NCBI RefSeq assembly: GCF_002085925.2
Contig: NZ_CP053562.1
Location: 352,001 to 416,000 of the forward strand
DNA from: Thioclava electrotropha
GTDB taxonomy: Bacteria > Pseudomonadota > Alphaproteobacteria > Rhodobacterales > Rhodobacteraceae
Length of the DNA: 64,000 nucleotides
Direction of reading: 5' to 3'
A model generated the notes under the pieces. That model saw only the letters and a list, made by a program, of their open reading frames with translations. It ran no database searches and was not told where the DNA came from. Of this stretch, positions 1 through 64,000 are shown piece after piece; position 1 is the stretch's first letter, and each line of letters begins with the position of its first letter. The position numbers were made by a program, and so were the translations under genes.

Positions 1-1122
1 CTCCCCGATCAGGATCGGCGTCGTACGCTGGTTGAGCGCCGACAGCCGCACCGAGGCCTCCTGTCCGACCTTGATCGCGTCGATATCGGTCCGTGCGATC
101 ATCGTCTCGATGATCAGCGGCGCTTCCGAGGGCAAGATCTCGGCGATCACCTTGCCCGCTTCGATCACGCCGCCCGCGCCGGAATAGTTCAGCCGCACCA
201 CGGTGCCCGACACGGGGCTGTCGATCACGACGCGCTTCAGGATGGAGGTCGCCTTGCGCTCTTGTTCGCGCACGGAATCCAGCTCCGCTTGCACGGTCTC
301 CAGCTCGTCGAGCGCGGCCTGCTTGTGGGTTTCGATCGTCTGCGTGGTCTGCGCCTGATATTTCGCGCGCATCTCCTCGCTCTCGCCGATCTCCGCCTTG
401 AGGCGTCCGATCTGCCCCTCCGCATCGGCCAGAGCACGCAGCAGGGCGTTCAATTCGGTCCGCCGGATCAGACCGCTCTCGTAGAGTTTCGCCTTGCTCT
501 CATGGTCCTGGGCCAGCAGGTCGCGCTGGGCCTCCGTGGCGGTCAGCTGCGCGCGATAGCCTTCCGCGCGGCTTTCCATGGCGGCGATATTGCGGGCCAG
601 AAGGTCCAGCTCGCTCTGCACTTTCGCCCTCGTCACCTCGAAGGCGAGGCGCTGCGAGTCCATCATCGCGGCGATCTCCGCATCGCGCCGGGCCTCCTGA
701 AGCCATTCCGGGAAGACCAATTCGCGCCAGCCGTCATATTCGGCCTGAATACGAGCCTCCATCGAGGTCAGTCGCGCACGGCGCAGAAACAGCGCGCGTT
801 CATTGGCCAGAGCCGAGGTCTCGTCGAGGCGCAGGAGCGGTTGCCCCGCCGTGACGAAATCGCCCTCGGAGACGTTGATCTCCTTGATGATCCCGCCTTC
901 GAGGTGCTGGATCATCTTGTTGCGGCCCGTGGCCACGAACGAACCGGGCGCCATCACGGCCGCCGCGAGCGGTGCGCTGAAGGCCCAGACACCGAAGCCT
1001 CCGAAGGCCATCGCGAAGATCGTCAGGCCGACGATGACGAGCGTCTTGATGTTGCGCGGGACCTCGGTCGACCAGTCGCGGGTCTCGGCAGATTGAATCG
1101 GGTTGGTCAGAAGGAGTGTCAT
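1..1122 (-). CDS. HlyD-family type I secretion periplasmic adaptor subunit (partial, 3' end outside window)
   Basis: Membrane fusion protein that would link the inner-membrane ABC exporter to a TolC-type outer-membrane channel. About 374 residues are visible. There is a short cytoplasmic N-terminus, one transmembrane segment (about residues 25-50), then a biotinyl-lipoyl-like half with HLEGGIIKEI and VSEGDFV, a long coiled-coil stretch rich in E, A, L, R and Q, and the returning lipoyl half (VIDSPVSGTVV). Coding continues past base 1, so the C-terminal beta-barrel is missing only because the window ends. The start ATG (1120-1122) overlaps the stop of the upstream ABC gene as ATGA, so the two are translationally coupled. 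Family assignment is secure; the exported substrate is inferred from the operon. Confidence 0.93.
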   Translation of the reverse strand, partial: MTLLLTNPIQSAETRDWSTEVPRNIKTLVIVGLTIFAMAFGGFGVWAFSAPLAAAVMAPGSFVATGRNKMIQHLEGGIIKEINVSEGDFVTAGQPLLRLDETSALANERALFLRRARLTSMEARIQAEYDGWRELVFPEWLQEARRDAEIAAMMDSQRLAFEVTRAKVQSELDLLARNIAAMESRAEGYRAQLTATEAQRDLLAQDHESKAKLYESGLIRRTELNALLRALADAEGQIGRLKAEIGESEEMRAKYQAQTTQTIETHKQAALDELETVQAELDSVREQERKATSILKRVVIDSPVSGTVVRLNYSGAGGVIEAGKVIAEILPSEAPLIIETMIARTDIDAIKVGQEASVRLSALNQRTTPILIGE

Positions 1123-3197
1123 GCCGGCGCTCCTTGCATGGGTGCGTTGGCGGTGGTGGTGGGTTGGGCCGCTGCGCGCTGTTGCTGGACCTGTTGAGTC
1201 TTGGCCTGCTTGCGTCGCTCCAGTTCCGCCAGCATCTGATCGCGCCAGCCGAACATCGCTATATTGCCGTCATTGAGTAGCATGATCTTGTCGACCGCGC
1301 TGAGCAGCGAGGGTTTCTGCGTGACCACGACCACCGTGATCCCGTTCGCCTTCGCATGGCCGAGCGCGCGCACGAGAGCCGCATCGCCTTGGGTGTCGAG
1401 GTTCGAGTTCGGCTCGTCCAGCACCACGAATTTCGGATCGCCGAAGAAGGCGCGGGCCAGACCGATCCGCTGTTTCTGCCCGCCCGAGAGCGGCGAGCCG
1501 TCGGAGGCCACGACCGTCTCGTAACCCTGCGGCAGCGAGGCGATCATCTCATGCACATCGGCGAGCGCGGCGGCGCGGTGGATCGCGGCGTCGCTCGCAT
1601 CCTCGCGCATCCGGGCGATGTTCTGCTTGATCGTGCCCGGGAAGAGCTGCACGTCCTGCGGCAGGTAGCCGATGCATTCCCCGAATTGCCGCGGGTCCCA
1701 GTTGCGGATGTCCATCAGATCCAGCCGCACAGCGCCCGAGGTCGGCAGGACCGATCCCACCAGCATCTTGCCGAGCGTCGTCTTGCCCGCGCCCGAATTG
1801 CCGATGATCGCCAGCTGATCGCCCGGCGCGAGCGAGAAGGTCAGCGCGTTCAGCACGACATGTTTGGTGCCCTGCGGGACATAGAGAAGACGCTCGATAT
1901 CGAGCCGCCCCTCGACCTTGGGCAGGCGCAGCTTGTCGTTACGGGTCTTGGCCGAGGCCAGAAGCTGACCGACCCGGTCATAGGCGCCGCGTGCAAGCAG
2001 GAACGAGTTCCAGCCCTCGATCGCACCTTCGATCGGCGCGAGCGCGCGGCCCGCCACGATCGAGGCGGCGATCACCATGCCGCCGGTGATCTGCCCGTCG
2101 AGCGCGAGATAGGCGCCCCAGCCGAGCATCCCGATCTGGGTGAACAGGCGGAACATCCGCGAGGCGGAGGCGGTGAAGACGTTGCGGTCCTGCGCCTCGG
2201 TCTGCGCGCGCAGCGAGGCGGCGGTATCACGGCCCCAGATCGATACGGCCTCCGGGATCATCGCCATCGCGTTGATGATCTGGCTGTTGCGCGACATCGA
2301 CTCGAGATGAAGGTTCGCCTTGGTCTGCGCGATATTGGCGCGGCGGAAGCCCTCCGAGGTTATCTTCTGGTTGATCCAGGCGAAGACCATCAGGATCAGC
2401 GCGGTGATGACCACGATCGTGCCGAGATGCGGGTGGATCAGGAAGACCGCGAGCACGAAAATCGGTGTGAAGGGCACGTCAAGAAAGGACAGAAGCGTGC
2501 CAGATACGAGGAAGCTCCGCAGCGCGTTGAGATCGCCCAGAACCTGATATTCGCGCCCGTTGGAATGCAGCGAGGCTTGCGCCGCCGCCGATAGAACCGG
2601 CGCGCCCAGACGGGCAGCCACATCCACCGCCGAGCGCATCAGCACCAGCCGTCGCACTGCGTCGAGCAGCGTCTGCACCACGATCGCCCCGACGATCACG
2701 ATGGTCAGCATCACGAGCGTATCGGTCGAGCGCGAGGTGAAGACCCGGTCGGAAATCTGGAACAGGTAGATCGGCACCGCGAGGATAAGGATGTTCGTGG
2801 CGCAGGTCATCAGAGCGACGAAGGCGATGTTCGCGCGCAGGCGCTTCTTCATGTCATGCAGCGTGCGGGTGAAATCCACCGGACCGAGGCGCTTGTGAAA
2901 GGTTGGAGTGGAGGGTGGCGCCGGTGGGGAGCCGGAGGCATTTTGCGCGGGGACACGACCCGCCTCCTTTTGGGTGTCAGCACCACCCTCCGTCCGGGCG
3001 GCGACTGTTTCGACAGTCCCCTCCGCGCCGGTCTCTTCGGCTTGCGTCTCCGCCTCGGGACCATCTCCCGTGGTGGCTTCCGCCTGCCGTTTGTCTGTCG
3101 GATCGACCTCTGGCCGGTCCTCGTTCTGAGCCATCGCGTCATGACCATCTTGGCGGTGCGCCTGCCCCCCGGCGGCGTCGTCAGTCCTGTCTTTCAT
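1119..3197 (-). CDS. Type I secretion permease/ATPase (PrtD-like ABC exporter)
   Basis: Inner-membrane ABC half-transporter of 692 residues that should export unfolded proteins with C-terminal signals. The order is an extremely hydrophilic, acidic N-terminal region of about 100 residues, a six-helix ABC membrane domain (about 120-390), then the nucleotide-binding domain. Walker A is GNSGAGKT at 466-473, the Q-loop is LPQD at 512-515, the signature SGGQK starts at 571, and Walker B is FVVLDE at 590-595. No C39 peptidase domain precedes the membrane domain. The H-loop position reads VVVTQKPS, so the usual switch histidine is Gln627 (codon 1317-1319). The gene lies between the putative cargo genes and the HlyD adaptor. 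The disordered N-terminal extension is unusual for the family. Confidence 0.95.
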   Translation of the reverse strand: MKDRTDDAAGGQAHRQDGHDAMAQNEDRPEVDPTDKRQAEATTGDGPEAETQAEETGAEGTVETVAARTEGGADTQKEAGRVPAQNASGSPPAPPSTPTFHKRLGPVDFTRTLHDMKKRLRANIAFVALMTCATNILILAVPIYLFQISDRVFTSRSTDTLVMLTIVIVGAIVVQTLLDAVRRLVLMRSAVDVAARLGAPVLSAAAQASLHSNGREYQVLGDLNALRSFLVSGTLLSFLDVPFTPIFVLAVFLIHPHLGTIVVITALILMVFAWINQKITSEGFRRANIAQTKANLHLESMSRNSQIINAMAMIPEAVSIWGRDTAASLRAQTEAQDRNVFTASASRMFRLFTQIGMLGWGAYLALDGQITGGMVIAASIVAGRALAPIEGAIEGWNSFLLARGAYDRVGQLLASAKTRNDKLRLPKVEGRLDIERLLYVPQGTKHVVLNALTFSLAPGDQLAIIGNSGAGKTTLGKMLVGSVLPTSGAVRLDLMDIRNWDPRQFGECIGYLPQDVQLFPGTIKQNIARMREDASDAAIHRAAALADVHEMIASLPQGYETVVASDGSPLSGGQKQRIGLARAFFGDPKFVVLDEPNSNLDTQGDAALVRALGHAKANGITVVVVTQKPSLLSAVDKIMLLNDGNIAMFGWRDQMLAELERRKQAKTQQVQQQRAAAQPTTTANAPMQGAPA

Positions 3198-3233
3198 CGA
3201 AGTTCCCCTAGTATGTGTAGTTCCGCGCCCCCG

Positions 3234-5528
3234 TCAGGCCAGAACCGTGTGCAATGCATCGAGCGACCCGCTTCCCCCGTGGGAGCCCGGATGCACCTGG
3301 AATTCCTCATCGTCGTAATTCGGCGTGTTCTCGATCATCCCGTCCGCGAGGAAGGCGACCGCCTCCGAGGCGAGCGCCCCTTCGCTGGAACTCGTCGGAC
3401 CCAGAGGATCACCGCTGCCGTCATCCATCATGCCCGCCTGCCAGATCACCGCGTCGGAATAGACGCCATCGGCGGCCATGATCGTGCTGTCGACACCCGC
3501 GACGGTCAGCGACGCGACATTGCCAAGCGTGTTGCCGCCAGCCTCGACGCCGAACTCGCCCGGCCCGTCGATCGAAATCAGGTCGGCGTCATCGAGTATG
3601 TTGATCTGGGTGAAGTTGTCCCGGATGACGAGGTCGCCCTCGATATAGAGCACCCGCAGCGCCATCTGGCCGCCGAGAAGCTCATCGCCCAGAAGCCCTT
3701 CGACCGCCTCGAAGGCCGCGCCCGGAGGCATCGAATGGTCTTCGCCCGCGTTCGGACCGAGGCCGCCGTAAATCTTGGCAAGCTGATCGAGGACGCTCTG
3801 ATATTGCGCGTCCATCTCCATGTACTGGTCGATGCCCACCTTGGTCAGATGCGCCTCGTTCCACAGCAGGTTATCCTCGCTCGACACATGGCCCGCGCCG
3901 CCATGCCCGACGCCGCCAGATCCGCTCATCACCAGATCGTCGTCGAGCAGCACGTTGATCTGCTCGAGCTGCGCGATCTCGTACATGTTGCCGCCGATCA
4001 TGATCAGATCGAACTGCGAACCGATTTCCAGCAACAGCTGCAAGTTGACGGTCGAGTTGTCGCCCATCACGATCTCGGCGGAATAGGAGCCGAATTCGAA
4101 GCTCACCAGATCCCCGTCGGAGACCGCGTTCACCTGAGTCGTATGGTTATCGATGATCAGGTCGCCGCGAATTGCCGTCATTGCGATCAGGCTGCTGCCA
4201 GCAGGCATGACGAGATTGAGGAAGTTCGCGGGATTGGCCTCTTGGGTGTAGACCGCGACGTTGTGAGCCTGCGAGGCGAGCGGGTCATAGCCCCCCGCGT
4301 TTCCGAGGCCGTTCCCGCCAGCGCTGTTTCCGGTGCCGTGATGGCCCAGTCCGAGCTTCATATCCACGTCGCGCAGCACGTTGACCTGCGAGATCACCGA
4401 GAGCGAGGTCATCGACCCGCCCACTGCGATGACCGGCGCATCGAGCCAGTCATGCACCGCCTGCGACTGGTTCAGCAGAAGGTTGTTGCCGGTGCTCAGG
4501 CTCTGCACGATTTCCAGCGCCAAGCCAGCCGGATCAACGGGCATGTCGGGGCTTTGGACCAGCCCGGCGGCCCCGTCTTCGCCGCCGATCCCGTCGATCT
4601 CGACCTCGACCACACCTTCGCCAAACGGTGCGTCCTCGTCCTCAGACGGATCGCGCGCTTCCAGCCGCAGCGTCAGCGTCTCGGGCATCTCGTCCATGAG
4701 CTGTCCGTCGAACACCACTTGGCCGGAGAAGGCGGGCGGAAGGGGGGAGGAGGCTTCCGCTTCACCGCCTTCGAGGCTTTCGTTTTCCAACTCGGTCATG
4801 GTTTCAGGATCGGAAGCGCCCGCTCCTGCGTCGTCTTCCGCATCGGTGTCGGAGGGCGCGGCGAAGATCGTCTCGCTACGGAACATCGCGGCCGTTGCGC
4901 CGCCGGGTACGGCCTCGGGATCGAGCGCGTCGATCTGAGCCATCAGCGTCTCTGTCTGCGCTTCGATGGTCGTGCCCACAGGCGCGGTGCTCACCGTCAG
5001 CGCATCGGCATAATCGGCCAGCGCCATCAGCTTCGACGCGGAGGCCTCCGGGCCGTATTCGTCCATCAGCTCCGCCGGCATCATGAAGGGCTTGTCGTAG
5101 AGCACGTCATGATCGTTCAGCGTGTTGATCTGCGAGGTGATATGGAGCACCGAGGAGGGCGGTGCCATTCCGAGGAACACCTGAAACGGCACCGGAACTG
5201 GCGGAAAATCATAGGGCGGGATCGCGAACTGGCCGGGCGGCAAGCCGGGAGGTGCGATGTCGCGCAACTGGTAATCGTCGACGAAGGGCAGCCAGGGCGC
5301 GCCGGGCGGCGGCGCCAGTGGCAGTCTCAGCTGCAGTGCCGGATCGAAATCTCCGAGCAGGTAATTGGAATCGACGTTGACGGTGACGGAGAGCAGAACC
5401 CCCGGTGCAGGCGTGGAGGCCTGCAGCGCGCGGAAAGCGTCGTATTCCTGTCGGGCGACATAGGTCTCGGTCGTCTGATTGAAGGCACCGATGAAATGGG
5501 CGATGATTTCGGTCTGCCGGTCAAGCAT
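3234..5528 (-). CDS. Putative type I secretion cargo protein with Q-N-L-D-D repeats
   Basis: 764-residue acidic protein with no family I can name. I start it at the second ATG (5526-5528) because a strong purine run, GGGGGGAAG, lies just upstream; the upstream in-frame ATG at 5546 has no such site. There is no N-terminal signal peptide. Five spaced copies of a motif Q-[IV]-N-x-[LV]-x-D-x-D occur near residues 133, 381, 465, 523 and 641, usually preceded by a short hydrophobic strand such as GDLIIDN or GDLVIRDN. Interleaved N-x-L-x-N motifs occur (GGNGLGN, GGNTLGN). The C-terminus SLDALHTVLA is short and hydrophobic, as in many type I secretion signals. Its position directly upstream of the exporter suggests it is secreted. 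Function (adhesin, matrix or surface layer) is inference. Confidence 0.7.
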   Translation of the reverse strand: MLDRQTEIIAHFIGAFNQTTETYVARQEYDAFRALQASTPAPGVLLSVTVNVDSNYLLGDFDPALQLRLPLAPPPGAPWLPFVDDYQLRDIAPPGLPPGQFAIPPYDFPPVPVPFQVFLGMAPPSSVLHITSQINTLNDHDVLYDKPFMMPAELMDEYGPEASASKLMALADYADALTVSTAPVGTTIEAQTETLMAQIDALDPEAVPGGATAAMFRSETIFAAPSDTDAEDDAGAGASDPETMTELENESLEGGEAEASSPLPPAFSGQVVFDGQLMDEMPETLTLRLEARDPSEDEDAPFGEGVVEVEIDGIGGEDGAAGLVQSPDMPVDPAGLALEIVQSLSTGNNLLLNQSQAVHDWLDAPVIAVGGSMTSLSVISQVNVLRDVDMKLGLGHHGTGNSAGGNGLGNAGGYDPLASQAHNVAVYTQEANPANFLNLVMPAGSSLIAMTAIRGDLIIDNHTTQVNAVSDGDLVSFEFGSYSAEIVMGDNSTVNLQLLLEIGSQFDLIMIGGNMYEIAQLEQINVLLDDDLVMSGSGGVGHGGAGHVSSEDNLLWNEAHLTKVGIDQYMEMDAQYQSVLDQLAKIYGGLGPNAGEDHSMPPGAAFEAVEGLLGDELLGGQMALRVLYIEGDLVIRDNFTQINILDDADLISIDGPGEFGVEAGGNTLGNVASLTVAGVDSTIMAADGVYSDAVIWQAGMMDDGSGDPLGPTSSSEGALASEAVAFLADGMIENTPNYDDEEFQVHPGSHGGSGSLDALHTVLA

Positions 5529-5555
5529 CTTACTTCCCCCCTTCATGACGCTGGA

Positions 5556-5577
5556 GACCCGCGCTTGGATGCGGGTC
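5556..5577 (-). other. Intercistronic inverted repeat
   Basis: Perfect 7-bp arms GACCCGC (5556-5562) and GCGGGTC (5571-5577) with an 8-nt loop, lying just upstream of the second cargo gene. A longer-range pair, ATCGCAT (5594-5600) and ATGCGAT (5639-5645), encloses the region between this hairpin and the next. Together they suggest a structured leader; no function is proven. Confidence 0.45.
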
Positions 5578-5666
5578 GTCAGACTGTCGGTTCATCGCAT
5601 CCGGCGGGCGAATGCCGCCGAGGTCAGGTCCGGGCGTGATGCGATGTGAAACGCCGGGAACGAGAT

Positions 5667-5694
5667 GCGGCGCGCCTCCGGGGAGGCGCGCCGC
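5667..5694 (-). terminator. Strong GC-rich intercistronic hairpin between the two cargo genes
   Basis: Perfect 13-bp arms (5667-5679 and 5682-5694) begin 8 nt after the stop of the first cargo gene. There is no U-tract after it on the minus strand, so it is more like an mRNA-stabilising or attenuating hairpin than a complete intrinsic terminator. It could make the first cargo gene much more abundant than the downstream genes. Confidence 0.6.
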
Positions 5695-5702
5695 GCAGGA
5701 GC

Positions 5703-7145
5703 TTATGCCCCGGTGGTGTCGTCGTCGCCGATATAGGTCGAGGACAGCGAGCCACCGACCACGGTGGTATCCACGGCGTTGCCGAGGATGTTGGCACCCA
5801 TCACGATCGACTGGTTGAACGCGGTGGTGTCGATGGCCGCGCTCGCATCGGCGTAGGACTGGCCGGTGACGATACCATCATCGCCATTGCCCGAACCCCA
5901 GTTGCCGAGACTGCCGCCATTGCCGCCGCCGCCTGCGGTGACGTCGCCACCGCCGTTACCGCCGCCAGCATAGCCGCCCGTCGCCCAGGAACCGCCGCCC
6001 GAGGCGTGCGAACCGGTCGAGGACCAGCCGTAGCCGTCGCCGCCAGCACCGCCGTTGCCGCCTTCACCGGCGCCGAGGCCCATACCATGGCCGACGCCCA
6101 TCGAGCCTGCGGTCGCGCCGCCGAACTCCATCGCACCGGCATCGCCGCCCGTCGCCAGTTCCGGCGAAATGATCGGAAGGATGTCCAGGCTACCCGTGTC
6201 GCCGCCGCCAGCGATCGCACCGGCGCCGCCGTCTTGCGCTGCGGCACCCGAGGCGCCCACACCCAGCCCGACGCCGAGACCGAAGCCTGCGCCGCCGTCA
6301 CCGCCGTCATCGCCTTCACCCTCGGTGTCCGAGGCCGCGATCGACACGCCGCCGCCCGACAGGGCGATACCGCCACCGGCAAGTGCAGCGCCACCGGTCG
6401 AGCCGACATCTTCGGCACCGTCGCCGCCTTCGGAGGCCGCGTCGATCCCGTCATCCGCCTCTGCCGAATTGTCCTTGATCGTAGCGTCGACCGCGAAACT
6501 CGAGTGGTTGGAAACGCTCGGATTGCTCAGCGTGTCGTTGTCGTTCAGGCTGTTCGACTGAGCATTGATGAGCATGTTGTCGTTACCCGCGCCGTTGAGC
6601 ACGTCGGTAAAGTTCATGTCATCGCCGGGATCATAGGCGTAGTTCATGTTGCCATCGGCCATCAGAACATCGCCGATGCTCGACGAGCCGCTCAGATCGA
6701 AATCGGCAAAGTCGTCATCGGACGGCTCGTAGCCGTCGAGGTTCAGACCGACCTGAACATCGACCGCAGTCAGGTTGGCGTTGAGGTTCGCATTGGCGTT
6801 GAGGTTGCCATTGCCGTTCATGTTCGTGTTGTCGCTGGAGCTATGAGCGCCAGCCCCTGCATGCGAACCGCTATGCGAGCCGGAATCGCTGTTCGAGCCG
6901 GAGCCCGCAAGCGCACCGGCACCGGCACCCGACATTGCGCCCGAACCCGCAAGGCTGCCAGCGCCCGAACCCGACATCGAGCCGGAGTCGCTGCTGTTCT
7001 CGGTGGTCGAGTGCTGATACTGGCCCTGACCCTGGCCCTGACCCTGCATTTCGGCCTGCGCCTGGCCCTGAGCTTCGGTCTGGCCCTGATTTTGACCCTG
7101 CACCTGGATGCTCGGATCGAACCAGTTATGCTTAAAGCTTCCCAT
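5703..7145 (-). CDS. Gly/Asp/Ser-rich low-complexity protein, putative type I secretion cargo
   Basis: 480 residues with strongly biased composition. The N-terminus is a Q/G repeat block (residues about 17-46, GQGQ-type), followed by a Gly/Ser/Asn block with GAGAGALAGSG-like runs, alternating LNAN repeats (about 112-125), an acidic central part, and long Gly-rich stretches. It carries one copy of the motif QSNSLNDND and one GANILGN, matching the repeats of the protein encoded just downstream, plus a single RTX-like GAGNDNML. The C-terminus is acidic, with hydroxyl residues (GDDDTTGA). There is no signal peptide and no cysteine. GGGAGT lies 7 nt before the ATG. It is the first gene of the operon feeding the ABC/HlyD exporter, so secretion is likely; function unknown. 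Confidence 0.65.
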   Translation of the reverse strand: MGSFKHNWFDPSIQVQGQNQGQTEAQGQAQAEMQGQGQGQGQYQHSTTENSSDSGSMSGSGAGSLAGSGAMSGAGAGALAGSGSNSDSGSHSGSHAGAGAHSSSDNTNMNGNGNLNANANLNANLTAVDVQVGLNLDGYEPSDDDFADFDLSGSSSIGDVLMADGNMNYAYDPGDDMNFTDVLNGAGNDNMLINAQSNSLNDNDTLSNPSVSNHSSFAVDATIKDNSAEADDGIDAASEGGDGAEDVGSTGGAALAGGGIALSGGGVSIAASDTEGEGDDGGDGGAGFGLGVGLGVGASGAAAQDGGAGAIAGGGDTGSLDILPIISPELATGGDAGAMEFGGATAGSMGVGHGMGLGAGEGGNGGAGGDGYGWSSTGSHASGGGSWATGGYAGGGNGGGDVTAGGGGNGGSLGNWGSGNGDDGIVTGQSYADASAAIDTTAFNQSIVMGANILGNAVDTTVVGGSLSSTYIGDDDTTGA

Positions 7146-7783
7146 TTTCTTACTCCCAGTTGATCGGTCCGGGATCCGTCACTCTATCTAAAACGGATAT
7201 GGTCGGACCTTCGTGATTAAGGGCTTTCGCCCCGGTGAATGTCCGCTTCCCCAACCGCTCGGCACCCCGATCCCGATCCCCGAATCGAGCGATTCGCAGG
7301 TGGGTCACCCTTTCCGGGCGGAGTGTGGAAACAGACGAGTCACAGCCCCCAGCTGCGACACCAACATCCTGCGCCCCGTGATCCTGAGGACCTAGCTAGC
7401 AAATGGGTCTAGCCGGTCGGGGCATCTTATTAACCGTCTGAAACGCATCCATTTTCCAAATTTCCGCGCGCAGGCACCTGCGGAATCCCGGAGGATCGCG
7501 GTGATTTTCACAAAGCCGTTGCAAATGCAGAAATTGGGACAAGGTCTAGTGGCGAAGCTAATGCGCGCTACCACTGGCGCGCGCCAGTAAGTGCCGCAGC
7601 GCAGAAATCCCACCACTCGCCCGCCGATTCGAGTAAGATTACGTTACGTAAGAGAATCCTTACCATCGGGTAAACACTTCGGGTAACGCTGATCTCACTG
7701 GTCCGTGATATGGTTGATGCGGGCGGTATGACGTGGGGTTAACCGTCCGCATATTGAGTTCAGGGTAGGAGGAGGGGGCCGCC
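7146..7783. promoter_or_regulatory. Divergent regulatory region between the secretion operon and the LuxR-type gene
   Basis: 638 bp without a convincing gene, lower in GC than its surroundings. It must carry the promoters of both divergent units. Visible structure: CGAATCG-AG-CGATTCG at 7281-7296, the perfect 16-bp palindrome ACTGGCGCGCGCCAGT at 7573-7588, and TTACGTAA at 7644-7651. I see no clear sigma-70 promoter. Confidence 0.6.
7573..7588. promoter_or_regulatory. Perfect 16-bp palindrome, candidate operator
   Basis: ACTGGCGCGCGCCAGT reads identically on both strands. It sits about 195 bp before the LuxR-type gene and about 430 bp before the secretion operon. A dimeric LuxR/FixJ-type regulator would be expected to bind a site of this symmetry. 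Assignment to the neighbouring regulator is inference. Confidence 0.4.
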
Positions 7784-8539
7784 ATGAATGCGTTGTATAA
7801 GAGTGAACCCGCGGGGAAACGTGTAATGCCGTCTTGCCGCAAACAGGATGCTGCGATCTGTTTTCTGGGCGCGTCGCAGATTTTTTCCGATACCGTAATG
7901 AGAACCGTCGATGCCGAGGTGGCACCGGCGACATGTCTGCGTCTGGATGATTTCGAAACGTTGCTCGAGGCGTTGCGGTCCGACGGTTGGATCGAGGATC
8001 ACGGTGCGCTGTGTTCGTTGATCGTGGATGAGGATCACGCCGATGGTCTTGTCGCGCTGGCCGAACGCCGTGAGCCGCTTCTGTCGCGTGTGAAGCTGAT
8101 CGTCGCGATTGAAGACGAGGCCTATGCGCAGGAACTGATGACGCGCCATAGCGCTGCGGTTCTGTCCCATCACATCAGTCTGCTGCCGATGAACGTCAAT
8201 CTGACGACGTGGCTCTTGATCCTGCGGATGATCGTCTCGGGGGGGCACTACATCCCGCCCGCGCTTCTGCGCTGCCGTCCGGCAGATCCACCGATCTCGG
8301 CGCTGAACGGATCGGCTGCAGCCAACGCGTCGCACGCGATCGACGTATCGGGGCTGACGCCGCGCGAAACCGAGGTGCTCGAGATGCTCGCCTCGGGGCA
8401 GCCGAACAAGATCATCGCGGGGCAGCTGAACCTGTCCGAACATACGGTGAAGCTGCATATCCACCGCATCATCGGGAAGCTCGGCGTCACCAACCGCACC
8501 GAGGCGGCGATCTGGTATCACCGAAACCGAAGTGCCTAA
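7784..8539 (+). CDS. LuxR/FixJ-type transcriptional regulator with degenerate receiver-like N-terminus
   Basis: 251 residues. The C-terminal HTH (about 191-247) is a clear LuxR domain: LTPRETEVLEMLASGQPNK, then a helix-turn-helix ending in HTVKLHIHRIIGKLGV. The N-terminal 170 residues resemble a receiver fold but lack the acidic pocket, phospho-Asp and Lys arrangement of a working CheY domain. This is the architecture seen in CsgD/VpsT-type regulators. GGAGGAGGG precedes the ATG. It is transcribed away from the secretion operon, so a role in controlling that operon is a reasonable inference, as CsgD-like proteins control extracellular matrix genes. Confidence 0.85.
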   Translation: MNALYKSEPAGKRVMPSCRKQDAAICFLGASQIFSDTVMRTVDAEVAPATCLRLDDFETLLEALRSDGWIEDHGALCSLIVDEDHADGLVALAERREPLLSRVKLIVAIEDEAYAQELMTRHSAAVLSHHISLLPMNVNLTTWLLILRMIVSGGHYIPPALLRCRPADPPISALNGSAAANASHAIDVSGLTPRETEVLEMLASGQPNKIIAGQLNLSEHTVKLHIHRIIGKLGVTNRTEAAIWYHRNRSA

Positions 8540-9056
8540 GGACCCGCCCACGCCGACGGAGATGCGCCCGCCGGATTTCGATCAGTTCCTGATGCAGATC
8601 GGGCGCATCAACTACGCGTGGACCAATACCGAGAGCCTGCTGATCCATCTGATTGCGGGGCTCGCCGGGACCGACAAGGGCGTCGCGACGATTATCCATT
8701 TGACGCTGAACACGACGCGGGCGCGGCTCGATCTGGTGGATCGGCTGGCCAAGCGCGACGACTGCCCCTGCGCGCCGAAGGCCTGCGAACGGGTGCTGGC
8801 GGTGTCCGCGCGGATGAAGAAGGTCTCGGGGCTGCGTAATCACTTCAACCACTGCCTCTACGCCTTCGACGAGGGCGGCGGGCCAGTGCGCGCAATCCAG
8901 ATGCGGATCGCGGATCGCAAGACCAGTCTGAGGATTGGAGAGGAAAGCGTTCTGGACCGCGCGACGCTTGCCGAGTTGGAAGCCGCGCTTGCCGAAATGC
9001 AGGCGATCAATGCCGAGATCTGGGCGATCGCCAAGGACTATGGAATGCCGCTGTAA
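8532..9056 (+). CDS. Conserved hypothetical protein, all-helical
   Basis: 174 residues if started at the GTG overlapping the LuxR gene by 8 bp, or 164 from the ATG at 8562. A GGAG sequence abuts that ATG too closely to be a good ribosome binding site, so the start is uncertain. The protein looks helical and soluble, with FDQFLMQIGRINYAWTNTE near the N-terminus, a central leucine-rich helix and a conserved-looking NHFNH. It has no catalytic motif I recognise. Overlap with the regulator implies co-transcription. Confidence 0.65.
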   Translation: MPKDPPTPTEMRPPDFDQFLMQIGRINYAWTNTESLLIHLIAGLAGTDKGVATIIHLTLNTTRARLDLVDRLAKRDDCPCAPKACERVLAVSARMKKVSGLRNHFNHCLYAFDEGGGPVRAIQMRIADRKTSLRIGEESVLDRATLAELEAALAEMQAINAEIWAIAKDYGMPL

Positions 9057-9095
9057 AGCGGGCAGGGGGCGGCTGCAGATACGCCACGCCGAAGC

Positions 9096-9482
9096 TCAGT
9101 TGCGCATCTGGCGTCCCAGCGCCTCGGCCAGTTCCCACGGGTTCGTCGGCTTCGAGAAGACGGGGATTTCCGGCATGATCGATTGCAAGGCGAGCGGCAG
9201 CGGCTCGGCCGTGTTCACCACCAAGGGCACTTCGCGTTTCCACAGCTCAACGATCAGGGCTTCTGCCGATCCGTCGAGCAGGTTCATGTCGAGGATCGCG
9301 CCATCGACGTTCATCGAGCTATCGGACAGCGCGGCACGCGCGCGCGCCAAGGTCGCGAAGGGCCCGGCAACCTGACCGCCCGCCTCCTCGACCGAGAAGG
9401 CGATGTCGTAGGCAATGAATAATTCGTCTTCGACCACGAGGACATTGCTGCCCTCGAGGCAAGTCATACTGCTCTGTAACAT
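9096..9482 (-). CDS. Single-domain response regulator (receiver only)
   Basis: 128 residues forming one CheY-like domain with all catalytic positions present: acidic pocket EDE at 18-20, phospho-acceptor Asp65 in AILDMN, Thr91, and Lys111 in FSKPTNP. There is no output domain, so it would act by protein contact or as a phosphate sink or shuttle. It starts 8 nt after the stop of the sensor kinase gene and is surely its partner. A second ATG at 9467 is possible. Confidence 0.88.
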   Translation of the reverse strand: MLQSSMTCLEGSNVLVVEDELFIAYDIAFSVEEAGGQVAGPFATLARARAALSDSSMNVDGAILDMNLLDGSAEALIVELWKREVPLVVNTAEPLPLALQSIMPEIPVFSKPTNPWELAEALGRQMRN

Positions 9483-9490
9483 GGGCTACA

Positions 9491-11371
9491 CTACCCTTTT
9501 ATCAGGTCCATTGGCACGGTCATGCGAGCTTGGAACCCGTCGGGAACCCATTCGGTTCCATAGGTTCCCCGCAATTGGCCCTGAATGGTCAGGTCGATGA
9601 GCTTGGATCCGAAGCCGCTGTTGCTCGGCTGCACCAGTTCTTCGGGATAGCCGCTTTCTCGCCAGTCGAGTTCGAGCTGCCCGGACGTGTCGCGCCAGCT
9701 CAGTTCCAGAAGCCCCGCATCATGCGAAAGCGCCCCGTATTTCACGGCGTTAGTCGCAAGTTCGTGGATCACCAGCGCGAGATTGGTCGAGCCCGCATGG
9801 TTCAGCGCGATATCGGGACCGTCGAGGATCAGGCGCGGATCGTCGAGATTGGTGTAAGGCGAAAGCACGCCCAGCAACAATTCGCGCAACTCGACCATGC
9901 CGCGGAAATCGCGCTCGGGCGTGGCGGTCGGATTGATCAGCTCATGGGCGCGGGCCAGCGCACCGATCCGCTCGCGCAGGCCCCGCGCCATTTCCTCCGG
10001 CGTCTTCGCATGGCGCGCGGTCATACCGACCAGCCCCGACATCATCGCGAAGGCGTTCTTGACCCGGTGGTTGAGCTCGCGCGTCAGCGTGTCGCGCGCT
10101 TTCGCGATCTGCCGCTCCTCGGTCACGTCGCGGAGATAGGCGAGGATCGCGCCGTGCTCGGGGTAAAGGCGTGCCTCCAGAATGCGGCCGTCTCGCCCGT
10201 CCTGATCGGTGACCGTCGGGACACCTGTGCGGCGGGCCTCTGCCAGAGCTTTTTCGAAACTGCTTCCGATCAGATGGGGCGCGGTCTCCCAGAGCGACCG
10301 CCCGACCGCCTGTGCTTCCGCCTCGGCTCCGACCGCGTCGCGGATGCGGGCGCGCATGACCGAATTGGCGAACCGGATTTTGTCTTCGCTATCGAGTTCG
10401 ACAATCGCGTCGAAGGTGATTTCGTGAAAATGCGCGAGCCGCCGGTCGACTTCGGCCGCATGTTCGCGCGCCGCGTTCAGATCGGAAATGTCGAGCGCGG
10501 TGGCCACGGCCACGGGCGGCTCGCTTTCGACCCGCTGCGCCGAGACCAGCAGATTGCGTTCCGGCCCGTCATGGCGCACGCAGCGCAATTCCATATGGCT
10601 GATCGTCTCTTCGTTGCGCGCCGCGCGTACGATCGGAAACTCGCTCAGGCTGAGCTTGCGCCCTTCTGGTGTGTAAGCGTCGAAGGCGAGCTGCTTGGTC
10701 ACGTCGCCGTCCGTCACGCCGAACATCTCGATCGCGGTGGCATTCAGATCGATAAGCCGACCGGTGCCCAGCTCGGCCACACCGACGCCGATCGGCATCT
10801 GGTCGAGAACGGCGCGGAACCGGTTTTCCTCACGATGGGCGACGTTGATCTGGCGCCGAAGACGGATTTCCGCCTCGACCCCGGCGGCGATGTCGGACAG
10901 CGCCTCGTATTCTTCCTCGGTCCACTGCCGCGCTTCCCGGTCGATCAGGCAGAACGCCCCCAGCGGCTGCCCGTCGACCGTGCGCAGCGGCACCCCGAGA
11001 TAGGCGGTCACACCCAGATCGCGCACGGCACCATTGTCGCGCAGCACCGTGTCCTCGCGCGCATCGGGCACGTTCAGCGGCGCATCGGATTCGACGACAT
11101 AGCGGCAGAAGGAATGGCTGAGCGGCGTCTCCGAGGGGGCAGGGGCGTCCAGCCCGGTTTGCGCCACGAAGACCTGCCGGTTATCATCAACCATGGAAAC
11201 CAACGAGACAGGCACTCCGGTCACACGGGTGGCGAGCCGTGTCGCGCGCTCGAAGATTTCCGCAGGCGCACTCTCCAAAAGACCGGTCTCGCGCAACGCC
11301 CGAAGGCGCGCCGGATCGGCGAGTCTGGACCGTTCTTCACCGGTCAGCGGAGGGGGCATAGAGGTATTCAT
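9491..11371 (-). CDS. HWE/HisKA_2-family sensor histidine kinase (GAF-PAS-PAS)
   Basis: 626 residues with no transmembrane segment. Order: GAF domain (about 30-170), two PAS domains (about 185-298 and 308-420), HisKA_2/HWE dimerisation domain with RELNHRVKNAF and phospho-acceptor His435, then a HATPase with HELATNAVKYGALS at 536-549 and a GFGSKLI glycine box near 586. The PAS domains lack the GXNCRFLQ cysteine motif of LOV photosensors. Such kinases in alphaproteobacteria often feed general stress or light responses; the input signal here cannot be told. A 14-bp palindrome lies about 50 bp upstream. It is the first gene of a two-gene unit with the receiver. Confidence 0.92.
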   Translation of the reverse strand: MNTSMPPPLTGEERSRLADPARLRALRETGLLESAPAEIFERATRLATRVTGVPVSLVSMVDDNRQVFVAQTGLDAPAPSETPLSHSFCRYVVESDAPLNVPDAREDTVLRDNGAVRDLGVTAYLGVPLRTVDGQPLGAFCLIDREARQWTEEEYEALSDIAAGVEAEIRLRRQINVAHREENRFRAVLDQMPIGVGVAELGTGRLIDLNATAIEMFGVTDGDVTKQLAFDAYTPEGRKLSLSEFPIVRAARNEETISHMELRCVRHDGPERNLLVSAQRVESEPPVAVATALDISDLNAAREHAAEVDRRLAHFHEITFDAIVELDSEDKIRFANSVMRARIRDAVGAEAEAQAVGRSLWETAPHLIGSSFEKALAEARRTGVPTVTDQDGRDGRILEARLYPEHGAILAYLRDVTEERQIAKARDTLTRELNHRVKNAFAMMSGLVGMTARHAKTPEEMARGLRERIGALARAHELINPTATPERDFRGMVELRELLLGVLSPYTNLDDPRLILDGPDIALNHAGSTNLALVIHELATNAVKYGALSHDAGLLELSWRDTSGQLELDWRESGYPEELVQPSNSGFGSKLIDLTIQGQLRGTYGTEWVPDGFQARMTVPMDLIKG

Positions 11372-11422
11372 GCGCAGGCTCTCATAATTCCACCTATGCC
11401 CCGAAGAAACCCATTTCGCCCA

Positions 11423-11436
11423 GTGTCATATGACAC
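11423..11436. promoter_or_regulatory. Perfect 14-bp palindrome upstream of the sensor kinase
   Basis: GTGTCATATGACAC is fully self-complementary and lies 52 bp before the kinase start codon, a normal operator position. The regulator is unknown. The rest of 11437-11658 holds no gene that I can support. Confidence 0.4.
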
Positions 11437-11658
11437 GGTTGCGATCACGATTTCCGCCAAACACGATTTTCTTCAGCGTTTTTCGTGATGCGGTTGCGGT
11501 GTCGACGAATCGCAGAGCCAAGAGGTCGCGATCACCCGCATTCCGAAGGCGTCTTATGCTGAATTCGTAACGCGTCCTAATGGGTGACGTTAGGTAAGGA
11601 TTCGCGCAGGTTTCAGCGAACCGGCAGGAACTGGCCTAGGCGCGCGACGAAGGCCCGT

Positions 11659-12723
11659 TCAGCAAGCGGTGGCGGGCGTCATCGTGCGCTGGTCGAGCAG
11701 GAAGTCGGTCACCATCGCGCCGATCCACATGCAGAACAGCGCCAGCCACGCGGTGCCTGCCAGAACGGAGGTGCCCGTCACGCCGTTGCCGATGGCGCAG
11801 CCGCCGGCGAGCATCGCGCCGAAGCCCATGAAGATCGCCCCGATCATCGAGCGCCGCATCACCGGCATCGAGTCGAAGCCCTGCCAGGCGAACTGGCGCG
11901 AGAAGAGCGAGCTCAGGAAAGCGCCCAGAACCACGCCGGGCACGAGGCCCACGTCGAATTCCAGCACCGAATTACGGTCGAGGAAGAACATCAGCGTATT
12001 GGCAGAGGGGCCCGAGAAGGTGACGGAGTTCACCGGCACCGGGTCGAAGGCGACCTGGCTCAGCATGAAGGTCAGCACCCAGCCCACCGCGACGGCGAAA
12101 CCGACGCCGGAGGCGAAGATCCACGTCTTCACGCCGATCTCGTTGCGCTTGGCCAGATACATGCCCGCGATGGCGAAGACGATGCCGACGGCCAGCCCGG
12201 TCCAGTTGGGCAGGTGAAGTGCGTCGAGAATATTCACGTTCTGCGCGCCGGTGATCCAGAGGCTCGCCAGCCGGTCACGCAGGGGCGCAAGGATGCCCTT
12301 GAGGCTCATCGTGGCGGTCACCGCGAAGATCAGCCCTGAGACGACCGAGCGCAGGTTGCCCGTCGCCGCCAGCACGAGAAGCCGTCCCGAACAGCCGCGC
12401 GACAGCACCATGCCGACACCGAAGATCAGCCCGCCGATGATCGCGCCCGACCACGAGCCGGGCACCGACATCATCCGGCTGTCGCCCTGCCGGAACAGGT
12501 CCAGAAGCTGCGCGCCCTGCACCCAGACAAGCGCGGTCGAAAAGGTCAGAAACCACACCGCAACCTTGCCGCCCAGCTTGCCGCGGGCGAATTCCACCGT
12601 GGCAGCCCGCAGGCAGAAGTTGGATTTCTGCGCGGCGACGCCGAAGATTAGCCCGGTGATCACCCCGAAAAGCGCCGCCGTGGGGCCTTCGCCGATCCGC
12701 TCGATGAGTGCGATGATGTCCAT
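11659..12723 (-). CDS. YeeE/YedE-family sulfur transporter
   Basis: 354-residue polytopic inner-membrane protein with about nine to ten hydrophobic segments. It carries the three conserved cysteine motifs of the YeeE/TsuA thiosulfate-uptake family: KSNFCLRAA near the N-terminus, SRGCSGRLL in the first half, and AGGCAIGNGVTG in the second half. The start at 12723 (MDIIALIER) has GGGAGA upstream; the longer reading frame to 12777 has no site. Substrate is probably thiosulfate or another small sulfur species, by family. No TusA-like partner lies next to it. Confidence 0.9.
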   Translation of the reverse strand: MDIIALIERIGEGPTAALFGVITGLIFGVAAQKSNFCLRAATVEFARGKLGGKVAVWFLTFSTALVWVQGAQLLDLFRQGDSRMMSVPGSWSGAIIGGLIFGVGMVLSRGCSGRLLVLAATGNLRSVVSGLIFAVTATMSLKGILAPLRDRLASLWITGAQNVNILDALHLPNWTGLAVGIVFAIAGMYLAKRNEIGVKTWIFASGVGFAVAVGWVLTFMLSQVAFDPVPVNSVTFSGPSANTLMFFLDRNSVLEFDVGLVPGVVLGAFLSSLFSRQFAWQGFDSMPVMRRSMIGAIFMGFGAMLAGGCAIGNGVTGTSVLAGTAWLALFCMWIGAMVTDFLLDQRTMTPATAC

Positions 12724-12776
12724 GATACGATCTCCCGTTCGCGCACGGGTTCTGCCAGAAACCGCAGAAACGCACA

Positions 12777-12790
12777 TTGATCTGAGTCAG
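12777..12790. promoter_or_regulatory. Weak FNR/CRP-like site in divergent promoter region
   Basis: TTGAT-CTGA-GTCAG matches the left half of the FNR/FnrL consensus fully and the right half in three of five bases. It lies between the divergent YeeE and MFS genes. Low confidence without a position-weight search. Confidence 0.2.
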
Positions 12791-12843
12791 GTTGCACCTT
12801 TTGCAGACTTGCCGCAGGCGCTGCCGTCGCGTCTAAGGAAGGC

Positions 12844-14079
12844 ATGATGAAGTTCCGATACGTCCCTCTCGACGAGGCCCACGAGCTGCCGCGCTGGCGC
12901 AGACCCGAGGCGCTGCTCTACGTCATGGCCACCGCCATGCCGATCTCCTTCGCCACCTGGTCGGCGCTGCTGAATAACTTCGTCATCGACGTGGTGAATT
13001 TCGACGGCGTCGATATCGGCTGGCTGCAGAGCTTTCGCGAAGTGCCGGGCTTCCTCGCGATCGGGGTGATCGTCGTGCTCTGGGTGATGCGCGAGCAGAC
13101 GCTGGCGATCCTGTCGCTGCTGCTTCTCGGTGGGGCGACAGCGGTGACCGCACTTTTCCCCAGCTTTGCCGGGCTGATCATCGTGACGCTCCTGTCCTCG
13201 ATCGGGTTTCACTATTTCCAGACGGTGAACCAGTCGCTGCAATTGCAGTGGATCGACAAGGCCAAGGCACCGCAGACCTTGGGCAAGATCGTGGCCATCG
13301 GCTCGGGTGCCTCGCTCGCGGCCTATGCGGTGCTGGTGCTGACATGGAAGACGTTCAACCTCAGCTACGAATTCGTTTACGCCACCGCCGGGATCGCGAC
13401 GATGGTGATGATGGCGGCCGCGGCGCTGATCTATCCGCAGTTCCACACGCGCGAGCCGCAATCGAAGAAGTTCGTGCTGCGTCGTCGCTATTGGCTCTAT
13501 TACGCGATCACCTTCATGGCGGGCGCGCGGCGGCAGATTTTCGTGGTCTTCGCCGCCTTCATGATGGTCGAGCGCTTCGGGCTGCGCGTGGATGAGATCA
13601 CCGCACTCTTCCTGATCAACTTCGCGGTCAACATGGCCGCCGCGCCTGCAATGGGCCGCTTCGTGCATCGCTTCGGCGAGCGCCGGGCGCTGATCTTCGA
13701 ATATGTCGGGCTGACGCTGCTGTTCCTCGCCTATGGCGGTATCTACTGGTTCGGCTGGGGCATCTGGCTGGCCTGCGCGCTCTATGTGGTCGATCACCTG
13801 CTGTTTGCGCTGGCCTTCGCGCAGAAGACTTATTTCCAGAAGATCTGCGACCCTGAGGATATCGCACCCACCGCCGCCGTCGCCTTCACGATCAACCATA
13901 TCGCGGCTGTCTTCCTGCCAGTGACGCTGGGCTATCTGTGGATGGTCTCGCCCGGCGCGGTTTTCGGGCTGGCGGCCTCGATGGCGGTGATCTCGCTGGG
14001 GCTCGCGCTGCTGGTGCCGCGTCACCCTTCGAAAGGCTACGAGACGGTGCTGCAAGGCCTCGGTCCGGTTCCGGCGTGA
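12844..14079 (+). CDS. Major facilitator superfamily transporter
   Basis: 411 residues with about 12 hydrophobic helices in two bundles, a central cytoplasmic loop around RRRYWLYYAITF, and a basic loop RFVHRFGERRALIFE between helices of the second bundle. Substrate unknown. Two adjacent ATG codons (12844 and 12847) follow AAGGAAGG; either may be used. Divergent from the YeeE gene across 120 bp. Confidence 0.85.
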   Translation: MMKFRYVPLDEAHELPRWRRPEALLYVMATAMPISFATWSALLNNFVIDVVNFDGVDIGWLQSFREVPGFLAIGVIVVLWVMREQTLAILSLLLLGGATAVTALFPSFAGLIIVTLLSSIGFHYFQTVNQSLQLQWIDKAKAPQTLGKIVAIGSGASLAAYAVLVLTWKTFNLSYEFVYATAGIATMVMMAAAALIYPQFHTREPQSKKFVLRRRYWLYYAITFMAGARRQIFVVFAAFMMVERFGLRVDEITALFLINFAVNMAAAPAMGRFVHRFGERRALIFEYVGLTLLFLAYGGIYWFGWGIWLACALYVVDHLLFALAFAQKTYFQKICDPEDIAPTAAVAFTINHIAAVFLPVTLGYLWMVSPGAVFGLAASMAVISLGLALLVPRHPSKGYETVLQGLGPVPA

Positions 14080-14147
14080 TGCCTGCTTGAACTGGAAATT
14101 CCGCCGCTCCGCGCCTATCTGAGAGGGGCGCGAAAGGGAGATTTACC

Positions 14148-14792
14148 ATGCTGTTCGGAAAACCCGCCACCATTCCCACCAAGGCCGAAGCCCTGCCGGG
14201 CCGCGCCGAAGCGATGCCTCTGGCAGAGCCGCATTTCCTCTGGGGCCGCGACCTGCGCTCGCCCGTGCCCGAGGGCATGGAAGAGGCGATGTTCGGCATG
14301 GGCTGCTTCTGGGGAGTCGAGCGCATGTTCTGGAACACCGACGGCGTCTGGCTGACCATGGTCGGCTATGCGGGCGGTCCCACCCCCAACCCGACCTATC
14401 GCGAGGTCTGCACCGGCATGACTGGCCACAACGAGGTCGTTCGCGTCGTCTACGACCCCGCCAAGGTCAGCTACGAAGACCTGCTGCGCGTCTTCTGGGA
14501 GGAGCACGACCCGACCCAAGGGATGCGTCAGGGCAATGACCGCGGCACGCAGTATCGTTCGGGCATCTACACCTACACGGATGCGCAGAAAGAGGCGGCC
14601 GAAGCCTCGCGCGACGCCTATGCCGAGCGCCTGCAGGCGGCGGGCTATGGCACGATCACCACCGAGATCATCGACGCGCCGCCCTTCTACTATGCCGAGG
14701 ATTATCACCAGCAATATCTGGAGAAGAACCCCGGCGGCTATTGCGGCATCGGCGGCACCGGCGTGACCTGCCCGATCGGGCTGAACGCGTGA
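14148..14792 (+). CDS. msrA: Peptide methionine-S-sulfoxide reductase MsrA
   Basis: 214 residues. It reduces methionine-S-sulfoxide in proteins with thioredoxin as donor. The catalytic motif GMGCFWG places the nucleophile at Cys53; resolving cysteines are in the C-terminal [11 protein letters not shown] segment. The family motifs [24 protein letters not shown] and [10 protein letters not shown] are intact (split over the two conserved blocks). There is a 45-residue N-terminal lead-in, as in the longer MsrA subgroup. AAGGGAG precedes the ATG. Confidence 0.96.
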
Positions 14793-14871
14793 TCTGATGC
14801 GTATGCGCGCCGCTTGACGGCTCGCGCCCGCGGCCCTAAGCCCGGGCGCAACCATCCCGAGGAGCGCGCCC

Positions 14872-15741
14872 ATGACCACCTTCACCGCCTTTACCACGCT
14901 GGCCGATCGCGAGGCCGCCGAGGCGCTGTCCGAACGTCTCGAAGAGCTCGATCCCGGCCCCTATGGCACCGGCGTGTTCGAGATCGAGGACGGGTCGGGC
15001 CGCTACGAGGTCTCGGGCTATTTCCTCGATGCCCCCGACGATGTGGCGCTGGACCTGCTGGCGATCTCGCACGGGGCGCAGCCCTTCGTCGTCTCGGAAA
15101 TCCCCGAGACCGATTGGGTCGCCCATGTGCGGCGCGAACTGGCCCCGGTGCGCGCGGGCCGCTTCTTCCTCTATGGCAGCCATGACGAGGACAAGATCCC
15201 GGCGGATACGATCGCGCTGCGGATCGATGCGGCGATGGCCTTCGGGACGGGCCATCACGGCACCACCTCGGGTTGCCTGACCGCGCTCGACGATCTGGCG
15301 AAGGAGGGTCACACCTTCCACAACGTCGCCGATATCGGCTGTGGCACCGCCGTTCTGGCGATGGCGGCGGCGAAGCTCTGGCCCGAGCCGGTTCTGGCCT
15401 CCGATATCGATCCGGTCGCGGTGGAGACGGCGGCGGCGAATGTCGCGGTGAACGATCTTGAGGGCCGCGTGATCTGCATCGAGGCCGCGGGCTTCGGCGA
15501 TCCGCGCCTGAAAGAGGCCGCCCCCTTCGATCTGATCTTCGCCAATATCCTCAAAGGCCCGCTCGTCGCGCTCGCCCCCGAAATGGGTCGCAACTGCGCC
15601 GAATCGGGCTTCGTCATCCTCAGCGGAATCCTCAATGAACAGGCCGATGAAGTCGTCGCCGCCTATCAGGCGCAGGGCTTTGTTTCCCATTCGCGTAAGG
15701 AATTCGGCGAATGGACAACATTGGCCATGCAGCGCGCCTAA
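14872..15741 (+). CDS. prmA: Ribosomal protein L11 methyltransferase
   Basis: 289 residues; SAM-dependent trimethylation of ribosomal protein L11. The N-terminal substrate-binding domain is followed by AFGTGHHGTT (123-132), the SAM loop DIGCGT (154-159), SDIDP and the catalytic-domain motif FANILKGPL (223-231). GAGGAG lies 9 nt before the ATG. Distance from msrA is 79 bp, so it may have its own promoter. Confidence 0.95.
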   Translation: MTTFTAFTTLADREAAEALSERLEELDPGPYGTGVFEIEDGSGRYEVSGYFLDAPDDVALDLLAISHGAQPFVVSEIPETDWVAHVRRELAPVRAGRFFLYGSHDEDKIPADTIALRIDAAMAFGTGHHGTTSGCLTALDDLAKEGHTFHNVADIGCGTAVLAMAAAKLWPEPVLASDIDPVAVETAAANVAVNDLEGRVICIEAAGFGDPRLKEAAPFDLIFANILKGPLVALAPEMGRNCAESGFVILSGILNEQADEVVAAYQAQGFVSHSRKEFGEWTTLAMQRA

Positions 15742-15833
15742 TCCGCCACAAATCCGCTCTGATTGCCGTAAGGATTGCTTTACCCTGACCTGAGAAATTG
15801 CCTTTGGGGGCATCGCAGTTAACGGGGTTTGCC

Positions 15834-16181
15834 ATGCGCGATCCACAAATAGAGTCTTTTGAAAAGCGCCTGCATCGGATCGACCAGATCCATCAAGCAG
15901 GCGGTGCATTCGAGGCGTCCGGTGCATTGGGGCGCAGCTATTTCGATTCCATGCGCCCGAAATCGCGCCGCAGTATTCCGCTGCGCGGTGTGGCGCTGAT
16001 CTTTGCCGGTATTCTGCTGGTGAAGGGCGCGATGCTCGCGCAGGTGGGCCAGGAGAGCTACGAGGCGCGCGTCGCAAGCCTCGCGGGTGGGTCGCAATTT
16101 GAACGGGTGGGGGCCTGGATCATGCATGCCGACCCGATCACCCGTAAGATCGCCGGGCTGCTCGCACCGTATATCGGCTGA
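15834..16181 (+). CDS. Small single-pass membrane protein, unknown function
   Basis: 115 residues. An N-terminal basic and helical part (MRDPQIESFEKRLHRIDQIH) is followed by one hydrophobic segment, about residues 45-65, and a soluble tail. The ATG at 15834 follows GGGG; an upstream TTG extension is unlikely. No known domain is recognised. It ends in an intrinsic terminator. Confidence 0.65.
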   Translation: MRDPQIESFEKRLHRIDQIHQAGGAFEASGALGRSYFDSMRPKSRRSIPLRGVALIFAGILLVKGAMLAQVGQESYEARVASLAGGSQFERVGAWIMHADPITRKIAGLLAPYIG

Positions 16182-16206
16182 GCACCGAAGCCATTACGCC
16201 ATAAAG

Positions 16207-16239
16207 AAAGGGCTGCGCCGTTGCCGGGGCAGCCCTTTT
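16207..16239. terminator. Bidirectional intrinsic terminator
   Basis: AAAGGGCTGC (16207-16216) pairs with GCAGCCCTTT, followed by T residues on the plus strand and preceded by A residues that serve the minus strand. It separates two convergent genes. Confidence 0.85.
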
Positions 16240-16259
16240 CGCATGACCTGTCGGTTGCG

Positions 16260-16445
16260 TTAGCGCAGGCGCGCCACGTCGAGCCGGGTCAGGCCGATAT
16301 CGTCCAGCGCGCGGTCGCTGAGCTTCATCAGAGCCTTACGGGTGACGCGTGCGTCGTTCCAGTCGTGCAGGGCGGCGATCAGCGAGGTAAAGACGCTCGG
16401 TCGGGCGCTGCGGCTCATGCGGGTGTTGATATCCATCGAAGCCAT
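16260..16445 (-). CDS. DUF1127 (YjiS-like) small protein
   Basis: 61 residues with the typical DUF1127 core: LIAALHDWNDARVTRKAL, then LSDRALDDIGLTRLDV. Basic, arginine-rich N-terminus. Small DUF1127 proteins in alphaproteobacteria have been linked to RNA metabolism and phosphate or stress responses; nothing here specifies a role. Convergent with the preceding membrane-protein gene at a shared terminator. Confidence 0.88.
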   Translation of the reverse strand: MASMDINTRMSRSARPSVFTSLIAALHDWNDARVTRKALMKLSDRALDDIGLTRLDVARLR

Positions 16446-16661
16446 GGGGAGGATCCTTCAGTTCACAAACTGCTCAAGTTTCGGGCATTACATCTTCTGA
16501 AGCGCAGATAAGACTGGCAGGGTGCGAAAACAATCTCAGTTTTGGCAGCCCCGCCATGCAGGAATCGCATGTGATATGAAGCCGGTTTTTGTATCCGCTC
16601 TGGTCGATGTTCCCTTTTCGTGCTAGTTCTTGCGAAACAACACGAGAACGAGGCAGGGCAA

Positions 16662-17195
16662 ATGCGGGTGATCGGGATCGATCCGGGGTTACGCAATCTC
16701 GGATGGGGCGTGATCGAGATGGACGGATCGCGACTCAGACACGTCGCGAACGGGATTCTCCACTCCGAAGGTAAGGATTTGGCAAAGCGCCTGCTGGTGC
16801 TGCACGAAGGGCTGAGCGCGGTCATCGCGACCCACATGCCTGAAGCGGCCGCGGTGGAGCAGACCTTCGTCAACAAGGACGCGGTGGCGACGCTGAAACT
16901 TGGGCAGGCGCGCGGCATTGCGCTTCTGGCTCCGGCGCAGGCCGGGCTCGAGGTCGGCGAATACGCTCCGAACGCAATCAAGAAAACGGTCGTCGGTGTC
17001 GGCCATGCCGACAAGACGCAGGTGCAGCATATGGTGCGCCATCAACTGCCCGGCGTGCAGTTCGAAGGCGCCGATGCCGCCGATGCGCTCGCCATTGCGA
17101 TCTGCCACGCATTCCACCTGCAATCGGCCTCTCGCCTGAACGCGGCGCAACTCTCCCGCGATGCCTTGGGCACAACCCAGCGGAGGCGCGCATGA
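16662..17195 (+). CDS. ruvC: Crossover junction endodeoxyribonuclease RuvC
   Basis: 177 residues; Holliday junction resolvase. The four catalytic acids are visible at Asp7 (GIDPG), Glu66 (VEQTF), Asp138 and Asp141 (EGADAADA). The start at 16662 follows GAGGCAGGG; a longer frame from 16620 is not supported. Its stop overlaps ruvA by 4 bp, so ruvC-ruvA are coupled. Confidence 0.97.
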
Positions 17196-17860
17196 TCGGT
17201 CGCATCGCAGGGGTCATCATCCACCGCGCGCTCGACCACGTCATGATCGACGTGCGCGGCGTGGGCTATGTCGTCCATGTCAGCCAGCGCACCGCGCAAT
17301 CGCTGCCGCCCGTGGGCGAGGCCTGCGCGCTCTATACCGACCTGCTGGTGCGCGAGGATCTGCTGCAGCTTTTCGGCTTCCCGACGCTGCTGGAGAAGGA
17401 ATGGCACCGGCTGCTGACCTCGGTGCAGGGGATCGGCGCGAAAGCCTCGCTCGCGATCCTCGGCACGCTCGGCGCGGAGGGGCTGGGCCGCGCGATCGCG
17501 CTGGGCGACTGGTCGGCGGTGAAATCCGCCCCCGGCGTCGGCCCGAAGCTTGCCCAACGCGTCGTGCTGGAACTGAAGGAGAAAGCTCCGACCGTCATGG
17601 CGATGGGGGCGGAGTTCACCGTCGATGCCACCCCCGAGGTGATCGAGGACGCGCCCGCCAAGAAGCCCGCGAAGAAAGCAGCCCCGGCCGCGACGCCGAA
17701 GGTGAACTTCACCGCCGAGGCGATCTCCGCGCTCACCAATCTCGGCTATGCGCCCTCGGACGCGGCCGGTGCCGTGGCGCAGGCCAATGACGACCCGGAG
17801 GTCACCGACACGGCGAAGTTGATCCGCGCCGCCCTGCGACTTCTTGCCCCGAAGGATTGA
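17192..17860 (+). CDS. ruvA: Holliday junction branch migration protein RuvA
   Basis: 222 residues. N-terminal OB fold ([29 protein letters not shown]), central helix-hairpin-helix region ([13 protein letters not shown] and [19 protein letters not shown]), an alanine/lysine-rich linker (about 155-172) and the C-terminal RuvB-binding helices ([16 protein letters not shown]). Tetrameric partner of RuvB that binds four-way junctions. Confidence 0.97.
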
Positions 17861-17908
17861 CCTCTTCCTCTTGGGATAAATATCCCGGGGTGCGGGGCAG
17901 AGCCCCGC
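17861..17908. repeat. Interspersed palindromic repeat, copy A
   Basis: Between ruvA and ruvB. CCTCTTCCTCTTGG, then AAATATCCCGGGG, then the small palindrome GCGGGGC-AGA-GCCCCGC. It belongs to the same family as copies at 19411, 24574, 25427, 29991 and 48005. Confidence 0.8.
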
Positions 17909-17939
17909 TTGCTCCCCTCCGCCAAAGGCGCGACAGTAA

Positions 17940-18980
17940 ATGACGATGAGCGAACCTGATCCTACCCTGCGGCCCGACCGCCTGCCCGAAGACGCCGACC
18001 GCGCCCTGCGACCACAGGCGCTGGAGGAATTTACGGGCCAGGCCGAAGCCCGCGCCAATCTGCGCGTCTTCATCGAGAGCGCCAAGATGCGCAGCCAGGC
18101 GATGGATCACACGCTGTTCCACGGCCCGCCCGGTCTGGGCAAGACGACGCTGGCGCAGATCATGGCGCGAGAGCTGGGCGTGAATTTCAAGATGACCTCG
18201 GGACCGGTGCTGGCCAAGGCGGGCGATCTCGCCGCGATCCTGACCAATCTCGAAGCGCGCGACGTGCTTTTCATCGATGAAATCCACCGGATGAACCCGG
18301 CGGTGGAGGAAGTGCTCTACCCCGCGATGGAGGATTTCGAGCTCGATCTGGTGATCGGCGAGGGGCCTGCCGCGCGCACTGTGCGGATCGAGTTGCAGCC
18401 CTTCACGCTGGTCGGCGCGACCACGCGGCTCGGCCTGCTGACGACGCCGCTGCGCGACCGCTTCGGCATCCCGACGCGGCTGCAATTCTACACCGAGGAC
18501 GAGCTGGATCTGATCGTGACACGCGGGTCGCGGCTTTTGGGTATCCCGTCCGACCCCGCGGGCACCCGCGAGATCGCCAAGCGCGCGCGTGGCACCCCGC
18601 GCATCGCGGGACGTCTGCTGCGCCGCGTCGTCGATTTCGCGCTGGTCGAGGGAGACGGGCGGCTGACCCGCGAGATCGCTGACCGCGCGCTGACGCGGCT
18701 CGGCGTCGACAATCTCGGACTCGACGGGGCGGACCGGCGCTACATGATGCTGATGGCCGACCATTACGGCGGTGGCCCGGTGGGGGTGGAGACGCTCTCG
18801 GCCGCGCTCTCGGAAAGCCGCGACGCGATCGAGGAAGTCATCGAACCCTACCTGCTGCAACAGGGCCTGATCAGCCGCACCCCGCGCGGGCGGATGCTGG
18901 GCGCGCGGGCGTGGCGGCATCTCGGGCTGGAAGCGCCGAAACCCGCCACCCCGCAGACGGACCTCTTTGGCGATGGCTGA
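17940..18980 (+). CDS. ruvB: Holliday junction branch migration ATPase RuvB
   Basis: 346 residues; AAA+ hexameric motor of the RuvAB complex. Walker [10 protein letters not shown] begins at residue 62, Walker B is [10 protein letters not shown] near 109, sensor/arginine-finger region is [18 protein letters not shown], and the C-terminal winged helix ends with [17 protein letters not shown]. The start is either 17940 or the in-frame ATG at 17946; neither has a strong ribosome binding site. Separated from ruvA by repeat copy A rather than the usual overlap. Confidence 0.97.
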
Positions 18981-19380
18981 CCCCTTGGCACGTTTCGAGA
19001 TCACTGAGGCGGAGATCGACCGCGTCGTCGCGCGCTTCTACGAGCGCGTGCGCGAGCATTCGATGCTCGGTCCGGTCTTTGCGGTGCACGTCACCGACTG
19101 GCCCACCCATGAGGACAAGGTCGCGCGGTTCTGGAAGAACGCGATCCTGCGCAAGCCGGGCTATGACGGCTCGCCCATGCAGGTCCACCGCGCGGCAGGC
19201 AATGTGCGCCCGGGCATGTTTTCGACCTGGCTTGCGGAGTTCGACAAGGTGCTGAGCGCGGAACTGTCACCGGAACAGGCGGCGGGTTGGTCGGCACTGG
19301 CACATCGGATCGGGATGAGCCTGCGGCAAGGCGTGGTCGAACGCGAGACCTTCGCGGGCGGTATTCCGAAGCTGAAATGA
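18973..19380 (+). CDS. Truncated haemoglobin, group III-like
   Basis: 135 residues. Globin fold with Tyr23 (FYERV, B10), [30 protein letters not shown] with likely proximal His72, and FSTWLAEF with Trp86 (G8). These are hallmarks of group III (P) truncated haemoglobins, which bind O2 or NO. The ATG at 18973 lies inside the ruvB stop region (8-bp overlap), so it is translationally coupled to ruvB, an odd pairing. Role (NO detoxification or redox) is inferred. Confidence 0.88.
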
Positions 19381-19410
19381 CCCGCGCGCGTAGGCGCGCA
19401 AAACTAGAGG

Positions 19411-19537
19411 TGGAGGGGCGCTGCCCCCGCTCTGACGGCCCTTCGCTTGCGCTTCGGGCGTTCGGCGGGGCGTCCTTCCACTGGAAGGCCGCTAGACCCG
19501 CCTCACCCCCCGGGATATTTCTGCCAAGAGGAAGAGG
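19411..19537. repeat. Interspersed palindromic repeat, copy B (long form)
   Basis: About 127 bp between convergent genes: GGGGCGCTGCCCC palindrome, a GGCCCTTCGCTTGCGCTTCG block, TCCACTGGAAGGCCGCT, then CCCGGGATATTT and CCAAGAGGAAGAGG. Nearly the same sequence recurs at 25427-25543 (roughly 90% by eye). Confidence 0.85.
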
Positions 19538-19538
19538 A

Positions 19539-20537
19539 TCAGTCCTCTTTCTTCCCGAACACGCCCGTCAGCGACCGGCCGATCAGATTGGTCACGCGGG
19601 GCTTTTGCAGCTTGCGGAAGGGCATCGGGCGGCAGACTTCCAGCGCGGCGATGCCTACGCGGGCGGTCAGCGCGCCGTTGATCACGCCTTCGCCGAAGCG
19701 GCGCGAGAGTTTCGACACCAGATGGCCGCCGGTGACCGTCTCGATCAGATCGTCGCCCGCCGCCACCGCGCCGGTCGCGACGAGATGTGTCATTACCGTG
19801 CGCGCCAGCCGGATCGAGCCGAGCGTGCCCGAGCGCCCGCCATAGATTTCCGCGATGCGCCGGATCATCCGCAGGTTCGCGGTCAGCGCGGTGAAAACAT
19901 CGGCCAGCGCCAATGGCACGATAGCAGTGACGGTGGCGACGGTGCGCGCGGCAGCTTCGATCTCGAGCCGGGCGGCGGCGTCCAGCGGTCCCATCAGTTC
20001 GGTCTCTGCCAGTCCCATCAGCGTGTCGGTGTCGAGCACCTCGCCCGTTTGCTCGGCCAGCCGCTTGCGCGCCCAGTCCATCTCGGGCCGCGCGGCATAG
20101 AGGCCCGAGACATGGGCCGTCACCTTGCGCGCGCGGCTCAGATCATCTTCGCTCAGCGCCTCGGAGACTTCCTTATGGACCTTGTCGAGCCGCGCCAGCC
20201 GCGAGAAGGCCGCGATCTCGCGGCCCGTGATCAGCAGCGCGCCAAGCGCGAAGGCCGCGACCAGCGCGGTGCCGATCCAGCCGAGGATCGGATGGGTGGC
20301 GAACAGCCCGTCGATGAAGCGCCAGAGCGCGACAGAGATCAGGAAGCCCACCAGCGCCACGCTCGCGCGCCAGAAGAAGCGCACGATGGGCGAGGTGCGC
20401 CGTGCCCCCAGCCGGGTCGCGATCTGCATGGCGCGGCCCTCCAGCCGTTCCTCGGTCGCGCTCGGCATATCCTCGATCGGCGCGGCCTCGGCGGGCGAGG
20501 GAGCGTCCTCGATCTCGATCATCACCGGTTTTTTCAT
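19539..20537 (-). CDS. ycjF: YcjF/TIGR01620-family membrane protein
   Basis: 332 residues from the ATG at 20537, which overlaps the ycjX stop as ATGA. There is an acidic N-terminal tail, two adjacent transmembrane segments (about residues 55-75 and 85-105), then a helical DUF697-type domain (TLGSIRLARTVMTHLVATGAVAAGDDLIE). Partner of YcjX in a stress-linked gene pair in proteobacteria; biochemical role unknown. Confidence 0.88.
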   Translation of the reverse strand: MKKPVMIEIEDAPSPAEAAPIEDMPSATEERLEGRAMQIATRLGARRTSPIVRFFWRASVALVGFLISVALWRFIDGLFATHPILGWIGTALVAAFALGALLITGREIAAFSRLARLDKVHKEVSEALSEDDLSRARKVTAHVSGLYAARPEMDWARKRLAEQTGEVLDTDTLMGLAETELMGPLDAAARLEIEAAARTVATVTAIVPLALADVFTALTANLRMIRRIAEIYGGRSGTLGSIRLARTVMTHLVATGAVAAGDDLIETVTGGHLVSKLSRRFGEGVINGALTARVGIAALEVCRPMPFRKLQKPRVTNLIGRSLTGVFGKKED

Positions 20538-21952
20538 AGCTTGTCCCCGATCAGGAAATCGGCCGCGCGGTCGAGCCGGATATGCGGCGGGCCTTCGCCG
20601 GGTCGCAGGATTACCGGAGCCGGGGCGAAGTTCATGATCGAATAATCCTCGTCGAGCCACGTGGAGGCCCCTTGCGCCGCGGGCGAGAGAAGCTGCGCCG
20701 GGTCGGCGGGCAATTCGCCGGGATAGAGCGCGACCGACTTGCCACTCTCCAGCCGCCCGCGCACGGCCTGCAACTCCGCCCCGTCATGCGAGAGGGTTTC
20801 TTCCGTGGTGCTTCGCAGCGCCGCGATCGACAGGGCCAGTGTCTTCGCGCCCGCGAAATCGGCCCGATCCTTGGCCTCGCGCAGCAGTGCGCCGGTGATC
20901 GCGGTCAGGCGGGCGTGTTGGGTGTGGTGCAGGTGATCGGCCTTGGTCGCGGCGAAGAGGATTTTCTCGACCCGCTTGCCGCCGATCAGCGAGGTCAGCC
21001 AGCTTGCGCGGCCCGGGCGGAAAGCCGCCAGAATATCGGCCATCGCCTGTCGCAGATCGTCGAGCGCGGCGGGCCCGGAATGGATCGCGCCCAATACGTC
21101 GACCAGCACCACCTGACGGTCGATCTTGGCGAAATGATCGCGGAAGAAGGGGCGCACGACCTCGCGTTTATAGGCATCGTAGCGGCGCTCCATCTCGCGT
21201 CGCAGCGAGCCACGGGGGGCGTCACCCGCAGGCAGCGGCGCGAAGGTTAGCGCAGGCGATCCGGCCATCTCGCCGGGCAGCAGGAAGCGCCCCGGCGTGC
21301 AGTCGGAGAACCCCGCATCGCGCGCCTCGGTGAGGTATCGGGTGAAGCCCGCCGCCAGCGCCTTGGCTTGCGGCTCGGTGAATTCGGCCGTGCCATCCGC
21401 CGCCTCGGATTGCGCCAAATACTCCGCGCCTTGCGGACGGTTCGGCAGACGCGCCAGCGCCTCCGCCGACCACTCGGCATAGCTTTTGTCCATCAGCCCG
21501 AGATCGAGCAGCCATTCGCCGGGGTAATCCACGATATCGAGATGCACGACGCGCGGACCCCGCACCGCGCCCAGCATCCCGCGCGGCTGGATGCGGAAGG
21601 ACAGCCGCAGCTCCGAGACCGCGCGCGTGCCGTCCGGCCAATGCGGCGACGGGCCGGTCAGCGCGGCGAGGTGGCTCTCATAGTCGAAGCGCGGCACGGT
21701 GTCGTCGGGCTGCGGCTGCAGATAGGCGGCGGTGATATCCGACGCCGATCCCAGCGCCGGCATCCGCCCGCGATCCAGCAGGTTCGCGACCAGCGAGGTG
21801 ATGAACACGGTCTTGCCCGCGCGCGACAGACCCGTCACGCCGAGACGGATCACCGGTTCGAACAGCGCCTCCGAGACCGAATGGCCCATGCCCTCGATCC
21901 CGCGTGTGATCCCGTCCGCAATGTCGGAAATGCCCAAAGCCCGGCCCCTCAT
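20534..21952 (-). CDS. ycjX: YcjX-family P-loop NTPase
   Basis: 472 residues (DUF463). P-loop GLSRAGKT at 41-48 following GVT, with a HLDIVDYPGEWLLDL G3-like segment and ATKADHLH as a probable guanine-recognition motif. Cytosolic GTPase-like protein coupled to the YcjF membrane protein. First gene of the pair; no other gene is within 98 bp upstream. Confidence 0.92.
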   Translation of the reverse strand: MRGRALGISDIADGITRGIEGMGHSVSEALFEPVIRLGVTGLSRAGKTVFITSLVANLLDRGRMPALGSASDITAAYLQPQPDDTVPRFDYESHLAALTGPSPHWPDGTRAVSELRLSFRIQPRGMLGAVRGPRVVHLDIVDYPGEWLLDLGLMDKSYAEWSAEALARLPNRPQGAEYLAQSEAADGTAEFTEPQAKALAAGFTRYLTEARDAGFSDCTPGRFLLPGEMAGSPALTFAPLPAGDAPRGSLRREMERRYDAYKREVVRPFFRDHFAKIDRQVVLVDVLGAIHSGPAALDDLRQAMADILAAFRPGRASWLTSLIGGKRVEKILFAATKADHLHHTQHARLTAITGALLREAKDRADFAGAKTLALSIAALRSTTEETLSHDGAELQAVRGRLESGKSVALYPGELPADPAQLLSPAAQGASTWLDEDYSIMNFAPAPVILRPGEGPPHIRLDRAADFLIGDKL

Positions 21953-21996
21953 TCTCGTTCACGGACAAGATAAGCAGCGGAGAGTGTTAATGAAAG

Positions 21997-22023
21997 AGAG
22001 GGCGGACACGCGGCCCGCCCTCT
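21997..22023 (-). terminator. Intrinsic terminator downstream of gabD
   Basis: AGAGGGCGG (21997-22005) pairs with CCGCCCTCT (22015-22023). Read on the minus strand the hairpin is followed by CTTTCATT. It closes the dehydrogenase gene cluster. Confidence 0.7.
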
Positions 22024-22050
22024 GCATTGTTCTTCCGCCTCGGATCGGTC

Positions 22051-23529
22051 TCAGACCGCCAGGCAGATATATTTCATCTCGAGATAATCCTCGATCCCGT
22101 GATGCGACCCCTCGCGGCCCAGGCCGGACTGCTTCACGCCGCCGAACGGGGCGAGCTCGGTCGAGATCAGGCCAGTGTTGACGCCGACGATCCCGTATTC
22201 CAGACCTTCCTGAACGCGAGTGATGCGCCCCACGTCGCGGGCGTAGAAATAGCTCGCAAGGCCGAAAATCGTGTCATTGGCCTTGGCGATCGCCTCCTGC
22301 TCGGTCTCGAACTTGAAGAGCGGGGCGACGGGGCCGAAGGTCTCCTCATGCGAGACCTTGGCTTCCTGCGTGACCCCGGTCAGCACGGTCGGCTGGAAGA
22401 AGGTGCCGCCCATCTCGTGCCGCGCGCCGCCGGTGACGATTGAGCCGCCATGGTCGAGCACGTCCTGAATATGCTCCTGCACCTTCTTGACCGCGTCCTC
22501 GTTGATCAGCGGGCCGGCCTCGACGCCTTCCTTGAGGCCGTCGCCCACCTTGAGGGCGTTGACGGCCTTGGCCAGCTTCTCGGCGAAGGCATCATAGACC
22601 CCGGACTGAACGTAGATGCGGTTGGCGCAGACGCAGGTCTGACCGTTATTGCGGAATTTCGACGCCATCGCGCCTTCGACCGCGGCGTCGAGATCGGCGT
22701 CGTCGAACACGATGAAGGGTGCGTTGCCGCCCAACTCCATCGAGCATTTCATCACCTGATCCGCCGCTTGACGCAGCAGGATACGGCCTACCTCGGTCGA
22801 GCCGGTGAAGGTCAGCTTGCGCACGGTGTGGTTCTCGCAGAATTCCTTGCCGATATCGGAGGCTTTCGCGGAGGTGATGACCGAGAGGATGCCTTTGGGC
22901 AGGCCCGCGCGTTCGCCCAGCACCGCCATCGCCAGCGCCGAGAGCGGCGTCTCGGACGCCGGGCGGCAGACGAAACCGCAGCCCACCGCGAGCGCCGGGC
23001 CCGCCTTGCGCGCGATCATCGCGTTGGGGAAGTTCCACGGCGTGATCGAGGCCGCGACCCCGATCGGCTGCTTGATCACGGTGATCCGCTTGTCGCGCTG
23101 ATGGCCCGGGATCGTCTCGCCATAGACCCGCTTAGCCTCTTCGCCGAACCATTCGATGAAGCCGGCGCCATAGGCGATCTCGCCCTTCGCTTCGGCCAGC
23201 GGCTTGCCCATCTCGGCGGTCAGGATCGCGGCGAGATCGTCCTGGTTCTCCATCATCAGATCGTACCATTTGCGCATGATCTGCGCGCGTTCCTTGCCGG
23301 TGCGCGCGGCCCAGTCCTTCATCGCCTCCTCGGCGGCGGCGATGGCGCGGGCGGTCTCGGCACGGCCCAGATCGGGCACGGTGCAGATCACGTCGCCCCG
23401 CGCGGGGTTGGTGACGTCGAAGGTGGTGCCGTCATCGGCATCGACCCATTCGCCGGCGACGAGGGCCTTGGTCACCAGAAGCGAGGGATCCTTGAGGATG
23501 GATTTGAGGTCGGTCTTGTCGTCGAGCAT
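22051..23529 (-). CDS. gabD: NAD(P)-dependent succinate-semialdehyde dehydrogenase
   Basis: 492 residues of the aldehyde dehydrogenase superfamily, closest in motif set to succinate-semialdehyde dehydrogenases. PWNFPNAMIARK, FTGSTEVGR, general base Glu265 (MELGGN) and nucleophile Cys299 (NNGQTCVCANR) are present, and the C-terminus ends GLGREGSHHGIEDYLEMKY, typical of GabD. GGAGG lies 6 nt before the ATG. It would oxidise succinate semialdehyde to succinate. No GABA transaminase gene lies in the window. Confidence 0.92.
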   Translation of the reverse strand: MLDDKTDLKSILKDPSLLVTKALVAGEWVDADDGTTFDVTNPARGDVICTVPDLGRAETARAIAAAEEAMKDWAARTGKERAQIMRKWYDLMMENQDDLAAILTAEMGKPLAEAKGEIAYGAGFIEWFGEEAKRVYGETIPGHQRDKRITVIKQPIGVAASITPWNFPNAMIARKAGPALAVGCGFVCRPASETPLSALAMAVLGERAGLPKGILSVITSAKASDIGKEFCENHTVRKLTFTGSTEVGRILLRQAADQVMKCSMELGGNAPFIVFDDADLDAAVEGAMASKFRNNGQTCVCANRIYVQSGVYDAFAEKLAKAVNALKVGDGLKEGVEAGPLINEDAVKKVQEHIQDVLDHGGSIVTGGARHEMGGTFFQPTVLTGVTQEAKVSHEETFGPVAPLFKFETEQEAIAKANDTIFGLASYFYARDVGRITRVQEGLEYGIVGVNTGLISTELAPFGGVKQSGLGREGSHHGIEDYLEMKYICLAV

Positions 23530-23562
23530 GATGTCCTCCGAAGGGCTGGATGGGTCGTCCGG

Positions 23563-24573
23563 TCAATGCGCCGGGCTTTTTGATGTTCCGTAACGGCTGC
23601 GCCAGCGGGGCTGCAGATCGCCGGGGTATTCTTTGGCTTCATAGATGGCGCGAGCGATGGCCCGGGCAAGCACGCAAGACGCCGCATGGCCAAGCTGGAA
23701 CGGATCGCGGACCGGGTCGCGAAGGGGCTTCTCGCCTGTCGCGGCGGCGAAGATCAGATCGCCGTCGAGCGGTGTATGCGACGGCACGATGGCGCGCGCC
23801 ATGCCGTCATGGGCGGCCGTGGCCATACGCTGCGCCTGCGCTTGGGTGAGGGCGGCATCGGTTGCGACGATGGCGATGGTGGTGGCTTCGCCCTGGCGTT
23901 TCATCGGTTCGGGCATCGCGCTCGGGTCATGCTGGGGCGCAGGGCCGAAACCGCCGAACTCGCCGTCGATTTCCCAAGGTGCGGCCCAGAAATGCGGCCC
24001 GTCGCCGATCGTCACCGAGCCGAGCGCATTCACCGCCACCAGCGCACCCACCGTGAAGCCGCTCTCCAGCACGGCCGAGGCCGACCCGAGCCCGCCTTTG
24101 AAAGTCCCGGTCATCGCCCCGAAGCCCGCCCCGGCGCTGCCGATCTCGAACCGCTCCGTGGCCGCCTCGAGCGCCGCGCGCCCAAGCCCGGGATAGGGCG
24201 TCTCGGTCCAGCTCTTGTCGCCACCGTTGAGCAGATCAAACAGGATCGCGCCGGGCACGATCGGTACGCGCTGATCGCCCACCGCGAACCCGCGCCCTTG
24301 CGTGCGCAGCCCCGCCATCACCCCGTCGCAGGCGCCAAGCCCGAAGGCCGAACCGCCCGAGAGCACCAGCGCATCGACCTCCTGCACCAGCTTGTCGGGC
24401 GCCAGAAGATCGGTCTCCCGCGTGCCGGGCGCGCCGCCCATCACCTGTACCGCCGCCGTGAAGGGGCGCTCGCCCAGCAGCACGCTCACGCCCGAGCGCA
24501 GGCCCGCATCCTCGGCATTGCCCACGCGCAGCCCGGCGATATCGGTGATCAGATTGTTCGGCCCTGCCTTCAT
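23563..24573 (-). CDS. P1-family (DmpA-type) peptidase
   Basis: 336 residues of the self-processing Ntn-type P1/S58 family (L-aminopeptidase/D-esterase). Typical features are NNLITDIAGLRVGN at the start, LSGGSAFGL, and FKGGLGSAS, where cleavage before Ser164 would free the nucleophile. I start it at 24573 (MKAGPNN); the longer frame to 24621 reads through repeat copy C. The ribosome binding site AAGAGGAAG directly before this ATG is supplied by the end of that repeat. Substrate cannot be inferred. Confidence 0.9.
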   Translation of the reverse strand: MKAGPNNLITDIAGLRVGNAEDAGLRSGVSVLLGERPFTAAVQVMGGAPGTRETDLLAPDKLVQEVDALVLSGGSAFGLGACDGVMAGLRTQGRGFAVGDQRVPIVPGAILFDLLNGGDKSWTETPYPGLGRAALEAATERFEIGSAGAGFGAMTGTFKGGLGSASAVLESGFTVGALVAVNALGSVTIGDGPHFWAAPWEIDGEFGGFGPAPQHDPSAMPEPMKRQGEATTIAIVATDAALTQAQAQRMATAAHDGMARAIVPSHTPLDGDLIFAAATGEKPLRDPVRDPFQLGHAASCVLARAIARAIYEAKEYPGDLQPRWRSRYGTSKSPAH

Positions 24574-24620
24574 CTTCCTCTTGGTCCAAATATCCTGGGG
24601 GCTTGGGGGCAACGCCCCCA
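24574..24620. repeat. Interspersed palindromic repeat, copy C
   Basis: CTTCCTCTTGGTCCAAATATCCTGGGG (shown in two parts: the CTTCCTCTTGG end and the AAATATCC core) followed by GGGGGC-AAC-GCCCCC. It fills the gap between the SDR gene and the P1 peptidase and overlaps the peptidase's ribosome binding site. Confidence 0.8.
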
Positions 24621-24636
24621 ATTCAATGCCCTGCGT

Positions 24637-25377
24637 TCAGATACAGCGCCCGCCATCGACCTCCATCGCGACGCCGGTGATCATGCTCGCCTCGTCGGAG
24701 CACAGAAACAGCGCCGCATTCGCCATGTCCTCGGGCGTCGAGAACCGCCCCAGCGGGATGGTCGAGAGAAACTTCGCGCGGATTTCCGGTGTGTCCTCGC
24801 CCATGAAGCTCTTCAGAAGTGGGGTCTCTCCGGCGACCGGGTTGATCGCGTTGACGCGGACCCCGGAGGGCGCAAGCTCCACCGCCATCGCGCGGGTCGC
24901 GGTGATCATCCAGCCCTTCGAGGCATTGTACCAGCTCAGGTTCGGTCGCGGGCTGACGCCGGCGGTCGAGGCCACGTTCAGGATCGCGCCCGCGCCGCGC
25001 GCTTTCATTCCCGGCACGATATGGCGCGCCGTTAGGTAGACCGATTTCGCGTTCACGGTGAGGACGCGGTCGAACTCCTCCTCGGTCACCTCCTCCATCG
25101 GCTTCGGCAGATGAGTGGTCCCTGCATTGTTCACCAGAATGTCGATCTGCCCGAACGCCTCGCGCGCCGCCTGCGCCAGTGCGGCGACATCCGCATCGCG
25201 GCTGACATCCACGGTGCAGGCCACGCCGCCGATCTCGTCGGCGATGGCCTGCGCGGCCTCGGCGTTGAGATCTGCGACCAGAACCCGCGCGCCCTCGGCG
25301 GCGAAGCGGCGCGCGATCCCCGCGCCGAAGCCCGAGCCCGCGCCGGTGACGATCGCGCTTTTGCCTTCCAGTCTCAT
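24637..25377 (-). CDS. SDR-family NAD(P)-dependent oxidoreductase
   Basis: 246-residue classical short-chain dehydrogenase. Cofactor loop GAGSGFGAG, ADLNAE after beta-2 (acidic residue suggests NAD preference), VDVSRD, NNAG, and the catalytic Ser-Tyr-Lys in NVASTAG...YNASKG. The start at 25377 has GAGGAGGAG upstream. C-terminus GVAMEVDGGRCI is typical. Substrate unknown; it lies between the two aldehyde dehydrogenases, suggesting a shared catabolic alcohol/aldehyde route. Confidence 0.9.
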   Translation of the reverse strand: MRLEGKSAIVTGAGSGFGAGIARRFAAEGARVLVADLNAEAAQAIADEIGGVACTVDVSRDADVAALAQAAREAFGQIDILVNNAGTTHLPKPMEEVTEEEFDRVLTVNAKSVYLTARHIVPGMKARGAGAILNVASTAGVSPRPNLSWYNASKGWMITATRAMAVELAPSGVRVNAINPVAGETPLLKSFMGEDTPEIRAKFLSTIPLGRFSTPEDMANAALFLCSDEASMITGVAMEVDGGRCI

Positions 25378-25426
25378 CGGTGCTCCTCCTCGGGGCCTAC
25401 TGTTGTCGCAGGACACATCGGGTGCA

Positions 25427-25543
25427 AGGGGGCTCTGCCCCCGGTCTGCCGGCCCTTCGCTTGCGCTTCGGGCGTTCGCCGGGGCGTCCCTCCACTGGAA
25501 GGCCGCTGATCCCGCCTCACCCCCGGGATATTTCCGCCAAGCC
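25427..25543. repeat. Interspersed palindromic repeat, copy D (long form)
   Basis: GGGGGC-TCT-GCCCCC palindrome, then the GGCCCTTCGCTTGCGCTTCG block, TCCACTGGAAGGCCGCT, CCCGGGATATTT and CCGCCAAG. Close match of copy B at 19411-19537. Located between two minus-strand genes. Confidence 0.85.
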
Positions 25544-25550
25544 GAAACCC

Positions 25551-26996
25551 TCAGCCATGCCAGGCGGCGACGGTTTTCAGGGTGGAGAAGCCGTAGAGCG
25601 CCTCGAACCCTTTCTCGCGCCCGTGCCCGGATTTGCCGATGCCGCCGAAGGGAAGCTCCACGCCTCCGCCCGCGCCGTAATTGTTCAGGAAGACCTGCCC
25701 CGCACGGAGCCTCCGTGCGAGCCGCATCGTCCGCCCGCCATTCTCCGACCAGACCGAGGCGACGAGCCCGTAGTCCGTGCCGTTCGCGATGGCGACGGCC
25801 TCTTCTTCGTCCTCGAAGGGAATGACGATCTGCGCCGGGCCGAAGATTTCCTCCTGCGCGAGTCGATGCGCACCGTGGCCGCCGCCGATCAGGGTCGGCG
25901 CGACGTAATGACCGCCTGCGGGGACATCCTCGGCGATCCGGCCTTGCGCCGCGATAGTGAGGTCGGAGGCGAGCGCCAGATAGCCCTCGACGATCTGTTT
26001 CTGCCGCCGCGAGATCAGTGGGCCGAGGTCGTGATCGCCAAGCGCGGGCCCCGCCGTCAGGCCGCGATAGCGCGCGGCCATTTTCTCCAGCACCTCGTCA
26101 TAGCGCGAGCGCTGCACGAGGATGCGTGACGACGCCGAACAGGTTTGCCCGGCGTTCTGGATGCCTGCATTCACGAGGAAGGGCAGCGCGCGGTCGAGAT
26201 CGGCATCGGTGAAGACGAGCTGCGGGGATTTGCCGCCAAGCTCCAGCGTGACGGGCACGGCATTCGCCGCGGCGGCGGCCTGAATGTGCTGGCCGACCGC
26301 GACCGATCCGGTGAAGGAGATATGCTGGATGCCGGGATGGGCCGAGAGCGCGGCCCCGGCCTCCTCTCCCAGACCCGGCACGATATTGAGTGCCCCGGCT
26401 GGCATCCCCGCTTCTTGCGCGATCCGCCCGAAGGCCAGCGCGGTGAGCGAGGCTTCCTCGGCAGGTTTCACGACCGCCGCATTGCCCATTGCCAGCGCCG
26501 CTGCGACCGAACGCCCGATGATCTGCATCGGGTAGTTCCACGGCACGATATGCGCAGTCACGCCATGCGGCTCGCGTAGCGTGTAGGCGGTGTAGCCGTT
26601 GAGATAGGGGATCGTCTCGCCCATCACCTTGTCGGCGGCCCCGCCATAGAATTCCAGATAACGCGCCAGTGCCGCGACATCGGCGCGTGCCTGCGTCAAC
26701 GGTTTGCCGACATCGAGCGCCTCGATCACGGCGAGATCCTCGGCATGGGCCAGCACGAGCCCGGACATCTTCAGCAGGAGCCGCCCGCGCTCTGCCGCAC
26801 TTAGCTGCCCCCATTCGCCTGCAAGCGCCGCCTGCGCGGCCTCGACCGCCGCATCGATCTCCGGCTTGCCGCCCCGGGCGATCTGCGCCATCTCGCGACC
26901 ATCCGAGGGGCATTCCACGGGAAGGCAGACCTGCGTCTTGTGCCAGGCGCCTCCGATCAATATTTCCTCGGGATCGAACCAAAGCGGCAAACTCAT
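25551..26996 (-). CDS. Aldehyde dehydrogenase family protein
   Basis: 481 residues. PWNYPMQIIGRSVAAALAMGNAAVVKPAE, FTGSVAVGQ, catalytic Glu in LELGGKSP and nucleophile Cys in NAGQTCSASSR are all present. The start at 26996 (MSLPLW) has AGGAGG 8 nt upstream; the ORF can be extended to a GTG at 27005 that overlaps that site. By motif it is close to betaine/gamma-aminobutyraldehyde-type enzymes, but substrate is not determinable. It is the first gene of a minus-strand run with the SDR and P1 peptidase genes. Confidence 0.9.
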   Translation of the reverse strand: MSLPLWFDPEEILIGGAWHKTQVCLPVECPSDGREMAQIARGGKPEIDAAVEAAQAALAGEWGQLSAAERGRLLLKMSGLVLAHAEDLAVIEALDVGKPLTQARADVAALARYLEFYGGAADKVMGETIPYLNGYTAYTLREPHGVTAHIVPWNYPMQIIGRSVAAALAMGNAAVVKPAEEASLTALAFGRIAQEAGMPAGALNIVPGLGEEAGAALSAHPGIQHISFTGSVAVGQHIQAAAAANAVPVTLELGGKSPQLVFTDADLDRALPFLVNAGIQNAGQTCSASSRILVQRSRYDEVLEKMAARYRGLTAGPALGDHDLGPLISRRQKQIVEGYLALASDLTIAAQGRIAEDVPAGGHYVAPTLIGGGHGAHRLAQEEIFGPAQIVIPFEDEEEAVAIANGTDYGLVASVWSENGGRTMRLARRLRAGQVFLNNYGAGGGVELPFGGIGKSGHGREKGFEALYGFSTLKTVAAWHG

Positions 26997-27090
26997 GCGC
27001 GGCACCTCCTCTTGTCACGCGATTTCGCAGCACGCTCGGCGCGCGCGCGCGGAAAATCAAGAGGGCAGGAATCTGCCGGGGTGAGCCTGA

Positions 27091-27104
27091 TCACATTCAT
27101 GTGA
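27091..27104. promoter_or_regulatory. Inverted repeat in divergent promoter region
   Basis: TCACAT-TC-ATGTGA, a perfect 6-bp dyad, lies between the divergent aldehyde dehydrogenase and L,D-transpeptidase genes. Candidate operator; the regulator is unknown. Confidence 0.35.
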
Positions 27105-27195
27105 GTGTGAGTGGAGGGAACTTTCCCCTATCTAGCCCCTTGAATGACGGAACCGGGCCGAAGGCCCACCGGAAAAAGAGACAGGAAAATTGCAA

Positions 27196-28128
27196 GTGAC
27201 CGCGAGTTATTCGACGCTCAAACGCGCAATCCGCCCGGCCATGCTCTTCGGGCTGGCTGGCATCTTGGCTGCCTGCGCGAGTGCGCCGGAACAGCGCTAT
27301 GCGCAACCGACCCAGTCGACGAAGGCCGTGCCCGCCGAATATCAGGCGCGCGAAGATGACGGGAAAACCATCCCGGCGATCAGTCCGAAATATCTGGTGG
27401 AGCGCAACCGCCGCCAGGTCGTGCCCTATCACGGGCCCGAGGCTGTCGGGACGATCGTCGTCGATCCCTATGCGCGTTTCCTCTACTACATCACCGCGCC
27501 GGGCAAGGCAGAGCGCTACGGCGTCGCAGTCGGTCGCGATGGCAAGACCTTCTCGGGGGATGCCACGATCAAGCGTAAGCAGGAATATCCGAGCTGGACG
27601 CCGACGCAGAACATGATCCAGGAAGATCCCGACCTCTACGGGCCGCTGAAAGACGGTCTGCCGGGTGGTCTGGACAACCCGCTGGGCGCGCGTGCGCTCT
27701 ATCTCTACCAGGGTAATCGGGATACCTATTACCGCATCCACGGCACGATGGATCCGTCCTCGATCGGGCGTGCGACCTCGGCTGGCTGTATCCGTCTGTT
27801 CAATCAGGACATCATCGACCTGTTCGCGAAAGTGCCGAAGGGCACGCCGGTGAAGGTGCGCAGCCGCGCCGAGAGCCTCGAGATGGAAGGTCCGGTCGTG
27901 CAGCTGCATTCGGGCTATGTGGTCTCCGCCTATAATCAGGTGGCGATCAACGAGGACGAGGCCGCGTGGAAAGCCGGCCAGATCCCCGATCAGCAGAAGG
28001 TCGAGGAAGAGCAGCATCAGGCGTCGGTTGCGATGGCCCAAGAGGTCGGCGGCTCGGGCGAGACTGCCAGCTCCACCGTCGATTGCGGCTATTCCGGCAC
28101 CGGCACCTGCGTCGATACCAGCAACTGA
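27196..28128 (+). CDS. L,D-transpeptidase lipoprotein (YkuD domain)
   Basis: 310 residues from a GTG at 27196, 9 nt after AGGA; a TTG at 27190 is the alternative. The N-terminus is a lipoprotein signal with lipobox LAAC (Cys27). The catalytic YkuD domain follows, with YRIHGTMDP and [12 protein letters not shown], the conserved His and Cys of peptidoglycan L,D-transpeptidases. It would cross-link or tether peptidoglycan in the periplasm. The C-terminal 60 residues are acidic and contain two further cysteines ([10 protein letters not shown]) that might form a disulfide. Confidence 0.9.
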
Positions 28129-28156
28129 TCGAGCCGATCTTTTCGGAAAAATATTC

Positions 28157-28186
28157 ACGGCGCGGGGGCAACCTCGCGCCGTTTTT
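28157..28186 (+). terminator. Intrinsic terminator after the L,D-transpeptidase gene
   Basis: ACGGCGCG (28157-28164) pairs with CGCGCCGT (28175-28182), followed by a run of five T. Clear rho-independent form. Confidence 0.85.
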
Positions 28187-28322
28187 CTTGGGCCGCGACG
28201 CCTCCAGAGCCGCGCCAAATGACGCGATACGCGCCCCGATGCCGCAGCGTTTGCGCGTTCACGTCTTTCCTTGCGGGCCGGGTGACGCTAGGACTCGCGC
28301 GCAAGCAGATCAGGAGGATGCC

Positions 28323-29147
28323 ATGAGCGTCACCGGAACCACGCGGCAGAAAATGCCCGCAGATATTCTCGCGATGAAGGGCGGCGCGCCGATCGTTTGC
28401 CTGACCGCCTATACTACGCCGATTGCGAAACTGGTCGACAGCCATTGCGATCTCGTGCTGGTCGGCGACTCGGTGGGCATGGTGCTCCACGGGCTGCCCT
28501 CGACGCTGGGCGTGACGATGGAGATGATGATCCTCCACGGCCAGGCGGTCGCACGCGGGCTGTCGAACGCGCTGATGGTGATCGACATGCCGTTCGGGTC
28601 GTATGAGGAAAGCCCGGCGCAGGCGTTCCGCAGTGCCTCGCGCTTGATGGCCGAGACCGGCGCGGGGGCGGTGAAGCTCGAAGGCGGGGCGCATATGGCC
28701 GAGACCATCGCGTTTCTGACCGCGCGCGGTATCCCGGTGCAGGCCCATATCGGGCTGACCCCGCAATCGGTGAACACGCTGGGCGGCTACAAGGTGCAGG
28801 GTCGCGGCGATAGCCGGGCGCGTCTGGTCAAGGATGCGAAGGCGGTTGCCGAGGCGGGTGCGTTCTCGGTGGTGCTGGAGAAAGTGCCGCAGGGGCTGGC
28901 CGACGAGATCACCGCGATGGTCGCTATCCCCACCGTCGGCATCGGCGCGGGCGCGGGCTGCGACGGGCAGGTTCTGGTGGTCGATGACATGCTGGGCCTC
29001 TTCACCGATTTCAAACCGAAATTCGTCAAGCGTTTCGGCCAGCTCGGTCAGGAAGCCGAAGCCGCCGTCGCCGATTACGCAGCCGAGGTGCGCGAGCGCA
29101 GCTTCCCGGCAGCCGAGCACAGCTTCGCCGATGAGGTGAAGAAATGA
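28323..29147 (+). CDS. panB: 3-methyl-2-oxobutanoate hydroxymethyltransferase
   Basis: 274 residues; transfers a hydroxymethyl group from 5,10-methylene-THF to 2-oxoisovalerate, the first committed step of pantothenate synthesis. Motifs seen: ITVCLTAYT-like start ([16 protein letters not shown]), [11 protein letters not shown] with metal-binding Asp, VKLEGG, and [15 protein letters not shown] precedes the ATG. It overlaps panC by 4 bp. Confidence 0.96.
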
Positions 29148-29983
29148 CGCAGGTGATCCGCAAGGCCGCTGAACTGCGCGACAAGGTGGCAGCGTGGAAG
29201 CGCTCGGGGATGCTGGTCGGCGTGGTGCCGACGATGGGCGCGCTGCATGACGGCCACCTCAGCCTCGCCCGCGCCGCGCGCAAGCAATCGGACCGCGTGA
29301 TCGTGACGGTCTTCGTGAACCCGATGCAGTTCAACAACGCCTCGGATCTCGACAAATATCCGCGCGACGAGGCGCAGGATCTGGCGCTGCTGGAAGCGGA
29401 AGGTGTGGATGTGCTCTTTGCGCCGGGCGTGGACGAGGTCTATCCCGACGGCTTCGCCACCACCGTGTCCGTCGCGGGCATCACCGAGCCGCTGGAAGGC
29501 GCGTTCCGGCCCGGCCATTTCGATGGCGTGGCGACGGTCTGCTCGAAGCTCTTCGGCATGACGCAGGCGGGGCGCGCGTTCTTCGGCGAGAAGGACTGGC
29601 AGCAATTGCAGGTGGTCCAGCAACTCACCCGCGATCTCAACATGCCGATCCGCATCATCGGCTGCCCGACCATCCGTGAGGAGGACGGTCTCGCGATGTC
29701 CTCGCGCAATGTGCGGCTGACGGCTGAGGAGCACGAACTGGCGCCGCGCCTGCATTCTGTGATGCAGGAAGCGGCCGCGAAGATCCGCGACGGCGTGCCA
29801 GTCGAAGGCGCCCTCAACGATGCGAAAACCGAGCTGAAAGACGCGGGATTCGGCGCGCTCGATTATCTGGAGCTGCGCACGGTCGACGGGCTGAAACCCG
29901 CCACGGACCTGGCGGAACCGGCGCGGATGCTGGCCGCGATCTGGCTGGGCGATGTGCGGTTGATCGACAATATCGCCGTCTGA
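29144..29983 (+). CDS. panC: Pantothenate synthetase
   Basis: 279 residues; ATP-dependent condensation of pantoate and beta-alanine. [13 protein letters not shown] carries the HIGH-type nucleotide motif, FVNPMQFN and [16 protein letters not shown] bind pantoate, and the second ATP motif lies in [11 protein letters not shown]. Co-transcribed with panB through an ATGA overlap. Confidence 0.97.
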
Positions 29984-29990
29984 GGTCGAG

Positions 29991-30120
29991 AGGGGGCGCT
30001 GCCCCGCGGCTCCGCCGCCCCCCGGGATATTTCGACAAGAGCGAAGAAGGAGGGAATGCTCCTTCCCCTTGGTCCAAATATCCCGGGGTGAGGCGCGGCA
30101 CGCGCCGAGGGGCAGCGCCC
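29991..30120. repeat. Interspersed palindromic repeats, inverted pair (copy E)
   Basis: Two repeat halves facing each other between convergent genes. The left half is GGGGGCGCTGCCCC...CCCGGGATATTT; the right half is CCTTGGTCCAAATATCCCGGGG...GGGGCAGCGCCCC. The arrangement could fold into one long hairpin and act as a bidirectional terminator. Confidence 0.85.
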
Positions 30121-31401
30121 CTAAGACCCCAGCAGTTCCGCCAGAACAAGCGCCATGACCGTCGCGCTGTCGGTCATATCCTCGATTTCGACCCATTCGT
30201 CGGGTTGATGGGCGAGCTCCAGAAGCCCCGGACCGTAGGCGATGCAATTCTTCAGCCGCCCGATCCGGTCGATATGTTTCTGGTCATAGGTGCCGGGCGA
30301 GACGACATAAGCCGCCTCCCGGCCCAGCACCGCCTCGATCGCGGCGGCGGTGGAGCGCACGATCGGCGCGCCCTTCTCGGTCATCGTGGGCTGCACCTCG
30401 AACAGGTCGCGGATTTCGTAGCGGGAGCTGGGGCGCTGGGTTTTTACGCGCTCCATCAGGTCGGTGATTTCGGCCTTCACCTCGGCGAGGTCTTCCTCGA
30501 TCAGAAAGCGGCGGTCGATCACGATGCGGCAGCGATCAGCGACGCAGGGCGTGGGCAGGCCGGTGTAATCGGCCCCTTCTTCCGGCGCGCCGCCATGGAT
30601 CGAATTGACGTTCAGCGTCGAGGCCCGCGCGCCTTCCGGGATCACGGGCATCTCGGTCTGCTTGCCCAGAAGGAGCGGGTAGAGCGTCTCCTCCATCTCG
30701 CTCAGAACGGCGCTCATATGGCGGATCGCGCTGTCGCCGAGAAACGGCATCGAGCCATGCGCGATACGGCCATGGGTCTCGATCTCGGCCCACCAGACGC
30801 CGCGATGGCCGAGGCAGATCTGGTCCTTGTGCAGCGGCTCGGGGATGATGACATGCTGCACGCGGGTGGGATCGAAGCGGCCCTGCTCGGCCAGATAGGC
30901 CACGCCGCCATAGCCGCCCGATTCCTCGTCGGCAGTGGCGGAAACCTCGATACTGCCCGCGAAATCGGGGCAGGTGTCGAGGAACGCCTCCGCCGCGATC
31001 ACCGAGGCCGCCAGCCCGCCTTTCATGTCGCAGGAACCGCGCCCGTAGATGCGGTCTCCGTCGATCTCGGCCCCAAACGGGTCGCGGGTCCAGCCATGAC
31101 CGATCTCGACCACGTCGTGATGCGAGTTGAAATGCACGCAGTCGCCGGGGCGCGCGCCCTCGATACGGGCGACGAGGTTCCAGCGCGGATAGGTCTCGCT
31201 GTCGCCGGGCGCGCCATGGGCGCGGATCAGTTCGGTCGTGAAGCCGCGTTCGGAGAGGTAGGCCGCGAGAAAATCGCAGATTTCGCGGTAGTTTCGCCCC
31301 GGCGGGTTCAGCGTCGGAATGCGTATCAGTGCCTGCGTCAGCGCGATCAGATCATTGCGGCGCGCGTCGATGGCGGATTTCAGACGAGTGGCGAGGTCCA
31401 T
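30121..31401 (-). CDS. M20-family deacylase (ArgE/DapE type)
   Basis: 426 residues; zinc-dependent amidohydrolase of the acetylornithine deacetylase/succinyl-diaminopimelate desuccinylase family. Metal ligands appear in HFNSHHDVVE, GRGSCDMKGG and ADEESGG (catalytic Glu), and IPEP. The dimerisation lid domain is in the middle. The start at 31401 gives a normal family length; the frame extends upstream without support. Substrate is uncertain. Neither dapE nor argE is claimed because the neighbours do not belong to those pathways. Confidence 0.85.
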   Translation of the reverse strand: MDLATRLKSAIDARRNDLIALTQALIRIPTLNPPGRNYREICDFLAAYLSERGFTTELIRAHGAPGDSETYPRWNLVARIEGARPGDCVHFNSHHDVVEIGHGWTRDPFGAEIDGDRIYGRGSCDMKGGLAASVIAAEAFLDTCPDFAGSIEVSATADEESGGYGGVAYLAEQGRFDPTRVQHVIIPEPLHKDQICLGHRGVWWAEIETHGRIAHGSMPFLGDSAIRHMSAVLSEMEETLYPLLLGKQTEMPVIPEGARASTLNVNSIHGGAPEEGADYTGLPTPCVADRCRIVIDRRFLIEEDLAEVKAEITDLMERVKTQRPSSRYEIRDLFEVQPTMTEKGAPIVRSTAAAIEAVLGREAAYVVSPGTYDQKHIDRIGRLKNCIAYGPGLLELAHQPDEWVEIEDMTDSATVMALVLAELLGS

Positions 31402-31517
31402 ACCCAAGGCTAGCGCCGGGCGCCGCCGCCGGCCAAGCGAAAACGCAAGGATTGAAAACACATGGCTTTTAACACCCGCGCGCGCTATTGCGGTGCAAAT
31501 TCCTACGGAGGGACCGG

Positions 31518-31826
31518 ATGAACCTGTTCTTGGCCTTCGCGCTCGTGCTTTGCATTGCGGTCGGAGGGTGGCTGTCGAAATACGACTGGGCGAAGCTTTT
31601 GGCGCTGGTGCCTGTCGCGATGATCGTGCCTGCATTCTACATGACCGGCACCGCCTGCGGTGCGGGCTTCGTGCTGCATTTCTTCTCCGACACGGCGAGC
31701 TGCTCGAACGGCTACGTGCCGCGCCAGATGTTCGCCGCGACCTATGTGCTCGCGCTGATCCCGGTCGCGGCCTCGGCCATCGTGATCAAGCTGATCCGGA
31801 TCGGCATGGCGCGCCGGAAGGGCTGA
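31518..31826 (+). CDS. Small multipass membrane protein, unknown
   Basis: 102 residues with three hydrophobic segments (about 3-20, 30-55 and 72-93) and two cysteines that could pair across the periplasmic loop (TACGAGF and ASCSNGY). GGAGGG precedes the ATG. No known domain recognised. Confidence 0.6.
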   Translation: MNLFLAFALVLCIAVGGWLSKYDWAKLLALVPVAMIVPAFYMTGTACGAGFVLHFFSDTASCSNGYVPRQMFAATYVLALIPVAASAIVIKLIRIGMARRKG

Positions 31827-31887
31827 TCTGGTCAACCGCGCCGCCACGGCCTAGGCTTGCGACAGCGAAGGGCAAGGAGGGCGCGCG

Positions 31888-32166
31888 ATGCTGGCCTTCA
31901 TTCGACTGGCGATCTTCGGGCTGATCGCGCTGACGATCCTGTTCTGGCTGGTGCGTCTCTATGCCCGGTCGGTCCGGCGCGAGGCGCTGGAAGAGGATTG
32001 GAACGAGGCCGCTGCCGAGGGCCGAGCCGAGACCACGCGCGATACCTTCGTCGAGGCCGGGATGCGGGACTATGAGAAAAGCCTGCTGCGCAAGCTGATC
32101 TGGCTGGTCTATGTCCTGCCGATCATCGTGGTGGGGCTCATTATCTATCTGATGAATTACAGGTGA
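31888..32166 (+). CDS. Small two-helix membrane protein
   Basis: 92 residues: an N-terminal transmembrane helix (about 2-24), a charged cytoplasmic hairpin (VRREALEEDWNEAAAEGRAE...), and a C-terminal helix (about 68-90). AAGGAGGG precedes the ATG. It ends 7 bp before the DUF1523 gene, so both are probably one unit. Confidence 0.65.
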   Translation: MLAFIRLAIFGLIALTILFWLVRLYARSVRREALEEDWNEAAAEGRAETTRDTFVEAGMRDYEKSLLRKLIWLVYVLPIIVVGLIIYLMNYR

Positions 32167-32173
32167 GAATCCG

Positions 32174-32797
32174 ATGCGTTACGTGAAATGGGGCTTCTGG
32201 CTGGTCGTGATCGGCTTCGTCGCGGTGTTCCTGCATTACAACCTGCCGCGCCATGACATCGTGCGGATCGTCGGCACAGAGGTGCGCCGCGTCGATTTCG
32301 GCGAGAACTCGATCTTCTGGGCCGCGCCTGACGTCGGCACCGCGAGTGCGACCAGCCGAGATGTGCGTTTCATCAACTCTGTGCGTCCCAACGGCAAGAC
32401 GCTGGTCTTCCGCAACGAGGATACCGGCTGGGGCTGGCCGCCTTATTTCAAGCTCGACAGTTCGGACCTGCAGGCACAGGCGGAGTCGCTGATCTCGACC
32501 TCGGCCGATCCGATCTGGGTGTCGGTGACGCGCTATGGCTGGCGCTCGCGCTGGCTGACGATCTATCCGAATGCGGTCGGGCTGAAGGTCGTGCCGGGGC
32601 CGGATACGCGGATCATTCCCTGGGGCAGCATCATCATCCTGACGCTTCTGGTGATTGTCTTGCTGACGATCCGGGCGATGTGGCGACAGTTCCGCCAACG
32701 CTCGATCGACCCGTTATTCGAGGATGCGAGTGAGGCCTGGGACGACGCCGAAGAGGGCGCGAAGGGCTGGTTCGACCGCTTCATCGGACGCAAGTGA
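32174..32797 (+). CDS. DUF1523 family protein
   Basis: 207 residues. N-terminal transmembrane segment (about 5-22), a mostly beta extracytoplasmic domain with VRIVGTEVRRVDF, FINSVRPNGKTLVFRNEDTGWGWPPYFKLDSSDLQ (in two blocks) and VTRYGWRSRWLTIYPNAV, then a second transmembrane helix (about 155-175) and an acidic tail. These blocks are characteristic of DUF1523, found in alpha- and gammaproteobacteria; function unknown. Confidence 0.85.
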   Translation: MRYVKWGFWLVVIGFVAVFLHYNLPRHDIVRIVGTEVRRVDFGENSIFWAAPDVGTASATSRDVRFINSVRPNGKTLVFRNEDTGWGWPPYFKLDSSDLQAQAESLISTSADPIWVSVTRYGWRSRWLTIYPNAVGLKVVPGPDTRIIPWGSIIILTLLVIVLLTIRAMWRQFRQRSIDPLFEDASEAWDDAEEGAKGWFDRFIGRK

Positions 32798-32852
32798 GAC
32801 GCGGGTGCAAGGCCGGCAGGCCGCGCCCAACTCAGACCGACGCTGAAACGCA

Positions 32853-32881
32853 AAAGCCCCGCCACAGAGTGACGGGGCTTT
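32853..32881. terminator. Bidirectional intrinsic terminator
   Basis: AAAGCCCCG pairs with CGGGGCTTT around a CCACAGAGTGA loop. It separates the convergent DUF1523 and grxD genes. Confidence 0.85.
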
Positions 32882-32902
32882 CGATTAAGTCGGGATCTGC
32901 GC

Positions 32903-33262
32903 TTAGGCGTTGGCGGCGCGGATCTGCTCGGCGGCGTCCTTGTTGAAGCTCACGCCCTTGGTCTCGAACAGCTGATCCAGCTCGCCCGAGAGGGTCATCT
33001 CGGTAATGATGTCGCAGCCGCCGACGAATTCGCCTTTGACGTAGAGCTGCGGGATGGTCGGCCAGTCCGAATAGTCTTTTATGCCTTGGCGGATGTCCTG
33101 ATCCGCGAGCACGTTGACGTCCTTGTAGGTCACGCCCATGAAGTTGAGCACGCCCGCGACGCGGCTCGAAAACCCGCATTGCGGCATGTCCTTGGTGCCC
33201 TTCATGAAGAGAACGACGTCATTCTCAGAGATTTGCTGGGCGATTTGGTCTTGCGCGTTCAT
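32903..33262 (-). CDS. grxD: Monothiol glutaredoxin Grx4 family
   Basis: 119 residues with the CGFS active site at 29-32 (PQCGFSSR), plus [19 protein letters not shown], which binds glutathione. Monothiol Grx4 proteins bridge a [2Fe-2S] cluster and deliver it or sense iron. The next gene upstream encodes its usual partner BolA, 42 bp away. Confidence 0.96.
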
Positions 33263-33304
33263 CGCTAAATCCTTTCTCCGTCCCGCTTGGAGACGTGTGT
33301 GAAA

Positions 33305-33547
33305 TCATTCGGGCGCTTTGGTGGTCAAAGCGAGCGCGTGCAGCACTCCGTTCGGCCCGTCCATCGCCCCTTTGAGCGCGGCATAGACCGCGCGCTGTTG
33401 CTGGACGCGGTTCTTGCCGCGGAAGCTCTCGTCGATGACCTCCGCCGCCCAATGATTCCCGTCCCCGGCGAGATCGGTGATCGTGATCTTGGCATCGGGG
33501 AATTCCGCCCGGATCAGGGCTTCGATGTCATGGGCTTCCATTGCCAT
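33305..33547 (-). CDS. bolA: BolA family protein
   Basis: 80 residues. The BolA core is visible: IEALIRAEFPDAKITITDLAGDGNHW, VIDESFRGKNRVQQQRAVYAALKG and a C-terminal LHALALTT with the invariant His. GAGGAG precedes the ATG. Forms a heterodimer with the CGFS glutaredoxin encoded next to it, for iron-sulfur trafficking. Could equally be named IbaG; the subfamily is not certain. Confidence 0.92.
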   Translation of the reverse strand: MAMEAHDIEALIRAEFPDAKITITDLAGDGNHWAAEVIDESFRGKNRVQQQRAVYAALKGAMDGPNGVLHALALTTKAPE

Positions 33548-33625
33548 AAATAGGGCTCCTCGTCCTTTGCCGCAAACTTAAGTGGCGCGGCGGCTGGCTG
33601 CAAGGGGATGCGCTGGGGCGCGGAC

Positions 33626-34693
33626 CTATGCGGTGGCCGCTGGCGGGTGCAATCGCGACAGGAAAAACATGAGCGTCGCGATGACCACGCTGCCGATGAA
33701 CATCGCGGCGGCTCCGGCGGCCGTCACCGGCAGGGAATGGCCCGGCGCACCGATCTCTCCGGCGAGCAGGAAGCACATGTTGATGTCGATCCCCATCAGC
33801 GTTGTGCGAGGATGGGCGCGCAGCAGCGCACCGCCCGCGATGAAGGCGAAGGCGAGGATCAGAAGCTCGGTCTGGTCGCCGCCCGACAGATGCGTGAGCC
33901 CGCGATAGGCGACCGCGGCGAGCACCCCAAGCGCGACACCGGGCACAAGGAAGCGCACGGCAGGGCGCGGATTCGGCATGGAGCCCAGCACCGAGGAGAA
34001 GACGATCACCGAAAGCGCGGCGGCTGTTGCGGCGGGATGGGTGAAATGGGCGTCGATCAGCGTGGCCCCGCCCGTGAGCACCGCCACCGCCGCCATGCGC
34101 AGCCAAAGCTGCTGGACGAAATGCGGGTTCGGCCGCGGCGGCATCGGCGCGCGACGGGCGGGCGTGAAGAGCCAGTTCACCGCCGTCACCGAGATGACGC
34201 CCAGAAGGGTGCAGGCGACCCGGTCGAGCGCGAGCGGGATCGCATCCGCCCCCATCCCCAGCGCGGGCATCACCACCACGCCGATCGTGATCGCCATCAG
34301 CGTGAAGCCATAGGCCCAATGCGTCCCGATCCGGTAGGCGATGCCGACACCGACGGCTGCGGTCAGCGCCACGGTCAGCGCGATTCCCGGCACCGGAAGC
34401 CATGTCAGAGCCGCGATCCCGATACCGGCACCGACCAAGGTGCCTGCGACCCGCAGCACCGCGCGCAGCGCCATGTCTTCGCGATGGGGTTGGATCACGA
34501 CCCAGACGGGCATGGCCGCCCAATAGATATTGGTCAGGCCCAGTAGCCGGGCGGCAGTCAGGGCAAGCGTCGCGGCGAGGAACAGCCGGGCGGCATAGGC
34601 GAGGGTGGAACTGGTCAAAGCGGGAACCTGAAATCGGTGGATCGCCGCGACATTAGCTTGTGCGCGGGCGGTAAAAAACCGCCCGGCGCGCAT
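33626..34693 (-). CDS. FUSC-family membrane protein
   Basis: 355 residues, almost all hydrophobic, with about ten helices in two bundles. The YWAAMPVWVVIQP and R-x-x-G-T-x-x-G-A-x-x-G motifs (RVAGTLVGAGIGIAAL) and HFTHPAATAAALSV resemble the fusaric-acid-resistance (FUSC/AaeB) family, which exports aromatic acids. It lacks the large cytoplasmic domain of AaeB. AGGGCGG precedes the ATG, 26 bp after the purL stop, so it may be co-transcribed. Confidence 0.75.
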   Translation of the reverse strand: MRAGRFFTARAQANVAAIHRFQVPALTSSTLAYAARLFLAATLALTAARLLGLTNIYWAAMPVWVVIQPHREDMALRAVLRVAGTLVGAGIGIAALTWLPVPGIALTVALTAAVGVGIAYRIGTHWAYGFTLMAITIGVVVMPALGMGADAIPLALDRVACTLLGVISVTAVNWLFTPARRAPMPPRPNPHFVQQLWLRMAAVAVLTGGATLIDAHFTHPAATAAALSVIVFSSVLGSMPNPRPAVRFLVPGVALGVLAAVAYRGLTHLSGGDQTELLILAFAFIAGGALLRAHPRTTLMGIDINMCFLLAGEIGAPGHSLPVTAAGAAAMFIGSVVIATLMFFLSRLHPPAATA

Positions 34694-34719
34694 GTCCGCC
34701 CTGCGTCAGGTCACAGAAC

Positions 34720-36882
<2,163 letters not shown>

Positions 36883-36963
36883 GAGGATCCTCCGGCATCG
36901 GCTTCGCCGCCCCTATTAGGCGAATATGTGCAGGGGGAAAAGAGAGGCCGGACGTCGCGGAAA

Positions 36964-36993
36964 GAAAAAACGCGAGGCCCGAAGGCCCCGCGT
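36964..36993 (-). terminator. Intrinsic terminator after the small exported-protein gene
   Basis: ACGCGaGGCC pairs with GGCCcCGCGT; on the minus strand it is followed by TTTTTTC. It separates that gene from purL. Confidence 0.85.
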
Positions 36994-37023
36994 CGTAAAA
37001 GCGCGTATCAGGTGTCGCTCGGA

Positions 37024-37620
37024 TTACGAGCGCATGTCCACCTGCGTCTCGAGATTGGTCAGCAGCTCCGACACGGTCCAGCCAAGCTTGACCTGACCAT
37101 TGACGGCTGCGCCTTTCGGCACGTTGATCTTGAAGAGCGACACGGTGGTGTCGAGCTTCGGCGAGGTGCGGATATAGACGGTGTCGTAGCCGTCATTCGC
37201 CTCGACCTTCTCGATCATGCCGATGATGTTGCCATCGACGCTCATTGCCTTGTCTTCGGCATTGGCGGCGGTTTTCATGCCCGTGATGCCGGCTTCGTCG
37301 GTCAGCTGGCGCTGCGCGGGGATCATTTCCTCACCCATCGAGGTGCTGTCGAACGTCGCGGTGCCGGTCTTCACGTCCGTGATGCCGTACTGGTCGGTCG
37401 ACTCGAAGGTGTTCGACGAGGTCACCGCGGGCGGCGTGCCCGTCGAGGTTTCCTGACCCGGCACCGCGCCAACACGATAGTCGGCGATGCCGTAATACTG
37501 GCCGTCACCATTATTCGTGGAGGGCACTTTCGACAGGTCGAGGGCCGAAGCCGAACCTGCGATGGTCATCGCGCCAAGAAGAGCGGTCGAAGCGGCAAAG
37601 ATGTTTTTCGCGGTAGTCAT
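37024..37620 (-). CDS. Small exported protein with PRC-barrel-like C-terminal domain
   Basis: 198 residues. Signal peptide (about 1-26, ending ASA) and a repetitive middle with YGIADYRVG, YGITDVKTG and AGITGMKTA. The C-terminal 75 residues (DGNIIGMIEKVEANDGYDTVYI, then WTVSELLTNL) resemble a PRC-barrel. No cysteine in the mature protein. AAGGATA precedes the ATG, and the gene is monocistronic with its own terminator. Periplasmic function unknown; the PRC-barrel assignment is weak. Confidence 0.65.
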   Translation of the reverse strand: MTTAKNIFAASTALLGAMTIAGSASALDLSKVPSTNNGDGQYYGIADYRVGAVPGQETSTGTPPAVTSSNTFESTDQYGITDVKTGTATFDSTSMGEEMIPAQRQLTDEAGITGMKTAANAEDKAMSVDGNIIGMIEKVEANDGYDTVYIRTSPKLDTTVSLFKINVPKGAAVNGQVKLGWTVSELLTNLETQVDMRS

Positions 37621-38046
37621 AACAGTATCCTTTCAACTGGTTACTCAAGTGCTGCGCCGTTGCTGGCGTCGGGAAAGGAACGGCCTGAACCGGCGAAAGT
37701 TCACTGAAATTTTTGTGAACGAGATCGTGGAATTTTAAATGAACCTAAGGGGATAGTTGCGCGTAGAGCGGGGTTTTCCCGGTCGCGACCGCGTGAAATT
37801 TCGTGAGATCGGGGCTGTTGGGAGGGGCTCTCGCGCCCTGCGTGAAGGCCGCATCTGGGCGTTGGACAAAAAAAAGGCCGAGCAAAGCTCGGCCAAAGTC
37901 CAACAGGGAGGTAGAAGGTGCTGCGCCTTTCGGCACGGCCAACCCTTCTGAGCCTCATTTATGGGCAGTTTGTTAACGCATCAAGGGAAAACATGCTGCG
38001 GGCGCATCATGGCCGGTATGCGTTGCGGTAAAGTCGCGGTGCAACT
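37621..38046. other. Intergenic region between the exported-protein gene and lysR
   Basis: 426 bp holding the promoter region of the exported-protein gene and the LysR terminator. No gene is supported; short ORFs here lack ribosome binding sites. Confidence 0.6.
37861..37904 (-). terminator. Intrinsic terminator of the LysR gene
   Basis: Core GGCCGAGC-AAA-GCTCGGCC with a T-run on the minus strand. The outer sequences GTTGGAC (37861-37867) and GTCCAAC (37898-37904) are also complementary, giving an extended stem. Confidence 0.85.
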
Positions 38047-38949
38047 CTAGGTTGAATCGCCCGCCTGGAAGCGCCGATAGTTGGTGATTTCTTCCTGAAT
38101 GAAGTCGCGGAAAGCGGTCACACGGCGCGACGAGCGCAGCTCTTCGGGGTAGGCGAGGAAGATCGGGATCTCGACCGATTCCAGATCGGGCAGCACCCGC
38201 TGCAGGTCGTTGAAATCGGCGGTCAGGTAGTCAGGCAGGATGCCGATGCCGATATGGTTCAGGACCGCCTGCAGCACGCCGAAGTAGTTGTTCACCGTCA
38301 GCGTCGAGCTTTGATCAAAGGCCAGAACCTGCCGCGCAAGCTGCGCGCCCGCCTGCACCTGCGGGGTGCGCGGGGTCTGGCAGATCAGGCGATGCTTGCG
38401 CAGATCCTCGATCTTTTCGGGCGAGCCCCATTTCGCAAGATACTCGGAAGTCGCGTAGAGCCGCATCCGAATGTTCAGCAGGCGCTTGCGGATCAGGTCG
38501 GCCTGCGCGGGTTCTTTCATGCGCACGGCGACATCGGCCTCGCGCATCGGTAGGTCGAGCACCCGCTCCTCCAGCATGAGGTCGATCTTCAGATCGGGAT
38601 ACTTCTCATAGAGCTTCGTCAGACGCGGCGCGAGCCACAGCGTGCCGAAGCCCGTCGTGGTGGTCACGCGCAGTTCGCCGAACACTTCCTCTTCGCTGTC
38701 ACGAATGCGTGCGGAGGCGCTGTCGAGCTTTTTCGCCATCGACGAGGTGGCCTCGAACAGCAATTCGCCCTGCTCGGTGAGAATCAGTCCGCGGGCGTGA
38801 CGGTGGAAAAGAGTCGTTCCGAGGGCCTCTTCGAGCGCCCGGATCTGTCTGCTCACGGCAGATTGAGACAGGTGCAGTGCGTCGCCGGCATGAGTCAAAG
38901 ACCCTGCATCGGCCACTGCGTGGAAGATTCTGAGCTTGTCCCAATCCAT
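38047..38949 (-). CDS. LysR-family transcriptional regulator
   Basis: 300 residues. Classic N-terminal wHTH (MDWDKLRIFHAVADAGSLTHAGDALHLSQSAVSRQIRALEE, shown here only as DAGSLTHAG and LSQSAVSRQI) and C-terminal periplasmic-binding-like effector domain. I start at the ATG 38949; the upstream extension uses a TTG. It is divergent from the indolepyruvate oxidoreductase gene across 157 bp that contain a perfect T-N11-A type dyad, so control of that gene is likely. Confidence 0.9.
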   Translation of the reverse strand: MDWDKLRIFHAVADAGSLTHAGDALHLSQSAVSRQIRALEEALGTTLFHRHARGLILTEQGELLFEATSSMAKKLDSASARIRDSEEEVFGELRVTTTTGFGTLWLAPRLTKLYEKYPDLKIDLMLEERVLDLPMREADVAVRMKEPAQADLIRKRLLNIRMRLYATSEYLAKWGSPEKIEDLRKHRLICQTPRTPQVQAGAQLARQVLAFDQSSTLTVNNYFGVLQAVLNHIGIGILPDYLTADFNDLQRVLPDLESVEIPIFLAYPEELRSSRRVTAFRDFIQEEITNYRRFQAGDST

Positions 38950-39047
38950 CAAGGTCACTTTCGCTTTATCATCTGCTGTTCCGCGCAAGTTTCTTTACAT
39001 TAATCTCGAGGATTTACGAAACCGCTAAGTAACAATTTTCCGCTTTC

Positions 39048-39068
39048 TAGGTCAGATATTATGACCTA
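39048..39068. promoter_or_regulatory. Candidate LysR operator
   Basis: Perfect 7-bp arms TAGGTCA (39048-39054) and TGACCTA (39062-39068) around a 7-nt AT-rich spacer. The inner TCA...TGA fits the LysR T-N11-A rule. It lies 38 bp before the start of the oxidoreductase gene, and the spacer contains a TATTAT that could be a -10 element. Confidence 0.55.
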
Positions 39069-39106
39069 CCATGTCTCCATGCCCAGTTAGCAAGGGGAGG
39101 TGCTTA

Positions 39107-42100
39107 ATGGGAAGGCAAGAAATATCCCTAGCGGATCGGTTCGACCTTACGAAATCTCCGGTTTTGCTGAACGGGACGCAGGCTTTGGTGCGTCTCGTTC
39201 TGGCTCAGGCCGCGCGCGACAAGGCGGCGGGACTGCATACGGCCGGCTATGTGACAGGCTATCGCGGTTCGCCGCTCGGCGCTGTCGATTTGCAGATGGC
39301 GCGCGCCAAGACTGTGCTGGAAGAGAGCGATGTTCGCTTCGAGCCGGGCCTGAACGAAGACCTCGCGGCAACCGCGCTGTGGGGCTCGCAGCAGGCGGAA
39401 TTGCGCGGCGAAGGCAAGTATGACGGCGTTTTCGGCCTCTGGTACGGCAAAGGCCCGGGCGTCGATCGCTCCGGCGATGTGATGCGCCACGCCAATATGG
39501 CGGGCACATCGAAACATGGCGGCGTCCTGATGGCGATGGGCGACGATCACACCGGCGAATCCTCGACCGTGCTGCACCAGTCCGACTGGGCGATGGTCGA
39601 TGCCTACATGCCGGTGCTGTCGCCCGCAGGCGTGCAGGAAATCCTCGATTTCGGGCTCTACGGCTATGCTTTGAGCCGCTTCGCCGGGGTCTGGGTCGGT
39701 CTGAAAACGATGAAGGATACGGTCGAAGCGACGGCAGTTGTCGACGGCGACCCCTTCCGTCAAGATTTCGTGATCCCTGACTTCAAGATGCCCGAAGGCG
39801 GGCTGAACATCCGTCTCGGCGACACGCCGGTGGCGCAAGAAGCGCGGATGATCGACTTCAAACGCTATGCGGCCGAGGCATTCGCCCGTGCGAACCGCAT
39901 CGACAACCGCGTCTGGGGCAAGCCCGGGGCGAAGATCGGTCTGGTGGCGGCAGGCAAGAACTGGCTCGACCTGACCCATGCGCTCTCACTGCTGGGGATC
40001 GACGAGGCCGAGGCCGAACGGCTCGGCATCACGACCTACAAGATCGGCCAGACCTTCCCGCTCGACATGACCTCGTTCCATGAATGGGCCGAGGGGCTGG
40101 AGCTGATCATCGTCGTCGAGGAAAAGCGCAAGCTGATCGAGGTGCAGGTCAAGGAGGCGATCTTCGACGACCGTCGCGGCCGCCGCGTCTATGGCTGGCA
40201 CAAGGGCGACACCTGGGAGAATGGCCGTCAGGTGGAGCTGTTCCCCACGCGTTACGCGCTCGACCCGGTGATGATCGCGCGCAAGCTGGGCGACATCTTC
40301 ATCGAAGAGGGCCGCGGCACGGATGCGATCAAGGCGGGTATCGAGAAGATCGAAGCCGCCCAACGCGCCGACAACGCGCCGGAGATCGCGACCCGAACGC
40401 CGTGGTATTGCTCGGGCTGCCCGCATAACAGCTCGACCAAGGTCCCCGAGGGCGAGCGCGCCTATGCCGGGATCGGCTGTCACTACATGGTGCAGTGGAT
40501 GGGCCGGAACACCGAAGGCTTCACCCATATGGGCGGCGAGGGTGTGAACTGGGTCGGCGAGGCCCCGTTCTCCACGCGGGAGCATATGTTCCAGAACCTT
40601 GGCGACGGCACCTACAACCACTCGGGCGCGCAGGCGATCCGGGCGGCTTTGGCGGCCGGCACCAACATCACCTACAAGATTCTGTTCAACGATGCGGTCG
40701 CGATGACTGGCGGGCAGGAGAACGAAGGCGGGCTGACCGCGCAGCAGATCGCGTCGGAGATCGTGGCGATGGGCGTGAAGCCGGTCGTGGTGGTCTATGA
40801 CGAGAAGGAAGAGCTGGACCTGTCCACCTTCCCCGCGGGCGTCGAGAAGGTCGAACGGGCCGAGCTGATGGCCGTGCAGAAACGTCTGGCGAAGACGAAA
40901 GGCGTCTCGGCTCTGATCTACGTTCAGACCTGCGCCGCCGAGAAGCGCCGCCGCCGCAAGCGCGGCAAGTTCCCCGATCCGGACAAGCGCGTCTTCATCA
41001 ACACGGATGTCTGCGAAGGCTGCGGCGATTGCGGGGTGCAGTCGAACTGCGTCTCCATCGTGCCGGAAGAGACCGAACTGGGCACCAAACGCGCGATCGA
41101 CCAGTCGTCGTGCAACAAGGACTTCCGTTGCCTCGACGGGTTCTGCCCCAGCTTTGTGACGCTGCACGGGGCGAAGGTGAGGAAGGCCGAGGCGCAGGCG
41201 CTCGATCTGCCGGACCTGCCCAAGCCCACGCTGCCCGCGATCGACGGCACCCATAACGTGGTGATCACCGGGGTCGGCGGCACGGGTGTCGTGACCATCG
41301 GCGCGGTGCTCGCCATGGCCGCCCATATCGACGGGAAGGGCGCGGGCATGATGGAGATGGCCGGTCTCGCCCAGAAGGGCGGGGCGGTGCATATCCACCT
41401 GCGCATCGCTAACAAGCCCGAGGATATCTCGGCGATTCGCGTCGCCGTGGGCGAGGCCGATTGCGTGATCGGCGGCGATCTGGTGGTCTCCGCAGGCGCC
41501 AAGACGCTGGGGCTGATGACGACGGGCCGCACCGGTGCCGTCATCAACAGCCACGAGATCGTCACGGGCGAATTCACCCGCAACCGCGATTTCCGCCTGC
41601 CGGGCGAACAGCTTCGGCTGAGCCTCGAGGCGCGGTTGAAGGATCGCGTGGACTTTGCCGATACCTCGGAACTGGCGCGGCAGATGCTGGGCGACTCGAT
41701 CTACTCGAACATGGTCGTGCTGGGGGCTGCGTGGCAGCAAGGCTACGTGCCGCTGACCCTCGAGGCGATCTTCCGGGCGATCGAGCTGAACGGTGCCAAA
41801 CCCGCCGAGAACAAGCGCGCCTTCGATCTGGGGCGCTGGGCGATGGCTTTCCCGGCAGAAGCTGCGAAGGCGATGGCGGCGGAGGTCGTGAAGGCCCCGG
41901 TCGATCCGATCGAGTTCCGGGCCGCGCATCTCGTCGACTACCAGAACAAGCGGCTCGCCAAGCGGTTCCGCAAGCTGGTGGACGAGGCGCCGTCGGAGCT
42001 GCGTGAAGCGGTCGCGAAGGGCTATCACAAGCTTCTGGCCTATAAGGACGAATACGAGGTCGCGCGGCTGCATCTGTCCACGGCAGAGAAGGCCCGCGCC

Positions 42101-42517
42101 GAGTTCGAGGGCGATTTCGAGATGCACTTCCATCTCGCCCCGCCGATCCTGTCCAAGGAAGGCTCGGACGGTCGCCCGAAGAAGCGTGAATTCGGCCCCG
42201 GCATGGAGCGCAATTTCCGTCTTCTGGCGAAGCTCAAGGGGCTGCGCGGTACGCCGTTCGATCCCTTCGGCTATGCTGCCGAGCGCAAGATGGAGCGCGC
42301 GCTGATCAAGCAATACGAGGCCGACATGGCCGAAGTTCTGCCCAAAGTCACGCCGGAGACGATGGAGATCGCGCGCGAACTGGCGGAGTTGCCCTTGACC
42401 ATCCGGGGCTTCGGCCCGGTCAAGGCACAGGCCGAGCAGATGGCGGCGAAGCGGCGCGAGGAACTTCTTGCCGCTTTCCGCGCAGGCGGTACTCCGCAGA
42501 AAATGGCCGCCGAGTGA
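39107..42517 (+). CDS. Indolepyruvate:ferredoxin oxidoreductase, fused IorA-IorB type
   Basis: 1136 residues. Thiamine-diphosphate-dependent oxidative decarboxylation of aryl-pyruvates to aryl-acyl-CoA with ferredoxin. Order: pyrimidine-binding domain (GYRGSPLGAVD), TPP-binding domain (about 410-560, GIGCHYMVQWMG, FNDAVAMTGGQ), a ferredoxin-like cluster region with CEGCGDCGVQSNC (Cys636, 639, 642, 648) and CNKDFRCLDGFC, then the gamma/IorB-like domain (GVGGTGVVTIG, AQKGGAVHIHLRI). One polypeptide does the job of two archaeal subunits, as in other alphaproteobacteria. GGGGAGG precedes the ATG at 39107. Confidence 0.95.
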   Translation: MGRQEISLADRFDLTKSPVLLNGTQALVRLVLAQAARDKAAGLHTAGYVTGYRGSPLGAVDLQMARAKTVLEESDVRFEPGLNEDLAATALWGSQQAELRGEGKYDGVFGLWYGKGPGVDRSGDVMRHANMAGTSKHGGVLMAMGDDHTGESSTVLHQSDWAMVDAYMPVLSPAGVQEILDFGLYGYALSRFAGVWVGLKTMKDTVEATAVVDGDPFRQDFVIPDFKMPEGGLNIRLGDTPVAQEARMIDFKRYAAEAFARANRIDNRVWGKPGAKIGLVAAGKNWLDLTHALSLLGIDEAEAERLGITTYKIGQTFPLDMTSFHEWAEGLELIIVVEEKRKLIEVQVKEAIFDDRRGRRVYGWHKGDTWENGRQVELFPTRYALDPVMIARKLGDIFIEEGRGTDAIKAGIEKIEAAQRADNAPEIATRTPWYCSGCPHNSSTKVPEGERAYAGIGCHYMVQWMGRNTEGFTHMGGEGVNWVGEAPFSTREHMFQNLGDGTYNHSGAQAIRAALAAGTNITYKILFNDAVAMTGGQENEGGLTAQQIASEIVAMGVKPVVVVYDEKEELDLSTFPAGVEKVERAELMAVQKRLAKTKGVSALIYVQTCAAEKRRRRKRGKFPDPDKRVFINTDVCEGCGDCGVQSNCVSIVPEETELGTKRAIDQSSCNKDFRCLDGFCPSFVTLHGAKVRKAEAQALDLPDLPKPTLPAIDGTHNVVITGVGGTGVVTIGAVLAMAAHIDGKGAGMMEMAGLAQKGGAVHIHLRIANKPEDISAIRVAVGEADCVIGGDLVVSAGAKTLGLMTTGRTGAVINSHEIVTGEFTRNRDFRLPGEQLRLSLEARLKDRVDFADTSELARQMLGDSIYSNMVVLGAAWQQGYVPLTLEAIFRAIELNGAKPAENKRAFDLGRWAMAFPAEAAKAMAAEVVKAPVDPIEFRAAHLVDYQNKRLAKRFRKLVDEAPSELREAVAKGYHKLLAYKDEYEVARLHLSTAEKARAEFEGDFEMHFHLAPPILSKEGSDGRPKKREFGPGMERNFRLLAKLKGLRGTPFDPFGYAAERKMERALIKQYEADMAEVLPKVTPETMEIARELAELPLTIRGFGPVKAQAEQMAAKRREELLAAFRAGGTPQKMAAE

Positions 42518-42594
42518 GGGCTGTCATCTGAGTGTCGCACCTTCGTGACATGGCGCAGGCAGAGTGAAGCCAGCCCATGTTGCGGAGGTTCGAG

Positions 42595-43497
42595 ATGACC
42601 GCCACCCCGATGGCCCCCCGGATGCCTGTCCGCCACGCTACGCAGGAAATTTCCTACGCATGGTCCGCGCGCTCGAAAGGCGCGCGGGTTCTGATCCGCG
42701 CGATGGAGAACGCGACCGGGCGGATCGGTCTGATCAAACGTGCCAGAGGCTACGAGCACGACATCGCACAAGGCGCGGATTTCTGGCAGGTGATGGCGGA
42801 ACGCTACGGCCTGCAGATCGACGTGACCCGAGGCGCGCTGGCCAATATCCCGCAGACCGGCCCGTTGGTGCTGATCGCGAACCACCCTTACGGCATTCTC
42901 GACGGGCTGATCATGGGCCTGCTGCTGTCGCGCATCCGCGGCGACTTTCGCATCCTCGCGCATAACGTCTTCAAGCGCGCCGAAGAGATCGACCGGATCA
43001 TCCTGCCGGTGGATTTCTCCGAGACGAAAGAAGCCATGAAGGCGAACCTGCGCACCCGTTCGGACGCCCTGCGCTACCTCGGCGATGGCGGCGCGATCGG
43101 CGTGTTTCCGGGCGGCACGGTCTCGACCGCGGCCAAGCCTTTCGGTGCGCCGATGGATCCGGGGTGGCGCAACTTCACCGCCAAGATGATCGCGAAATCC
43201 GATGCGACCGTGGTGCCGGTCTTCTTCGAGGGCCATAACAGCCGTCTGTTCCAGCTGGCGAGCCATCTGCACTACAGCCTGCGCATGGGGCTGATGATCC
43301 GCGAGTTCAAACGCCACGCCAATCGGCCGGTGCGCCTCTGCGTCGGCGAGCCGATCCCGCAGGACGATCTTGCACCGCTGCGTGAGAGCCCGAAACAGAT
43401 GATGGATTTCCTGCGCCGTGCGACGTATGACTTGTCGCCGACTCCCTTGAAGTCTTACGGCTATGGCTTCGAGTTCGAGGCGAAATATAGAAACTGA
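42595..43497 (+). CDS. PlsC-like lysophospholipid acyltransferase
   Basis: 300 residues. The catalytic motif reads NHPYGILDG, an H-x5-D spacing used by one PlsC subgroup instead of the classic H-x4-D. The acceptor motif is [10 protein letters not shown], and the later [14 protein letters not shown] matches the family. No clear transmembrane helix; probably peripheral membrane. GGAGG precedes the ATG at 42595. The lipid substrate is not determinable. Confidence 0.85.
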
Positions 43498-43537
43498 CCG
43501 GCGCCTGTTGCGGCCCGGACGGGCGAGGGGCGCGAGC

Positions 43538-44350
43538 ATGGCAGTAGGCGTTTTCGATTCAGGTCTGGGCGGGCTGACGGTCTATGATGCCTGCGCCAAG
43601 CGGCTGCCGGACATGGCCTTTTGCTATTACGGCGACAACGCCCATGCGCCTTACGGGGTGCGCGATGCCGACGACATCTTCAACCTGACCTGCGCGGGTG
43701 TCGAACGGCTCTGGGAAGAGGGCTGCGATCTCGTGATCCTCGCCTGTAACACGGCCTCTGCCGCCGCGCTCAAGCGGATGCAGGAGACCTGGATCCCCGA
43801 GGGCAAGCGTGTGCTGGGCGTCTTCGTGCCGATGATCGAGGCGCTGACCGAACGCAAATGGGGCGACAACTCCCCGCCGCGCGAAGTGGCGGTGAAACAT
43901 GTGGCGCTGTTCGCGACGCCTGCAACGGTGGCGAGCCGCGCGTTCCAGCGCGAACTGGCCTTCCGCGCGATTGGCGTCGATGTCGAGGCGCAGCCCTGCG
44001 GCGGCGTGGTCGATGCGATCGAGACCGGCGACGAAATCCTCGCCGAGGCGCTGGTGAAGTCCCATGTCGAGGCGCTCAAGCGGCGGATGCCGAAGCCCGA
44101 GGCCGCGATCCTCGGCTGCACCCATTACCCGCTGATGCAGAAGACCTTCCAGGAAGCGCTGGGCCCGAGCGTGGACGTCTACAGCCAAGCCAATCTGGTG
44201 GCCGAAAGCCTCGCCGATTACCTCGAGCGCCGCCCCGAATTCAGAGGCGCGGGCACGGAATCGAAATTCCTGACCACCGGCGATCCAGCCTCGGTGTCGA
44301 GCCACGCGACGCAATTCCTGCGCTACGCGATCCGGTTCGAGGCGGCCTGA
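43538..44350 (+). CDS. murI: Glutamate racemase
   Basis: 270 residues; supplies D-glutamate for peptidoglycan. [20 protein letters not shown], and the two catalytic cysteines Cys70 (LACNTAS) and Cys194 (LGCTHYP) are present. GAGGGG precedes the ATG at 43538; the frame runs further upstream without a start signal. Confidence 0.95.
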
Positions 44351-44368
44351 GCCGCCGCGCCTCAGGGG

Positions 44369-45184
44369 TCAGCCGAAACGGTTTTCGCCGTATGTGCCCC
44401 TTAGCAGCATGAAGACGAAGAGCATGATACCCCAAACCAGCATCACAATGGCCCAGAGCATCGTCAGCATCCCCATCGACGCGAAAATGGCGTCCGGGTC
44501 TCGGATGCCCGAGGAGATGGCGAGGAAGGCGATCACGAAGCCGCCCAAGAAGCTCATCAGGATATAAAGCCCGAACCACCAGCCAGAGCGGTTGGTGTCA
44601 TGTAGCCGGCGCACCGTTACCGAGACCGAGGGCAGGAAGGTCGCGATGGAGATCACCGCGCTGATTGCGGCCCCGTCCTGACCCATCGAGGCCTCCGCAA
44701 AGCCGCCCGCGAACCCCGCCAGCGTCACGAACAGCACGAACCACCAATATTCCGACCGGCTCGCCCGACCTTTGAAGGTCACGTATTTCCGGAAGCAGAC
44801 CTTGATCGCCTCGAAGAAGCCGCGCGAAGGCGCCCCGGCATACATCCCGTCCGAGCCAATCCCGCGCTTCGCGCGCTCGCGTTCGATCGAGGCATCGGCA
44901 TAGGCGCGGGGATCGGCGGAGGAGAGCTTGCCCTCCTGCTGATGGCGCTGCGCAATGCGGGCCGCGTAATTCGTCGCGCCGCTATGCGGGTCGGCGCCCG
45001 TGGCCGCAGTTTCCGGGGCTCGCCGGAAGAAGTGATCGCCCGCAGGCTCCCATCCTTCCATTCCGTCTTGCCAAACCATCGTTTCGGGCTTGATACGACC
45101 TGCCCGCACCATATCCGTCATATGTTCTGCGGGGAACGGACCGACGGGATCTTTCCCATCGGCGTAATACCACTGCTCTGCCAC
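44369..45184 (-). CDS. GYF_2 / DUF805 membrane protein
   Basis: 271 residues. N-terminal GYF_2 domain ([28 protein letters not shown]), a polar linker of about 60 residues, then a DUF805 domain with about four helices ([33 protein letters not shown]). A cytoplasmic peptide-binding domain fused to a small membrane domain; function unknown. Convergent with murI with 18 bp between the stops. Confidence 0.88.
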
Positions 45185-45287
45185 GGCCTGCCTCGTTCAC
45201 TGTCGGACGTCACTCCGGTTCACACGGAGTTTATTTGAGTGTGAGCTTAGGGTAAGGGAGAGCCGAGCGACAAGCGCGGAGGTTGAT

Positions 45288-46316
45288 ATGACGAAGAAAA
45301 TCGCGATTCTGGGCGCGTCGGGCTACACCGGTGCCGAACTCGTCCGGCTGATCGCCACCCATCCGAATATGGACATCGTGGCCCTCTCGGGCGAGCGAAA
45401 GGCCGGTATGGCGATGGGCGACGTGTTCCCGCATCTGCGCCATCTGGGCCTGCCCGATCTGGTGAAGATCGAAGAGATCGACTTCTCGAATGTCGATCTG
45501 GCCTTCTGCGCGCTGCCGCATGCGACCTCGCAGGCGGTCATCAAGGAGCTGCCGCACGATCTGAAGATCGTGGACCTCTCGGCCGATTTCCGGCTGCGCG
45601 ATCCGGCGGATTACGAGAAGTGGTATGGCAAGCCCCATGCCGCGGTCGAGTTGCAGAAAGAGGCGGTCTACGGCCTGACCGAGTTCTACCGCGACGCGAT
45701 TCGCGAGGCGCGGCTGGTTGCGGGCACGGGCTGTAATGCCGCTGCGGGCCAATTCGCGATCCGTCCGCTGATCGAAGCCGGCGTGATCGACCTCGACGAC
45801 ATCATCCTCGATCTGAAGAACGGGGTTTCCGGCGCGGGCCGCTCGCTGAAGGAAAACCTGCTGCACGCAGAGCTGTCGGGCGGTGTCGCGCCCTATTCGC
45901 AAGGCGGCAAGCACCGTCACCTTGGCGAATTCGATCAGGAATTCAGCGCCTTGGCGGGTCGCCCCGTAATGGTGCAATTCACCCCGCATCTGGCGCCCTT
46001 CAACCGCGGCATCCTCGCCTCGGCCTATGTGAAGGGCGAGCCCGAGGCCGTCTACAAGGCACTGGCGGACCGCTATGCAGACGAAATCTTCATGGAGATG
46101 CTACCTTTCGGCGCAGTTCCGTCCACCAGGTCTGTAACTGGCTCCAATTATGCCCATATTGGTGTATCAGGAGACAGGATCCCCGGGCGCGCGCTCGTGG
46201 TCGTGGCCATCGACAACCTCTGCAAGGGCTCGTCGGGACAAGCGATCCAGAACGCGAACCTCATGCTCGGGCTGGAGGAAAGCGAAGGGCTGATGCTCGC
46301 CCCCGTCTTCCCTTGA
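45288..46316 (+). CDS. argC: N-acetyl-gamma-glutamyl-phosphate reductase
   Basis: 342 residues; NADPH-dependent step in arginine synthesis. [14 protein letters not shown] cofactor loop, catalytic Cys149 in [11 protein letters not shown], and C-terminal [21 protein letters not shown] (two blocks). GGAGG precedes the ATG. A small dyad, ACTCCG (45212-45217) with CGGAGT (45225-45230), sits in its upstream region. Confidence 0.96.
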
Positions 46317-46379
46317 TCCGCGTCAATGGCACGGCCGGCGCGGTAAGGTAGACGAAGCGGCATCTCAGGAGGCGAAGAG

Positions 46380-46823
46380 ATGAAGAGTCTGAAGAAGAAA
46401 CGTCGTATCCAGGTGCTCAGCGTGGCCGCGCTGGCCTTGGTGATCGCGACCGGCACGATCGGGTACTCGATGCGGAGCGGCATCAACTTCTTCCGTGCGC
46501 CTTCGCAGCTTGCCACCGAACCGCCGCAGCCCGGCGAGGTGTTCCGCCTTGGCGGGCTGGTCGAGAAAGGCTCGCTCAAGCGCGGTCAGGGCGAGGTTAT
46601 CGAATTCAAGGTCACCGATGGCGGCGCAACCGTCCCGGTGAAATTCGCGGGCGTCCTGCCGGACCTCTTCAAAGAGGGCCAGGGCATGATCGGCACGGGC
46701 AAGATGGAAGGCGACACGTTCGTGGCCTCCGAAATTCTCGCCAAGCACGACGAGAATTACATGCCCAAGGAAGTCGTTGACGCGCTGAAGGAACAGGGCG
46801 TCTACGAGGGCCCGTCGTCGTAA
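46380..46823 (+). CDS. ccmE: Cytochrome c maturation protein CcmE
   Basis: 147 residues; periplasmic haem chaperone anchored by one N-terminal helix (about 9-29). The covalent haem-binding His123 and Tyr127 lie in LAKHDENYMP. AGGAGG precedes the ATG. No other ccm genes are adjacent, so ccmE is separated from the rest of the system I pathway. Confidence 0.96.
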   Translation: MKSLKKKRRIQVLSVAALALVIATGTIGYSMRSGINFFRAPSQLATEPPQPGEVFRLGGLVEKGSLKRGQGEVIEFKVTDGGATVPVKFAGVLPDLFKEGQGMIGTGKMEGDTFVASEILAKHDENYMPKEVVDALKEQGVYEGPSS

Positions 46824-46874
46824 TCGCGACCCCGGCGAACGCTCTCTTTTAGCCCTCTTAATCGCACGGCCCGA

Positions 46875-46907
46875 GCCTGCCTGACGTTGTCATCAACGGA
46901 GGCAGGC
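46875..46907 (+). promoter_or_regulatory. Hairpin that sequesters the muramidase ribosome binding site
   Basis: Outer arms GCCTGCCT (46875-46882) and AGGCAGGC (46900-46907) plus inner arms CGTTG (46885-46889) and CAACG (46894-46898) close on a TCAT tetraloop. The Shine-Dalgarno GGAGG (46898-46902) lies in the 3' side, one base before the ATG region. There is no T-run, so a terminator is unlikely. Confidence 0.7.
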
Positions 46908-46908
46908 C

Positions 46909-47520
46909 ATGAAATCGGTCACCCAGATCGCGGCGGAGATCGTCGCGCGCGAAGGCGGTTATGTCGATGATCCGGACGATCCGGGCGGTGCGACCAAGCA
47001 CGGCGTCACGCTCGGAACCCTGCGCCGGTTGGGGCGCGATCTGACAGGAGATGGCCGGGTGGACGAGATGGATATCCGCGCGCTCGACCCGGGCCAAGCC
47101 GCCGAGATTTTCATCGAGCATTACTATAAGAGCCCGCGCATCGACCGGTTGCCGCCCTCGGTGCAGGCCTCGGTCTTCGACATGTATGTGAATGCGGGCG
47201 GCAATGCGGTCGTCATCCTGCAGCGCCTGCTGGGCGACATGGGCCAGCGCGTCGTCGTGGACGGGATCATCGGCCCGCAGACCATCGCCGCCGCAGAACT
47301 CGCCGATGCGGCCGCGCCCGGATATTTCGCCGATGCCTACGGGATCGCGCGGCGCAACTATTACTACCGGATCGCCGATGCGCGGCCCGCAAGCCGCAAA
47401 TACGCGACGACGCGGGCGGGCGGGAAGGGCGGCTGGATCCGCCGCGCCGAGGAGTTCATCTCGCCGCGCTTTCACCTCACCGAGGGCGAGCATCGCAAGC
47501 GGGTGGCGAAATGGGCATGA
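46909..47520 (+). CDS. Holin-associated N-acetylmuramidase (GH108/endolysin)
   Basis: 203 residues. Catalytic motif EGGYVDDPDDPGGATKHGVT with Glu15, then the GH108 fold and a C-terminal peptidoglycan-binding-like half. No signal peptide, as expected for an endolysin that depends on a holin. It overlaps the holin gene by 10 bp. From memory, the same pair in Rhodobacter capsulatus (rcc00555/rcc00556) lyses cells to release gene transfer agent particles. The ribosome binding site is buried in a hairpin. Confidence 0.92.
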   Translation: MKSVTQIAAEIVAREGGYVDDPDDPGGATKHGVTLGTLRRLGRDLTGDGRVDEMDIRALDPGQAAEIFIEHYYKSPRIDRLPPSVQASVFDMYVNAGGNAVVILQRLLGDMGQRVVVDGIIGPQTIAAAELADAAAPGYFADAYGIARRNYYYRIADARPASRKYATTRAGGKGGWIRRAEEFISPRFHLTEGEHRKRVAKWA

Positions 47521-48005
47521 TCGAGAAACTGCTCGGCGGTGCGGGCGCGGTGAAGGCGGCAGGCGAGGCCGCCAGCTCGGTGGCGGAGGTCTTCGTGCCC
47601 AATGCCACGAAGAAACTTGAGGCCGCGCAGGCGGCCTATCTCGCAGCGCTGCAGGAACACGGGGCGGAGTTCGAATACATTCGCCCCGGTCGCTTCGATC
47701 GCATCGTCAACGGCCTCAACCGCCTGCCGCGCCCGGTGCTCGCTTTCGGGATCGTGGGGCTTTTTGTCTATGCGATGCTCGACCCGGTCGGCTTCGCGCA
47801 GCGGATGGTGGGCTTGGGCTACGTGCCCGAGCCGCTCTGGTGGCTTCTGGGCGCGGTGGTCAGCTTCTATTTCGGCGCGCGCGAGGCGCATTATTTCCGG
47901 ATGAAGAAGGCGCCGGCTGCGCCTCCCGCTGCGCTCGCCACCGCTTCGTCAGAGGAAAACGCCGCGCTCTCCGCCTGGCGGGCGGGCGAGAAACCGGCCG
48001 GGTAG
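47511..48005 (+). CDS. Holin family protein
   Basis: 164 residues. Amphipathic N-terminus, two transmembrane segments (about 80-98 and 112-130), and a polar Ala/Pro-rich tail. The RLPRPVLAFGIVGLFVYAMLDP block is typical of the Rhodobacterales holin family. It would form the membrane lesion that releases the muramidase. Overlaps the muramidase gene, so the two are co-translated. Confidence 0.88.
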   Translation: MGMIEKLLGGAGAVKAAGEAASSVAEVFVPNATKKLEAAQAAYLAALQEHGAEFEYIRPGRFDRIVNGLNRLPRPVLAFGIVGLFVYAMLDPVGFAQRMVGLGYVPEPLWWLLGAVVSFYFGAREAHYFRMKKAPAAPPAALATASSEENAALSAWRAGEKPAG

Positions 48006-48139
48006 GGGGCGCTGCCCCCGCTCCCTGCGGGAGCTCCCCCGGGATATTTGAGGCAGTTGGAAGAGGGCAGGTCCTTGCTTCCAATTGCCGGAAATATCCC
48101 GGGGTGAATTCGCGAAAGCGAAGAGGGGCGGAGCCCCTG
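48005..48139. repeat. Interspersed palindromic repeats, inverted pair (copy F)
   Basis: Left half GGGGGCGCTGCCCCC with CCCGGGATATTT; right half AAATATCCCGGGG with GGGGCGGAGCCCC. It lies between the convergent holin and metG genes, in the same arrangement as copy E. Confidence 0.85.
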
Positions 48140-48146
48140 ATGCGTT

Positions 48147-49856
48147 TCAGTCGCGGGTGCCTGCGAAGCGCTCCTGCCACTCTTCGCGCTCTTCATCCGT
48201 GATCTTGCGGAAGAGCACCTCGGGCGTGGTGAAGGCATGGCCTGCGGGCAGCGCCTCGAGCGCCGTTTTCACATCGCCCGGCCAGCCGCGATCGTCGTCG
48301 CCCATCGCCTCGAGCATGATCTTCGCCGCATCGGGAATGAAGGGCGCCGAGAGCACCGCGTAGATCGGGATCAGGTTCAGCGCGAGCCGTGCGATGGCTG
48401 CCGCCTGATCGGGATCGGTCTTGAACACCGACCACGGCGCCGACGCCTGCAGGTATTCGTTGCCCGCAACCCAGATTCCGCGCAGCTCCATCGCCGCCTT
48501 GCGGATATCCTTCTCTTCCATATGCGTCTCGTAGGCGCGGATGCGGGTGGTCAGATCCTCGATCAGCGCCGCTTCCTGCTCGCCCCAGCTTCCGCCTTCC
48601 GGGATCGCCTCGCCGAATTTCGAGCGGGTGAACTTGGTGATCCGGCTGACGAAGTTGCCCAGCACATCGGCGAGGTCCTTGTTCGCCGAGACCTGGAAGT
48701 TCTCCCAGGTGAATTCGGCATCCGCGCTTTCGGGCGCATGGGACAAAAGCCACCAGCGCCAGTAATCGGCGGGCAGAAGCTCCAGCGCCTGATCCATGAA
48801 GACGCCGCGGCCGCGCGAGGTCGAGAACTGGCCGCCATCGTAGTTCAGGTAGTTGAACGACTTGATGTAATCCACGAGCTTCCACGGCTCGCCCGAGCCG
48901 AGGATCGTCGCAGGGAACGAGAGCGTGTGGAAGGGGACGTTATCCTTGCCCATGAACTGGGTGTAGGTGACGTCGTCGGCGCCCTTGTCGGTGCGCCACC
49001 AGCGCTCCCAGTCGCCGCCCGTCTTCTCGGTCCATTCCTCGGTCGCGGCGATATATTCGATCGGCGCGTCGAACCAGACGTAGAAGACCTTGCCTTCCAT
49101 GCCCGACCACGGCGCACCCTCGAATTGCGCAGGCACGCCCCAGCTGAGGTCGCGGGTGATGCCACGGTCTTGCAGCCCGTCGCCGTCATGGAGCCATTTC
49201 TTCGCAATCGAGGTGGTCAGCACCGGCCAGTCCGACTTGGAGTCAATCCAGGCATCCAGCCGATCCTTCATCGCCGACTGGCGCAGGAACAGGTGCTTGG
49301 TCTCGCGCATCTCCAGATCGGTCGAACCCGAGATCGTCGAATGCGGGTTGATCAGGTCCACCGGGTCGAGCTGCTTGGTGCAGTTGTCGCATTGATCGCC
49401 GCGCGCGCTCTCGAAGCCGCAATTGGGGCAGGTGCCCTCGATATAGCGGTCGGGCAGGAAGCGCCCGTCGGCCTTGGAATACATCTGGGTTTCCGAGACT
49501 TCGCGGATCAGCCCGGCCTCGGCCAGCTTCACCGCGAAATGCTGCGTCAGGCGATGGTTCTGCGGGCTGGACGAGCGCCCGAAGTGATCGAAGCTGAGCC
49601 GGAACCCTTCCGCGATCTTCGCCTGCACCTCATGCATCTCCGCGCAATACTCGGCGACGGGCTTGCCCGCTTTCGCGGCGGCCAGTTCGGCGGGGGTGCC
49701 GTGCTCGTCGGTGGCGCAGATGAACATCACCTCGTTGCCCCGCGCGCGCTGGTAGCGGGCGAAGAGATCAGCCGGCAGCTGCGAGCCCACGAGATTGCCG
49801 AGGTGCTTGATGCCGTTGATATAGGGAATGGCCGAGGTAATGAGATGGCGCGCCAT
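48147..49856 (-). CDS. metG: Methionyl-tRNA synthetase
   Basis: 569 residues. Class I signature [10 protein letters not shown], zinc-type knuckle [17 protein letters not shown], and KMSKS-equivalent FSTSRGRG. Anticodon domain with [19 protein letters not shown]. The C-terminal tRNA-binding EMAP-like domain of some MetG proteins is absent, which is normal in this lineage. Confidence 0.97.
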
Positions 49857-49957
49857 GTAGGACCCTCTTGCTGTGGAGCGTTTGAGCGCGGGTTTACTAG
49901 GGAATCATGGGAAGGGCTAGGGGGGAGCGCCGAGACGCACCGCTTGCGGCTTTGCGA

Positions 49958-50419
49958 TCAGTCGAGCGTGTAGACCTTGCCGATCGCGTCCTCGGTTTCG
50001 CGCCATGTCTCGAAGCCCGCTTGGCCGTAATAGGCAAGCGCAGCAGCGTTCTCTGCGCCGATATAGGCTTCGATCTTCACAAGGCCTGCGCCGCGTGCCG
50101 CGCTCAGGCTCCACGCCCACAATCTGCGCCCGACACCGCGCCGCGCGGCCGAGGGGCGTACATGAGTGCCGATGATGCCCCAGCCTTCCGGTGTGCCGTA
50201 GGGATTGCCCGCACGCGCATGTTTGAGTGACTGGAGCCCGAGGGCACGGCCTTCGTCATCCTCGCAGATCGCGCAGCGGATGAGGTCGGGATGTTCCAGA
50301 TAATGCGAGCGCACGAATTCCGCATCGCTGGCTTTGCTCCGCTGGCCCGAAACCACCAGTTCATCGAGCACGTCGGCCAAGGCGGCGGCATCTGCGGGCG
50401 TAGCGTTTCGGGTTCTCAC
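49958..50419 (-). CDS. GNAT-family N-acetyltransferase
   Basis: 153 residues starting with GTG 6 nt after AGGAG. Acetyl-CoA loop is VRPSAARRGVGRRL (R-x-x-G-x-G-R), followed by IEAYIGAENAAALAYYGQAGFE, the typical GNAT C-terminal motif. Substrate unknown. Confidence 0.85.
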   Translation of the reverse strand: MRTRNATPADAAALADVLDELVVSGQRSKASDAEFVRSHYLEHPDLIRCAICEDDEGRALGLQSLKHARAGNPYGTPEGWGIIGTHVRPSAARRGVGRRLWAWSLSAARGAGLVKIEAYIGAENAAALAYYGQAGFETWRETEDAIGKVYTLD

Positions 50420-50585
50420 GGGCGGCTCCTATCAATTGTCTGAAATCGCGCGTGACTGTGGAAGCGGGGCCTGTCGGGGGCAAATCACGAAACGAGGCGC
50501 CACGCGCCACGCCTCCAAGACTTGCTTTTGCGCGGGTGGCGTCGATAGTCGGGGCGAGAGACTGAGCGAGCGTAGGGGGCAAGCG

Positions 50586-51296
50586 GTGCTGATACATGCC
50601 GGAGACGATCGGAGCGTTTCGATCGACCTCGCGCTGGCGGTCTGGCTGGCGCTGGTCGCGGGCGCGGTGAATGCGGCCGGGTTCCGGGCGCTTGGCTATT
50701 TCTCTGCCAACATGACCGGGAATGTCTCGACCGCGACCGACCTGCTCGCGCTCGGGCGGTTCGGCACCGCGATCTGGTTCCTGGTTCTGTTGCTGGCCTT
50801 CGTTTTCGGGGCCTTTGCCTCCGGGGTACTGATCGATGTCGGGCAGCGTCGGCGGCTGCACGGGATCTACGCGTTGTCGATCCTGCTGGAAGCCGCGCTG
50901 CTGATCGTGCTGACGATCCTCGATATGGTCTGGGCCGCGGCGATGAGCGAGCATCTGATGATGATCGGGCTCAGCTTCCTGATGGGGCTGCAAAACGCGG
51001 CGAGCACGAAAATCTCGGACGGGCGGGTGCGCACGAGTCATGTCTCGGGCATCGCGACCGATCTGGGGCTGGAGCTTGCGGCGCTTTTGCCGGGCGCACG
51101 CGATGCCGAGGCCAGGCAGGTGCTTCGCTCGCGGCTCCTGCTGCATGTCGCGACGCTGTGTTCGTTCTTCGCGGGCGGCATCGCAGGCGTGCTGGGCTAC
51201 GAGCGCATCGGCCCGATGGTCTTCGCGCTGGCGGCGGCGCTGCTGATCGTCATCGCCGTGCCGGAGCTGCGCAAGGTCTATCGTGGGGGCCGGTGA
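50586..51296 (+). CDS. DUF1275 (YoaK-like) membrane protein
   Basis: 236 residues with about six transmembrane helices. The DUF1275 block AGAVNAAGFRALGYFSANMTGN and GLQNAASTKISDGRVRTSHVSG are clear. GTG start at 50586 with AGGGGG upstream; a longer frame from 50334 is not supported. Function unknown. Confidence 0.85.
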   Translation: MLIHAGDDRSVSIDLALAVWLALVAGAVNAAGFRALGYFSANMTGNVSTATDLLALGRFGTAIWFLVLLLAFVFGAFASGVLIDVGQRRRLHGIYALSILLEAALLIVLTILDMVWAAAMSEHLMMIGLSFLMGLQNAASTKISDGRVRTSHVSGIATDLGLELAALLPGARDAEARQVLRSRLLLHVATLCSFFAGGIAGVLGYERIGPMVFALAAALLIVIAVPELRKVYRGGR

Positions 51297-51329
51297 GCCT
51301 TGCCGCTATGAGCGAAAGGGGCGCGCATG

Positions 51330-51357
51330 AAAAAGGGCGCCCGCGAGGCGCCCTTTT
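51330..51357. terminator. Bidirectional intrinsic terminator
   Basis: AAAAGGGCGCC pairs with GGCGCCCTTTT around a short loop, between the convergent DUF1275 and rpmE genes. Confidence 0.85.
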
Positions 51358-51381
51358 CCGTAACAGTCATGCAGCTCAGGC

Positions 51382-51603
51382 TCAGAAGCCGAGGCCGGCA
51401 TACTTGTTCTTGAACTTCGACACGCGACCACCGGTGTCCATGAGGCGCGACGAACCACCGTTCCACGCCGGGTGCGAGGTCGGGTCGATGTCGAGGGTGA
51501 GGGTGTCGCCCTCGGAGCCCCAGGTCGAGCGGGTCTGATACTCGGTCCCGTCGGTCATCTTGACGGTGATCATGTGGTAGTCGGGATGGGTTTCGGCTTT
51601 CAT
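51382..51603 (-). CDS. rpmE: 50S ribosomal protein L31
   Basis: 73 residues. [22 protein letters not shown] and [25 protein letters not shown] identify L31. It contains no cysteine, so it is the zinc-free (C-minus) form. Last gene of the translation operon, 11 bp after rplS. Confidence 0.95.
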
Positions 51604-51614
51604 CGTCCCGCTCC

Positions 51615-51992
51615 TTATTTCGCAGCTTTGGGCTTGTAGTGGGTGTCTTCGGCGATACGAGCCGACTTACCGCGACGAGCGCGCAGGTAGTACAGCTTGG
51701 CGCGACGCACGCGGCCACGGCGGACCACTTCGATCGAGTCGATGTTGGTCGAATAGAGCGGGAACACACGCTCCACGCCTTCGCCGAAGGAGATCTTGCG
51801 CACGGTGAACGAAGCCGCCAGCGTGTCGCCGCCCTTGCGCGAGATGCAGACGCCTTCATAGGCCTGCACGCGCGAACGGGTGCCTTCGGTCACTTTGTAG
51901 CCGACGCGAATGGTGTCACCGGCTTTGAAATCCGGGATGGTCTTGTTGAGCTCGGCGATTTGTTCCGCCTCGAGCTGTGCGATCAGGTTCAT
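51615..51992 (-). CDS. rplS: 50S ribosomal protein L19
   Basis: 125 residues with [27 protein letters not shown] and [32 protein letters not shown] blocks (split). Translation unit continues into rpmE. Normally follows trmD directly; here an opposite-strand gene intervenes. Confidence 0.97.
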
Positions 51993-52368
51993 CGCAACGT
52001 CCTTTCACATGCTCACGGTTTGTCCCGTGAAGGTTTCGCCGCCTCAGAGCTCCGCGTCTTCATCGGGTCCGGTCGCCTTTTCAGGGTCGCGCCCGCGGGA
52101 GATTTCAGGTCGTCTTTCGCTTTTTGCGCCCTTCGCCGGTGCCGTGACGCGGACCGAAGAAGGCTCCGCTTGGCGACAGCAAAAGGGTCCGAGGGCCGAT
52201 TCCGGCTCCGGACCCGCGCGTATTACGGGGAAATGGGTAACGGATCAAGGGGGAAGTGGGGGTGGCGAGGTTCGCTATGCGGAACGAAGCAGTCATACGT
52301 CGCGCCCGCCTGCGGCCTCGTTTGTTTGGAATGAATGATGTAATCTCAGCTTACTTATAGACGGTGAA
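51993..52368. promoter_or_regulatory. rplS leader region with structured elements
   Basis: 376 bp between rplS and the opposite-strand MltR-like gene. It must hold the rplS promoter, since trmD is no longer adjacent. A dyad CACGG/CCGTG lies near 52014-52030 and a stronger hairpin at 52185-52215. The part beyond about 52270 becomes AT-richer. Confidence 0.55.
52185..52215 (-). terminator. Hairpin with T-run on the minus strand
   Basis: GGGTCCG (52185-52191) pairs with CGGACCC (52209-52215), with further pairing inside. On the minus strand it is followed by TTTTGC. It could end trmD transcription or act as an attenuator ahead of rplS. Confidence 0.55.
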
Positions 52369-52896
52369 TTGGGAAAACTCACTTTGGACGACCCATACTA
52401 TGAACGTTTGCACACATTTCTGAATGCGACGAAGGATGAGAGCGACAGGGGGCGTGCACTTGTTGCGGCGTCCCTAGTCGAAGAAATGCTTGAAGAGGTT
52501 TTACGTGGATTTTTCTTAGAGACCTCGGCCACGAAGAAGCTCTTTACTGATCCAAACGCTCCGCTTTCGACATTCTCAGCGAAAGCCTCCGCTAGCCGCG
52601 CACTAGGGCTGATTTCGTGCCAAGAATACAGCGACATTGATTTGATTAGGAAAATCCGAAACGCTTTTGCACATAGCGTAGTGTGCTCATTTGAGGATGA
52701 AAAAATCACTAGCTGGGCTGTCTCGCTCAAGGCTGGGATGTCGTGTTTGGACGCTCTCGAAAAAGGGCACAAATCGCGCGTCAATGACCCGAAACAGCGC
52801 TTCGTCATGGTAACGACGAGTCTAGTGTCTGCGCTCTACAATCGCGCTCACTACGTTAAAAAGGACCGCCTAACCGAGCGGGTATGGCCGCTTTAG
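52369..52896 (+). CDS. MltR-like protein, AT-rich, probably acquired
   Basis: 175 residues from a TTG start, the only in-frame start near the 5' end; the preceding GGTGA is a weak binding site. The region SDRGRALVAASLVEEMLEEVL resembles the MltR/mannitol-operon-repressor fold, and IRKIRNAFAHS is the conserved helix with RNxFAH seen in that family. GC is visibly lower and rare codons more common than in all neighbours. It lies opposite to, and inside, the trmD-rplS operon, pointing to insertion. Whether it regulates anything here is unknown. Confidence 0.7.
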   Translation: MGKLTLDDPYYERLHTFLNATKDESDRGRALVAASLVEEMLEEVLRGFFLETSATKKLFTDPNAPLSTFSAKASASRALGLISCQEYSDIDLIRKIRNAFAHSVVCSFEDEKITSWAVSLKAGMSCLDALEKGHKSRVNDPKQRFVMVTTSLVSALYNRAHYVKKDRLTERVWPL

Positions 52897-52945
52897 CAGC
52901 TGGGAAAAGTCATGTTGGACGCCAGAAACGGGCTATTTGCCGCCC

Positions 52946-53755
52946 TCACTCCCCACGCTTCTCCCAAAGATCCGGCCGCCGTTCCTGCGTGAGCTTTTCG
53001 CTCATCTCGCGGCGCCAGTCTTCGATCTTCTTGTGGTTGCCCGAGGTCAGCACTTCGGGGATCAAACGGCCTTCCCATTCGGCGGGGCGGGTGTATTGGG
53101 GATGCTCCAGCAGCCCGCTGGAATGGCTTTCCTCGACCGCGCTCTCGGCATTGCCGAGCACGCCAGGGAGCAGCCGCACGGTGGCGTCGATCAGCACTTG
53201 GGCGGCTACCTCGCCCCCCGTCAGGACGAAATCGCCGATCGAGACTTCCTCGACGCCGAAATGTTCCAGCACGCGCTCGTCCACGCCCTCGAAGCGACCG
53301 CAGAGAAGCGTCATGCCGTCGGCCTCGGCGAAACGGCGCGCCATCTCCTGCGTCAGCGGCTTGCCGCGCGGCGAGAGATAGACGACCGGCCAGCGGGCGC
53401 GGTCATCCGGCGTGCCGTGGGCGGCCTGCTTGAGCGCCTCGCCCACCACATCGGCGCGCAGCACCATCCCCGCGCCGCCGCCGGCGGGGGTGTCGTCGAC
53501 GTTGCGGTGCTTGCCTATGCCGAAGGGGCGCAGGTCGATCGTCTCCAGCGCCCAGAGGCCCAGATCGCGGGCGCGGCCCAGAAGGCTCAGGCCCAGCGTG
53601 CCGGGGAAGGCTTCGGGGAAGAGCGTGACGATCTTCGCGGTCCACGCGCCCTTTAGCCGCGGCGGCTCGTCCATCAGCGAGCTGGGCTTGCGCGTCGGCG
53701 AGATCGTCAGGCGGCCATGCGACTTGGTCGCGAGCTTGGGTTTGTCGTCACTCAT
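52946..53755 (-). CDS. trmD: tRNA (guanine37-N1)-methyltransferase
   Basis: 269 residues. SPOUT enzyme; motifs IVTLFPEAFPGTL, VDDTPAGGGAGMVLR, LCGRFEGVDERVLEHF, and the trefoil-knot segment SIGDFVLTGGEVAA with LPGVLGNAESAVEESHSSG. The start at 53755 overlaps the upstream gene by 8 bp. About 35 basic, flexible residues precede the usual N-terminus. Confidence 0.96.
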   Translation of the reverse strand: MSDDKPKLATKSHGRLTISPTRKPSSLMDEPPRLKGAWTAKIVTLFPEAFPGTLGLSLLGRARDLGLWALETIDLRPFGIGKHRNVDDTPAGGGAGMVLRADVVGEALKQAAHGTPDDRARWPVVYLSPRGKPLTQEMARRFAEADGMTLLCGRFEGVDERVLEHFGVEEVSIGDFVLTGGEVAAQVLIDATVRLLPGVLGNAESAVEESHSSGLLEHPQYTRPAEWEGRLIPEVLTSGNHKKIEDWRREMSEKLTQERRPDLWEKRGE

Positions 53756-54563
53756 CGGATTTCGCCTCTGCCTCTTCGCGCCATGCTGCCCGCAATATGG
53801 CGCGCTTTTTCTCTTTTGTGGCCTCGCGCGGCAACCCTTCCGCGTTGATTGCGGCGAGTTGGTCGGCGAGCGCCGCTCGGTCGACCTTTCGTGGGCGCGC
53901 ATTTGCCGTAATCCCGGCGCCGAGCGACGCGCGAGCCTCGGGGGGGACGCCCATCAGATCGAGCAGCGGCGTCAGCGGGCCGTGGGGATTGTCGCGGGCT
54001 TCGTCGAGCATCACCCATGTCACCGGGGCAGGGTCCACAGTGCTCACTATCTCGCGCAGAACGGGGGCGAGGTCGAAGCCCGACAGCCGGGTGCGGAAGG
54101 TGTCGAGCGTGTCCGTCAACATGCCGCTGCGCACATGCTGCCAATGCAGGCTCTCGATCCACGCGGTCTTTTCGCGCGTGGTCAGGAAGAGCTGCAACTC
54201 GAGCGCGTCTTCGTATTTCGCGCGGAATACCTCGGCCAGTGCGCCCATCAGGGCGGGCGTCGCGGAATAGTCCAGCACGCCATCGCGGCCCGGCATATGT
54301 CCCGCGAGCCCTTCGATGGAAATCACAGCCTGCGTGGTGTCTTCGGGGAGGGCGTCGGCCCAACTGGCCAGCGCGGCCTGATAGAGCCCTAATTCGAACG
54401 GGTCGCGGGTCAGTGAAAAGGCACGGGCTCCGGCGGCTGCGTCGGGAATATCCTCGCGCAGCGCGATCACCCAATCTGGCAGATGGGCGCTGGCTTCGCG
54501 CAGTCCGGTCTGGATCGTGGAGGTTCCGGTCTTGTGAAAGCCCGGATGGACGATCACGCGCAT
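53748..54563 (-). CDS. Sulfotransferase-like protein
   Basis: 271 residues. N-terminal HPGFHKTGTSTIQ looks like the 5'-phosphosulfate-binding loop of PAPS-dependent sulfotransferases and related stf0-like proteins. The middle contains LFLTTREKTAWIESLHWQH, and the C-terminus is charged. It is wedged between rimM (4 bp) and trmD (8-bp overlap), so it is transcribed with the ribosomal genes. Donor and acceptor are unknown; the motif assignment is moderate. Confidence 0.7.
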   Translation of the reverse strand: MRVIVHPGFHKTGTSTIQTGLREASAHLPDWVIALREDIPDAAAGARAFSLTRDPFELGLYQAALASWADALPEDTTQAVISIEGLAGHMPGRDGVLDYSATPALMGALAEVFRAKYEDALELQLFLTTREKTAWIESLHWQHVRSGMLTDTLDTFRTRLSGFDLAPVLREIVSTVDPAPVTWVMLDEARDNPHGPLTPLLDLMGVPPEARASLGAGITANARPRKVDRAALADQLAAINAEGLPREATKEKKRAILRAAWREEAEAKSDE

Positions 54564-54567
54564 CCGA

Positions 54568-55074
54568 CTACAGATCCTCGGGCGGGTCGGCGACGATACG
54601 CTGGGCAGCGAGGTCCACGGTCGGCACGATGGCCTTGGTGAAGGGCAGCAGCAGCGCCTGTTTGCGACCGGGCGCGAAGATTTCGAGAATGTCGCCCGCG
54701 CCGTGATTGTGGACCGCGCGCACGGTGCCGATCTTGGTGCCGCCGGTATCGACCACCGTCAGCCCGATCAGGTCGGCATGATAGAATTCGTCGTCAGGAA
54801 GCGAGGGCAGCTTGTCGCGGTCGGCCCAGAGGGTCACACCACGCAGAGCATCGGCCTCTTCCTTCGATGCCACGCCCGACAGCCTCACGCCAAGCCCGTT
54901 CTTCAGGCCTCGCGTCAGCGTCACGTCGAACTGGCGCGCGCCGTCTTCGGTATAAAGCGGGGCATAGCCCACGATATCCTCGGGTTCGGCGCAGAAACTC
55001 TTGAGGCGCACTTCGCCCTGCACGCCGAAAGCTCCGGCAATGGCACCCACGCAGACGCGTTCGGGTTGGGTCAT
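54568..55074 (-). CDS. rimM: 16S rRNA processing protein RimM
   Basis: 168 residues. [19 protein letters not shown] start, [19 protein letters not shown], and the PRC-barrel C-terminus with [31 protein letters not shown] (split). Binds ribosomal protein S19 during 30S assembly. Part of the rpsP-rimM unit. Confidence 0.96.
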
Positions 55075-55157
55075 GATGCGATCCTCTGTGCTAGATCGGA
55101 TGGGGCAGGGGCCGGGCGCATATCGCGCCCGGCCCGCCAGCCATCCATAGCTGCCGA

Positions 55158-55529
55158 TTATTCTTCGGCGGGTGCTTCTTCAGCGTTCGCCTCGGCGGCC
55201 TTGGCGGCACGCTGTTCGGCGCGCTCCTGGGCTTTCTTGCCCGGAACGGCTTTCTTCATGTTGGCGCGGGTCGGCTTGCTGCGCTCGCCGGCGGCTTCGA
55301 GGAAGCGCGCGATGCGGTCGGTCGGCTGCGCGCCTTGGTCGAGCCAGTACTTCACGCGCTCGATGTTCATCTTCACGCGGTCTTCGCTGTCTTTCGGGAG
55401 CAGCGGGTTGTAGGTGCCCAGCTTCTCGAGGAAGCGGCCGTCACGCGGCATGCGCGAGTCGGTAGCGACGATCGAATAGAACGGACGCTTCTTGGAACCC
55501 CCACGAGCGAGGCGGATTTTCATAGCCAT
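55158..55529 (-). CDS. rpsP: 30S ribosomal protein S16
   Basis: 123 residues: [31 protein letters not shown], and a long alanine/glutamate-rich C-terminal extension common in alphaproteobacteria. AGGAG lies upstream. First gene of the classic rpsP-rimM-trmD-rplS group. Confidence 0.97.
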
Positions 55530-55574
55530 GTCAGTTGTCTCCTTTGGATGGCTGGTGATGGGCCGGATGGCCCG

Positions 55575-55871
55575 TCATTTCTGGAATTTCTCGTGATGCC
55601 GGATCACTTCCGAAATCACGAAATTGAGGAACTTCTTCGCGAATTCCGGGTCGAGCCCGGAATCGCTCGCCAGCTTTTCGAGCCGGGCGATCTGCTTGGC
55701 CTCCCGATCGGGATCGGAGGGCGGAAGGTCGTGCTCTGCCTTCAGCTTGCCGACGGCCTGCGTCTGGGCGAAGCGTTCGGCCAGCGTGTAGATCATCACC
55801 GCATCGAGCCGGTCGATGCTGTCGCGATGCTCTTTCAGCAACTCAGCGGCACGGGTGGTTGCATCGCTCAT
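55575..55871 (-). CDS. Chorismate mutase, AroQ type
   Basis: 98 residues, all helical. HRDSIDRLDAVMIYTLAERFAQTQAVGKLK, SDPDREAKQIARL and DPEFAKKFLNFVISEVIRHHE are the three helices of the AroQ fold, with the catalytic Arg, Lys and Glu positions. Converts chorismate to prephenate. It overlaps the GNAT gene (ATGA), and rpsP is next in the unit. Confidence 0.92.
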   Translation of the reverse strand: MSDATTRAAELLKEHRDSIDRLDAVMIYTLAERFAQTQAVGKLKAEHDLPPSDPDREAKQIARLEKLASDSGLDPEFAKKFLNFVISEVIRHHEKFQK

Positions 55872-56410
55872 GCGGCGGCCTCCTTCGGTGCGGGGTGACG
55901 CCAGACGACGATCGGCGGCTCCCCGGGATAGGCGGCCTGCGGGTCGGGGCGTGCGCCCAGACGCTCGGCCAACGCGGTCGAACGGGTGTTGTTCGGATCG
56001 ATATAGCTGACCGCGGTGGACCAGTTCAGGTCGCGGAACGCATGCGCGATCACCGCGCGCGCGGCCTCGGCCACGTAGCCCTTGCCCTCGGCGTCTTGCG
56101 ACCAGACCGACCACGCGATTTCCGCCTCGGGCCAGCTTTCGGGCATCCAGGGGCCAAGCGCCCCGAAACCCTGATCCGAGCCGCGCTCGGTCATCACGAA
56201 CATGCCCCAGCCGCGGAGCACCCAATGGCCGGTGATCGCAGCAAAACTGCGCCATGCGGCTTCCGGGGTCGGCTCTTTCACCGGGCGGAACCAGTGGCTG
56301 CGCTCGGACATGTAGAAATCGCGCCATGCCTCCCAGTCCGCAGCCTTCGGGGCGCGGAGCACGAGACGCTCGGTCTCGAGAACAGGGGTGGGGGAGAGCG
56401 CGACGGTCAT
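55868..56410 (-). CDS. GNAT-family (RimJ/RimL-like) N-acetyltransferase
   Basis: 180 residues. ETERLVLRAPKAADWEAW start, then QDAEGKGYVAEAARAVIAHAF (acetyl-CoA loop) and SYIDPNNTRSTALAERLGA. Start at 56410, 4 bp after ffh. Related to enzymes that acetylate protein N-termini, but the target is unknown. Confidence 0.88.
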   Translation of the reverse strand: MTVALSPTPVLETERLVLRAPKAADWEAWRDFYMSERSHWFRPVKEPTPEAAWRSFAAITGHWVLRGWGMFVMTERGSDQGFGALGPWMPESWPEAEIAWSVWSQDAEGKGYVAEAARAVIAHAFRDLNWSTAVSYIDPNNTRSTALAERLGARPDPQAAYPGEPPIVVWRHPAPKEAAA

Positions 56411-56414
56411 CGGG

Positions 56415-57914
<1,500 letters not shown>

Positions 57915-57956
57915 GGGCCACCCTCCTGTGATTGGGGCCGGGACAAACGACAAGCG

Positions 57957-58029
57957 CACCAGTGGGCGCAACGCGCTGACTGGTGGCGATCCCGACCTCA
58001 TGCCGGGACCGGAGGGATTCGTCCTCCGG
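57957..58029 (-). promoter_or_regulatory. Two stem-loops upstream of ffh
   Basis: First dyad CACCAGT (57957-57963) with ACTGGTG (57979-57985), with inner GCGC pairing; second dyad CCGGAGG (58009-58015) with CCTCCGG (58023-58029). They would lie in the ffh leader. They do not match the conserved SRP RNA loop. Confidence 0.5.
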
Positions 58030-58119
58030 GGAAATCTCGCGTGAACTATGACAAAGGCCCCGCGGAGTCAACCACGGAGCCAGTCGGGGGAGGTAGGGAC
58101 GTCTTTGCAGACTGGGGGA

Positions 58120-58692
58120 TCAGGCTGCGAGGTGGATGATCTGCTCTTCGGCCTTGGCGACCGCCGCAGCCTCGTCGAGGTTCACGCCCTCGGCGGCCAC
58201 CACGGTCACGTCGGTGATGCCGATGAAGCCGAGGATCTGCTTGATGTAGGGCGTTGCGAAATCGAAGGCGGAGCCCTGCGGCACGCCGCCCGAGGAGTAG
58301 GCGATGACAACGCGCTTCGGACCGGCGAGGCCTTCGGGGCCAGCTTCGGTGTAGCGGAAGGTCTCGCCCACGCGGCAGATCATGTCGATCCAGTGCTTGA
58401 GCGGGCCGGTGACGCCGAAGTTGTAAACGCCGCAACCGATGACGATCGTGTCGGCGGCTTTCACTTCCGCGATCAGCTCGTCGGACAGGGCGAGCAGCTC
58501 TTTCTGCTCGTCGCTACGCTGGTCTGCGGGGGTGTAGGCCGCGCCGAGCCACGCACCGTCGATGGTGGGGATGGCGGTCGCGTCGCGGGCGGTGACGTCG
58601 CCGCCGAGCCGCTCGACGATCTTGTCGGTGAGGCGTTTGGAGATCGACGCGTCGCCTTTGATGGAGCTGTCGATACGAAGGGTCTTGGTCAT
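58120..58692 (-). CDS. azoR: FMN-dependent NADH-azoreductase
   Basis: 190 residues. Flavodoxin-like fold with RIDSSIKGDASISKRL (phosphate-binding loop), CGVYNFGVTGPLKHWIDMICRVGETF (FMN ring) and YSSGGVPQG. Reduces quinones and azo dyes with NADH. Start at 58692. Divergent from a LysR-type regulator 114 bp away, a common azoR arrangement. Confidence 0.92.
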   Translation of the reverse strand: MTKTLRIDSSIKGDASISKRLTDKIVERLGGDVTARDATAIPTIDGAWLGAAYTPADQRSDEQKELLALSDELIAEVKAADTIVIGCGVYNFGVTGPLKHWIDMICRVGETFRYTEAGPEGLAGPKRVVIAYSSGGVPQGSAFDFATPYIKQILGFIGITDVTVVAAEGVNLDEAAAVAKAEEQIIHLAA

Positions 58693-58780
58693 GGGGAGGA
58701 CTCCGTAAAACGTGTTCGATGTGGGGTCGTGAATTTCGGTCTGCGCCTTACTTGTCTCTTGCAATCCAGAACGCAACGGG

Positions 58781-58799
58781 CATGATCGAGCAGATTATG
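58781..58799. promoter_or_regulatory. Candidate LysR binding site upstream of azoR
   Basis: CATGATC (58781-58787) and GATTATG (58793-58799) form an imperfect dyad (6 of 7) in the 114-bp divergent region. Position fits autoregulation of the LysR gene. Confidence 0.35.
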
Positions 58800-58806
58800 T
58801 TCACGG

Positions 58807-59712
58807 ATGCACAGCATGAGCTTTGACAGTTGGGATGAAATCCGCACCGCTTTCCACGTGGCGCGCATCGGCACCGTCTCGGGGGCGGCAGAGGTTTTGG
58901 GCGTTCACCACGCAACGGTGATCCGCCATGTCGACGCCCTGGAAGACAAGCTGGGCACCAAGCTGTTCCAGCGCCACCCGCGTGGCTACACGCCGACCGA
59001 AGCGGGGCAGCAATTGCTCTCCGTGGGGCAGGCGACCGAGGACCAGTTCAGCCAGCTCGCCGCCCGGATCGCCGGCGCGGGCGACGAAGTCACGGGCGAA
59101 TTGATCGTGACGTCGCTGACCGCGGTTTCGGTGCTTGTCCTGCCCGCGATGGAAAAGCTCTTGGGCGAATATTCCGGGCTGCGTCTGCGCTATCTCACCG
59201 ATCAGCGCGTGTTCCGGCTGGAATATGGCGAGGCGCATGTCGCGATCCGCGCCGGCAACCGCCCGACCGAGCCCGATAACGTGGTGCAGTCGTTGGGCCG
59301 GATGCAGAACGCGCTCTATGCGAGCCACGCCTATGTCGAGCGCTTCGGAATCCCGCGCTCCAAGGAAGAGCTCGCCAAGCATCGCTTCGTCTCGAACGAC
59401 AACCGCGACAGCCGCGCGCCGTTCTATCGCTGGCTGCGTGACAACGTGCCGGACGAGCAGGTCGTGTTCCGCGCGAACGAGCACGAGAGCCAGGTCGATG
59501 CGATCAAGGCGGGGCTTGGTTTGGGCTTCCTGACCGTGCCGATGGGCCGCGCCGATCCGACGCTCGAAGAGGTGGTGAAACCCTATGATACCTGGGACAC
59601 TAACCTGTGGCTGGTGACCCATGTCGATCTGCACCGGACGCCGAAGGTTCAGGCCGCCGTGAAAGCGATCAAGGAACAGGCGGCCCGTTCGGACGGTCTG
59701 ATCCTGAGCTGA
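58807..59712 (+). CDS. LysR-family transcriptional regulator
   Basis: 301 residues from ATG 58807; an internal ATG at 58816 is an alternative with slightly better spacing to CGGA. HTH: ARIGTVSGAAEVLGVHHATVIRHVDALE. The effector domain is ordinary in length. Divergent from azoR, so most likely its regulator, responding to quinones or electrophiles (inference). Confidence 0.9.
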   Translation: MHSMSFDSWDEIRTAFHVARIGTVSGAAEVLGVHHATVIRHVDALEDKLGTKLFQRHPRGYTPTEAGQQLLSVGQATEDQFSQLAARIAGAGDEVTGELIVTSLTAVSVLVLPAMEKLLGEYSGLRLRYLTDQRVFRLEYGEAHVAIRAGNRPTEPDNVVQSLGRMQNALYASHAYVERFGIPRSKEELAKHRFVSNDNRDSRAPFYRWLRDNVPDEQVVFRANEHESQVDAIKAGLGLGFLTVPMGRADPTLEEVVKPYDTWDTNLWLVTHVDLHRTPKVQAAVKAIKEQAARSDGLILS

Positions 59713-59713
59713 G

Positions 59714-60910
59714 CTATTCGGCTGCGTGCAGCCGCACGGGGGCCGGTGCCGGTTCGGCCTCTTCGCGGGCCTTCCGGCGTCGCGCCACGGCCTTCGCGCC
59801 GAAATTGTCGCGCCCGTAGGCGAAGGCGAATTGCAGCGCGAGCCCGCCGAAGATCAGCAGCGTATCCTGCCAGAACCCGCCCGGATGCACCTGCTTCACC
59901 GTCTGGCCCGCGATTGCCAGCACCGTGCCGAGTGCGAAGATCGGCAGCGAGTGACGTCCCAGCATCCGGATCGGCTCCAGCACGCGCGCCTCGGCGATGC
60001 GCGGGATGATCCCCGGCAGCGACAGGATGTAGGCGAGCGCCAGCAGGTGCGACAGGCGCGGCAGCGACACGAAGGTCTTGTCGAAGCCCGCGATGAAGAA
60101 GGGCACGTTCCACTGGCGCAGCTGCCAGACTGCGTGGCCGAAATTCTTCAGCATCCAGCCATTGTGAACCCACACGAAGGTCAGCGCCAGCCAGCCCGCC
60201 GCGAGCGCGATAATCCAGCCTTTCACCGGCACGAGCCGCTTGCCCTGGCGCAGCGACAGCCCGGTCAGGATACCGAGGCTGAACACCAGTTGCCATGCCA
60301 GCGGGTTGAAGAACCAGCCGCCTTCCATCGGGTAGTTCGGCAGGTTCAGCCGGAACAGCCCCGTCGCCACCCAGAGCCCGACCGAGGTCGCCAGCAGCGC
60401 CAATTTGCTGCGCTGACCGATCCGGATCAGCGCGGGCGCCATCAACAGGAGCGCCATATACATCGGCAGGATGTTCACATAGCCCAGCTGGTGGCCCAGC
60501 GTCGCGATCCCGATCAGGAAGCCGAACGGATCGGTGCCATAGATCTTCATCGCGTTCTTGGACAGCATCGCCTCGTTGCCCCAGAACTGCACGGCGGCCG
60601 AGACGATCGCGATCGCCCAGACGGCGGTCAGGATATGCACGAGATAGAGAAGCCACGCCCGGCCCCAGAGCCGCGAGGTGCCTTCCCAGCTCAGTCCTTT
60701 CGCCAGCGCCGGACCGTAAGCCAGCGCGGCGGCAAGGCCGGACATGAAGACGAAGCCCTCCGCCGCATCCGAGAAGCCCAGATTGCGGGAGGTGAAGTTC
60801 TCGTAGAGATTGCCGGGGATGTGATCGATATAGATCATCACCAGCGCGAGGCCGCGGAACAGATCGATCCGCAGGTCGCGCCCGGGTTTCATCAGCGCGA
60901 TGTTACGCAT
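59714..60910 (-). CDS. opgC: OpgC, succinylation of osmoregulated periplasmic glucans
   Basis: 398 residues with about ten transmembrane helices. RDLRIDLFRGLALVMIYIDHIPGN and FVFMSGLAAALAYG are the OpgC signature. The start at 60910 overlaps opgH by 8 bp. It transfers succinyl groups to the glucan backbone in Rhodobacter sphaeroides. Confidence 0.93.
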   Translation of the reverse strand: MRNIALMKPGRDLRIDLFRGLALVMIYIDHIPGNLYENFTSRNLGFSDAAEGFVFMSGLAAALAYGPALAKGLSWEGTSRLWGRAWLLYLVHILTAVWAIAIVSAAVQFWGNEAMLSKNAMKIYGTDPFGFLIGIATLGHQLGYVNILPMYMALLLMAPALIRIGQRSKLALLATSVGLWVATGLFRLNLPNYPMEGGWFFNPLAWQLVFSLGILTGLSLRQGKRLVPVKGWIIALAAGWLALTFVWVHNGWMLKNFGHAVWQLRQWNVPFFIAGFDKTFVSLPRLSHLLALAYILSLPGIIPRIAEARVLEPIRMLGRHSLPIFALGTVLAIAGQTVKQVHPGGFWQDTLLIFGGLALQFAFAYGRDNFGAKAVARRRKAREEAEPAPAPVRLHAAE

Positions 60911-62717
60911 GTGCGGGGCTCCGGTGAGGGGCGTCCGCGAAGCCGGCGCGGTCGCCCTCGGGGGTCGGGAAAGCGTTTTCCCAGCGGGTGAAGATCGCAT
61001 CGTGCAGACGCAGGATGCGGGGCGTCTCGATCTCGCTCGGCACCAGCATCAGCTGCGAGCGCGACGGCTGCGACGACCACGAGATCAGCCACGGTGCGGC
61101 GATCATCGGCAGCCCCACCGGCAGCAGCCAGAACAGCAGACCCGGCGCGAGCCACCATGTGACGGCAAGGCCCGCAGCACCGATCGCCACGATCCACCAC
61201 GCCGCGGTGAACCCGTCGGCCACGCTCAGCCGTCCGTCGCCGCGGTTATTGGTGGGCCAGCCGCCATCCGCGCCGAACAGCACCTGAAAGACCGAGCGCG
61301 TCGCGAAGGCCAGCAGCACCGGAGCCGTGAGCGAGGAGAAGAGCAATTCGCTCAGCGTCGAAGCGAAGGCGATGTTGCCGCCGCCGAAGCCGCGCGCCGT
61401 GCCATTCATCGTCGCGCGCGCCGCGATGAGCAGTTTCGGCACCAGCAGAAGCCCGAAAATGCCGATGGCGAGGCCGATCGCTTTCGAGGCCTCTGACGGC
61501 GGGAAATAGGGGAAGGGCCAATAAGGCTCGGGGAAGTAATCCGGCGGCGGCATGAACAATGGCGCCGCGACCGAGGCCACGAGAAAGCCCAGCCAGAACA
61601 GCGGCGCGATATAGGCCATGATGCCCTGCGCAAAGACGAACCGCGACCAGCCGCGCAGCCCCGGCGCGCCGATGATGCGCGCGTGCTGCAGGTTGCCCTG
61701 ACACCAGCGTCGGTCGCGCTTGGCATGATCGACGATATTCTCAGGGCCTTCCTCGAAGGAGCCTTCCAGATCGTCGTCGAGCCGCACGAGCCAGCCGTTG
61801 CGCGCCAGAAGCGCTGCTTCGACATAGTCGTGGCTCATCACATGCCCGCCGAAAGGCGGTTGCCCCTTCAGCGCAGGCAAGCCGCAGCTTTCGGCGAAAG
61901 CGCGGGTGCGCACGATGGCGTTATGGCCCCAGAACGGGCCGGTCCTGCCCTGCAGCATCGCCAAGCCGCGGGCGAAGACAGGCGAGAAGAAGCTGGCCGA
62001 GAATTGCATCGCGCGGGCGAAGCGCGAGCGCCCCCGCACGACTTTCGGCAGGGTCTGAAGCAGGCCCAGACGCGGTTCGGCTTCGATCCGGCGGATCATC
62101 TGCAGGATCGTCTCGCCTTCCATCAGGCTGTCGGCATCGAGGATCAGAGCGAAATCATAGGCCGCGCCGGAGCGCGTGATGAAATCCTCGATATTCCCGG
62201 CCTTCTTGCCGACGTTGTTGGTGCGGCGGCGATAGAAGAACCGGCCAAGCGCGTCACGCTCTTCGACGAGATGGGCGAAGACCTGCACCTCGCGCTGGGC
62301 GATGTCGTCCTTGCGGGTGTCCGAGAGGATCGCGAAATGCACCTCCGCGTCGTCGCCGGTCGCGGCGAGCGAGGCATCCATCGCGGCCACGCGCGAGAAG
62401 GTGGAGACCGGGTCTTCGTTATAGACCGGCACCAGCACGACCGTGCGGCCCTGAATGCGCGCATGCGGGTCCACCCGCGGCGGCGGCTCGGCGCGCGAGG
62501 TCAACCCGATCAGCGCCTGCACCGCGCCCCATGCGAGCCAGAGCGTCGAGATCAGGATCAGAAGCGCGCGCACCACGTCGAGCGTCTGCAAGCCGTCGGC
62601 CTGACCGAACTGAATGAACAGAACGAAGGCGCCGATACCCGCAAGCGCAGCGAGCCCGAGCGCCAGAGCGCGCAGGCCGATCAGCAATGCGCCGCGAGGA
62701 CGCGCGAGCGCGGACAT
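60903..62717 (-). CDS. opgH: Glucans biosynthesis glucosyltransferase OpgH
   Basis: 604 residues. Inner-membrane family-2 glycosyltransferase that builds the linear beta-1,2 glucan from UDP-glucose. VLVPVYNEDP, the DADSLM Asp motif, SHDYVEA, and KRDRRWCQGN (the Q/RxxRW motif) lie in the central cytoplasmic domain; several transmembrane helices flank it. Shorter at the N-terminus than E. coli OpgH. One base separates it from the small opgI gene. Confidence 0.95.
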   Translation of the reverse strand: MSALARPRGALLIGLRALALGLAALAGIGAFVLFIQFGQADGLQTLDVVRALLILISTLWLAWGAVQALIGLTSRAEPPPRVDPHARIQGRTVVLVPVYNEDPVSTFSRVAAMDASLAATGDDAEVHFAILSDTRKDDIAQREVQVFAHLVEERDALGRFFYRRRTNNVGKKAGNIEDFITRSGAAYDFALILDADSLMEGETILQMIRRIEAEPRLGLLQTLPKVVRGRSRFARAMQFSASFFSPVFARGLAMLQGRTGPFWGHNAIVRTRAFAESCGLPALKGQPPFGGHVMSHDYVEAALLARNGWLVRLDDDLEGSFEEGPENIVDHAKRDRRWCQGNLQHARIIGAPGLRGWSRFVFAQGIMAYIAPLFWLGFLVASVAAPLFMPPPDYFPEPYWPFPYFPPSEASKAIGLAIGIFGLLLVPKLLIAARATMNGTARGFGGGNIAFASTLSELLFSSLTAPVLLAFATRSVFQVLFGADGGWPTNNRGDGRLSVADGFTAAWWIVAIGAAGLAVTWWLAPGLLFWLLPVGLPMIAAPWLISWSSQPSRSQLMLVPSEIETPRILRLHDAIFTRWENAFPTPEGDRAGFADAPHRSPAHA

Positions 62718-62718
62718 G

Positions 62719-62931
62719 TCAGGTGCCTTCCCCGACCGGGCGGCGGGTCAGCATCCGGGCGAGCCGAGTGCTCAGCCGAAGATCGGGTTCGATCTGTTGA
62801 GCGGGCATGGCCATCGGGGCCACCGGCAGCGCGGCGGGCCCGGCAACGAGGTCTTCGGGCGATAGCCGGCGCTGGGCGCGCGGCTGGTCGGTCAGCGCCG
62901 GCACTGCCGGCAGCGTCAAAATAGAATTCAT
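62719..62931 (-). CDS. opgI: Small OpgI-like protein between opgG and opgH
   Basis: 70 residues. The start at 62931 (MNSILTLPAVPAL) overlaps the opgG stop as ATGA, and the stop lies one base before opgH, so it is a real cistron. The sequence is proline/alanine-rich with a basic C-terminal helix (RLSTRLARMLTRR) and no signal peptide. A gene called opgI occupies this place in the Rhodobacter sphaeroides opgGIH operon; identity with it is by position, not by sequence comparison. Confidence 0.7.
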   Translation of the reverse strand: MNSILTLPAVPALTDQPRAQRRLSPEDLVAGPAALPVAPMAMPAQQIEPDLRLSTRLARMLTRRPVGEGT

Positions 62932-64000
62932 GATTTGGTCCACTGGTAAAGCCAGGTCTCGGAGAGGTTCCGTCCAAAACCGGCAAGAGTGGCAGAGAGT
63001 TCCACGGGCGCGTCGCCATCGGCGGAAATATCCAGCACGAGACGCCAGACATTGTCCTGTTCGACCTTCGAAAGGGTCTGCGTTTCGATCTTGCCCTTAT
63101 TCGCGTGGGTGACCGGTTTGATTTCGTCGACGGCCGAGGCCGGCAGGCGCGAAATCTCTCCGCCCTTGAAATCAATGACGAATTTCCGGGTGCCCTTGGT
63201 GTTCTCGACGCCCGAGACACCGCCGGTCCCGGCCCATGTCTGGTCCACATAGGCGCGCTGATCGCTCGGATCGGGGGGCAGATCGCCCCATTCCAGCCGA
63301 TAGGCGAATTCCAGCGCATCGCCTGCCTTTGCCGGAGCTTCGGGCACCCAGAAGGCGACGATATTGTCGTTCACCTCGAGTTTCGAGGGGATTTCGACCA
63401 GCCGAACCATGCCCTTGCCCCAGTCGCCCTGCGGCGTCACGCGGACCGAGGGGCGGCGCTCGTAGCGGGCCGAGGCGTCCTGATAATGATCGAATTCGCG
63501 CTCGCGCTGATAGAGGCCGAAGCTCTGCGGTGCGCTCTCGGCGAAATAGGAGGAGGCGAGCTTGTTGGGGTTCTGCAGCGGGCGCCACAGCTTGTCGCCG
63601 TCGGCCTGCTCGATCGCCAGCCCGTCGCTGTCATGCACGCGCGGACGGTAATCGTCGAAATTATGCCGATTGCGCGGTCCGTAAAGGAACATCGAGGTCA
63701 GCGGTGCGACACCGAGCTGTTGGATATCCTCGCGGATGAAGAGCCGCGCAGTCACATCGACCGAGGTCGCCTCGCCCGGGGTGATGACGAATTTGTAGGC
63801 CCCCGTCAGCGAGGCCGAATGCATCTCGGCGAAGACGGTGATCGAGGTCGCACCCGAGGTCGGCGTCTCGACCCAGAACTGGGTGAAGCGCGGGAATTCT
63901 TCGGCGACGGAGACGCCGGTGTTCACGGCAAGCCCGCGGGCCGAAAGGCCATAGGCCGAACCCCGGCCGAGCGCGCGGAAATAGGACGCGCCCTGGAACG
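62928..64000 (-). CDS. opgG: Glucans biosynthesis protein OpgG (partial, 5' end outside window)
   Basis: 357 C-terminal residues are visible. FQGASYFRALGRGSAYGLSARGLAV, TEFPRF-like VAEEFPRFTQFWVE, VDVTARLFIREDIQQLGVAPLTSMF (split) and DGLAIEQADGDKLWRPL are OpgG/OpgD signatures. Periplasmic protein required for the glucan beta-1,6 branches. The start codon lies beyond base 64000. First gene of the opg unit within this window. Confidence 0.95.
   Translation of the reverse strand, partial: FQGASYFRALGRGSAYGLSARGLAVNTGVSVAEEFPRFTQFWVETPTSGATSITVFAEMHSASLTGAYKFVITPGEATSVDVTARLFIREDIQQLGVAPLTSMFLYGPRNRHNFDDYRPRVHDSDGLAIEQADGDKLWRPLQNPNKLASSYFAESAPQSFGLYQREREFDHYQDASARYERRPSVRVTPQGDWGKGMVRLVEIPSKLEVNDNIVAFWVPEAPAKAGDALEFAYRLEWGDLPPDPSDQRAYVDQTWAGTGGVSGVENTKGTRKFVIDFKGGEISRLPASAVDEIKPVTHANKGKIETQTLSKVEQDNVWRLVLDISADGDAPVELSATLAGFGRNLSETWLYQWTKS

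Follow-up and report, generated by a model that had tools for sequence, protein, structure and literature searches.

A type I secretion-linked gene cassette in Thioclava electrotropha encoding a candidate two-protein extracellular matrix system

The curli genes are organised as csgD / csgBA. A locus in Thioclava electrotropha, lying in the window that we analysed (64,000 nucleotides of contig NZ_CP053562.1), resembles them in that a LuxR-type regulator gene diverges from the genes for a Gln/Asn-bearing subunit and its partner, here called A and B, and in the coils of about 23-24 residues predicted for B. It differs in its linked exporter, a type I secretion system (T1SS) whose genes for an ABC permease/ATPase and an HlyD-family adaptor are retained alongside A and B. 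In addition, A and B have no detected sequence homology to curlin, and the A monomer is predicted to be disordered; CsgA was the first Foldseek row for B, at a non-significant E of 0.39. The Fap system is likewise set apart by the T1SS genes found here and by the lack of a Fap family match in A or B, and the resemblance to FapC was non-significant and too weak for a fold claim. The VIA comparison took in 41 chains and bears on the families listed there. Like RTX proteins, A and B are T1SS-linked, acidic and Cys-free, but they carry no nonapeptide array.

BapA of Paracoccus denitrificans is reported to be an Asp-Ala protein encoded beside the T1SS genes bapBCD and required for Ca-stimulated biofilm (PMC5588039). 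Here too a low-complexity acidic protein is encoded upstream of T1SS genes, in identical order. BapA, however, consists mainly of 891 Asp-Ala repeats, a composition that neither A nor B shares. The BapA T1SS also includes an outer-membrane gene, whereas none is listed next to HlyD in the annotated loci L069, L070 and L074, whose gene tables are incomplete. Literature searches on Thioclava and biofilm (PMC9226611), biofilm plasmids and exoproteomes gave nothing useful.

Layout and distribution of the cassette

The locus proved larger than the sequence-only reading had described. The ABC and HlyD genes lie directly downstream of A and B, as that reading claimed, and a divergent LuxR gene together with an ORF of 174 aa completes a cassette of five or six genes (Table 1). 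The start of B is most likely at 5528, after GGGGGAAG, rather than at 5546 (a 764-aa versus a 770-aa reading). Neither A nor B matched a family in Pfam, NCBIfam or PADLOC at the limits applied, and PDB sequence searches with both gave nothing useful. Public Sulfitobacter records annotate B as "type I secretion protein ATPase". The Pfam matches of the ABC permease/ATPase include no C39 peptidase, and one T1SS TolC above the cut-off is encoded elsewhere in the genome.

Table 1. Features of the locus, in window coordinates
Feature	Position	Strand	Remarks
A	5703..7145	-	480 aa, Gly/Ala/Ser/Asn/Gln-rich, acidic, Cys-free
B	3234..5528	-	764 aa, five related units U1-U5
ABC permease/ATPase, PrtD-type T1SS, 692 aa	1119..3197	-	TIGR01842 697 bits, cut-off 510
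HlyD-family T1SS adaptor	1..1122	-	TIGR01843 296 bits, cut-off 209; truncated by window start
LuxR/GerE-type regulator, divergent	7784..8539	+	PF00196 E 4.7e-21
174-aa ORF, R-N-x3-H motif, overlaps LuxR gene	8532..9056	+	present in 35/35 loci
Perfect GC-rich hairpin immediately 3' of A stop codon	5667..5694	-	without strong U-tract
GACCTAGCTAGCAAATGGGTCTAGC, candidate operator, A-regulator intergenic region	7389..7413	+	congeneric conservation of 17-base core

B was found in 20 of 248 genomes of the host's family, and A adjoins it in all 20. To the window we added six further B-positive congeners (out of 11) together with one other B-positive genome (L016-L022), all 18 further B-positive genomes from the 248-genome search, L066 (the one other match of a separate search), four of 32 plasmid records (L067-L070), L015 (the sole locus from a contig search with a single A relative) and the cassette carriers L071, L072 and L074; L073 served as an outside control, and the total with the window was 35 loci. 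Because loci were picked for B, for A or for a close ABC, the counts measure conservation and not frequency: B is present in 35, A in 34 by BLAST and in the 35th by eye, ABC and HlyD in 34 each, and LuxR in 33. L046 lacks ABC and HlyD because its contig ends, and no LuxR gene was found in L066 or L068. Five further loci from another family (L090-L094, all five other matches of a later search) retain A-B-ABC-HlyD; L091, whose contig starts within the A region, lacks the 174-aa ORF. The pairing of A and B with an exporter, proposed from the sequence, is supported: the two are strictly linked to each other (20/20 genomes) and to an ABC-HlyD pair (34 of 35 loci, plus 5 of 5). The carriers are scattered across one bacterial class, the Alphaproteobacteria (Rhodobacterales and Hyphomicrobiales, plus a family outside these two), and a plasmid of Paracoccus denitrificans HAMBI_2443 carries matches to A, B, ABC, HlyD, LuxR and the ORF. 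A protein search with the B alignment returned 23 matches, all within E 1e-125 and none representing an outside protein family. Five extra A matches (E 2.7e-5 to 4.6e-4) were dropped, as their alignments covered nothing but the Gln-rich beginning of the profile. The correlated distances could equally arise from shared species ancestry.

Perfect stems of at least 9 bp within 100 nt of the stop codon were found after A in 26 of 39 loci, after B in 0 of 40 and after ABC in 0 of 39. This placement of the hairpin suggests that A may be made in excess.

Repeat units of B and their probable halves in A

The five copies of Q-[IV]-N-x-[LV]-x-D-x-D first noticed in B were confirmed by a motif count (residues 139, 387, 471, 529 and 647 of the 770-aa reading); a shuffled protein would be expected to contain 0.0004 copies. 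Among 565 ORF stretches of at least 60 aa in the window, no further strict copy was found outside B. The units U1-U5 are 42-105 residues long, with a length of about 49-52 for the compact ones, and U1 to U3 align as profiles at 98.1% (E 7.6e-14). That the copies share a common unit held for four of the five (U1-U4); the copy nearest the N-terminus (residue 133 in the 764-aa reading) lay outside the profile test. In the AlphaFold2 model, B forms regular strand repeats, which we read as a beta-solenoid, flanked by a long N-terminal helix (residues 4-37), a C-terminal helix and a disordered tail. All five strict copies sit in long predicted strands, as does a degenerate sixth (Gln 133, 381, 465, 523, 641 and 697 of the 764-aa reading), and D-x-D turns follow most copies. 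A search of a viral fold library gave nothing useful (best E 0.022, prob 0.04).

The N-x-L-x-N motifs GGNGLGN and GGNTLGN reported for B are both present, but GGNGLGN (residue 410 of the 770-aa reading) was rejected as part of the unit, its stretch being restricted to the closest relatives. The conserved form in B is G-x-N-x3-N at 353, 495 and 670, with (E)DNLLWN near 558.

A contains QSNSLNDND once, as the sequence-only reading had stated (residues 196-204; 0.0009 expected for a looser pattern), and GANILGN, which belongs to a C-terminal GANxLxN...VVGG block. Among 34 A proteins with whole frames, the GAN motif is present in 34 and the core of the Q-motif in 27. Compared with the pooled B unit, the C-terminal block of A matched at E 1.3e-4 and the N block at E 1e-3, and neither value was reached in 60 column shuffles. 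On this pooled profile we conclude, with moderate confidence, that A probably carries both halves of B's unit; the match spans only 17-24 columns, so the motifs of A and B might also have converged. The low-complexity part of A, taken earlier for an expansion, is expendable: the A of Sinorhizobium meliloti has 183 aa and the two motifs only. A is predicted to be disordered (AlphaFold2 mean pLDDT 43.7, pTM 0.19), has 57 acidic and 2 basic residues and no Cys, and with a dN/dS of 0.49-0.57 is the least constrained of five genes compared. For B the figures are 116 acidic and 19 basic residues, again no Cys, and a dN/dS of 0.19-0.22.

Possible functions of the A-B pair

A and B are encoded beside T1SS ABC and membrane-fusion genes, an arrangement expected of T1SS substrates, and inspection by eye showed no evident N-terminal Sec signal in either, in line with the earlier statement. 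Our best explanation, to which we give about an even chance, is an undescribed T1SS-exported two-protein system of the extracellular matrix or fibre kind, with A as the bulk subunit and B as the ordered partner. It draws on the linkage, the PrtD-type ABC with HlyD, the TolC elsewhere and the acidic, Cys-free, cargo-like composition, as well as on the B repeat, the half-units common to A and B, the hairpin after A, and the low constraint and predicted disorder of A. In such a system the LuxR protein would switch on the divergent A-B-ABC-HlyD transcript, and the hairpin would leave more A message than B message. A and B would exit through the dedicated ABC-HlyD pair and the TolC-type channel. 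Outside the cell B might form a rigid beta-solenoid, with Gln/Asn-bearing coils that seed or cap A; the two conserved blocks of A would carry the two halves of B's unit, and its low-complexity middle would be a spacer. Two families without a domain assignment, one of them called an ATPase in some records, prove to be a strictly paired set encoded beside a dedicated exporter. If they do build a matrix, these bacteria would have a protein matrix system open to direct testing in laboratory strains, and type I secretion would join the routes that bring repeat-built fibres to the cell surface.

The same T1SS linkage and the D-x-D turns would also suit a calcium-binding surface layer or adhesin pair that assembles no fibre, with A as a disordered brush tethered by B, and BapA provides an example of an adhesin that is low-complexity, acidic and T1SS-linked (PMC5588039). 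We consider this unlikely though a serious contender; it leaves unexplained the presence of both B-unit halves in A and the strict A-B pairing. Alternatively, A and B, or one of them, might stay inside the cell as accessory exporter parts, in keeping with the strict linkage to ABC and HlyD and with the Sulfitobacter label. This seems improbable, as Pfam detects an ATPase domain neither in B nor in its relatives, and A, which is under the weakest constraint among the genes compared, looks closer to a surface-exposed protein than to a machine part.

Beta-helix enzymes exported by T1SS are known, the alginate epimerases among them, and some cassettes adjoin polysaccharide genes (in Sulfitobacter faviae; an oligosaccharide flippase gene lies near the Shinella cassette), so that B could be a secreted beta-helix enzyme or binding protein for polysaccharide with A as its spacer or carrier. 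We doubt this strongly: Gly, Asn, Gln, Asp and hydrophobic residues make up most of the 41 invariant columns of B, which include a single Arg, a single Glu and a single Tyr but neither Lys nor His, although His 11 comes close to invariance, and B relatives gave no enzyme family match of weight. A toxin, bacteriocin or classical RTX protein with a partner has in its favour the T1SS linkage alone and is very improbable indeed. Among the Pfam matches at E<=1, PF00353 appears for none of the 37 relatives of B and none of the 29 relatives of A, which bears out the absence of a classical RTX array noted earlier and led us to reject a classical RTX protein; none of the six cassette genes resembles an acyltransferase or immunity gene, and PADLOC has no match for A or B. 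Each protein has one loose GG.G.[DN] match, and GAGND is largely kept among A relatives, the residue at the hydrophobic RTX position varying. Curlin is also missing from the matches at E<=1 of these relatives, and curlin membership of A or B was rejected.

The regulatory end of the locus

The 17-base core of GACCTAGCTAGCAAATGGGTCTAGC recurs with 0-3 mismatches in five of six other congeneric loci examined and with 4 in the sixth. It was not found within 4 mismatches in the A-regulator intergenic region of loci from other genera, so the element is genus-level only and was rejected as a general operator. Scans of positions 1-9200 gave no sigma-70-like promoter, where 1.4 were expected, and five terminator-like sites against an expectation of 5.1; both were set aside.

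The HEPN motif is R-x4-6-H. The 174-aa ORF gave no convincing match in Pfam or PDB searches. A more specific version of the matrix reading, possible though rather unlikely, is a T1SS-exported fibre resembling a functional amyloid: B would be a beta-solenoid nucleator and A an abundant disordered subunit sharing a split repeat unit, under curli-like gene logic without curli or Fap ancestry. Such a system would have a regulator of its own and a HEPN-like partner, perhaps one acting on RNA. The R and H of the ORF, which fit the HEPN pattern, are present in 35 of 35 loci, and RN-x3-H recurs in all four ORFs read from the other family.

Repeat units in B and their halves in A

Five copies of Q-[IV]-N-x-[LV]-x-D-x-D had been counted in the repeat protein B by the sequence-only reading, and this count was borne out: the five strict copies compare with 0.0004 expected and are therefore beyond chance. 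Numbered on the 764-aa protein, Gln 133, 381, 523, 641 and 697 are identical across 37 B relatives and Gln 465 is nearly invariant; the two Asp residues in four of the motif copies are likewise invariant or nearly so. We cut B into related units (U1 to U5) and compared these as profiles. U1 and U3 matched at 98.1% (E 7.6e-14), followed by U2-U4 (96.9%), U1-U4 (96.4%), U3-U4 (95.3%), U4-U5 (92.6%), U3-U5 (92.2%), U1-U5 (89.1%), U1-U2 (88.3%) and U2-U3 (80.2%); the pair U2-U5 was unsupported (1.8%). At the level of sequence, these comparisons show that B contains internal repeats. The aligned unit reads G-x-N-x3-N ... V-I-x-V-G-G ... I-x-Q-x-N-x-L-x-D-x-D, with the strict motif in the first copy (at 133, outside the profile comparison) and in U1 to U4. 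In U5 the first half of the unit is present and the Gln motif is degenerate. The compact units are U1, of 49 residues, and U3, of 52; U4, which has an insertion, is 105 residues long.

The same repeat had been proposed for the neighbouring Gly/Ala/Ser/Asn/Gln-rich protein A, which holds one looser copy of the motif (0.0009 expected). When compared with the pooled B unit, the conserved C-terminal block of A (GANxLGN...VVGG) aligns with the first half without a shift of register, at E 1.3e-4 and a probability of 54%. For the N block of A (QxNxLxDxD) the match is to the second half, at E 1e-3 and 21%. None of 60 column shuffles scored as well in either case. When units were taken singly, one shuffle in 60 did as well as the N block against U3, and likewise one in 60 against U1; neither block of A matched U2, U4 or U5. 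All 34 A frames have the GAN motif, and 27 of them have the core Q-x3-[LVIM]-x-[DN]-x-[DN]; Asn stands at the third place in 16. The most telling case is A of Sinorhizobium meliloti Ak57, a protein of 183 aa that retains QANSLADQD and GANLLSN and from which the long low-complexity part is absent. In the profile-profile comparison suggested for the proteins, the unsplit A and B alignments reached 15%. The common repeat is upheld within B, while the case that A has both halves of the unit is moderate.

Conservation of the cassette

The genes and associated elements are listed below. GGGGGAAG precedes the B start at 5528, which we prefer to 5546.

Features of the A/B cassette in the window
Feature	Position	Strand	Length	Remark
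A	5703-7145	minus	480 aa	
B	3234-5528	minus	764 aa	
PrtD-type ABC exporter	1119-3197	minus		
HlyD adaptor		minus		extends beyond window edge
LuxR/GerE regulator	7784-8539			divergent from A
174-aa ORF	8532-9056		174 aa	divergent side; overlaps LuxR/GerE regulator gene
Perfect GC hairpin	5667-5694			directly after A
Candidate operator	7389-7413		25 bp	between A and LuxR; conserved in the majority of the congeners compared

In a family sample of 248 genomes, B was found in 20 and A in 25, and A adjoins B in all 20 B-positive genomes; the five additional A matches were discounted as weak and Gln-rich. B is present in 12 of 16 genomes of the genus, the source genome counted, and in 2 of 337 genomes class-wide, the source genome being one; the family of the second carrier was positive in 6/75. 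Judged by its closest named relatives, the source genome is Thioclava-like. Across 35 loci chosen for B, A or a close ABC, which therefore speak to conservation and not frequency, blast recovered A in 34, B in 35, ABC in 34, HlyD in 34, LuxR in 33 and the 174-aa ORF in 35. Five further loci from another family each hold A, B, ABC and HlyD, with the ORF in 4/5 and LuxR in 0/5; in two Sinorhizobium loci the ORF is retained behind HlyD. Named carriers include Pacificibacter, Paracoccus denitrificans, Ensifer, Sulfitobacter, Cereibacter, Shinella and Sinorhizobium.

Among the plasmid-record matches listed for the ABC, the best 31 were 64-72% identical and the next, from Bradyrhizobium, 49.8%. In this Bradyrhizobium locus (L073), neither A nor B is matched and the upstream genes are different; at 4524-10731 the related ABC (about 50% identical) stands behind two different hypothetical proteins, one of them repetitive and 1253 aa long. 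A is duplicated in tandem upstream of B in L063 (9288-12558), and two copies also occur in L066 and L091. One genome (L062) has a very long A open frame of 1633 aa and a B of about 1250 aa. The Sulfitobacter B (L069, 8101-10209) bears the annotation 'type I secretion protein ATPase', although no ATPase family matches were found among the B relatives; the cassette at this locus lies between glycosyltransferase and sugar-nucleotide genes. In the window, response regulator and histidine kinase genes (9096-11371) adjoin the cassette; the former occurs in 5/6 congeneric loci and the latter, in part or whole, in 4/6, and neither is in L015 or L022.

The Arg and His of an RN-x3-H motif are present in 35/35 sequences of the 174-aa ORF. 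HEPN ribonucleases carry motifs of this sort, and the ORF, which has no convincing Pfam family or PDB structure match, is possibly a HEPN-type protein within a secretion cassette, which might act on RNA of the cassette.

Likely export and possible role

Neither A nor B matched Pfam or NCBIfam at E<=1, or PADLOC models at E<=0.01; PHROGs gave a single weak match for B (E 0.025, function unknown). Relatives scanned individually against Pfam (37 B, 29 A) gave single-member matches only (best E 0.014 for B, 0.021 for A), and neither profile retrieved anything meaningful from PDB sequences. In the literature covered, which mostly excludes subscription papers, neither the two proteins nor the cassette were found to be described.

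Export by a type I secretion system (T1SS) is the most likely fate of A and B, because they have a dedicated ABC and HlyD, a Pfam search found no C39 peptidase in the ABC, both proteins are very acidic and Cys-free, and one T1SS TolC over the cut-off is encoded elsewhere in the source genome. Four PrtD-type ABCs exceed the cut-off in that genome, and the cassette ABC scores highest. A is predicted to be disordered and is probably abundant, with B as its predicted ordered repeat partner. On paper, such a pair with a divergent LuxR gene resembles curli; however, A and B do not match the curlin family and their linked exporter is of another kind. The nearest studied protein in kind, among the literature found, is BapA of P. 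denitrificans, which two papers describe as low-complexity, acidic, T1SS-linked and required for biofilm (PMC5588039; PMC13235738), but its gene set differs from the cassette.

A hairpin after A and selection on the genes

A perfect stem of at least 9 bp lies within 100 nt past the A stop in 26/39 loci, compared with 4/780 shuffled A regions; the corresponding counts are 0/40 after B, 0/39 after ABC, 0/33 after LuxR, 1/39 after the ORF and 5/38 after HlyD. The stem sequence varies among most genera. In 22 of the 26 A hairpins the 8 bases that follow contain fewer than five T, so that most do not qualify as standard terminators. In the puf operon of Rhodobacter, hairpins of this kind between cistrons make the subunit ratios unequal. 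The natural reading is that A would be made in excess over B. Comparison of the source genome with two congeners gave dN/dS below 1 for all five genes compared: 0.04-0.09 for the 174-aa ORF, 0.09-0.12 for ABC, 0.12-0.21 for LuxR, 0.19-0.22 for B and, with the weakest constraint, 0.49-0.57 for A.
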